From a virus, in the IMG/VR virus record IMGVR_UViG_3300045978_000115, positions 1-32,666 of that record: a stretch of 32,666 nucleotides of DNA. One strand, written 5' to 3'. A program made the translations under genes and the position numbers. Of the stretch, positions 1 to 32,666 are shown piece after piece; position 1 is the stretch's first letter; each line of letters opens with the position of its first letter. The notes below the pieces were generated by a model. The model did no database searches and was not told the DNA's origin. It worked only from the letters and a program-made list of their open reading frames with translations.

Positions 1-20
1 AAGGAGGCCTGGGAGGACTT

Positions 21-1370
21 GTGCGATCTCCGGTACTCTGTGAGCTGTGGGGAATGACCCTCGTTAGAGACATCCCCGCCTGCCGTGGTTGCCCTCATTA
101 CCAAGACGGCAGCCAGCCCTTCGTCCCTGACGAGCCCCCAGGTGCCCCCATCGTCATCATGATGCAGAATCCTGGAGCCACTGAAGAGCGTGAGGGGAAG
201 CCAGCGGTCGGGGACACAGGGAGGGTGTTGAACAGCGTCTACCTCCCCAAGGCAGGCCTCCACCGTGACGGGGTGCAGGTGTGCAATGCTCTCCGGTGCA
301 GGGTTGCTGGGAGGAATGAGCTTCCTCCCTTGAATCTTCTCTCTACGCGAGCGGCCCTGGCTCACTGCAACACGACCCACTTCTCCCCTAATCCAGATGC
401 CAAGCTCTACGTGGCCATGGGTGCCTATGCCCTGTACTTTCTGACGGGTGAGGGTATTGGGCCTCGTCATACCATCAGCTCGTGGCGAGGGTGGCTGCTA
501 CCGTGGGGAGTCCCCTATGAGCCGTTGACTCGCCTCTATCATCCAGAGCCCGGTAAGCCCAGCGTCTTCGCCACCATGCATCTGGCAGCCCTGGTCCATG
601 ACCCTGGTCTCAAGATTGCTCTGTCGGCTGACTGGCAGCGCATCGGGCGCTATCTGCGGGGCACCTGGCCCGAGAGGTTGCCTGTCTATCATGTCGGGCC
701 TCCTGTACATCTCCCGACCATCTGTACGTTTGACACCGAATACGATATCGACACAGGGGAGCTGTACCGCTACTCGATGCACGATGGCGAGCAGACCTGG
801 GTGGTGGAGGCCTCAGAGACCGGTCCCTTGCCCTATCAAGAGGGGTCCACGGTCATCCTCCAGAATGCAGATGCTGACCTGGACACCCTGTCCACCGTTG
901 TCCCCCTACAGGCTGTCAGAACCGAAGACACCATGCTGGCTGACTCGGTTCTGTGGAGCGGGTTGCCCCATGATCTCGAATATCTCGGAAGTCTGTATGC
1001 TCGACTTAACCGATGGAAACATCTCTATCAGGCCAGCCCTCTTGACTACTCGGCGGCTGATGCAGTCGCTACCTGGGATGTCTGGCAGGCTTTATCACGT
1101 CAGTTTGCAGCTGACCCAGGGAGCTGGCGGGTCTACGATTCATATGTCCGCCCACTCACTCCCATCATCCGGCGAGCTGTCCAGCGCGGCACCAGACTTA
1201 ATCAAGAGCGAGTCAGAGCCGCTCTCACCGAACTCATTGGATACCGAGACCGAGCAAGTCAAATAGGCCAGGCGGCTGTGGGCTGGCCAATCAATCTAGG
1301 GTCACCGCAGCAGGTGTCCAAAGAGCTGTTTGAGACGAGGCGCATCAGGGTGCCAAGGAGGAATGCATGA
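21..1370 (+). CDS. UDG-like domain fused to DNA polymerase 3'-5' exonuclease (N-terminal half of a split family-A polymerase)
   Basis: Residues 1-200 resemble family-4 uracil-DNA glycosylases. An NPGATEEREGKP motif lies near residue 50, and four cysteines (C21, C24, C93, C116) are placed like the Fe-S ligands of that family. Residues 230-360 are a DnaQ-like exonuclease: ExoI FDTE (D238, E240), an ExoII-like segment NADADLD (282-288), and ExoIII Y343-x3-D347. Residues 375-440 match the start of the PolI thumb (INLGSPQQVSKELFE). The frame then stops where palm and fingers should follow, and those are encoded from 1570. The GTG start has GGGAGG four bases upstream; a later ATG at 54 would lose C7 only. 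Likely role is proofreading and perhaps uracil recognition during phage DNA replication. Glycosylase activity is uncertain because motif A differs from the canonical GEGPG form. Confidence 0.85.
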   Translation: MRSPVLCELWGMTLVRDIPACRGCPHYQDGSQPFVPDEPPGAPIVIMMQNPGATEEREGKPAVGDTGRVLNSVYLPKAGLHRDGVQVCNALRCRVAGRNELPPLNLLSTRAALAHCNTTHFSPNPDAKLYVAMGAYALYFLTGEGIGPRHTISSWRGWLLPWGVPYEPLTRLYHPEPGKPSVFATMHLAALVHDPGLKIALSADWQRIGRYLRGTWPERLPVYHVGPPVHLPTICTFDTEYDIDTGELYRYSMHDGEQTWVVEASETGPLPYQEGSTVILQNADADLDTLSTVVPLQAVRTEDTMLADSVLWSGLPHDLEYLGSLYARLNRWKHLYQASPLDYSAADAVATWDVWQALSRQFAADPGSWRVYDSYVRPLTPIIRRAVQRGTRLNQERVRAALTELIGYRDRASQIGQAAVGWPINLGSPQQVSKELFETRRIRVPRRNA

Positions 1371-1573
1371 TGATGAGGACAGAATACTCCTCCACAAGCA
1401 GTGAGGGGTATAAGCTGAGTGTCTGGTTCACTGAGGATGGTGAGTGTGCTGTGTTCAGCATCAGTGGGGGTGGGTGTGGGAGTGCAGATATCGATGTGTC
1501 TCGTGAAGACTTCGAGGCACTGTGCAACTTGAGGTACACGCTACCTCCTCAAGAGCCCCCACCTGCAGAGTGA
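1367..1573 (+). CDS. Small unknown protein (68 aa) lying between the two halves of the DNA polymerase
   Basis: Its ATG overlaps the stop of the upstream exonuclease gene (ATGA) and its TGA overlaps the GTG start of the polymerase gene (GTGA), so all three genes look translationally coupled. A perfect AAGGAGG lies at 1355-1361, five bases before the ATG, which makes translation likely. The product reads as an ordinary small acidic globular protein (YKLSVWFTEDGECAVFSISG, then DIDVSREDFEALCNL). No homing-endonuclease motif is visible. No function is recognised. It sits where an uninterrupted polymerase would encode the thumb loop. Confidence 0.7.
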   Translation: MMMRTEYSSTSSEGYKLSVWFTEDGECAVFSISGGGCGSADIDVSREDFEALCNLRYTLPPQEPPPAE

Positions 1574-2631
1574 GAAGCGTAGATGCCGACACCATGCGTC
1601 GCATCCTCTCGGTCTCCCAAGACCCCTTGGCCGAGGCCAGACTCAAGTTCTCGGAAGTGGAATCGTTTCGGAAGTACCTTAGCCCCCTTGTTGGTAAAGA
1701 GCGGTGTCACAGCTCTATGCTTCCTACCCAAGCCTCGGGGCGCTGGTCGACCACCAACCCGCCCAAGGTGAACTTTCCAGATGACAAGAAGGCGGAAGAG
1801 TATGACCTACCGGAACTCCAAAGTGTGTTCATGCCCGACCCTGGATATTGGTGGCTGGGCTGGGACCATGATGCGATTGAGGCTCGGCTGGGGACGGCAT
1901 ACTGTGGGGATAAGCTTGATCTGGAGTCGTTCGCTAATGGGTGGGACATTCACACTCTCACTGCGTGTGATCTATTTACCTTGCCCCTGCCGCCTTCCAA
2001 GCTGGAACAAGACATTCATAGTAAGTCCCCCACTCCCACTATGGCTGCTTGGCAAGCACAGGTGAAGTGGGGCGGCAAGGGAGACCGCAGGCGTCACCTG
2101 GCCAAGACAGCCCGGTATGCCCTCACGTATGGCGAGGATGAGAAGGCCTGCACCACGGCTAAAGGGGTCGAGAAGCTGGGGCTCAGTAAGCAAGAGCTGC
2201 TGGATGCTGGTCGACGGTTCCTCAGGGCCAAGGCCAAGACCCTTGTCATCTGGAAGAAGATCACCTGGGCCGAGTGCATCCGTACCAAGATGGCCCGCAC
2301 ATTCCTCGGGAGAAGGCGGATGCTCTTTGGTCCTGACCATCATGTGAAGAAAGAGGGTTTGAACCACATGATCCAGGGCGCGGTGGCTGACGTGATGAAT
2401 GCCAACCTCATCAGTCTGCTGGGCCCTGGGGGCATGTTGGAGCAGTGGGGGACCTTGGAGCTGAATGCCCATGACGGGGCCCGCATCGCTCTCCCTGTTT
2501 CCATTGATCTCGGAATCCTCCCCTATGTGCGAGCCATCGTAGAAAGGGAATGGGATGTTCAAGGGAATCGGATGCGCTTTCCCGCAACCTTCTACTGGAT
2601 CGATGACCAGGGGGTGAAGGCAGGGCTATGA
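1570..2631 (+). CDS. Family-A DNA polymerase, palm and fingers domain (C-terminal half of a split polymerase)
   Basis: This is the DNA-synthesising half of a PolI-type replicative polymerase. From the GTG at 1570 (353 aa) it shows SGRWSTTNPP (residues 56-65; the TGRLSS-NPNLQN region), motif A WDHDAIEAR (D99, E104), motif B RRHLAKTARYALTYG (R175, K179, Y183, Y187, G188), LNHMIQGAVADV (N265, Q269) and motif C NAHDGARIAL (H301, D302). Y183 aligns with E. coli PolI F762. Motif C reads HDG rather than the usual HDE. An earlier in-frame GTG at 1522 would add 16 residues, but the GTGA overlap at 1570 fits the operon better. It must act with the upstream UDG/exonuclease protein to reconstitute a proofreading polymerase. 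Identification is firm, and the working quaternary arrangement is inferred. Confidence 0.92.
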   Translation: MRSVDADTMRRILSVSQDPLAEARLKFSEVESFRKYLSPLVGKERCHSSMLPTQASGRWSTTNPPKVNFPDDKKAEEYDLPELQSVFMPDPGYWWLGWDHDAIEARLGTAYCGDKLDLESFANGWDIHTLTACDLFTLPLPPSKLEQDIHSKSPTPTMAAWQAQVKWGGKGDRRRHLAKTARYALTYGEDEKACTTAKGVEKLGLSKQELLDAGRRFLRAKAKTLVIWKKITWAECIRTKMARTFLGRRRMLFGPDHHVKKEGLNHMIQGAVADVMNANLISLLGPGGMLEQWGTLELNAHDGARIALPVSIDLGILPYVRAIVEREWDVQGNRMRFPATFYWIDDQGVKAGL

Positions 2632-2945
2632 GAACACTCATGATGGCAGCAATCCTCTTGACAGCAACCTCAGCCATGGCCGCTAGTGACGGGGAGAAGT
2701 TCAAGCAAAAGATTGAGAACACCGTACGACCTTCTCCCCTGTGCTACTGCATCGATGCCAGTGGGGTTAAGCGGGTGGGGGTCATCATCCCTTCGTACTC
2801 AGCCATCGGGGGAGGGGGCAACCTCTTCGTCTACGTCACCTGCGGCATCCCTCGCTTCCAGTGGCTCCCGGACAACACTATCGGGGATGAAGTGGGCAAT
2901 GAGTTTGAGGTGCAGTGTGGCAACTTTGAGAGGCTGACCAAGTAA
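2628..2945 (+). CDS. Small secreted protein, unknown function
   Basis: A 105-aa protein that overlaps the polymerase stop codon by ATGA. The N-terminus MRTLMMAAILLTATSAMAAS is a classic Sec signal peptide with predicted cleavage after the AMA at residues 17-19. That leaves a mature protein of about 85 residues with three cysteines (the CYC pair, a later CG and QCGN), so one disulfide is possible. The mature part is rich in beta-type sequence (VGVIIPSYSAIGGGGNLFVYVTCG). It is probably exported to the periplasm or outside the cell during infection. No family is recognised. A gene for an exported protein directly behind the polymerase is unusual. Confidence 0.75.
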   Translation: MRTLMMAAILLTATSAMAASDGEKFKQKIENTVRPSPLCYCIDASGVKRVGVIIPSYSAIGGGGNLFVYVTCGIPRFQWLPDNTIGDEVGNEFEVQCGNFERLTK

Positions 2946-3191
2946 ATGGGTCGCACCAGCAAGACCGTCAAGTTTATCTTCCACAGCTCCCTGCGTCACA
3001 GCTCTGAGGTGGAGGAGTTGGAGGCCAAGGGGCACACTGTGTGCCAGATGACCGATGAGCAGGAGCAGCACATGTTTCTGGGCCCCAACTGTTGGCGCAT
3101 GACCCTCAGTCAGATCGCCTACCTGGACCTGGCACTCAAGGAAGCTCGCAAGAGCATGTACCCCAAAGAGGCTCATGACAATGATGCCTAG
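2946..3191 (+). CDS. Small unknown protein (81 aa)
   Basis: The ATG directly follows the TAA of the upstream gene, continuing the compact operon. The protein starts basic (MGRTSKTVKFIFHSSLRHSS) and contains EVEELEAKGHTVCQM followed by FLGPNCWRMTL. This reads like a small alpha/beta fold with a conserved-looking Asn-Cys-Trp motif. No catalytic motif or membrane segment is recognised. It is probably a cytoplasmic early accessory protein; the function is unknown. Confidence 0.65.
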   Translation: MGRTSKTVKFIFHSSLRHSSEVEELEAKGHTVCQMTDEQEQHMFLGPNCWRMTLSQIAYLDLALKEARKSMYPKEAHDNDA

Positions 3192-3312
3192 ACTTCGCGC
3201 GCTGGTCGACCTGACTCTTGTTGCCTGTGCCTTGACCGTCACCATCGTCGTGGTGGCCAAGGTCGTGAGTGATCCTGCTCCCATCACCATTGTGTGTCCC
3301 AGTCATGAATGA
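3181..3312 (+). CDS. Very small single-span membrane protein (43 aa)
   Basis: A 43-codon frame overlaps the end of the upstream gene by 11 bases and the start of the downstream gene by 8 bases (ATGAATGA). That is the spacing pattern seen throughout this operon, and the frame fills an otherwise uncoded stretch. The product MMPRLRALVDLTLVACALTV and the following TIVVVAKVV form one hydrophobic segment (about residues 8-29), with arginines at the N-terminus and a short polar tail ending CPSHE. It would be a single-span inner-membrane peptide with a cytoplasmic N-terminus. There is no strong ribosome-binding site. Confidence 0.5.
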   Translation: MMPRLRALVDLTLVACALTVTIVVVAKVVSDPAPITIVCPSHE

Positions 3313-3526
3313 GATTCACTTCAACGTCATCACCAAAGACGGCTCCACCTACACCCTCTCAGCCATCGATATCCTGACAGCCTACGTCACCAACATCATG
3401 CGCTTGTCCATGGACCCGGAGTCAGCCCAGATGCCCCTCCGGGAGTCTGCTATACGCGCAGAGGAAGCCCTGCACTGGCTCAATATCGCGACCAAGGTCT
3501 TGAATATGCCTGATGCCCCTGCCTAG
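3305..3526 (+). CDS. Small unknown protein (73 aa)
   Basis: The start is set at the ATG at 3305 (MNEIHFNVITKDGSTYTLSA) because it overlaps the upstream stop in the ATGA style of the operon. An earlier in-frame start at 3269 would run through the upstream small gene. The sequence suggests a short beta hairpin followed by two helices (IDILTAYVTNIMRL and ESAIRAEEALHWLNIATKVL). No motif gives a function. Confidence 0.65.
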   Translation: MNEIHFNVITKDGSTYTLSAIDILTAYVTNIMRLSMDPESAQMPLRESAIRAEEALHWLNIATKVLNMPDAPA

Positions 3527-3537
3527 GAGAGCCTGTC

Positions 3538-3864
3538 ATGACGCATCAAGAGCGAATTGAGAAGTATGGAGAGTCGAGTCTGTATGCCCCCCGCCGAGCC
3601 GACAACAGGGTGAAGTGGACCCTGGAGACGGTGGCTCGGTTTGTTGATCGCTGGGATCACGGGATGCCGGTCATCGAGCTGGCTAGGGTCTTTGACCTGA
3701 AGAACCCCCGCTCAGTCCGCAACATCGTGCGCTGGTTGCGGGGGAAAGGCATTGAGCTGGCCCAGCGGGAGCCTGGCCCTGACATAGGGTGGGAGACAGG
3801 GGGTTATGCGGAGTCTTCGGTCTACAAGCGTAACGGGAAGTATATCCGCCAGTGGAGGCCATGA
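3538..3864 (+). CDS. Putative helix-turn-helix DNA-binding protein
   Basis: A 108-aa basic protein starting 12 bases after the upstream stop, with GGAGAGCC about four bases before its ATG. Residues about 30-70 read as a helix-turn-helix of the kind in small phage regulators and resolvase-like N-termini: TLETVARFVDRW, then VIELARVFDL, then PRSVRNIVRWLRGKGIEL, the likely recognition helix. The C-terminal 35 residues are charged and unstructured. It probably binds DNA as a regulator of this operon or of host genes. The family assignment rests only on the helix pattern. Confidence 0.6.
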   Translation: MTHQERIEKYGESSLYAPRRADNRVKWTLETVARFVDRWDHGMPVIELARVFDLKNPRSVRNIVRWLRGKGIELAQREPGPDIGWETGGYAESSVYKRNGKYIRQWRP

Positions 3865-4115
3865 CATGCATCTGTGGGGGGCTGCTGTACAGCGTCAACA
3901 TTGTCTTCAACTCAGGCTTCGGGGATCAGGTCCCCAGTTCCCCATGGTGTTCTCGGGAGTGTCTCGATGAGAAGGAAGAAGGCTACTGGCGGCACTGGGG
4001 TGCCATCAACCGAGCCCTCTGTGATTATGTCCACCGGCAGAAGGTCCCCGATGTCGTGGCCGGTGTCGCTCAGCATGTGCCCATGTTGTGGTATGGCGAA
4101 GACCCAAGTGATTAG
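3861..4115 (+). CDS. Small cysteine-rich protein, possible zinc finger
   Basis: The ATG at 3861 overlaps the upstream TGA (ATGA). The 84-aa product begins MTCICGGLLYSV and has a second Cys pair region WCSREC about 30 residues later, giving a CxC...CxxxC arrangement able to bind one zinc. The remainder (YWRHWGAINRALCDYVHRQ) looks helical. No function is recognised. It is the first of several small Cys-rich proteins in this stretch. Confidence 0.6.
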   Translation: MTCICGGLLYSVNIVFNSGFGDQVPSSPWCSRECLDEKEEGYWRHWGAINRALCDYVHRQKVPDVVAGVAQHVPMLWYGEDPSD

Positions 4116-4311
4116 GACGACAGGGGCGGTGGAGCCTGTGTGCGTCTGCTGTGACCTGGACTCTGTGACCAGGCCTGACTGCCCCCATAAGGAGGGCCAC
4201 AGTGCCAGCGAAAGACGGCAACCTCAAATATCAGAAGTCATACGAGAAGAGCGAGAAGGGCAAGGCCACGCGCCACAGGTACTACCTCAACAAGATACAG
4301 AGACAGCGTGA
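4093..4311 (+). CDS. Possible small cysteine-rich protein overlapping its neighbours
   Basis: An open frame of 72 codons starts inside the preceding gene and runs 110 bases into the next one in another frame. The first half (VEPVCVCCDLDSVTRPDCPH) contains a CxCC...C..H cluster like a zinc knuckle and fills the stretch 4116-4201, which has no better candidate. The second half is Gln/Glu-rich and may be a shadow of the downstream gene. There is no clear ribosome-binding site, so the call is weak. Confidence 0.35.
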   Translation: MAKTQVIRTTGAVEPVCVCCDLDSVTRPDCPHKEGHSASERRQPQISEVIREEREGQGHAPQVLPQQDTETA

Positions 4312-4378
4312 CGGCATTCAGCCCTCAGCTGGTGCTGGGGATGCCGGTGGCACGGCACCTCTATGTCGGGAGGGGTGA
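4202..4378 (+). CDS. Small very basic protein (58 aa)
   Basis: A GTG start with a perfect AAGGAGG at 4189-4195, six bases upstream. The product begins MPAKDGNLKYQKSYEKSEKG and continues KATRHRYYLNKIQRQRDGIQ. It is rich in Lys, Arg and Tyr and resembles the short basic phage proteins built on a YEKSEKGKA-type motif, which probably bind nucleic acid. The C-terminal 18 residues are Gly/Ala-rich and may be disordered. No specific function can be assigned. Confidence 0.6.
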   Translation: MPAKDGNLKYQKSYEKSEKGKATRHRYYLNKIQRQRDGIQPSAGAGDAGGTAPLCREG

Positions 4379-4381
4379 GCA

Positions 4382-4531
4382 GTGGATAGGCTCATGACAA
4401 TCCATCCAGTCACCACACGGATCGGGAAGTGTGCCCGAAAGGGCCACAGGCCCCCTAACAGGTTCAAGGTATGCACGCGGTGCGGGAAAGAGGTCAGCCT
4501 GCTGGAGTGGCTGACTAGGAGGGCGCTGTGA
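4382..4531 (+). CDS. Tiny zinc-ribbon-like protein (49 aa)
   Basis: A GTG start with GGGAGGGG six bases upstream; an internal ATG at 4394 is an alternative. The protein carries GKCARKGHRPPNRFKVCTRCG, that is Cys-x4-His ... Cys-x2-Cys, a plausible single zinc-binding site, followed by a short helix (KEVSLLEWLTRRAL). Its stop overlaps the GTG of the next gene (GTGA). It may bind nucleic acid or a host protein. The function is unknown. Confidence 0.55.
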   Translation: MDRLMTIHPVTTRIGKCARKGHRPPNRFKVCTRCGKEVSLLEWLTRRAL

Positions 4532-4788
4532 GCAAGCCCCGCTTCTTCAAGTCATTCCATGGACAGGCTGTGAGCAGGCTTGAGTTGGGGCCTGCTGCAC
4601 CGCCCCCTTTCCACAGGGGCTCAGTGAAGTGTGCGGTGGAGGGGTGCCGAGAGATGGTGTTTGTCACATGGGGCAGGAATCGGGCATGGAAGCGATGCAT
4701 TCTGCATTCCCCTAATGGCCCAGCAATCCAGTCTGCCATTGCCAAACGTAAAGAGTACATTGCTGAGGTCATCAGGAGAACCTCATGA
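4528..4788 (+). CDS. Small basic protein with a Cys/His cluster
   Basis: A GTG start overlaps the upstream stop, with AGGAGGG four bases before it. The 86-aa protein has VKCAVEGCREMVFVTWGRNR then WKRCILHS, giving a Cys-x4-Cys ... Cys-x2-His set that could hold one zinc. The N- and C-termini are basic and the C-terminus is helical (AIAKRKEYIAEVIRRTS). It is probably a small nucleic-acid-binding accessory protein. No family is recognised. Confidence 0.6.
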   Translation: MSKPRFFKSFHGQAVSRLELGPAAPPPFHRGSVKCAVEGCREMVFVTWGRNRAWKRCILHSPNGPAIQSAIAKRKEYIAEVIRRTS

Positions 4789-4997
4789 AAGCCACCCTCG
4801 AATTCACCCTGCCTGAAGAAGAAGATCTGCACCAACGAGCCATTGACAGTCAGGACATGGCCACGACCCTGATGGACCTGTATCAGGCTCTGCGGACTCA
4901 GCTGAAGTACGGTGACCTGACCCCTGAGACACACAAGGCCCTGGATGCCATCTACAAGGACCTGAGCGAGAGTCTCTCGTGGTTGAGGCTTCTTTGA
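4785..4997 (+). CDS. Small acidic helical protein (70 aa)
   Basis: ATGA overlap with the upstream gene; the downstream gene starts on the next base after its TGA. The product is acidic and almost fully helical (LPEEEDLHQRAIDSQDMATT, then ALRTQLKYGD and ETHKALDAIYKDLSESLSWL). It resembles the many small helical phage proteins of unknown role that may bind a partner protein. It has no signal peptide, cysteines or catalytic motif. Confidence 0.6.
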   Translation: MKATLEFTLPEEEDLHQRAIDSQDMATTLMDLYQALRTQLKYGDLTPETHKALDAIYKDLSESLSWLRLL

Positions 4998-5711
4998 ATG
5001 CTGTGGGCAATAGCCTCTGACTTCCAGTGCCCTTTCTGGGACATGTGGGCGGTGGACTTGTTCCTGGAGACCTGTTCAGCCCGCAAGGTTGATGGGGTCA
5101 TCCTCGATGGTGACATCTTGGACTGCCCCCAGTTCTCAGACTTCGACAGGGACCCTCGCCGAGCCACCCGCTTCACCCATGACATTGAGCGGGTGTGCAA
5201 TGAGCTGTTGAAGCCCTTGCACGGGGTCAAGAGGCTGATCTGGATCGATGGCAACCATGAAGACAGGCTGCTCAAGTACCTCGTGAGGAAGGCCCCTGAG
5301 CTGCTGGAGACCCACCCCACCATCCCTGACATGCTGGGTCTGGATGACATTGGCTGGGACTATCTGCCCTACAAGGACTACTACAAGCTGGGCCACCTGA
5401 TCGTGACTCATGGCCAGACGTACCGCTCAGGTGTCCTGGCCTCTGTACGGGCAGAGATGCAGCGGTACGGGGGCTCAGTCTTGATGGGCCACACCCACAG
5501 GCTCGGGATGTTCTACCACACCGACCTGAGGGGCCCCCATGTGGGCTGTGAGAATGGACACATGAGTGACGTGAATCAGTTGACCTGGATCAAGCATCCT
5601 GATTGGCAGCAGGGCTTCTCTCTGGTCAAGGTCGAATCGAATGGTCTCTTCCACATTCAGCAGCTTCCCCTGTTGGGGGAGCGCAGAAGCAAGCGGGTGG
5701 TGATGCTATGA
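4998..5711 (+). CDS. Calcineurin-like metallophosphoesterase
   Basis: This 237-aa protein has the full motif series of the metallophosphatase superfamily: SDFQ (D8, with Q10 where His is usual), LDGDILD (G38-D39), DGNHEDR (N86, H87), VTHGQ (H138) and MGHTHR (H165, H167). These would bind a two-metal centre and hydrolyse a phosphoester, perhaps a nucleotide or nucleic-acid end. The substrate cannot be inferred. The His-to-Gln change in the first motif is common in phage members of the family, so it is probably active. It starts immediately after the upstream stop and overlaps the next gene by ATGA. Confidence 0.88.
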   Translation: MLWAIASDFQCPFWDMWAVDLFLETCSARKVDGVILDGDILDCPQFSDFDRDPRRATRFTHDIERVCNELLKPLHGVKRLIWIDGNHEDRLLKYLVRKAPELLETHPTIPDMLGLDDIGWDYLPYKDYYKLGHLIVTHGQTYRSGVLASVRAEMQRYGGSVLMGHTHRLGMFYHTDLRGPHVGCENGHMSDVNQLTWIKHPDWQQGFSLVKVESNGLFHIQQLPLLGERRSKRVVML

Positions 5712-6100
5712 ATCCTGGGTTGGTCAAGCGTCTCCGAGAACTGTGTGCTGAGCACGACAAGATGGAGCGAGAGATTCTGGTGCTGTGCCGCAAGTTCACC
5801 GATGCCGAGCTGGTGGAACTGGGGATGGCGTGTGCTCCCACCGTTGATGAGGCTGCTGATGCGCTGGTGGGGGGCATGCATAGTCAGGCCTGCGCTATAC
5901 GCGCCCTCTACGCCCCGCTGGTGGAGGGGGTGGCGTATTGGGGAGAGGTGGCGGCCCGGGCGGTGAACGCCAATCACGCGCTGAACGCGGCGCACGCCCG
6001 CCTGCTCGCGGACTTCCGTTGGCTAGCGGCGGAACTCCGACTGACGTACTTCACGACCGCAGAGTGGCGCGAGCACATCGCCCCGCACCTCGAACCCTGA
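5708..6100 (+). CDS. Helical protein of unknown function (130 aa)
   Basis: Begins at the ATG overlapping the phosphoesterase stop (ATGA). The sequence is nearly all helical, with heptad-like stretches (LVKRLRELCAEHDKMEREIL, later AARAVNANHALNAAHARLLA and FRWLAAELRL), so it may form a coiled coil or helical bundle. The second half is more Ala-rich and higher in GC than the genes before it. No motif indicates a function. A strong hairpin follows its stop codon, so it probably ends the compact part of the left operon. Confidence 0.65.
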   Translation: MNPGLVKRLRELCAEHDKMEREILVLCRKFTDAELVELGMACAPTVDEAADALVGGMHSQACAIRALYAPLVEGVAYWGEVAARAVNANHALNAAHARLLADFRWLAAELRLTYFTTAEWREHIAPHLEP

Positions 6101-6107
6101 AGTAACG

Positions 6108-6137
6108 CACGGGGTCTGGCTGCAACCAGACCCCGTG
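6108..6137 (+). terminator. Strong hairpin after the compact + strand operon (terminator or attenuator)
   Basis: A perfect 12-bp stem, CACGGGGTCTGG at 6108-6119 with CCAGACCCCGTG at 6126-6137, closes a six-base loop. It lies just after the stop at 6100 and before the ribosome-binding site of the secreted protein gene. No T-run follows, so it may be a partial terminator, an attenuator or an mRNA-stabilising structure rather than a classic intrinsic terminator. Confidence 0.55.
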
Positions 6138-6167
6138 GCCCTGAACCCACAACCCCTAAGGAGGCAG

Positions 6168-7565
6168 ATGATGTGGGCAGCTAAGCTTAGCACTTCTCTA
6201 CTCTTTACCCTGCTCCTGGTCTCTCCAGCAGCCGCCGAGTGGGTCTTTATCCTCCCGCACATCCAGGACGTGTGTGAGGCAGACTTCGACGGCGACGGGC
6301 GGAAGGATAGCTTGTTGCTGAACAACGTGGACGGACTCAAGACCATTCTCTTGAGCCGGGATGATGGTGGTGCCCCCTACTATCACAACGTCCAGTTTCA
6401 GGATCTCAACTGGCGCATCGTGGCCTGTGCTGACTTTACCGGTGATGGGGTGCCGGACACGTTGGAGCGGCATGCGTCTGGGGATGTGGCGATACGGCCC
6501 TATTATCAGGGGTGCTGGTGCTTCGGTGACCTGGTCTTCTGGCACGCGAACCCTGGTGATGGCTGGCGCATCCAGTCCGCAGCCGACAAGGATGGGAACG
6601 GCATCGCAGACATCATCTGGCGGGGGCCCAACTGGGAGCGAGGCATCTGGTACATGAGCGGGAGTTACGGGTATCCCTTCATCATGGCCCCCATATACAT
6701 CCACAAGGGTGCCCACGCCCCTCAGGCGACGTGGCACGACGCCGCGCAGTTCACCGTGGTCTCAGCCCCCCTCGGAGGGGGCTCCATGGTGGTGCGGGGG
6801 CCGCAGTCTGACATTGTGATTGTGCGAGCCAACGGGGACGGTGGGGACTACTTCGAGGTTGCGGCAGCCCCGCCCCCAACTCCCACCGTGAGCCCTGGGG
6901 AGGCTGCCACCAACTTTGCTGACAGTGCCGTCCGCTCCCTGCACGAGCTGGCCGGGGAAGCTGAGTCCCTCCGACAGATGACCACGGTGTGGAGCATGCT
7001 CTGGCATCGCTACGACACCCGAGCGAGCAAGGTCCGGGCTGGGAAGGTCAGCCTTATCTCCATCAATAGCTGGGTCCAGGGTATTCGGCTTCTCAAGCTT
7101 CAGCATCCTGGGAATGCTGCCGTGCATGCCCAACTCATCAGGGCTGAGGAAGCCCAGGCACTGGGTCGAGAGATCTTCGCAGGCATGGAGACGATGCTGG
7201 GGGGCCGCTCGGTCCCACCTATCCCCATCCCCCCGCTCCCTGTTACCTCGCCTCCGGTCCCCGTCCCACCCCCGCTCCAGGGCAACAGCATCGCTCAGCA
7301 CCGAGCTGATGAGGCTGGGGTGACTACCTCACTGGACCCGATGGTGGGGACGACCACGGTGAACGGCACCGTGCAACTCACCCAGCCCCTCCAGAACCCC
7401 AATCTTTCAGCGCCCCCCTTCACCCTCCCCAGCACCACCTACAACCCCGTGTCGCTGGTGTCCATACCCCCACAATTCATGCCCAGTCAACTCGTACCTG
7501 TTGACCCGACCTACCCGCCACCACCCTACATCATTGACCTGTTTGCGCGTCCACCAGGCTTCTGA
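6168..7565 (+). CDS. Secreted protein with FG-GAP/calcium-loop repeats and a proline-rich C-terminus
   Basis: The ATG at 6168 is chosen because AAGGAGG lies at 6158-6164. The product then starts with a Sec signal peptide (KLSTSLLFTLLLVSPAAAEW) cut after about residue 23. Three aspartate loops of the FG-GAP/EF-hand-like type follow: DFDGDGRKD (39-47), DFTGDGVPD (89-97) and DKDGNGIAD (140-148), spaced about 50 residues apart. This fits blades of a calcium-binding beta-propeller. Residues about 250-340 are helical, and the last 120 are Pro/Thr/Ser-rich and probably extended. It likely acts outside the cytoplasm, for example at the cell surface. It is not part of the virion operon. Confidence 0.75.
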   Translation: MMWAAKLSTSLLFTLLLVSPAAAEWVFILPHIQDVCEADFDGDGRKDSLLLNNVDGLKTILLSRDDGGAPYYHNVQFQDLNWRIVACADFTGDGVPDTLERHASGDVAIRPYYQGCWCFGDLVFWHANPGDGWRIQSAADKDGNGIADIIWRGPNWERGIWYMSGSYGYPFIMAPIYIHKGAHAPQATWHDAAQFTVVSAPLGGGSMVVRGPQSDIVIVRANGDGGDYFEVAAAPPPTPTVSPGEAATNFADSAVRSLHELAGEAESLRQMTTVWSMLWHRYDTRASKVRAGKVSLISINSWVQGIRLLKLQHPGNAAVHAQLIRAEEAQALGREIFAGMETMLGGRSVPPIPIPPLPVTSPPVPVPPPLQGNSIAQHRADEAGVTTSLDPMVGTTTVNGTVQLTQPLQNPNLSAPPFTLPSTTYNPVSLVSIPPQFMPSQLVPVDPTYPPPPYIIDLFARPPGF

Positions 7566-7592
7566 GCACAGGGTGAGGGGAGGGTCAGCGCG

Positions 7593-7754
7593 TTGGGCTC
7601 TCAACAGTTCCATGGTGGCGTCCAGTCGATGCATCAGCTCTTGGTGACTGAGGGGAAGGGGCCTTGGATGCTCATCCATCACACTCAGACCCGTGTTGAG
7701 TATCTGGATGCAGAGGGCAATGGCGGGGAGGGTGGTCATGGTCAAGCAGGGTAG
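7593..7754 (+). CDS. Possible small protein in the gap after the secreted protein gene
   Basis: A 53-codon frame from a TTG, with GGGGAGGG about eight bases upstream, reads MGSQQFHGGVQSMHQLLVTE and then PWMLIHHTQTRVEYLDAEGN. It overlaps the next gene by 17 bases. The same region is also open on the opposite strand, so the call is tentative. Without it, 7566-7737 has no gene. Confidence 0.3.
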   Translation: MGSQQFHGGVQSMHQLLVTEGKGPWMLIHHTQTRVEYLDAEGNGGEGGHGQAG

Positions 7755-7959
7755 CACCTACCGCACCATGCTGCACGGCACCTGTCTGGTGGGGGGTCGG
7801 CACCCTGAGGGCTCTGATCTCTGGTTGGAGTGTCCCGTGGTGAAGGCAGCTGAGAGGGGGAGGAAAAGGGCTCTAGGTGTCCCCCTGAGGGCTCCTAGGA
7901 TGCCTCAAAATAAGCCTAGGAGACCCCAGGAGCAGGTAAATAAGCCCACTGAGGGCTAG
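7738..7959 (+). CDS. Small basic protein (73 aa), last gene of the + strand module
   Basis: ATG at 7738 with GGGGAGGG at 7725-7732, five bases upstream. The first half (MVKQGSTYRTMLHGTCLVGG, then LWLECPVVKAAERGRKR) looks like a folded small protein. The last 30 residues are a Pro/Arg/Lys-rich low-complexity tail encoded by DNA that repeats AAATAAGCC and CCTAGGA. The final 87 bases overlap an opposite-strand open frame, so the exact 3' end is less certain. No function is recognised. Confidence 0.5.
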   Translation: MVKQGSTYRTMLHGTCLVGGRHPEGSDLWLECPVVKAAERGRKRALGVPLRAPRMPQNKPRRPQEQVNKPTEG

Positions 7960-8031
7960 AGTACTCCCCAGGATGACCAGGGTCTCTGGCCAACAGTAGA
8001 CCCTATCATCCTGCCCCACTCCAGGGCTCAT
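7873..8031 (-). CDS. Possible single-span membrane protein at the end of the virion operon
   Basis: A 52-aa frame follows the last structural gene on the - strand: MSPGVGQDDRVYCWPE, then a hydrophobic segment TLVILGSTLALSGLIYLLLG, then a basic tail (SPRLILRHPRS). A TTG at 8070 could extend it to 65 aa, overlapping the upstream gene by 17 bases. There is no good ribosome-binding site, and it overlaps a + strand gene. If real it is a candidate holin or other small membrane protein, since no lysis gene is recognised elsewhere. Confidence 0.35.
   Translation of the reverse strand: MSPGVGQDDRVYCWPETLVILGSTLALSGLIYLLLGSPRLILRHPRSPQGDT
7969..8013. terminator. Long stem-loop between the convergent transcription units
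   Basis: CAGGATGACCAGGGTCT at 7969-7985 pairs with AGACCCTATCATCCTG at 7998-8013, with one mismatch and one bulge around a 12-base loop. It lies where the + and - strand operons meet and would fold in RNA from either strand. It may be a bidirectional terminator, although no T-run follows and it lies inside a weak - strand open frame. Confidence 0.45.
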
Positions 8032-8053
8032 GACATTGAGCCAGCACCACGTT

Positions 8054-8350
8054 CTACTGAACCACGTCAAAGCTTACCGAGCGGAAGACTGAGTCCCCCA
8101 CCGCATCCGTAATCCTGATCTTGCTGGTCCATGAGCCCACCTGACTGCTTGCAGGAAGCTCATGGTTCAGGGTCCAGACCCCGATGGCGGCATTGGTCAT
8201 GGCCTGGTCGGTCAGCTCTTCGGTACCGTCAGGCCTGAAGACTGTCAGCCGCACATTGGAGGGGTTAGCCAGGATGTTATTCAAGGATGCGTCTCTCGTC
8301 TCCACCCTGAAGAAGAGCACATGGGGGGCGATGACTCTGAAGAGTGCCAT
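8054..8350 (-). CDS. Small beta-rich, Ig-like virion protein
   Basis: A 98-aa protein whose ATG directly follows the TAG of the fibre gene. The sequence is predicted beta-rich (APHVLFFRVETRDASLNNIL, NVRLTVFRPDGTEEL, GVWTLNHELPASS, GSWTSKIRITDAVGD). It resembles an immunoglobulin- or macroglobulin-like sandwich in which a G-x-W-T strand repeats. Its position right after the long fibre gene suggests a fibre-associated or tail decoration protein. No specific family is recognised. Confidence 0.65.
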   Translation of the reverse strand: MALFRVIAPHVLFFRVETRDASLNNILANPSNVRLTVFRPDGTEELTDQAMTNAAIGVWTLNHELPASSQVGSWTSKIRITDAVGDSVFRSVSFDVVQ

Positions 8351-11300
8351 CTACTCACCTCCATTGGGGACGGTGAAGCCATACACGTCAAGGAATGCTC
8401 CCCCGGTGGCGACGGTTGCGCCCCCAGAGTCCAGCCGATAGAGAATCTCTTGCTCTATGATGGCCCACTCCCCCACTGACCCCTCGACAAAGGTATTGGT
8501 GGTGTCAAGACACTGCACCCCAGCCGCCGCCATTTCCCCCAGCCCTCCAGGGACTTGGAGCCTGACGAACAGCGGGGCTGGTGCTCCAGCATTGATCCTG
8601 GCGAACACCACCGCGAGCAGGTGGGCGCGTCGAGTGAAGGGGGGCACCAAGCCAGAGAGATCAACAGCGGTGAAGGTCGTGGCGACCCCGTTCTCCAGGA
8701 CTCTGAGGGAACTGGTAACGTTCGTCCCGTCATACATTCCCCTGGAGCCGTAATAGTTCATCCGCATCAGGTTGCCGCTGTTGTTCTTGCGGACTGAGCA
8801 GGCATAGGTCCAGTAGGCGTACCCACTGGGAAGGTTGGGCCCATCCTCGGGCTCATTCAGGCTAGAGATCGTAGCAAAGGTGTTGTCATCTTTCTGGATG
8901 TAATAGAAGTGAATCCAGGTGTTGTTGCCAAAGGCCCCTGATTGATCTCGCCCACCCGCAACAGGCCCCGATGTGTTGATGTTGTTGGTGTCAAAGAGGG
9001 TCGGGAATCCATGCAGGTCAATGACCTTGATGATCCCGTTGCTGGGGTTCCGGGTGACGATGTAGTCCGCTCGCAGGTCAAACTGAGAGTTGGGGGTGGT
9101 GGGGTTGTTCATGCCCACAAACCCTTGGACCCTCGGAGTGCCGATCATTTCCACACTTCCTTCCAGTGAGGCAGCATTGCCGGTGAGGGTGTAGGTTCCA
9201 GGGTTGGCTGCCAGGATGTAGCCATGTCGCGTGGTGGCGGCCTGCCCGGTCAGGGTGTAGAGGCCGGGGTCAGCAGCCAGGCGACTGGTCTTCCTGAAGG
9301 TGGCCACGCTGCCGGTGATGTTGTAGGCCCCAGCGTCTGCCAGGAAGCCCTGGTTGGCGATCAAGCCAGCATCTCGGCCCGTCAGGGTGTACAGGCCAGG
9401 GTCAGCCGTGAGCCGCTTGCCCTTGAGCAGGTTCGCCACACTTCCTGTGAGGCTGTAGGCTCCAGGGTCAGCAGCGATCCTGCGCGCTGGTCTCAGGGTC
9501 GCCACAGACCCAGTCAGGGCATACGTGCCAGGGTCAGCTGGCATCAGCTTGGTCTTGAGCAGGGCTGCCGGTGAGCCTGTGATGGCGTACAGCCCACTTT
9601 CTGCCAAGAAGCCAGAGTGCTCGAACAGGGCTGCATCGACCCCGGTGAGGGTGTACACCCCAGGATCAGCCAGGAAGCGGGTGGCCTTGAGCAGGTTGGC
9701 CACGGTCCCCGTCAGCGCATAGACCCCCGTCATTGCAGCCAGCACCCGGCCATGGATCAGGCTTGCTGGGCTCCCGGTGAGGCTGTAGGAGCCTGGGAGA
9801 GCCTCCACCGTGTTCCCTGATGGCCGGATGATGAGGCCCTGGTCGAAGGGCCCCAGCAGGTGCTGGATGGTCCAGCGGGGGGCCAGGCCATGAGCCAGCC
9901 GCCACTCAGGAACATAGGTCACGGAGTGGGTCAGGTCCCATCGAGACTCCACCCCGAAGGCCGAGAGGTGGGTGATCGAAGTCGTGACCAAGCCATGGGT
10001 CAGGTCTGCTGGGTAGCCGAAGAGGACATAGACCCCTGACTCAGCCAGCAGGACACGAGTCAGGGGGAAGAGGGCTGCTGCACCCGTGAGACTGTACACC
10101 CCTGGCTCTGCTGCAAGAGTAGAGGCCTTGGTCAGGGTTGCTGGAGAGCCGGTCAGAGCGTAGGTGCCAGGGTCAGCCGCGATGGTGAAGGCCCCGGGTT
10201 GGGTGTAGATCAGCTCAGCAGCACTGCCGGTCAGGGTGTACGAGCCAGGGTCAGCCGAGAGCCGGTAGCCAGCGAGCAGGTCAGCCGCTGTCCCGATCAG
10301 GTCATACGTACCAGGGTCAACCGAGAGGAGCCTGTCGGCTTCCAGCAGAGCGGCAGAGCCTGTGAGGGTGTAGGCTCCTGGGTCGGCTTCAATGGTGAAG
10401 GCCCCACCGTCCAGAGACTGCACATGAACGTGGGCAATGTACGAGAAGCTGGCTTCGGCATCCGGGGTGCCGATACACAGGACGAGATTGGTCGCAGTGA
10501 GTTCGACATCAACCGCAACATTCAGCGTGGGCCAGTCTGTCGTGGACCGAGACACGTCAGAGGCATCAAAGAACTCATCGGCACTGAACCCAGCAGGGCG
10601 GTCAATGGTGATGACAGGGGTCCCAGAATCCCCACCATCAAGAATCTGGACGAATTGATAGGCAGAACCGAACTCTGCCGACCCAGCAGCAATCTTGATC
10701 CGATAGTTCCCAGGGGCTGGGACCGTGAGGGGGTAGAAGCCCTGCTCCCCAGTATTCTGAATCCAGCAGCTCCCAGCGAGACGGCGGTCAACGGTGTTGT
10801 CGCTATCACTGGCACCAACACTCGCGGTGCTCCAGAGACCCCCACCCCCGACCTGAACCTCATCGCCTTGGTCTTCGACAAAGGGCTCTTCAGCCCGGAA
10901 GTTATAGCCTTTGGAGTAGCCCCCGACAGGCGTGTAGGTGAGAGTGGCAGCGACCCCAGTGAGGGTGTAGACCCCGGTGACGGCTGCCAGCAGAGAGGTC
11001 TTGAGGAGGGAGGCCACCGACCCCGTGAGGCTGTAGCTGCCGGGGTCAGCGTCCAGGGTGAAGGCTCCACCAGTGGCCTCGGCAATCTCCAAGCCGATCA
11101 TGGCCCAGCGGGTGACCGAGCCCCACGAGGCACTGGCGTCGTCGTCCGCTTGCCGGTACTGGGTTTCTAGGGAGGTCGCGGGGGCGGAGCCAACAACATC
11201 ATGAATCTCTGTCCAGTTGGTGCGGTGAGTGACAGCCTGGGCATTGTTGAGGCCCACACCAGCCAGGGCCAGGTTGCCTGCACTGCTGAAGGCTGCAAGG

Positions 11301-11716
11301 GTGACCGACGCAGAGGTCTGAGTGGTGTCGTTGGCATTGGTGGGGCTCTGGACGATGGGGCTGGAAAGGTTGGCCCCCGTCACCTCGAACAGGGACCAGC
11401 TGACCCCCGTCATGGCCTGGCCAGCATGATCGATGCTGATGGCACCAGCACCGGGGGAGGCCCCCGTGGCCCAGAAGACCGAGAGTTTGCGGTCGGGGGA
11501 GGCGATGGTGTTGTAGGTGGCGTTGGCAATAGGGGTCCATGTCAAGCCACTGCTAGTGATGGTGGGAGTGTTGGGGGCTGCTGCGGAGGTGGTGCTGACG
11601 ACAAAGAGAAGCTGGAGGACATTGGCCGTGGGGGTGACCGATGCCGTCGTGTAGGCCGTGGACTGGTTGGCGGTGCTGGTCCCTGAGGTGAGGGATGTGG
11701 GGGTGCCGACAGCCAT
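8351..11716 (-). CDS. Long tail fibre / receptor-binding protein with a 22-residue repeat
   Basis: 1121 aa. An N-terminal beta-rich Thr/Ser/Ala-rich domain (1-215) is followed by two copies of a 22-residue repeat (LxADPGxYxLTGSxAxL). A beta-sandwich segment comes next (about 265-438, GYNFRAEEPFVEDQGDE onward) that looks like a carbohydrate-binding or malectin-like fold. Six more repeats, a spacer of about 60 residues and ten perfectly spaced repeats (about 635-854) follow. The C-terminal domain (about 855-1121: FDLRADYIVTRNP, NNTWIHFYYI, SLNEPEDGPNLPSGY) resembles the tip domains of phage fibres that carry N-TW-(F/Y)-Y-I and P-x-GY motifs. It is likely the host-recognition protein. Starts at the ATG at 11716 with no strong ribosome-binding site. 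Confidence 0.75.
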   Translation of the reverse strand: MAVGTPTSLTSGTSTANQSTAYTTASVTPTANVLQLLFVVSTTSAAAPNTPTITSSGLTWTPIANATYNTIASPDRKLSVFWATGASPGAGAISIDHAGQAMTGVSWSLFEVTGANLSSPIVQSPTNANDTTQTSASVTLAAFSSAGNLALAGVGLNNAQAVTHRTNWTEIHDVVGSAPATSLETQYRQADDDASASWGSVTRWAMIGLEIAEATGGAFTLDADPGSYSLTGSVASLLKTSLLAAVTGVYTLTGVAATLTYTPVGGYSKGYNFRAEEPFVEDQGDEVQVGGGGLWSTASVGASDSDNTVDRRLAGSCWIQNTGEQGFYPLTVPAPGNYRIKIAAGSAEFGSAYQFVQILDGGDSGTPVITIDRPAGFSADEFFDASDVSRSTTDWPTLNVAVDVELTATNLVLCIGTPDAEASFSYIAHVHVQSLDGGAFTIEADPGAYTLTGSAALLEADRLLSVDPGTYDLIGTAADLLAGYRLSADPGSYTLTGSAAELIYTQPGAFTIAADPGTYALTGSPATLTKASTLAAEPGVYSLTGAAALFPLTRVLLAESGVYVLFGYPADLTHGLVTTSITHLSAFGVESRWDLTHSVTYVPEWRLAHGLAPRWTIQHLLGPFDQGLIIRPSGNTVEALPGSYSLTGSPASLIHGRVLAAMTGVYALTGTVANLLKATRFLADPGVYTLTGVDAALFEHSGFLAESGLYAITGSPAALLKTKLMPADPGTYALTGSVATLRPARRIAADPGAYSLTGSVANLLKGKRLTADPGLYTLTGRDAGLIANQGFLADAGAYNITGSVATFRKTSRLAADPGLYTLTGQAATTRHGYILAANPGTYTLTGNAASLEGSVEMIGTPRVQGFVGMNNPTTPNSQFDLRADYIVTRNPSNGIIKVIDLHGFPTLFDTNNINTSGPVAGGRDQSGAFGNNTWIHFYYIQKDDNTFATISSLNEPEDGPNLPSGYAYWTYACSVRKNNSGNLMRMNYYGSRGMYDGTNVTSSLRVLENGVATTFTAVDLSGLVPPFTRRAHLLAVVFARINAGAPAPLFVRLQVPGGLGEMAAAGVQCLDTTNTFVEGSVGEWAIIEQEILYRLDSGGATVATGGAFLDVYGFTVPNGGE
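9155..9814 (-). repeat. Ten tandem 66-bp units coding a 22-residue fibre repeat
   Basis: Ten in-register copies, each exactly 22 residues with core ADPGxYxLTGSxAxLL, run without gaps. Codons differ between copies, so the units have diverged and are not recent duplications. Every unit keeps the G-x-Y and (L/I)-TG positions. Such short repeats could stack into a fibrous shaft. Confidence 0.85.
9992..10399 (-). repeat. Second block of six 22-residue fibre repeats
   Basis: Six further copies (for example FTIEADPGAYTLTGSAALLE and RLLSVDPGTYDLIGTAADLL), with a two- to three-residue insertion (QPGA) between the third and fourth. The last copy is degenerate (SGVYVLFGYPADL). Two more isolated copies lie at about 10928-11062, making 18 in the protein. 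Confidence 0.75.
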
Positions 11717-11759
11717 ACGTTACTCTGAGGGGATCACCCCCTGAGTTGATACCTCCGCG

Positions 11760-11945
11760 TTAGCCAAGCCTGAGCCCGATCTTCCCTGGCTCAGCGTTCA
11801 GGTGGAAGTGGCGGCAGCCACACCGGAGGCAGATGGATACCGAGTCGGCAATCCTCTCCGGTGCGCGCTGCCAGGGGCTGCGGTTGGCGGGGTTGGCGCA
11901 ACAGGCCTTCATGAGGCCGATGTGGATGGGCTTCAGGGGCACCAT
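11760..11945 (-). CDS. Small zinc-finger-like protein between tail genes
   Basis: A 61-aa basic protein whose ATG lies three bases after the stop of the upstream gene (TAGCTCATG). It contains KACCANPANR and then SVSICLRCGCRHFHL, giving a CC ... CxxCxCxH set that could bind zinc, with a basic C-terminus. Similar small Cys-rich proteins recur among virion genes of environmental phages. The role is unknown. The 43 bases from its stop to the fibre start hold a GC-rich inverted repeat (AGGGG...CCCCT). Confidence 0.6.
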   Translation of the reverse strand: MVPLKPIHIGLMKACCANPANRSPWQRAPERIADSVSICLRCGCRHFHLNAEPGKIGLRLG

Positions 11946-11948
11946 GAG

Positions 11949-12371
11949 CTAGGCCAGGTCGAAGATTTTGTTGCTGCCGAAGTCGATGGTGAAGGTCTCA
12001 CCACTGGCCAGGGTCAGAGCCGACCCGTAGTCCCACCAGTTTATCAGGGGGTCAGCAGGCGAGGTGGGGGTGTCGTTGTAATCCACCACGTACTGGAAGG
12101 GGCCCACCGACCCACCCGATGCGGTGATGACAATGTCCACCGCGTTCATGGTGGCGGTGCCGCCGGTCTCGCTGATGGTGTTCTGGGTGTCGTGCCCCCC
12201 AGCAGTGTAGCCGTTACCCCCAGAAATCTCTGCGAGATCAGCCTTCACCGCATCAGCGGAGGCACTGGGGACGGCGTTACTGAGGTAGGCCTTGACGAGT
12301 CCGGTGTGAAGGTTGTGGACCCCAACACAGAGGTCCTCTACGAATTGCTGAAACTTATTGTATGCAGCCAA
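11949..12371 (-). CDS. Putative virion structural protein (140 aa)
   Basis: A TTG start is used (AAGGAG ten bases upstream); no ATG or GTG lies before the conserved-looking N-terminus AAYNKFQQFVEDLCVGVHNL. That opening, followed by ADLAEISGGNGYTAGG and a beta-rich second half (MNAVDIVITASGGSVGPFQY, LTLASGETFTIDFG), is characteristic of a widespread small phage virion protein family without assigned function. It lies between the adaptor-like and fibre genes. It is probably a minor structural or decoration protein of the tail or capsid. Confidence 0.7.
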   Translation of the reverse strand: MAAYNKFQQFVEDLCVGVHNLHTGLVKAYLSNAVPSASADAVKADLAEISGGNGYTAGGHDTQNTISETGGTATMNAVDIVITASGGSVGPFQYVVDYNDTPTSPADPLINWWDYGSALTLASGETFTIDFGSNKIFDLA

Positions 12372-12389
12372 TTAGATCACATCTCCTTT

Positions 12390-13100
12390 TTATGGTCCTA
12401 CGACAGTGGAACCGAGCCAGTCATAGGCACCCCCGGCATTGCGGGGGAATTGAATGGGGTCTAGGGGGAAGGTGTCGTGCTCTGGCTCACCGAAGAGCTG
12501 GGCACTTCTCAGTGTCGCAATAGCTTCATTCACATACTTCTGGGCGCTGCCTGGAGGGAGAGCCTTGATGTGCTCCATGCCCCTGAGACGGATGTATTCA
12601 ATGAGGGTCCAGTCATCCGGGAAGTCTGGAACATCATTCTCATCCAGCACAGCAGGCAGAGCGTAGTACCACAGGGTCGCCGTCACCGTGTCACTGGGGC
12701 GAGGGGTGAAGCGGATCACATTACCCTGTTTGGTGTAGTAGCAGGGCTCATTCGATCCAGTGATCCCTCTCAGGTCATAGTTCAACCACTCTTGGAATCC
12801 TTTCCGCAGCACCCGGACCTTGTGCTCAGGGATCAGAATGCCGTCCTTCACATCAATGATGAAGTCTGTCGGGAGTGTCAGTACCCCGGTACTCGTGAGG
12901 GTGATTGATTGACTGGTCAGCCTCCCGGCCATGGGGAAGATGCGGTGGAAGGTGTCGAGTCCATCCTGGAGCCAGGCGATGGTGAAGGCATTGGTGGCCA
13001 GCACTGAACCACCTGGCCGGTCATGGGCATCCAGAGCCACACTGTCGATCTCGTCCAGGGCTCTGGCGATCAGTTGGTCACGGTTCAGCCTATTACTCAC
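12390..13100 (-). CDS. Putative portal-tail adaptor protein
   Basis: 236 aa from a GTG start with AAAGGAG about 11 bases upstream. The pattern WLQDGLDTFHRIFPMAGRL, SITLTSTGVLTLPTDFIIDV, EWLNYDLRG, VIRFTPRPSDTVTATLWYYA and FPDDWTLIEYIRLRGMEHI matches phage adaptor-type proteins. These have an N-terminal helical part, then LPxDF and (I/L)xFxPxP strands, then WxxLIxY helices. Such proteins form a ring under the portal in short-tailed phages. The family call rests on these motifs and gene order, so it is moderately sure. Confidence 0.6.
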   Translation of the reverse strand: MSNRLNRDQLIARALDEIDSVALDAHDRPGGSVLATNAFTIAWLQDGLDTFHRIFPMAGRLTSQSITLTSTGVLTLPTDFIIDVKDGILIPEHKVRVLRKGFQEWLNYDLRGITGSNEPCYYTKQGNVIRFTPRPSDTVTATLWYYALPAVLDENDVPDFPDDWTLIEYIRLRGMEHIKALPPGSAQKYVNEAIATLRSAQLFGEPEHDTFPLDPIQFPRNAGGAYDWLGSTVVGP

Positions 13101-13131
13101 TCATACATCATCTCCTTTGATGAGGGGGGTT

Positions 13132-13150
13132 CTAGGGGGCCTCCCCCTAG
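13132..13150. other. Perfect intergenic hairpin CTAGGGGG/CCCCCTAG
   Basis: An 8-bp perfect stem with a three-base loop lies in the 63-bp gap between the FN3-like gene and the adaptor gene. A second C-run (AACCCCCC on the - strand) follows. There is no T-run on the coding strand, so it is more likely an mRNA-processing or stabilising structure than a full terminator. Confidence 0.5.
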
Positions 13151-13163
13151 CCTCAATCATTGT

Positions 13164-13709
13164 TCAGCTCCTTGCGGTGCGGAGGGCATCGGCCCATAGT
13201 TCGATCTGAGTGATCTGGAGCGCCTGGGCCGTGGTGGTGGCCGAGACGACGGTGCTGTACAGGCTCGTGGTGTCGTTGTTGCGGTAGGCCCGCACCCGGT
13301 AGAACTTGGTCACGCCAACCCCACCCAGCTTATTGTCCACGTATTGGAAGCCCTGGGTGATGGTGAGCACTTGGTCATTCAGCAGGAAGCCAGCATCATC
13401 CGCCCTGCGAACCTCGTATCCCGTGATCGTTGGGTCCGCGACCAGGTCCCAGCAGACCCCGATCCCATCATAGAAGGGAATGGCTACAGGGGTGGTGGGG
13501 GCGGGGGGAGGGCCAAAGTTTACTGGAGGAATCAGGATGTCATTGGCCGACACCCGCTCCCCACCGGCCCCAGCATTCAAGAGATCAGCCTGACTCGCCC
13601 CAGCCTCAACCAACATATCGGACAGCTGACCGATGTAGCTGTACAGGGAATCCAGGTCTATCTTGGCATCCCCAGTACGACTGGGAAGCTGGAGCAGCGG
13701 CAAACTCAT
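13164..13709 (-). CDS. Virion protein with a fibronectin type III-like domain
   Basis: 181 aa. An N-terminal helical stretch (DAKIDLDSLYSYIGQLSDML) may oligomerise or attach to the tail. From about residue 68 there is one FN3-like domain: PAPTTPVAIPFYDGIGVCWD, ITGYEVRRADDAGFLLND, FQYVDNKLGGVGVTKFYRVR and AYRNNDTTSLYSTVVSATT, with the usual W, GYEV(R) and YRVRA strands. FN3 domains are common in phage tail and fibre proteins, where they bind carbohydrate or space domains. It lies downstream of the propeller-like tail gene. Confidence 0.65.
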   Translation of the reverse strand: MSLPLLQLPSRTGDAKIDLDSLYSYIGQLSDMLVEAGASQADLLNAGAGGERVSANDILIPPVNFGPPPAPTTPVAIPFYDGIGVCWDLVADPTITGYEVRRADDAGFLLNDQVLTITQGFQYVDNKLGGVGVTKFYRVRAYRNNDTTSLYSTVVSATTTAQALQITQIELWADALRTARS

Positions 13710-13726
13710 ACTTTGTCAGCTCGCTG

Positions 13727-13751
13727 CAAAGTTTGTGGCGAAGCCATCAAA
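13727..13751 (-). repeat. 25-bp junction repeat, copy B
   Basis: Contains the stop codon of the propeller-like gene and precedes the FN3-like gene by 17 bases. It matches the copy at 24310-24334 at 21 of 25 positions in the same orientation. The core is TTTGATGGCTTCGCC followed by ACAAACTTTG. Confidence 0.55.
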
Positions 13752-15282
13752 CCGGATGCCCACCCATCACGCCACCGTAGTACCTGACCGTGCTAGTGGA
13801 GACCCAGGAGAGCTTCATCCCCATGTACCGCCCCCTGGCATCCACACCCTTCAAGTCATAGGTGGGAGCAGTGTTCAGATTGACAGTGGCTTCAGGAGAC
13901 AGCACCGTCCCGCCTTCAACCTCCAGCACATTGCTGACCACAGCCTGCACCATGGCGGTGCCGAAGCCATTGAGCCTCTGGATCAGCAGCTCCAGAGAGT
14001 CCAGGCGATGGGTCTTGAGTCCCCCCATGGGATTGAGCGGAGTCTGAATGGAGGCGTTAAAGGCCTCATGTTCAGGGTGATCGATGTCCCAGCCCCTCAC
14101 TCCATAGGAGGGAGTCACCTCGTCAGTGATTGCTGCAACCGGGTACGCCCTCTTCTCACTATCCCAGTATTGATAGGCAGCGGCTGCCGTCACCTCTAGC
14201 GCAAGATTCCCTAGCCAACAGGCAATCTTGGGAATGCCGTGGGCTGGATAGGGAAGGTTGACGACACAGAGACCCTTGTTCCTGATGACCCCACCCACGA
14301 GCTTGGGGTAGGCAAACACGACACTGTTGGTCCGGGGATCATGCCACGCGGTGAGCTTGTTCCTGCTGAGGGCCCCCTGCTGAATCTCAGCGTTGATCGC
14401 TGGCCACACACCATCCCCGATCCACTCATGCTGGTTGCCGCCGTCATAGCGGGCGATGCGACCAGAAGCGGTCATGTAGTAGTCCCACCCGTCTACGGTG
14501 ACCCGGGCTCCGGGGCCAGCAGGCCCCTCAATGATTCCCTTAAGCACCCACTTGAAGATGCCAGCACTATTCTCCCGACCGCTGGGGACACCCAACCAGA
14601 TGCTGTCTCTCCTGTACACAATGATCCCCGCATCCCCCCGCCCGCTGATCGCGACGACAGGTTCAGTGGTATCCCCAGCAGTGTCTGCAAGGATGCGTCG
14701 GTTCGCTGACGGCCACAGGCTCAGGGAGGCCTGCTCTCCCCACTGGATCGTGTACGGGGGGATGATGCCGACGATGCGATCGGTGGCGGTGCAGATGTCA
14801 GTCCAGAGGGGGGCTCCGGCGATGTCACTCCAGACTCCTGTCCCTTGGTACTGCTTGGGTTGGTTGGTGCCGTTGGTGATGACCAGGGTCGGAGTGAGCC
14901 CCAACACGATTTGGGTGGTCCGGGGCAAGGGGGAGCTGACGGTCAACGAGCTGCCGGTGATGTCCTGCCAGCCCCCCGAGACGAAGGCAAACCCCTTGCT
15001 GGCGGTGATGACGAAGGGGATGGCCGAGTTGGCCTCACCTAGCCCATCGATCACCAGGCTCCCAGTGGCCAAGGGCTCCTCGTTAGCAGCCCCGCTCAAC
15101 ACGAGCCCGCCACCAGCCTGCACGACCCCTGGGCGACTGGTCAGGGCCCCCTTGTACAGGATGACGTTGCTGGCGTTGTACATCGAGTCAGGGGGCAGCT
15201 GGTGGGCTGGGAGGGTGCGGATGACCCCAGTAACAGGCAGGGGCCACAGGGCGATGGGGTTGCTGATGGGGTTGCTGCTCAT
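13747..15282 (-). CDS. Propeller-like tail protein (possible DNA-stabilisation/tail hub type)
   Basis: 511 aa from the ATG at 15282; a TTG at 15300 would add six residues. The N-terminus has SMYNASNVILYKGALTSRPG, the N-x-A-x-N-V ... G-x-L-x-x-RPG signature of phage proteins resembling P22 gp10-type packaged-DNA stabilisation or tail factors. Many beta-propeller-like WD/YG stretches follow (PTLVITNGTNQPKQYQGTGV, GDAGIIVYRRDSIWLGVP, WDYYMTASGRIARYDGG, NSVVFAYPKLVGG). It is likely a structural part of the short tail below the adaptor. The match is by pattern only. Confidence 0.6.
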   Translation of the reverse strand: MSSNPISNPIALWPLPVTGVIRTLPAHQLPPDSMYNASNVILYKGALTSRPGVVQAGGGLVLSGAANEEPLATGSLVIDGLGEANSAIPFVITASKGFAFVSGGWQDITGSSLTVSSPLPRTTQIVLGLTPTLVITNGTNQPKQYQGTGVWSDIAGAPLWTDICTATDRIVGIIPPYTIQWGEQASLSLWPSANRRILADTAGDTTEPVVAISGRGDAGIIVYRRDSIWLGVPSGRENSAGIFKWVLKGIIEGPAGPGARVTVDGWDYYMTASGRIARYDGGNQHEWIGDGVWPAINAEIQQGALSRNKLTAWHDPRTNSVVFAYPKLVGGVIRNKGLCVVNLPYPAHGIPKIACWLGNLALEVTAAAAYQYWDSEKRAYPVAAITDEVTPSYGVRGWDIDHPEHEAFNASIQTPLNPMGGLKTHRLDSLELLIQRLNGFGTAMVQAVVSNVLEVEGGTVLSPEATVNLNTAPTYDLKGVDARGRYMGMKLSWVSTSTVRYYGGVMGGHPV

Positions 15283-15358
15283 GACACAGCGACCCCGCAA
15301 CTCGTATATTCAACCTTGGGACGTACAAGTATACGGACGAGTGAGACCCTCTCTTTAT

Positions 15359-15733
15359 TCACGGGCACCATGCACCAGCCAGCGCAGGCTCCTTTTCGAT
15401 CTTCTGACGGATAGCCTTTCGCTCTTCAGGCGTGTACCAGGCTGAGCAGGCTACGATCTTCAGGCTGCTTGCGAGGGACAGATACTCCTTCTCCCGGGCG
15501 GCGCCCTGCTGCTGGAGGGCCGACATGACGAGATTCAAGATTTCCTGCCGAGCCACAGCAATATCTGACCCTGAGTTCCTGATCTGAGTCTCAATCCGGT
15601 CGCCGATGTAGAGCAGAAGCCACCCCAGCGAGATGGCCAGAGCCAACACCAGGACCACGATGACCACGAGGGCCCCCTTGGCACTGATCTCGACCCCGAA
15701 GCCCTTCCCATGGAACTCTTCACCGTTGGCCAC
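15359..15733 (-). CDS. Single-span membrane protein with a coiled-coil-like tail (holin or spanin candidate)
   Basis: 124 aa. A polar N-terminus (MANGEEFHGKGFGVEISAKG) precedes one strong transmembrane segment, ALVVIVVLVLALAISLGWLL (about 20-42). A helical, charged region (DRIETQIRNSGSDIAVARQE ... REKEYLSLASSLKIV) and a Cys-containing end follow. The topology fits an inner-membrane protein with a helical domain, as in i-spanins, some holins or membrane-anchored virion proteins. It overlaps the upstream gene by 14 bases. The 76 bases to the next gene hold a TATAC-rich dyad (ACTCGT...ACGAGT) but no sure promoter. Confidence 0.6.
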   Translation of the reverse strand: MANGEEFHGKGFGVEISAKGALVVIVVLVLALAISLGWLLLYIGDRIETQIRNSGSDIAVARQEILNLVMSALQQQGAAREKEYLSLASSLKIVACSAWYTPEERKAIRQKIEKEPALAGAWCP

Positions 15734-17117
15734 CCAACCCCTGCCCGCCCATCCGGGTCAAGATGGACCCGAGCAGGGCGTCAATGCCGGGGTCTCGCTT
15801 GGGCACAGCTTGCTGGCCCACGTACTTGGTGGCTGTGCCCAGGGGGACGCCAGCAGCAGCAGCCCCCACCCGAGCTGATCCAGCATCCTTGGCCCCCACA
15901 GTGCCGATGAGAGAAGGAAGACGGTAGGTCTTGGACACATCCCGCTCCCCGATGGCAGCTCCACGGGTGATGGCATCAAGGAGGTCTTTGTTGTTGCTGG
16001 TCATCAGTCTCTCAGCCCAATGGTCAGCGGCCCCCTTGACTGGCGTCATGAGCCGCGTCTGCAAGGCCTCCATGTTGGGGGTGCCGTCAGGGTTCCACAG
16101 GGCCTTGTCTCCCAGGAAGCCCTTGGCAGCCTTGTATTGGTTATAGTCCTTCAGCGCCCCCTTGTACCGTGCCTCGACACCAGGGCCAGCCTCCCGGATC
16201 AGATAGTTCTCGATCTGCTCAACCTGCTCCCGGATCATACGACCTCGCACCGCGTTGCCTGTGCGCTCCACAGACCTCGCCATCTCTTTGCGTAGGCGCA
16301 CCTGGTCCATGAGAGTCTTGGGGTCCTCCACCTCGCCAAGGGCATCCAAGGCCTCCCGCATCAGCGTGGTGCGTTGCTCAGGGGGCATGTCAGCGGCGAA
16401 GAGTTGATCCATGAAGGTTGTCGTGCGCTGTCGCACCTCCTGGGAGATGTTCTTCTCGATTGCAGCATCGGCCGCATTCATGGCCTCCTTCTGGGCCCCC
16501 TTCGCGGTGGCGGCGAACACGTTGCTCGTGAGGCCTTTCAGGTCATTAGCTGGGAGCACATTGCTGACTGAGTTGATGAGGCCCTTGGCATCAGCAGCCT
16601 TCTGAGCAGTCCCAAGGAAGTTCTGTTGGACTGCACGCTTGGCCCCACCGCCTGCCTGCCCCAGCATGCCGCTGAGGCCGGTGGTGGCCCCGCTGATGGC
16701 GGCTGAGTCATCGTTACCAGTAGCCATGTCGGTGGCAGCTGCGGTGCCTCCACCAACGAGCCCTCGGCCAGCGAGCCTGAGAGCCTTGCCAGCGATGCTG
16801 GTACCCCTGCCCAGGGGGGTGGCCAGGAGAGCGGCTTCCCCTGTCACCTGCCCAGGAGTCTCAGGGATGATGGCCTCAGCAGCCACACGGCCAAAGTTGC
16901 CGAGGGTGCCTTCCCGCTCGCCCCCTCGCTCAGGCCACAAGAAGTCAATGGCGGCCCTGCGACCCTGCCGGTAGAGGTCTCCAACCTTCTCCAGGACATC
17001 AGGGCCATCGGTCTGCATGCGTTCAGCGATGCGGTCTAGCTCTTCGTCGCTGGGGCGGACAGAGAACTCCTTGGTGTAGGTGCCGCCGTCACGAGTGTCA
17101 AACTCAAACTTAGGCAT
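15720..17117 (-). CDS. Putative internal virion / DNA-ejection protein (465 aa)
   Basis: The ATG overlaps the upstream TAA by one base (TAATG). An N-terminal acidic domain (FEFDTRDGGTYTKEFSVRPS) is followed by a Gly/Ala-rich, weakly hydrophobic stretch (about 90-155; GKALRLAGRGLVGGGTAAAT, SGATTGLSGMLGQAGGG) of the sort that can enter membranes. A long helical region (about 190-330, RTTTFMDQLFAADMPPEQRT, MDQVRLRKEMARSVERTG) comes next. Size, composition and place between capsid and tail genes match ejection proteins of podoviruses. No enzyme motif is seen. Confidence 0.55.
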   Translation of the reverse strand: MPKFEFDTRDGGTYTKEFSVRPSDEELDRIAERMQTDGPDVLEKVGDLYRQGRRAAIDFLWPERGGEREGTLGNFGRVAAEAIIPETPGQVTGEAALLATPLGRGTSIAGKALRLAGRGLVGGGTAAATDMATGNDDSAAISGATTGLSGMLGQAGGGAKRAVQQNFLGTAQKAADAKGLINSVSNVLPANDLKGLTSNVFAATAKGAQKEAMNAADAAIEKNISQEVRQRTTTFMDQLFAADMPPEQRTTLMREALDALGEVEDPKTLMDQVRLRKEMARSVERTGNAVRGRMIREQVEQIENYLIREAGPGVEARYKGALKDYNQYKAAKGFLGDKALWNPDGTPNMEALQTRLMTPVKGAADHWAERLMTSNNKDLLDAITRGAAIGERDVSKTYRLPSLIGTVGAKDAGSARVGAAAAGVPLGTATKYVGQQAVPKRDPGIDALLGSILTRMGGQGLGGQR

Positions 17118-18751
17118 TACTTCTCACGCCACCCTTTGCCGCTCTTCTTCTGCTTCTCTTTGTCCTCTCCAGGGGCCGTGACAGCGGGAGGCTTGGTCGG
17201 CACCCCGCGACCTTCAGCCACGCTCCTGAGGATTCTCTCGGCCTGGTTCAGGACTGCTTCAGCCGACTCCTGGGTATCCCCAGTGGTCGCCATGAAGCTC
17301 TCCAGCAGCTCACGCTCTTTGACCGCGATGTTGGCCGTGTCACCAGTGGCCCTGGCTTGAGTGGCCAGGGTGCCCTTGAGAGCTGAGAAGCGGCGAGCGT
17401 CAGGGTTACCGGCCTTCTCCAGCAGGAAGAGCTTGGCCCTGTTGCCTTGGACCGCATACAGGTCCTTGGCTGAGTCGCCAGTGCTCTTAGGCAGGAGCTT
17501 CTTGACCAAGGATCGGTACTCTTGGAGAGTCTCCAAGGCGGTCTTGGCAGAGGCAGCCGCATTCACCCCTGACTGGGTGACCGGGACAGCAATCTCCATG
17601 ACCTCTCGCATGGGGGTCCTGGGGTCCACGGGGCCAGTACCGTCACGCTTCATCCAGAGGGCAGCGTCCTTGCCTACTGGCTCATTGCTCTTGGCTTCAG
17701 CACGCGCTTCTCGACCAGCAGCAGCCCCCGCCGCGATGGTGGCCCTGCGATCCAGCACAGCCTGCTGGCGATCCTCTCGCCGGTCTTCGAGGTTGCGCTG
17801 GTACCGTCGCTCTTCCTCAGTCATCTTCTCTTCACGGAGCTGCTTCTCTTTAGCTGTCTCAGGAAGCTCAGTGACCGAGGGGGCCTGCTGAGCTGGGAAC
17901 TCAGACACCAGGCCTGCATAGGGGGCCTGACCAGGAGTGTCGATCTGCCTCCCGGCCTCAATCGAGGTCTTGGGGGCCTGGGGACCCTTCAAGGCTCTAG
18001 CTGGCTGGGTAGGCTTGCCGGTGTAGGGGTCAATAGGCTCATAGACACCCTCATGCTGGCGGATGTCGACCTTGGGTGGATCAAGCCAGGGGACCAGCTT
18101 CTCCACAACCTTGGGGTCTCCACCCTTGCGAAGCATCTGGATGCCTGCCTCTACCCTCTGACGGACAGCTGGGTGGGTCTCAGCGTTCAGGGAGCCCTCC
18201 AGGGCCCCGATGTAGGCCTCAGCCTCTTGCTGCTTTGACTGGGCTTCCTGAGCCTGCTTGGCGCCAGCTTGCTGCTGACTGAGCTTCCCTCGCTCCTGCA
18301 CCAGCCTCAGCTGATCAGCTACCCTGCGCTTCTGCTGTTCCTCTTCTTGCCTCCCAGCCATAATCTGCTGCAGCACTCCAGCACCACCCCCGCCACCACC
18401 ACGAGGGTTGCCGTAACTCATGCCTTGGAGGCCGCCACCCAGTGCCATGAGGGCATTGCGCCAGTCGAAACCCTGACTTGGAGCCTGCTGAGGGGCCTGC
18501 TGGGGGGCCGTAGAGGGCCCCGAAATGGGGCTAGGAGGCCCCTGGGAGGGTCCAGATTGGCCAGAGGGGGCAAAGGGAGGGGTGGAGCTGGGAATGGGCC
18601 CCCTGCCCTCCTGCTGATAGATGCCCTGCGACATCTTCTGGATGTACTCTTCGCGCTCGTCTTCGGTGTAGCCCCCAGCGTCAAAGAGTTCCTGGAGCTG
18701 CTGTACTCCCCGGGGGCCCAGCCTGCCGAACAGCTCTTGGGCTGAGGGCAC
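17117..18751 (-). CDS. Putative internal virion protein with coiled coil (544 aa)
   Basis: GTG start, ten bases after the upstream ORF's stop region. Domains: a short N-terminal helix; a Pro/Ser/Gln-rich linker (50-95); WRNALMALGGGLQGMSYG (about 100); a long charged coiled coil (AGRQEEEQQKRRVADQLRLV onward, 130-185); a mixed middle; a second very basic/acidic helix (EKQLREEKMTEEERRYQRNL, 290-350); and a helical C-terminal domain ending in Lys-rich KEKQKKSGKGWREK. It has no catalytic motif. It probably belongs to the ejection apparatus with its neighbours. It shares the LGxGLQxMSYG motif with the protein at 19185-19526. Confidence 0.55.
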   Translation of the reverse strand: MPSAQELFGRLGPRGVQQLQELFDAGGYTEDEREEYIQKMSQGIYQQEGRGPIPSSTPPFAPSGQSGPSQGPPSPISGPSTAPQQAPQQAPSQGFDWRNALMALGGGLQGMSYGNPRGGGGGGAGVLQQIMAGRQEEEQQKRRVADQLRLVQERGKLSQQQAGAKQAQEAQSKQQEAEAYIGALEGSLNAETHPAVRQRVEAGIQMLRKGGDPKVVEKLVPWLDPPKVDIRQHEGVYEPIDPYTGKPTQPARALKGPQAPKTSIEAGRQIDTPGQAPYAGLVSEFPAQQAPSVTELPETAKEKQLREEKMTEEERRYQRNLEDRREDRQQAVLDRRATIAAGAAAGREARAEAKSNEPVGKDAALWMKRDGTGPVDPRTPMREVMEIAVPVTQSGVNAAASAKTALETLQEYRSLVKKLLPKSTGDSAKDLYAVQGNRAKLFLLEKAGNPDARRFSALKGTLATQARATGDTANIAVKERELLESFMATTGDTQESAEAVLNQAERILRSVAEGRGVPTKPPAVTAPGEDKEKQKKSGKGWREK

Positions 18752-18756
18752 TCAGA

Positions 18757-19155
18757 TCACATCCCTGTCGGGGGCCCTGGCTGGGGCCGCATGCGCTGCT
18801 GGATGCGCTGCATCAGTTCTGCTCTGGGGTCAGGAGGCCGCTGCCCCCCGCCACCCATCTCAAAGCGAGACGGCATCGGCATGCTGGGCCTCGGGGTCAT
18901 GTCGGTGGGGGCTGGGCCACGCTGACCGAGGGCGGTAGGCATGCTGCCACCCCCGCTTGGAGGGGCCCCAGGAGGGGGGCCACCGGCAGCCATGCCCTGC
19001 ATCATTTGCATGAGGCGGGGGTCTCTCTGGGCACCCTGAGGGCCACCCATGTTGCCACTCTGAAGGCCACGAGCAGCCCCGCCAAGGGCCCCCATGGCCC
19101 CGCCCGCTCCACCGCCCATCGCCGCGCCTGCTCCCGCTCCCGCTCCTGCTCCCAT
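18757..19155 (-). CDS. Gly/Met/Pro-rich low-complexity protein (132 aa)
   Basis: ATG with GGGAG seven bases upstream. The N-terminus is an extreme Gly/Ala repeat (MGAGAGAGAGAAMGGGAGGA). It is followed by GALGGAARGLQSGN (a degenerate form of the LGxGLQxMSYG motif of its neighbours), then Pro/Met-rich sequence, and a short helical end (RAELMQRIQQRMRP). It is probably disordered and packaged in or associated with the virion. Composition makes any homology call unsafe. Confidence 0.5.
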   Translation of the reverse strand: MGAGAGAGAGAAMGGGAGGAMGALGGAARGLQSGNMGGPQGAQRDPRLMQMMQGMAAGGPPPGAPPSGGGSMPTALGQRGPAPTDMTPRPSMPMPSRFEMGGGGQRPPDPRAELMQRIQQRMRPQPGPPTGM

Positions 19156-19184
19156 CCTGATCTCCCTTTCCCTGTGAACGCCTT

Positions 19185-19526
19185 TTAGCGCCCTCTCAAT
19201 AGCTGCATGACGCTGTTGGTATCAAGGTCACTGTTGACTCGCCGCACACCCATCTGAGGCATCTGGGGGCGCCTCGGGAGGGTCACTGAGGGGTTCTGGA
19301 GGAAGCCCTGCATCCGGCCACCAGGGTCCTGGGCCCCACCCCCGCCATAACTCATGTTCTGGAGACCGCTACCGAGAGCCATGGCGCCCCGGGTAAGGCG
19401 CTTCCCCCCAGTATCCTGGTTGCCAGAACCAGCCATCTGGAGCAACTGGGACCAGAGGTTGTACCCGCCACCTGTGGCTGAGATGTTGCCCAGTTCAGCG
19501 GCGCTACCAGTCTCAAGACCGTACAC
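19185..19526 (-). CDS. Small Gly/Gln-rich virion-associated protein (113 aa)
   Basis: A GTG start overlaps the upstream gene by 14 bases. The sequence carries NLWSQLLQMAGSGNQDTGGK and then RGAMALGSGLQNMSYGGGGA, the same ALGxGLQxMSYG motif found in the 544-aa protein two genes downstream. The C-terminus is Pro/Arg/Asn-rich (LPRRPQMPQMGVRRVNSD). The shared motif and the neighbourhood suggest a common partner in the virion interior. No known family is recognised. Confidence 0.5.
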   Translation of the reverse strand: MYGLETGSAAELGNISATGGGYNLWSQLLQMAGSGNQDTGGKRLTRGAMALGSGLQNMSYGGGGAQDPGGRMQGFLQNPSVTLPRRPQMPQMGVRRVNSDLDTNSVMQLLRGR

Positions 19527-19701
19527 TGTCGATCAGCCCCTTGAATCGTGTCAGTGCCATCTCTTTGGTGCCCACATCAGTTGGGTACTCAGCCAGTTGC
19601 GCGGCAAAGGCCTGGAGGGCAGCGTCATAGCGCCCAGCTTCCAGGTGAAGGCGGTAGGCTGATGGGCCCAAGAAGACTGCTCGCTTGAACTCTTCATCCA
19701 T
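19513..19701 (-). CDS. Small helical protein (62 aa)
   Basis: Its ATG follows directly after the TAA of the 1379-aa gene. MDEEFKRAVFLGPSAYRLHL then EAGRYDAALQAFAAQLAEYP looks like a single TPR-like helix pair (A..AYRLHLEAGRYDAALQAF). It could mediate a protein contact within the virion. The function is unknown. Confidence 0.6.
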   Translation of the reverse strand: MDEEFKRAVFLGPSAYRLHLEAGRYDAALQAFAAQLAEYPTDVGTKEMALTRFKGLIDSVRS

Positions 19702-22700
19702 TTACGTGACCCCACCTGCCACTGCTCCGATAACGGTGCCGAGCATCTGGCCACCAAACTGCGCCCAGTCACGCTCATTGCGGGTGGTCTGGTACATGCG
19801 GGCCTGGTTGCTGACGGGAAGGCCAGTGATGATGGACTGCACATAATCACTCTCGCGCAGCAGGTTCTCCAGGTTCGACATCCTGCCCACTCCTGCAGCC
19901 TGGAGGGCAGCGTTGATGCGGTCCATCTCTCGGCCCTCCATCTGACCTCCAAAACCCATCCGCATAGCGGCTTGGTCATTGGCAGCACCAAGCATGCCGA
20001 GGTTGTTCTGCTGGAGACCGAGGCTGTAATCGAGGGCTCTGTCCTGCTGGAGGCCGAGCTGGTTCATCCAGTTCGACTCCCCAGCAGCCTGGGTGCCGTA
20101 GATGTCAGCCATGTTCCCCATCCACTGGTTGGCCCCACTCATGCCGATGTTGGCCAGGTCAGTCTGGGCACCAAGCTGACTGCCGTACATGCTGGCGAGG
20201 GCACTGAGCGCTGCATTCTGGTCCTGTTGACGGATGCCGAAGGCTTGGGTCTGGGCCCCGAGAGTGTCCCCGGCAAGCCCACCCAGGATGTTCTGGTTGG
20301 CAGTATTGGCACCCATGAGGTTCTGGGCCATGTTCTGGGTGAAGTCTGTCCCCATGCCGATGCCTTGGAGCCCGCCACCCATGAGGGCTTGAGCCATGTT
20401 GGCGTTGACCCCCTGGCCAGCAACTCCTGACTGCATCAGTTGGCCCAGCACATCGGCATTGATACCTTGACCCTGCACCCCTGACTGAAGGAGCTGGCCC
20501 AGCATGTCGCCCTGGAGACCAGCAACCTGAAGGCCAGAGTCTCTGAGACCTTGAGCCTGTTGGATGCCAGCTTGGCCAGCGGTCAACTGACCTTGCCTCT
20601 GTTGGTTAGCCATGTCACTGGTCAACTGGCCCTGGCCAAGGCCAAACTGGAGCAGTTGAGCCAAGAGTTGATTCTGAGCCTGCTGCCCCTGGATGCCAGC
20701 CTGACGCTGACCCATGGCCTGCTGAAGATTCGCCTGCCCAGCAGCCTGCTCAGAGGCCTGACGCTGAGCGTCCATCTGAGCGGTCAACTGTTGGCCCTGG
20801 AGCCCCTGTTGCATGAGTTGGCTCATGAAGTCGGCATTGAGGCCCTGAGACTGGATGCCTGCCTGCCTGAGATCAGCACCAGCCTGCACGCCGGTCTGGC
20901 CAGCCTGCAAGGCTGCCTGACGCTGGGCCTGGTTCAGTTGCTCATTGATCTGCTGACTGCCAAGGCCTGTTTGCATCATCTGCTGAAGCATCTGAGCATC
21001 GATGCCGCCTGCCCTGAGGGCAGCGTCACGTTGCTGAGCACCAGCCTGCAACTGAGCCTGGCCAGCACCCAGGGCAGTGGCTTGGCGGGCTCGCTCAAGA
21101 TCACCAGCAACCCCTTGGCCCTGTGTCCCCTGGGCCAGAAGCTGCTGCATCATGTCGGCCTGGATACCGGCTCCCTGAACGCCTGCTTGCCGGAGACCCT
21201 GACCGGCCTGGAGACCTGCCTGCCCTGCACCGAGGGCGGTGGCCTGACGGGCTCGCTCCAAGTCGCTGAGGATGCCTTGACCCTGGAGACCTTGCTGACC
21301 GAGTTGAGCGAGCAGATCGGCATTGATGCCGCCCGCCTGGATGCCTGCTGCACGCTGCTGAGCACCAGCCTGGAGACCTGCTTGGCCCTGAGCGGTCATG
21401 GCTTGGCGCTGAGCCTGGCTCATGGCGGCATCAAGCTGACCACCAGCGATGCCACCTTGCATCAGTTGACTGATTAGGTCTGCTTGGATACCTGCGCCCT
21501 GGACGCCTGCTGCTCTTCGCTGGCCTTCAGCAGCGAGTCCAGCCTGTCCAGCCGCTGTCTGAGCCTGTCGAACATCACCCAGCATTCCAGCGCCAACCTG
21601 TCCAGCTCCCAATCCAGATTGGAGAAGTTGTCCAAGGAGGCCCTGTTCAATGCCTCCCGTCTGGACACCAGCCTGGCGTAGACCGGCTCCAGCCTGGAGA
21701 CCTGCTTGCCCAGCCATGCCTTGAAGCTGTTGCGTGTTCTGGAGAATCGGGAGGATAAGATCAGCACCCGCTCTGGCAAGGTCCTCGCCATAGGCGCCGC
21801 TTCTAACCCCGCCCAATCCTCCCTGTTGAAGTCGGTTGGCAAGCTCTCCGCCAACAACCTGCTCAAGATATTGCTGGGCTGCATTGAGCTGTCCAGTAGG
21901 ATCAGTAGCTCGGTCAAAATTCTGCTGTCCCCACTGCTCAAAGCCTGTGAGCCCCATGTTTTGCTGGAGTCTCTGCTGGATGGCGGCTGCATTCTGACCC
22001 CCTTGCTGATTCATCTGGGCCAACTGTTGATTGATCCCAGTCATCCCTTGGTCAGCATAGGACTGGCCAAGGGCGGCCTGGGCCTGCAACTCTTGCGGTG
22101 TCAGGTTCTGGTTGGCGCCCAGTTGGGCCGCCACCCCTTGCCCTGCGGCAGAGGCCTGGCCGAGCTGATTCTGGAGCCGCTGGCTCGTCTGTGCAGCGCC
22201 CATATCACCGACAGACTGATTGAAGGCTTGCATGCCCATCTGTTCCATCTGATTGCCACCCATGGCGGCCTGAAGCTGCTGGGCGATCTGCTGGGCGCCT
22301 GCATTGCCGCTCTGAGCTAGGGCCTGAATCTGTTGCATGATCTGGGGGGTCATGCCAGCACTGAGAGCCTGGTTGAGCGCCCCTTGACCCTGCTGCTCGA
22401 ACTGGTTCTGCTGCATGTTCTGGCCCAAGCCAGCCGTGATGCCTTGAGCCGTTTGCTGGCCCTGCTGCTGAAGCTGTTGGAGGGCTTGCATGATGGCTTG
22501 GGTGTTGCCCTGCTGCATTGCGGTGGCAAGGGCTTGCTGGCCACCTTGCTCGAACTGATTGCCTCCCAGTGCCCCCTGCATCTGCTGGCTAATCTGGCCT
22601 GATTGCTGGGTGCCCTGCAGGTTGAGGGCCTGGAGAGCCTGAGAGATGTTGCCAGCGCCCATATCGCCTGAGGCCTGGCCCATGAGCCCCATGCCCTGCT

Positions 22701-23841
22701 GCTCGAAGGCGTTCTGGCCCATATTGGCTCCGAGATTGCCTTGAAGTTGGCCAGCAAACTGATTGCCCTGATTCTGGAGGCCTGAGAGCTGGGCCATGAT
22801 GCCAGGGGTCATCCACTGGTTCGCGGCATTGTTCATGTAGTTGAAGCCGTGAGTCTCCAGCGGGTTCCACCCAGCGGCCTGGTTGATGGCTTGCTGGGAG
22901 CTGTCGAGACCTTGCTGACCCATCTGACCGTACTGACCCAGCTGCTGGTTGACTTGTCCCTGGGCCCCAGCACCAGCGCCCAGGTTCAGATAGTTCTGGG
23001 CGGTGGTGTCAAGCCCACTCCACCCAGCAGCCCGCCAAGCTGCATCGCCGATGGCGCTCGACCAGTCAACCCCCATTTGCTGGTTGCCTTGGAGAGCGCT
23101 CTGGATACCCTGGGCCCCCTGTTGGCCTTGCTGCTGGAGGCCTGCAAGTTGGCTCTGGATGCCACTCGCGTTGTTGTAGGCGCCCCCCATGGTGTTCTGG
23201 ACACCACCCCACAGGTTCTCAGCGCCCATCTGCCGGTAGGCTTCACCCAGTTGCTGGTTACTCAGGCCCATCTGAGCCAGCTGGTTGTATCGCTGGTCGC
23301 CTTGACCGAAGGCACCAGTGATCTGGGACTCCCCCAGAATCCCCTGCATCCCACGAAGCTGGTTGAAGGCGTCAAAGTAGGTCTGCTGGGTCTGTCCCAC
23401 CTGGCCCTGGCCCTGGGCAAGGGCTTGCTGGCCCATTTGGAAGGCCCCTTGACCCTGTTGCTGGGCAGTCTGACCCATCTGCTGAAGCTGACCCGAAGAG
23501 CCCAGCATCCGGGCTTGGGCCTCGGCACCCTGCTGAAGACCACCCTGCCAAGCCCCGCCGTACTGAGCCTGAGCCTGAGCGAGGGCGTTATCCATGTTCC
23601 CGAGAGCCTGGCTCTCGAAGGTGTTGACCAGGGGCTGCTGGGGGCGGCCCTGGATGGTGTTGAGGAGGTTCTGTTCGCCAGTAGAAGGCTGAACGAGGCT
23701 GCTGGGAAGGCGAAGATAATTCGCGAGCGTGCCCCCAGCAGCTTGCAGATCAGTCGTCTGCTGAGACCGCATCCGGTTCAGATGCTGAAGGTCAGGGTCC
23801 TGCTGGTTGGACATGGACGTCGTGCCGCCTGCGCTACCCAC
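19702..23841 (-). CDS. Giant Gln/Gly/Ala-rich repeat protein, probable internal virion protein
   Basis: 1379 aa, the largest product in the window. The GTG at 23841 is chosen because AAGGAG lies nine bases upstream; a later ATG at 23814 lacks one. Residues 1-270 are Gln-rich. Residues about 271-678 are eight units of 51 residues (conserved Glu/Asp at 278, 329, 380, 431, 482, 533, 584 and 635). Residues 710-1141 are eight units of exactly 54 residues beginning (A)GQAGLQAG. The C-terminus (1150-1379) is Met/Asn-rich and ends in a hydrophobic Gly/Ala tail (QFGGQMLGTVIGAVAGGVT). Its place right after the capsid genes and its repeat architecture suggest an ejection or tape-measure-like protein. 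No enzyme motif is seen. Confidence 0.7.
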   Translation of the reverse strand: MGSAGGTTSMSNQQDPDLQHLNRMRSQQTTDLQAAGGTLANYLRLPSSLVQPSTGEQNLLNTIQGRPQQPLVNTFESQALGNMDNALAQAQAQYGGAWQGGLQQGAEAQARMLGSSGQLQQMGQTAQQQGQGAFQMGQQALAQGQGQVGQTQQTYFDAFNQLRGMQGILGESQITGAFGQGDQRYNQLAQMGLSNQQLGEAYRQMGAENLWGGVQNTMGGAYNNASGIQSQLAGLQQQGQQGAQGIQSALQGNQQMGVDWSSAIGDAAWRAAGWSGLDTTAQNYLNLGAGAGAQGQVNQQLGQYGQMGQQGLDSSQQAINQAAGWNPLETHGFNYMNNAANQWMTPGIMAQLSGLQNQGNQFAGQLQGNLGANMGQNAFEQQGMGLMGQASGDMGAGNISQALQALNLQGTQQSGQISQQMQGALGGNQFEQGGQQALATAMQQGNTQAIMQALQQLQQQGQQTAQGITAGLGQNMQQNQFEQQGQGALNQALSAGMTPQIMQQIQALAQSGNAGAQQIAQQLQAAMGGNQMEQMGMQAFNQSVGDMGAAQTSQRLQNQLGQASAAGQGVAAQLGANQNLTPQELQAQAALGQSYADQGMTGINQQLAQMNQQGGQNAAAIQQRLQQNMGLTGFEQWGQQNFDRATDPTGQLNAAQQYLEQVVGGELANRLQQGGLGGVRSGAYGEDLARAGADLILPILQNTQQLQGMAGQAGLQAGAGLRQAGVQTGGIEQGLLGQLLQSGLGAGQVGAGMLGDVRQAQTAAGQAGLAAEGQRRAAGVQGAGIQADLISQLMQGGIAGGQLDAAMSQAQRQAMTAQGQAGLQAGAQQRAAGIQAGGINADLLAQLGQQGLQGQGILSDLERARQATALGAGQAGLQAGQGLRQAGVQGAGIQADMMQQLLAQGTQGQGVAGDLERARQATALGAGQAQLQAGAQQRDAALRAGGIDAQMLQQMMQTGLGSQQINEQLNQAQRQAALQAGQTGVQAGADLRQAGIQSQGLNADFMSQLMQQGLQGQQLTAQMDAQRQASEQAAGQANLQQAMGQRQAGIQGQQAQNQLLAQLLQFGLGQGQLTSDMANQQRQGQLTAGQAGIQQAQGLRDSGLQVAGLQGDMLGQLLQSGVQGQGINADVLGQLMQSGVAGQGVNANMAQALMGGGLQGIGMGTDFTQNMAQNLMGANTANQNILGGLAGDTLGAQTQAFGIRQQDQNAALSALASMYGSQLGAQTDLANIGMSGANQWMGNMADIYGTQAAGESNWMNQLGLQQDRALDYSLGLQQNNLGMLGAANDQAAMRMGFGGQMEGREMDRINAALQAAGVGRMSNLENLLRESDYVQSIITGLPVSNQARMYQTTRNERDWAQFGGQMLGTVIGAVAGGVT
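20419..21714 (-). repeat. Eight 162-bp units coding a 54-residue repeat
   Basis: The GQAGL-type start of each unit recurs at residues 711, 765, 819, 873, 927, 981, 1035 and 1089, with no length change. Other fixed positions are the (R/Q)-x-(A/D)-(G/A) near unit position 13-16 and GGI/AGI near 20-22. Two adjacent units share LERARQATALGAGQA exactly, suggesting a more recent duplication there. Confidence 0.85.
21808..23031 (-). repeat. Eight 153-bp units coding a 51-residue repeat
   Basis: Units align on FEQQG-type motifs (NAFEQQG, NQFEQGG, NQFEQQG, NQMEQMG, GFEQWGQ) and, in the first two, on GWSGLDTT and GWNPLETH. All are spaced exactly 51 residues. Units are more diverged than in the 54-residue array, and the outer boundaries are approximate. 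Confidence 0.7.
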
Positions 23842-24346
23842 TCACAACAGCTCCTTCAACAGGGATACGGTGCAATGTGGCACTAATCTGTGTGCCGAAG
23901 ATTCGAGACATGGCCCTGGGGGACCGCTGACTGCCCCACAGGATGTAACTGGCTCCAGTATCGCGGGCCCACTGCTTGAGGTCTTCGATGTAGTCCTTCG
24001 CTACCTGGGGAGTGCTGTCAGTGCTGTTGTAACCAACCTGACAGAAGACCCACCGGCTGCCGCCCTCAGACTCCAGAGTGGAGAGGGCGAGGGCCACCAG
24101 CACACCATCTCCATCAACCATCAGGGTCAGACGAATGTAGGGATCATTGAAGATCACCCGAGCCAGGAGCCTGCGAAGCTGTTGGTGACCCCCGCGCTCG
24201 GGCCACTGGTCCTCGAAGCCACTCAGGAGGAAGCAGACCTGGGGCCATAGCTCTGTATGCTCCCGCAGAGTCAGATCAGGGTTAATGAGTAAGTTTGGGG
24301 GCCCTGCCACAAACTTTGCGGCGGAGCCGTCAAAGGTCAATGTCAC
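23834..24346 (-). CDS. Putative GNAT-like protein (second of two)
   Basis: About 170 aa. The start is uncertain: the GTG at 24346 overlaps the upstream gene by 17 bases and is the best standard codon, but translation might start later near LLINPDLT. The pattern FNDPYIRLTLMVDGDGVLVA, SRWVFCQVGYNSTDS, KDYIEDLKQWARDTGASYIL and then SRIFGTQISATLHRIPV resembles GNAT acetyltransferases (strand, cofactor strand, helix, strand, late FG). It lacks a clear acetyl-CoA P-loop, so activity is doubtful. It sits between the first acetyltransferase-like gene and the 1379-aa protein gene. Confidence 0.55.
   Translation of the reverse strand: MTLTFDGSAAKFVAGPPNLLINPDLTLREHTELWPQVCFLLSGFEDQWPERGGHQQLRRLLARVIFNDPYIRLTLMVDGDGVLVALALSTLESEGGSRWVFCQVGYNSTDSTPQVAKDYIEDLKQWARDTGASYILWGSQRSPRAMSRIFGTQISATLHRIPVEGAVVSG
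24310..24334 (-). repeat. 25-bp junction repeat, copy A
   Basis: Contains the stop codon of the first acetyltransferase-like gene. Inside it and just beyond is a near-palindrome, GCCGCAAA-G-TTTGTGGC. A weaker relative of the CAAA-TTTGCAGCG part occurs in the first codons of the capsid gene. Confidence 0.55.
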
Positions 24347-24794
24347 AGACCTTGATCTGGCGATAGAGCTTGAAGCCAAACTCATCTTCCCAGCCCTTGT
24401 CTCCTTTACCAGTAATCAGCACGAGCTTCGTGGCCCCGTTCTTCTGAGCCCATGTCTGGATGGCTTCCATGGCCGTCTTCTGGCCATTGCCCACGCCAGG
24501 GTCAGCCTTGATCTGGAGCACGGTGGCCCAGCAGGAGGATTGGTCCATGCCAAGCTGCGCCACGGCATGACCCACCACCTGAGACTTGTCGTTGACGAGG
24601 GCCAGGACCAACTGGGTGGGGTCCCCTTGGTAGAGACGGGTCATCACAGCCTTTGCGACGGCTTCGCTGCTGGTTTCAGGGCTCTGAGACTTAGCCGAGT
24701 CGAGCACCCGCTGGACGACGAAGGGCACCAGGAAGCCCGCTGAAGGGTCGTAGGGGTCGACCTTCGCGACAACAGCGTCGATAGGCTTAGCCAC
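24330..24794 (-). CDS. Putative GNAT-like acetyltransferase (first of two)
   Basis: 154 aa. The GTG at 24794 is chosen because GGAGG lies five bases upstream; an earlier in-frame start would run deep into the previous gene. The second half follows the GNAT order: TQLVLALVNDKSQVVGHAVA, ATVLQIKADPGVGNGQK (cofactor strand plus a P-loop-like G-x-G-x-G), AMEAIQTWAQKNGATKLVL and then EFGFKLYRQI. Such proteins transfer acetyl groups from acetyl-CoA. Here the target may be a virion or host protein. Inferred by pattern only. Confidence 0.6.
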   Translation of the reverse strand: MAKPIDAVVAKVDPYDPSAGFLVPFVVQRVLDSAKSQSPETSSEAVAKAVMTRLYQGDPTQLVLALVNDKSQVVGHAVAQLGMDQSSCWATVLQIKADPGVGNGQKTAMEAIQTWAQKNGATKLVLITGKGDKGWEDEFGFKLYRQIKVCDIDL

Positions 24795-25119
24795 GCTTGC
24801 CTCCACGCCGCTCGCGGGATTCAGTGATGGCCCGCTGATCGGCCTCAGCACGCTGACGATAGGCGTCCTGAATCATCTCTTGCGTCATGGGGCGGTTGCC
24901 GAAAATCGTGTCCATCACCTCCCTCACAGCCATCGCCACTTCGGGGCCGTGGCGGCGCTCAATCTCTGTGGCAACGATGATGCGGTTGTTCATGTCGAGC
25001 ATCCTCTGGTCCACGGTCTTGAACATCTCCAGGATGCTGATGTCATCATAGGATGAGCCCTCGGCCTCGGCGGTGATGACCTCGCCTGTGGCGCTCTGCT
25101 TTGACAGCGTAACCTTCAC
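24787..25119 (-). CDS. Small helical protein after the capsid genes (110 aa)
   Basis: ATGA overlap with the upstream gene. The N-terminus is beta-like (MKVTLSKQSATGEVITAEAE). The rest is helical and charged (ISILEMFKTVDQRMLDMNNR, VAMAVREVMDTIF, EMIQDAYRQRAEADQRAITE), ending in a basic tail GGKRG. It is placed where head-completion or capsid accessory genes usually lie. No family is recognised. Confidence 0.6.
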   Translation of the reverse strand: MKVTLSKQSATGEVITAEAEGSSYDDISILEMFKTVDQRMLDMNNRIIVATEIERRHGPEVAMAVREVMDTIFGNRPMTQEMIQDAYRQRAEADQRAITESRERRGGKRG

Positions 25120-25529
25120 TGTTTCCCTCCAACCCGCACGCCTGGAGCTGCAGCCTCCAGAGAGCGGTCAAATGTTTCATAGGCGACTTGGTGCTTACTG
25201 TAGCTACCGGGGTGACCACCGATGATGAAGGCTCGACCGTTGCGGTCGTAGAAGTCGTTCTCCACTTCAGCAGCCTGGCTATCGTTGCCCGAAAGCTGGC
25301 GGGCCAGGTCACCACGGACCTTGATCACGCCAGGGCCATAGACGATGCCGTTGATGTAGTGGCGGAAGCGGAGACGGATAGTGACGGGACGAGCCAGGTC
25401 CAAGGCTTCAAGACGCCTGGCCTCTTGCTCGGGGGTCAACGGCTTGACAACACGCTTGCGCTTCTTGAACTGGACAATCTCTCGCCCGCGTGCGTCGTAC
25501 TTGATAACGGGTTCCTTTTTCTTTGCCAT
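25116..25529 (-). CDS. Head-region structural protein, unknown (137 aa)
   Basis: The start is set at the ATG at 25529, giving MAKKKEPVIKYDARGREIVQ. A basic N-terminal arm is followed by a beta-rich core (RPVTIRLRFRHYINGIVYGP, GVIKVRGDLARQLSGND, NDFYDRNGRAFIIGGHPGSY). The position directly after the major capsid gene and the small beta domain suggest a capsid decoration, neck or head-completion protein. The identity is not certain. Confidence 0.6.
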   Translation of the reverse strand: MAKKKEPVIKYDARGREIVQFKKRKRVVKPLTPEQEARRLEALDLARPVTIRLRFRHYINGIVYGPGVIKVRGDLARQLSGNDSQAAEVENDFYDRNGRAFIIGGHPGSYSKHQVAYETFDRSLEAAAPGVRVGGKQ

Positions 25530-25570
25530 TGAGTAACCTTGTGCGGGGTCTTCCACAATGGGTGGGTGGA

Positions 25571-25589
25571 CCCCGCGAGGGGTTTTTGT
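25571..25589 (+). terminator. Short + strand terminator-like element
   Basis: CCCC-GCGA-GGGG followed by TTTTT reads as a weak intrinsic terminator on the + strand, extended by an outer A-T pair. On the - strand, the direction of the virion operon, it offers a stem without a T-run. It could block antisense transcription. Confidence 0.35.
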
Positions 25590-25602
25590 GTACCTAAGAG
25601 GT

Positions 25603-25630
25603 CCTAAGGTACGAGAAGGTTGACCTTAGG
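25603..25630 (-). other. Hairpin overlapping the capsid gene stop codon
   Basis: CCTAAGGT at 25603-25610 pairs perfectly with ACCTTAGG at 25623-25630 across 12 bases and covers the TAA of the capsid gene. A third related element (GTACCT...AGGTAC, 25590-25612) overlaps it, so two alternative folds exist. It probably stabilises the capsid mRNA end or lowers transcription into the next gene. Confidence 0.5.
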
Positions 25631-26933
25631 CGGGGAGCATCGCGCTGTAGGCGCTGCCGGTCTCAATGCGAGCGAAAAACGTGTTGTCAAGAATCCACGA
25701 TTTCCACATCACTTTGTGACCAACTTTGCGACCTTGCGCGAGAGGGTTACTCCAGGAGGAACCATCAGGAGTGATGTAGCTTTCCAGGCTCATCCCGTTC
25801 AGCTCAACACGCCCATGGCTATCCTTGCCGAAGACCCACGCGATAAACACCTCGATCTGATCCGCCGGGGATGCCGGGGCGATGGCCTCTGTGCCCGTTG
25901 GCTCAGTCGTCTGCACCACGGTGGCGCCCGCTGCCTGGCCAGACTTGACCAGGAAGAGGTTGCCGGTACCACCAGCAGCCGTCATGTAGATGTCATAACG
26001 GTAGTTGGTGGACGAGGGCATGACGAAGGTGAAGGACTCGTTATTGCCGGTTGCCGCAGAGGCAATGTTGGCCGAGGGGACGCTGATCTTCCGCTGCTGG
26101 TTGGAGTTGACATCACGAGCCACGACCACAAACTTGAAGTTCGTGGCCGAGGTGATGCTGCCTCCACCATCGGTGGCGGTGATCTGTGTCTTCTCTGCCG
26201 TCGCTGCACCTGTGGTGACCGCTGGAACACCCTTGAAGACCGGGAGGAAGTTCCCCCGGAGCCATCGCACGCCCATCCACACACCAATCTCTGCCTGTTC
26301 CAGACGTCGGACATTGGCAAAGTTGCTGGCTTGCTGGAACGTGGTGTCAGTCCCCAGGACATCACCCTCTTGCTGCGGAGCCATAACCCCGCCATAGAGG
26401 CCGCCTTCAAAGGACGCTGCACCCTGAGAGCGGAGGGCGGTCGTGGTCTTGAGGATCACGGCCGTCGACAGCTTGTCAGTGGCCACGAGACCACTGCGAA
26501 CAGTGACCGCAGCCGGGAAGAACACCTGGGTTCCTCCCAGCAACATCGCACCCAGTTCCCGCTCAAACATTTCTGCCATCGCGAGACCAGACCGCTCGTT
26601 CGCGATCTGCAAGGCTGGGTGGACGGTGGTGATCTGCGCCACATCGGTCAGCAGGACCACGAGGCCCCACTGCTCGACCGTCACGTCGACATTCTCAATC
26701 GACAGGGCTACCGCATCGGGGGGCGTCCCCTCAGTCAGGGTGGTCGTGGGCAGGGCGAGCCGCCGAGGCCTCGTCACCCGCAGAGTCTTGCTGGACCGCT
26801 GAGGGAGTTCAAAGCGGGTGGCGAACTTGCCGAGCACCATGTCGCGCTCTGCGAGTCGGTACACCTTCCGTGCGATGTGGACATTTGGAGCGTCGTTGGA
26901 CAACGCTGCAAAATTTGTTACCGCATCAGGCAT
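25626..26933 (-). CDS. Major capsid protein, N4-gp56 family type
   Basis: 435 aa. Diagnostic segments are KFATRFELPQRSSKTLRVTR, ALPTTTLTEGTPPDAVALSI, VDVTVEQWGLVVLLTDVAQI and RSGLAMAEMFERELGAMLLG. This order (basic strand, LTEG-P loop, Q-x-G-x-x-V-x-LTD strand, long helix) is that of N4-gp56 family HK97-fold capsid proteins. Residues about 240-340 carry an extra beta domain (TQITATDGGGSITSATNFKF, NNESFTFVMPSSTNYRYDIY) that may protrude from the shell. The ATG has AGAGAGG about 8 bases upstream. Many copies form the capsid. No protease gene is seen beside it. Confidence 0.85.
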   Translation of the reverse strand: MPDAVTNFAALSNDAPNVHIARKVYRLAERDMVLGKFATRFELPQRSSKTLRVTRPRRLALPTTTLTEGTPPDAVALSIENVDVTVEQWGLVVLLTDVAQITTVHPALQIANERSGLAMAEMFERELGAMLLGGTQVFFPAAVTVRSGLVATDKLSTAVILKTTTALRSQGAASFEGGLYGGVMAPQQEGDVLGTDTTFQQASNFANVRRLEQAEIGVWMGVRWLRGNFLPVFKGVPAVTTGAATAEKTQITATDGGGSITSATNFKFVVVARDVNSNQQRKISVPSANIASAATGNNESFTFVMPSSTNYRYDIYMTAAGGTGNLFLVKSGQAAGATVVQTTEPTGTEAIAPASPADQIEVFIAWVFGKDSHGRVELNGMSLESYITPDGSSWSNPLAQGRKVGHKVMWKSWILDNTFFARIETGSAYSAMLPA

Positions 26934-27048
26934 TCATTTTCACCTCTCTCTGTTGACAGTCTCAGGACTCAATCCCCATCATCCCTGTGGCCCATTGCCT
27001 AGGGGTGAGAGGGTCTGCTGACCGCTCAGCGTGTCACAGCCTTCACGG

Positions 27049-27189
27049 TCAAGGTGCTTGGTGCTCGTAGGAAGCAGGATGTGAGGACCCATGCATCTTC
27101 CAGCCTGCCTCCACTTCGATATGCCGGGCCTGGGAGCATCCAACCAGGAGAAGCATCAGCAGAATCGCCACATGAATCAGTGCCCTCAC
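27049..27189 (-). CDS. Small predicted lipoprotein between scaffold and capsid genes (46 aa)
   Basis: The frame fills the 260-bp gap before the capsid gene. MRALIHVAILLMLLLVGCSQ is a lipoprotein signal with lipobox LVGC, so the lipid-bearing cysteine would be residue 18. The short mature part is charged and His-rich (RHIEVEAGWKMHGSSHPASY). The GTG at 27189 lies very close to AAAGGAG, and a second in-frame GTG at 27171 is better spaced from GAGGG. Either start keeps the lipobox. It would be anchored in a host membrane. Possible roles are superinfection exclusion or lysis, neither shown by sequence. Confidence 0.6.
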   Translation of the reverse strand: MRALIHVAILLMLLLVGCSQARHIEVEAGWKMHGSSHPASYEHQAP

Positions 27190-27193
27190 TCCT

Positions 27194-27772
27194 TTAGAAG
27201 GGGACGTTCTTCAGTGCATTCTCTAGCTCTTCGTCAGTGGCATCGATAGCCGCCTTCATGGGCTGTCCAGGAGAACGGGTGAGGCCAGGACCCAGCATCG
27301 TGTTGTTCCGGGCTCTGGAGGCCGCGTCCTGGCGCTCCTTCATGGTCTTCTCAAGCAACTGGTCAAACAGCTCGCTGCCCCGCAGGTAGCTCCAGGCCTG
27401 CTCACGAGTGATGGGGCGTCCCCGGTTGGCCTGATCCATGACTACTTCCTCGATACGCTGGCGAAAGGGGGCGGCTTCAGGGCGGTTGGGGTAGAAGACT
27501 GCGGCATCAGCCGCCAGTTCAGCCTTGAGGTTGAGAAACTGGGCGATGGGAGCCAGGTACGGGGCCAAGACATCCCTGAGCGGGTCAGGCTGCGGCTGCT
27601 GCTGAGGCACTGGGACGTATTGGGGCTGGGGCCGGTACTGCTGAAGACCCTGCTGAACAGCCGTGGTGACGTGCTCTTGGAGAGCTTTCGGGTCATACTG
27701 CGGCTGCTGCGGTGCCTGAGCAGGCTGTTCAGCAGGCTGGTCTACATCAGTTCCCTGAAATTCGTCAGACAT
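27194..27772 (-). CDS. Putative capsid scaffolding protein
   Basis: 192 aa. The N-terminus is Gln/Pro-rich and disordered (EQPAQAPQQPQYDPKALQEH, VPVPQQQPQPDPLRD). It is followed by a helical core (LAPYLAPIAQFLNLKAELAA, ITREQAWSYLRGSELFDQLL), a basic segment (ERQDAASRARNN) and an acidic helix at the end (EELENALKNVPF). This composition and position, directly before the capsid gene, are usual for scaffolds, which guide shell assembly and leave before DNA entry. The leader (27773-27884) contains a GAGGGGTCCC/GGGCCCCTC stem-loop (27805-27814 with 27862-27870). Confidence 0.65.
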   Translation of the reverse strand: MSDEFQGTDVDQPAEQPAQAPQQPQYDPKALQEHVTTAVQQGLQQYRPQPQYVPVPQQQPQPDPLRDVLAPYLAPIAQFLNLKAELAADAAVFYPNRPEAAPFRQRIEEVVMDQANRGRPITREQAWSYLRGSELFDQLLEKTMKERQDAASRARNNTMLGPGLTRSPGQPMKAAIDATDEELENALKNVPF

Positions 27773-27884
27773 TCAAATGTGACCTCATAGTCCAAAATAG
27801 ATACGAGGGGTCCCAGCAGTGCGGGCCCTCCAGCCTGTGTCGGGGCAAGCTGGACACCGGTGGGCCCCTCACTTGTGAATACTG

Positions 27885-28076
27885 CTAACCTTGGTCGGTA
27901 TTGTCAAGAATGAGGGGGAGGCCTGGCAGCTCGTTCAAGAGGGCCCTGTAGACCTTGGCCTCGGCCTGCAACCGGTACAACTGAGGTAGCTCAGCATCCT
28001 CCATCTCGACATGGGCCATCATGAGACCCTTTTCGAGGCACTGCTTGATCTCTAGCCAGGTAGGATGGCGGGTCAC
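27885..28076 (-). CDS. Small helical protein after the portal gene (63 aa)
   Basis: ATGA overlap with the portal stop. The protein is helical (LEIKQCLEKGLMMAHVEMED, LYRLQAEAKVYRALLNEL) and ends LPLILDNTDQG. It has no signal peptide or cysteine cluster. It may be a small assembly factor. The function is unknown. The following 112 bases hold a GC-rich stem-loop but no gene. Confidence 0.6.
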   Translation of the reverse strand: MTRHPTWLEIKQCLEKGLMMAHVEMEDAELPQLYRLQAEAKVYRALLNELPGLPLILDNTDQG

Positions 28077-29941
28077 TGCACACGCTCCAAGTTCGCCCTG
28101 TTCATCCTCTGCTCCACCTGGGCCCCATTAGCCCCTGGGCCTGCTGGAGGGCCTGGGGGACCTCCTGGGGGTGGGGGGCCAGCCTGATTGACCATCTGCT
28201 GAGCCTGGACCTGCTGCATCTGGGGGGTCATGGGCATGATGATCTGCTCCACTCCCCGCTCCCCCATGCCATCCCGCCACATGCGCTTGATGAACAGGGG
28301 CCAGTTGATCATGACCCCCTGTCGATTGAGCAAGGGCTCGACCTTGGCGATGCCCTGAGCGGCAGCGTTCATCTGCTGGGCCAGTGCTTTCATTTCCTGA
28401 GCCTGTTGAGAGCCAACCCACACCAGGTCCCAGTTGCCCTCCAGCTCTCGGACATCGATGGTCTTGGCTGGGTAGTACTGGGTGCCGGGGATACGCATGA
28501 TCTGGGCCGGGGGGATGAAGAGCACAGACAGGCGATGCAAGCGAGCCAGCAAGGGTGTGAGGATTTCAGTCTCAATGATCTCGCAAGCATCTTTGATGTC
28601 AGCCGCAGCCAGGGTGATGAGAGAGTTGACCGCTTGGGTGCCCCTGGGGAGGCCTCGGGTGGGCTGGCCTTCCAGCATCCTGGGAGATGCCCCCAGCACG
28701 TCAATCATCTGAAGGGTGTTGCCCTGGGCCCTGAGAGCGCTGGTGTAGGTGTCGGGGATTTCGATGGGCACGACAGACTGCTTGGGGTTCTGGATGATCC
28801 ACTTTTTGCGGTAGCCGAAGACAAACTGATCGCTGCGGTTACCACCCATGCTGGGGTCCAAGGCGATGGGAGGGAAGGCAGTGGTGGCCCGAGCCTCTTC
28901 ACCCTGGTTCACTTGGTCGTTGTAGAGAATCTGGAGGGGCTCCAGGTCTGACATGAGCCCGAGGGTGTACTGCTCACCAGCCATCGGCGAGGCTTGGGCC
29001 AGGAAGTAGGGGATTTCTGGGAACTCAGACATGTTGACCCGGACACAGAGGGGGCTCTTGGGGACGTTCCACACGAGCCACACCTGCACCAGTTGACCGG
29101 TTTCCATGTAGAACCAGCACTCGGTCAACGAGATGAACTTCTGGGGGGCTGCGATGGGGGTCACAGAGCCCTGGGAGTCTACCGCAGCCCCTTGCATGGC
29201 TGAGGGGTTGGGGAAGCCCTGGTACTGCATCCGGGTGGTGATGTGGTGGGGCCAGACAGGCGAGCCAACCTCATCCTGGGGAATCTGGTCACAGAGCCCC
29301 GAGGCAGCCATCGAGTTGTAGTGGTTCAGGGGGACCATGGAGTCTTCGAACACCATGACCGCATCTTCGACATTGCTCACTGTTTCAGGCCACACGTAGA
29401 AGCTGAAGGGGTCCACGGTGCGAGCGGTCGGCCAAATCTCTTCCAGGGGGCCCTGGACCCCGGCATAGTCCACCTGCTGCTGGGTGACCATGACTCCAGC
29501 CTTCACGATGCCCCGGCCGAAGACACAGAAGCTCCTGCTGATCTCTGCTACCAGGCGCCTGATCTTGAGCCTTCTGCGGAGCAGATAGCTCATGTAGGCC
29601 CGTACCGAGTCAGCCTGGAGACCTGCTTGGGGGTTGCCTTCGTCACCGGGATAACACTCAAAGAAATCCGATGATGGGAGCATCATCTGGACCATCCGGT
29701 TGACAAAGCGATTCGTTGACCGTCTGGCTACCGGGATATAGTAGTCAAAGCTCTCTGAACGGAACTTGCGTCGCTCTGGTCGAACCTCAGCCTTGTAGGC
29801 GGCGTCACAGTAGAGCCATTTCTCTTCCAGAAGGCGCCGACGGGAGCGGATGGAGACAATCGGCCCCGCCAGCCGCCTGCTGACCTCTTCCTTCTGGTCG
29901 GGGTTGAAGGCTTGCGGCAACGAGGGGTCGATCAGGTTCAT
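28073..29941 (-). CDS. Portal protein
   Basis: 622 aa, starting in an ATGA overlap with the terminase stop. Hallmarks are an N-terminal wing (RSRRRLLEEKWLYCDAAYKA, FDYYIPVARRSTNRFVNRMV), VDPFSFYVWPETVSNVEDAV, the stem region PYFLAQASPMAGEQYTLGLM followed by SDLEPLQILYNDQVNQGE, and a helical section (RLPRG-type RGLPRGTQAVNSLITLAAAD, IKDACEIIETEILTPLLARL). The C-terminus is Gln/Pro/Gly-rich (AGPPPPGGPPGPP). This is the pattern of large portals in short-tailed phages. Twelve copies would form the DNA channel at one capsid vertex and bind the terminase and adaptor. Confidence 0.82.
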   Translation of the reverse strand: MNLIDPSLPQAFNPDQKEEVSRRLAGPIVSIRSRRRLLEEKWLYCDAAYKAEVRPERRKFRSESFDYYIPVARRSTNRFVNRMVQMMLPSSDFFECYPGDEGNPQAGLQADSVRAYMSYLLRRRLKIRRLVAEISRSFCVFGRGIVKAGVMVTQQQVDYAGVQGPLEEIWPTARTVDPFSFYVWPETVSNVEDAVMVFEDSMVPLNHYNSMAASGLCDQIPQDEVGSPVWPHHITTRMQYQGFPNPSAMQGAAVDSQGSVTPIAAPQKFISLTECWFYMETGQLVQVWLVWNVPKSPLCVRVNMSEFPEIPYFLAQASPMAGEQYTLGLMSDLEPLQILYNDQVNQGEEARATTAFPPIALDPSMGGNRSDQFVFGYRKKWIIQNPKQSVVPIEIPDTYTSALRAQGNTLQMIDVLGASPRMLEGQPTRGLPRGTQAVNSLITLAAADIKDACEIIETEILTPLLARLHRLSVLFIPPAQIMRIPGTQYYPAKTIDVRELEGNWDLVWVGSQQAQEMKALAQQMNAAAQGIAKVEPLLNRQGVMINWPLFIKRMWRDGMGERGVEQIIMPMTPQMQQVQAQQMVNQAGPPPPGGPPGPPAGPGANGAQVEQRMNRANLERVQ

Positions 29942-31434
29942 GCGGTGGTCATTCCTTTGATCTTGGCGATCTCAGCGATCATTTGGTCTTCAGAAGGGTA
30001 GGGCTCCATCCATTCCCAGGGGGAGGCGTAGCGTTGGGCACTGGGGGGCACATACTCCCGTGCATCATCGAATCCCAGGACCTCACGGCGCAGATAGTTC
30101 CACATGGCGTACCGGGCACTATCACAAATATCATCATAGAACCCATCCTTCACAGGCTTGTCCGTGGGCCGGTTTGGGGGGCAGTGGTAGCCTCCAAGCC
30201 AGCCATCGATCAGATGGCGGCACCGACGGTGGATGGACACGAGATATTGGCCACATTTGCACTTGGGCTTCTCCAACTGGGTGCGGATGAAGTCCAAGGA
30301 GGGATCAATGTCCATCAGCTTGGTGTAGCGCCACTGGTAGCCCCTGGACATGCCCAATCGAAGGATGGGGCCCGGGCCACGCTCGTTGACAGCGGCCCCG
30401 CTGCCGTCACCAGCTTCGAGGATCATGTTTTTCTGGAAACTGGGGAACAGGGAGCGTGTGAGCCCCTCAACCAGGTCGGCGAAGCCCTCGGTTTCGATTT
30501 CCTGAGCATCCAGCTCGGCATAGGTGAACCAGTGGGGCTCATTCTGGCGACAGCGGATGATTTGGTGCCAGGTGACGGCAGGATGGCGAAATCCGAAGTC
30601 CCAGCCTCGGATCAGGGGCACTCGGGGGTCTGGATCGGAGAATCCGACATGGTTTTCAGGCTTGAACTGAGGCATGACGGGTGGGCCGTCAGAAATGAAG
30701 CCATAATCCCCGTCCACCACCCTCTTGGCCTCAGCTTTCGAGTGGGTGGCGACCAGATCGTCCAGATAGCCGCTCGGGAGGTGGGGATTCTCCTTGGTGG
30801 CCGACTTGATGAGGTGATAGGTCGACCTGCCGAGGGTCTTGTAGCCCTCTTCCAGCCCAAAGAGGCGGGCGATCCAGTGACGGTCGGTCGGGGGGTTAGT
30901 GGTCAGGATTCCTTTGAGGTATTTCCCTGCGTGGGGCAGCCGCAAGCGTGAGACGAGACCCTTGAAGGTCGCTTCAGGCTCTTCTTGAGCCTCATCCACG
31001 TAGAACCAGCCAAAATCTTGCCCGAGCCAGCGGCCCAGGTTCTGACTCTCACGAGCCACCACCTCAGAACCATTAGGAAATACAAACTTGTGAGGAAATC
31101 GATCACGGTTCTCCAGTCCGGTGTATTCCACCTGAGCACCATGGAGCATCTGGAGCCATTTATCCAGTGTCGAGTCATGCAGCTTGGGGTTCGAGCGGCG
31201 GACGATGACCCCACGGTTGTTGGGAATGCTGAGGGTCAGGGCCAGGGCTAGCGCGCAGGCTGGGACGGTCTTCCCTGATCCATACCCCCCGATCAAGCAG
31301 ACGTACTTGGAAGGGGAGTCAATCAGCGCCCGCTGGTGTGGGAGGACATGGCGGTGGCGGCCTCGCTGAGGGCAGGATTCGATGGTGCAGATCGGGAACA
31401 GGGACTCGACACCCAGGCTCGCTTTAGCCGTCAT
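29938..31434 (-). CDS. terL: Terminase large subunit
   Basis: 498 aa. ATPase domain: Walker A GGYGSGKT (49-56), Walker B WFYVDEAQE (D147, E148) and coupling motif GILTTNPP (178-181). RNase-H-like nuclease: RGWDFGFRHP (D279), EAGDGSGAAV (D343) and GFYDDICDSARYAMW (D434/D435/D438). An unusual Cys cluster (KCKCGQYLVSIHRRC then HC, 392-418) lies between nuclease motifs and might bind a metal. The enzyme cuts concatemers and pumps DNA through the portal. It overlaps the preceding gene by 11 bases and the portal by four. Either small gene upstream could be the small subunit. Confidence 0.93.
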   Translation of the reverse strand: MTAKASLGVESLFPICTIESCPQRGRHRHVLPHQRALIDSPSKYVCLIGGYGSGKTVPACALALALTLSIPNNRGVIVRRSNPKLHDSTLDKWLQMLHGAQVEYTGLENRDRFPHKFVFPNGSEVVARESQNLGRWLGQDFGWFYVDEAQEEPEATFKGLVSRLRLPHAGKYLKGILTTNPPTDRHWIARLFGLEEGYKTLGRSTYHLIKSATKENPHLPSGYLDDLVATHSKAEAKRVVDGDYGFISDGPPVMPQFKPENHVGFSDPDPRVPLIRGWDFGFRHPAVTWHQIIRCRQNEPHWFTYAELDAQEIETEGFADLVEGLTRSLFPSFQKNMILEAGDGSGAAVNERGPGPILRLGMSRGYQWRYTKLMDIDPSLDFIRTQLEKPKCKCGQYLVSIHRRCRHLIDGWLGGYHCPPNRPTDKPVKDGFYDDICDSARYAMWNYLRREVLGFDDAREYVPPSAQRYASPWEWMEPYPSEDQMIAEIAKIKGMTTA

Positions 31435-31735
31435 TCATCTCACGCCACTCGGCGAACTCCATCGGCACCTCCACCCTCCCGATCTTGACCAGCTTTGAGA
31501 CCATGCCAGAGGGGAGGCTACTGCGAAGCCTGGTGTCCTGATTGGCGAAGAACTCCCCCGCAATCTGCACCTGGTCATCATCCGCCTTTTCCACAACCCC
31601 GAATGTCATGGCGGGGATAGGGCTCAGGGGACGCTTGGCCTCATCAGGGGTGGCGATGGCATCGGTCCAGATGGCTGCGTAGATGTCGATATAGGGTTTC
31701 CGGGGGCGCTTCTTACGTGGCTTGCTCTTTGCCAT
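31424..31735 (-). CDS. Small basic-tailed protein before terminase (103 aa)
   Basis: The N-terminus is very basic (MAKSKPRKKRPRKPYIDIYA) and probably binds nucleic acid. The remainder is mixed and acidic (WTDAIATPDEAKRPLSPIPA, VEKADDDQVQIAGEFFANQD). It overlaps the upstream gene by 23 bases and terminase by 11. Position and DNA-binding-like arm make it one candidate for the terminase small subunit, but no helix-turn-helix is apparent. Confidence 0.6.
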   Translation of the reverse strand: MAKSKPRKKRPRKPYIDIYAAIWTDAIATPDEAKRPLSPIPAMTFGVVEKADDDQVQIAGEFFANQDTRLRSSLPSGMVSKLVKIGRVEVPMEFAEWREMNDG

Positions 31736-31961
31736 GGGTCTCTTGAAGGGTGAAGTTGGTCAATGTGGGGGCTGGGGCTCCCTTGGGAGGGCTGAAGCTG
31801 GCCAGCCACTGGAAGAGGCGGATGCACTCGCCATCCGTGAGCTTGATCTGACGGCCAGAGGGGAGACTCGTGGAACCCTCTCGCATCAAGGTAGTGAGGT
31901 GGTCCCACGAGTCCTTGACTAGTGCCTGGCCGTGCTCATTGTACCGGCGTTCTACCGCCAT
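31713..31961 (-). CDS. Small helical protein (82 aa), possible packaging accessory protein
   Basis: The ATG follows the TAG of the upstream gene immediately. The sequence is helical and charged (MAVERRYNEHGQALVKDSWD, LTTLMREGSTSLPSGRQIKL, TDGECIRLFQWLASFSPP) with an extended end. It is placed two genes before terminase, where small subunits often lie, but no DNA-binding motif is clear. Confidence 0.55.
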   Translation of the reverse strand: MAVERRYNEHGQALVKDSWDHLTTLMREGSTSLPSGRQIKLTDGECIRLFQWLASFSPPKGAPAPTLTNFTLQETHGKEQAT

Positions 31962-32666
31962 CTACGTGCCCCCACACCCGGTTGGGTTGTTCAGCACTGA
32001 GCAATCGGGGAATCGAAGGATGCCTTTGACCGCGTGGTCAAAGTGTGCCCAGGCATCCCGCCCGATGACATCAGCATCAATGATATGAGTCATCCAGGAG
32101 TCCTTGCGGCCCCGCTGATACAGCAGGTCTCGCCATGTGAACCCGAGGAAGTGCTGCTGGAATGGGACGTTGGGGTGAGTGTGACTCCACCCCTCTTCCA
32201 GGGCCTTGAGCACGTCAAAGAAGCGCGCCCCGGGGTCTGCCCCTGGGACAGCGCCAGCAATAACCCGCATGATCCATTGAGACTGGCGTGCTGAGGTCAG
32301 GACGTTGACGAAGGGGCGCCCATGGTTGGCGTAATCGTTCCCTGGGACGGAGGCAGGCCCCACCCGGATGGCTTCCGAGATATGCCAGAGGACCCGACCC
32401 CAGTACACCCCGGAGCGCCAGAGGGTCCAGAGGGCTTCTTTCACGTCGCCATGCGGCCCGATGACACCATGGATGCCGTTCGGGAAGGGAGGTTGAGGGT
32501 AGGGGTCAGCAAACGGGAGGCTCCGGTCCACAGCGTTGAGGAATCGGAGGGTCTCACCAAGGCTGTACTCGATGCTGTTGAGTTGAGCCGTCAGGGCCTC
32601 TGAGGCATTGGGCCGGAGGAGCTGAGCATCAGCCTTGGCCCTGTTGGTGAACTCGACGGCATGTTC
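31962..32666 (-). CDS. Unknown protein, 5' end outside the window (at least 234 aa)
   Basis: The frame is open to the right edge, so the true start lies beyond 32666; an internal GTG at 32531 is unlikely to be the start because coding-like sequence (ALTAQLNSIEYSLGETLRFL) precedes it. The visible part is rich in Trp, His and aromatic residues (KEALWTLWRSGVYWGRVLWH, HTHPNVPFQQHFLGFTWRDL, DSWMTHIIDADVIGRDAWAH) and ends NPTGCGGT. The pattern suggests a compact helical domain. No family or catalytic motif is recognised. It is the first visible gene of the virion operon. Confidence 0.6.
   Translation of the reverse strand, partial: EHAVEFTNRAKADAQLLRPNASEALTAQLNSIEYSLGETLRFLNAVDRSLPFADPYPQPPFPNGIHGVIGPHGDVKEALWTLWRSGVYWGRVLWHISEAIRVGPASVPGNDYANHGRPFVNVLTSARQSQWIMRVIAGAVPGADPGARFFDVLKALEEGWSHTHPNVPFQQHFLGFTWRDLLYQRGRKDSWMTHIIDADVIGRDAWAHFDHAVKGILRFPDCSVLNNPTGCGGT

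Follow-up and report, generated by a model that had tools for sequence, protein, structure and literature searches.

A phage family-A DNA polymerase divided within the thumb between two genes, a split that probably predates the small gene at the boundary

The viral record IMGVR_UViG_3300045978_000115, whose positions 1 to 32,666 are called the window here, begins with a family-A DNA polymerase spread over two genes with a third, small gene between them. This raises the question of whether the small gene broke the polymerase or came to lie in a gene that was already divided. We consider it very likely that this replicative polymerase is encoded by two genes because of an old split in a thumb loop, inherited throughout a clade, and that the small gene did not cause it. 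The three genes follow each other in three different frames (54-1370, 1367-1573 and 1570-2631), in agreement with the first-pass annotation, which had described a split family-A polymerase with a small gene in between. ATGA at 1367-1370 joins the first gene to the small gene and GTGA at 1570-1573 joins the small gene to the polymerase gene; the polymerase halves lie 199 bp apart. The stop codon of the first gene is at 1368-1370, after a protein end reading ...GSPQQVSKELFETRRIRVPRRNA, and its frame then continues TGA-TGA-TGA. The polymerase restarts at GTG 1570 with (M)RSVDADTMRRIL and ends at 2631. No DNA-level match to positions 1-4000 of the window was found among phage records. The features of the locus are as follows.

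1..57, + strand: 3' end of a 71-codon upstream small gene (P0005; full gene L008:12800-13015), predicted paralogue of the small gene between the halves
54..1370, + strand: first polymerase gene, with uracil-DNA glycosylase, 3'-5' exonuclease and first thumb helices (Pfam, PHROG, residues)
132..605, + strand: uracil-DNA glycosylase domain (Pfam PF03167, residues 38-195 of P0001)
732..1103, + strand: 3'-5' exonuclease domain, FDTEY ... NADADL ... YSAADA (Pfam, alignment, motif residues)
1134..1361, + strand: first thumb part up to the split, ...INLGSPQQVSKELFETRRIRVPRR (alignments with fused relatives)
1355..1361, + strand: Shine-Dalgarno AAGGAGG of the small gene (-10.0 kcal/mol, 5 nt before ATG 1367)
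1367..1573, + strand: 68-codon small gene between the halves (ORF, codon usage, start context)
1570..2631, + strand: second polymerase gene, with remaining thumb, palm and fingers (Pfam DNA_pol_A 1.6e-18, fold, motifs)
1864-1866, + strand: D of motif A (motif residues kept)
2104-2106, + strand: K of motif B (motif residues kept)
2470-2475, + strand: HD of motif C (motif residues kept)

The first gene most likely starts at ATG 54, because this codon lies in an ATGA overlap (54-57) with the stop of a small gene beginning left of the window and because homologues start with M..P..C.GCP; the ORF is open further upstream. Profile searches of its product returned uracil-DNA glycosylase (Pfam, 6.3e-8), DNA polymerase (PHROG 17, 3.1e-10) and, below the Pfam cut-off, DNA_pol_A_exo1 (7.6e-4). 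Despite this sub-cut-off score, the D/E, D and Y/D motifs of a 3'-5' exonuclease are all kept. The second gene carries motifs A (D,E), B (R,K,Y) and C (HD) of PolI-type polymerases in a palm and fingers fold: modelled alone, this C half took the form of PolI palm and fingers (pLDDT 82), matching PolI large fragments at E about 1e-13. The proposal that proofreading and synthesis parts are made as two proteins was upheld, with a uracil-DNA glycosylase domain as an additional component of the first. Codon usage is normal in both halves. The residue corresponding to Phe762 of E. coli PolI is Tyr in the window (2116-2118), as it is in most fused relatives and, counting the window, in 11/12 split members; L045 and L016 have Phe and L061 has Leu. 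After the HD of motif C, Glu gives way to G in the window and to G, S, A or R across the relatives.

The window is a metagenome contig, and a sequencing or assembly error could in principle have broken a single frame, as the first-pass annotation had allowed. This explanation is as good as excluded. The contig G001 (45,580 bp) shows the same arrangement and is 100% identical to the window at the locus; towards the far end, 16 of 5,581 positions differ between the two, which makes G001 a distinct assembly and the locus no assembly error. Moreover, a base-call error cannot create 200 bp of coding-like sequence, and eleven relatives are split at the same place. The ends of G001 (L008:1-783 and L009:4799-5581) repeat each other in direct orientation with 88.5% identity along about 785 bp, and are either diverged terminal repeats or the sign of a circular genome closed over a variable region.

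Relatives were found by polymerase and exonuclease profile searches of viral contigs; none was confirmed among genome contigs. Twelve members are split (the window, L011, L019, L020, L033, L035, L036, L045, L047, L048, L049 and L058), each with two conserved ORFs that together cover one ancestral polymerase, whereas eight relatives carry exonuclease and polymerase in one frame. The uninterrupted versions that the first-pass annotation had suggested looking for in related phages thus exist. The glycosylase is in the same ORF in L003 (MW202742, 815 aa), L013 and L014 (about 802 aa) and L029 (870 aa); it is a separate ORF in L012, L021 and L061, and was not found in the fetched stretch of L016. 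In L012, a recombination endonuclease VII-type gene (2381-2752; PF02945, 2.2e-17) comes directly after the truncated glycosylase ORF, with an ATGA overlap, and ahead of the exonuclease-polymerase. The separate glycosylase ORFs of L061 and L021/L037 stop near the corresponding position, making this a second point at which breaks recur.

All 12 split members are cut at the same alignment position, in the same loop. In a model of the fused relative L013, this site lies in the loop that connects helix 423-433 to helix 450-459, with a long helix (489-511) after them. The AlphaFold model was built on 7 sequences, has a mean pLDDT of 73 and is unreliable over its first 168 residues; it matches PolI large fragments. 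From established knowledge of PolI we take the helices around the split to be those of the thumb. As modelled, each of the two products thus carries a portion of the thumb. The first-pass annotation had correctly placed the end of the upstream gene in the thumb, and the stop at 1368-1370 indeed comes after the first thumb helices. The cut had also been assigned to the loop preceding the palm; it is instead between two thumb helices, and the second gene keeps the remaining thumb.

We then turn to the origin of the split, which had been pictured as a single gene opened by the small one. Under that explanation the small gene entered an intact polymerase in this lineage and thereby divided it. The junction sequences closely flank the insert, uninterrupted relatives exist, and free-standing homing endonucleases are known to split other phage genes, as in Aeh1 nrdA/mobE and T4 gene 60/mobA (PMC2988022); an endonuclease VII-type gene also sits inside the glycosylase part of L012. 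The distribution of inserts argues against it. Half of the split members have no room for one, with distances between the halves of -38 bp in L058, -56 in L045, -31 in L033, -1 in L011, +4 in L049 and +17 in L020. The remaining gaps measure 199 bp in the window, 281 in L047, 1031 in L048, 492 in L019, 143 in L035 and 136 in L036; they contain 68 codons in L047, 102 in L019, two small ORFs in L048, a hydrophobic-rich ORF of 47 codons in L035 and a doubtful one of 38 codons in L036. These inserts show no clear kinship to each other (z at most 2.9). In a maximum-likelihood tree that omitted the junction columns and most of the glycosylase, the split rows formed one clade (92/91) and the fused rows another (100/99), with the window inside a clade of six split rows (97/97). 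By tree path the nearest relatives of the window are L058, L049 and L011, all split and all devoid of an insert, and one change suffices to explain the split clade. The insert itself has neither an endonuclease match nor flanking direct repeats. We therefore regard a split caused by the small gene as improbable.

The gene was probably split first and joined by the small gene later, a conclusion of parsimony drawn from the insert-free nearest relatives and from the single clade of split relatives. A single origin of the split is favoured; trees with two independent splits were not rejected (AU p 0.265 and 0.228). The simplest reading under either history is that the subclade of the window was already split before the insert arrived.

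Another way to reconcile the two halves would be a self-splicing intron, or a ribosome bypass or shift, yielding one full-length polymerase. Phage polymerase genes often contain group I introns, and the authors of the MEP401 study considered one for their own split gene (PMC10580990). Nevertheless, the intron scan that the first-pass annotation had proposed returned no group I or II family in Rfam at E up to 10, and the RNA fold of the insert is not unusual (z -1.4). Three tandem TGA codons stand in the first frame, and relatives without an insert are split too, in differing relative frames. Such a product is very unlikely. A conserved programmed frameshift was rejected as well, since the relative frame of the halves is 0, 1 or 2 depending on the split member.

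Could the two ORFs be a pseudogene in decay whose task has passed to a polymerase of the host or of another source? The presence of two stops and of frame changes within one ancestral gene would fit. Against this, all 12 split members, most of them with just 25-50% identity to the window, retain the catalytic positions examined for the exonuclease (D,E; D; Y,D) and the polymerase (D,E; R,K,Y; HD), and the normal codon usage of both halves and the tidy start/stop overlaps do not suggest decay, which we judge to have very little probability. Judged by their sequences, both halves look functional. They presumably assemble into a two-subunit enzyme, because inactive fragments would not remain so conserved and because the C half gives a good palm and fingers model; precedents such as the split NrdA of Aeh1, whose halves assemble (PMC2988022), point in the same direction.

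Codon usage suggests that the 68-codon ORF between the halves is coding: it scores +0.02 per codon, while the other frames score -0.47 and -0.53 and shuffled sequences average -0.43 (sd 0.15). The AAGGAGG (1355-1361) and the ATGA and GTGA overlaps that had been attributed to it were found in place. No promoter or terminator was detected inside the insert. Because GTG 1570 has no Shine-Dalgarno sequence, ribosomes probably reach the second polymerase gene by re-initiating once the middle gene has been translated; translation could alternatively begin at GTG 1522, further upstream. The small protein matched no Pfam family and only at chance level a PHROG (E 0.48). Searches of the insert against Pfam and PHROG gave no HNH, GIY-YIG or LAGLIDADG nuclease, and no direct repeats flank it. 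Searches of phage records, of viral contigs and of eleven records (its own among them) returned no relatives of the small protein other than itself and the 71-codon protein encoded just upstream of the first half. The two small proteins gave a Smith-Waterman score of 54, compared with 22.5 (sd 4.2) for shuffles, of which 1 in 5000 scored as high, and their C-terminal parts align DVSREDFEALCNLRY with WLSKEAWEDLCDLRY; in the comparison that gave z at most 2.9 among the inserts, this pair reached z 7.8. This score, significant over about 39 aligned residues, suggests that the two genes are paralogues; the family would then have two members, one ahead of each polymerase half. Among the small genes that lie upstream of the polymerase, just left of the window, G001 contains duplicated stretches (12096-12163/12362-12429 and 12472-12574/12687-12788) that are 77-82% identical, which makes a local duplication plausible. 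Our default reading is that the small proteins are accessory cargo. It seems unlikely that they have a role in the enzyme, where each, made immediately before one half by way of a stop/start overlap, might for instance serve as a chaperone, bridge the cut thumb or regulate the balance between the subunits.

Collectively, these data are consistent with the following history. The ancestral UDG-exonuclease-polymerase gene, all in one frame, probably became two overlapping genes through a frameshift or through a start codon that arose inside it, a stage that would still be present in L058, L045 and L033. The two polypeptides would then need to re-form the thumb and work as a heterodimer. Later, the boundary would have acquired unrelated small genes separately in several lineages. 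In the phage of the window, it may have taken a copy of the small gene already present upstream of the first half. The resulting chain (small gene, UDG/exonuclease half, small gene copy, polymerase half) would be translated serially via the stop/start overlaps. The order of events, the assembly of the halves, the translational coupling and the function of the small proteins are all inferred.

Phage polymerases encoded by two genes are already known, and a thumb cut in a glycosylase-bearing PolA appears to be a new variation. The OM43 phages MEP401 and MEP402 (OP830906/7) encode PolA by two genes that flank a small one, and the first of the two carries the exonuclease (PMC10580990), a layout like that of the window. 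They differ in being cut just before motif A (gp13 ends TGRLSSSSPNLQNFDGEIKTLF..., gp15 begins MILNADAKALEW), whereas the window is cut in the thumb. No glycosylase domain is reported for them, their genes are 1 bp apart rather than overlapping, and MEP401 gp14 is unrelated to the insert of the window. The Aeromonas T4-like phages 44RR and 25 have a polymerase split as gp43A/43B, and in phage 25 the endonuclease may have invaded a gene that was already split (PMC2988022). This is the order of events argued here, again for a replicative polymerase made as two polypeptides; unlike the window, these phages have a family-B enzyme and a seg endonuclease or an untranslated spacer as insert. The small gene of the window resembles mobE and mobA in sitting in the middle of a coding region, but it lacks an endonuclease domain and seems to have arrived after the split. 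L003, from an uncultured phage of Manatee Spring, shares the domain order UDG-exonuclease-PolA and 29-30% identity over both halves, but as one gene. In the literature searched, from which subscription papers are mostly absent, we found no description of a PolA split in the thumb and fused to a glycosylase.

At least 12 diverged phages would thus have kept a family-A polymerase of two subunits over a long time, and the division runs through the thumb, which grips DNA, instead of following a domain border. Uninterrupted sister genes permit direct comparison with the split enzyme, and make it testable whether the cut is tolerated or exploited, for instance through separate dosage of proofreading and synthesis or exchangeable subunits. 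The split enzyme could also serve as a natural template for split polymerases. More generally, a gene occupying a gap need not have caused it.

A metallo-phosphoesterase gene (4998-5711; PHROG 221, 1e-37) lies near the polymerase in the window. A similar-looking ORF follows the polymerase in L012 (5116-5895), and gp20 of MEP401 is annotated as a calcineurin-like phosphoesterase.
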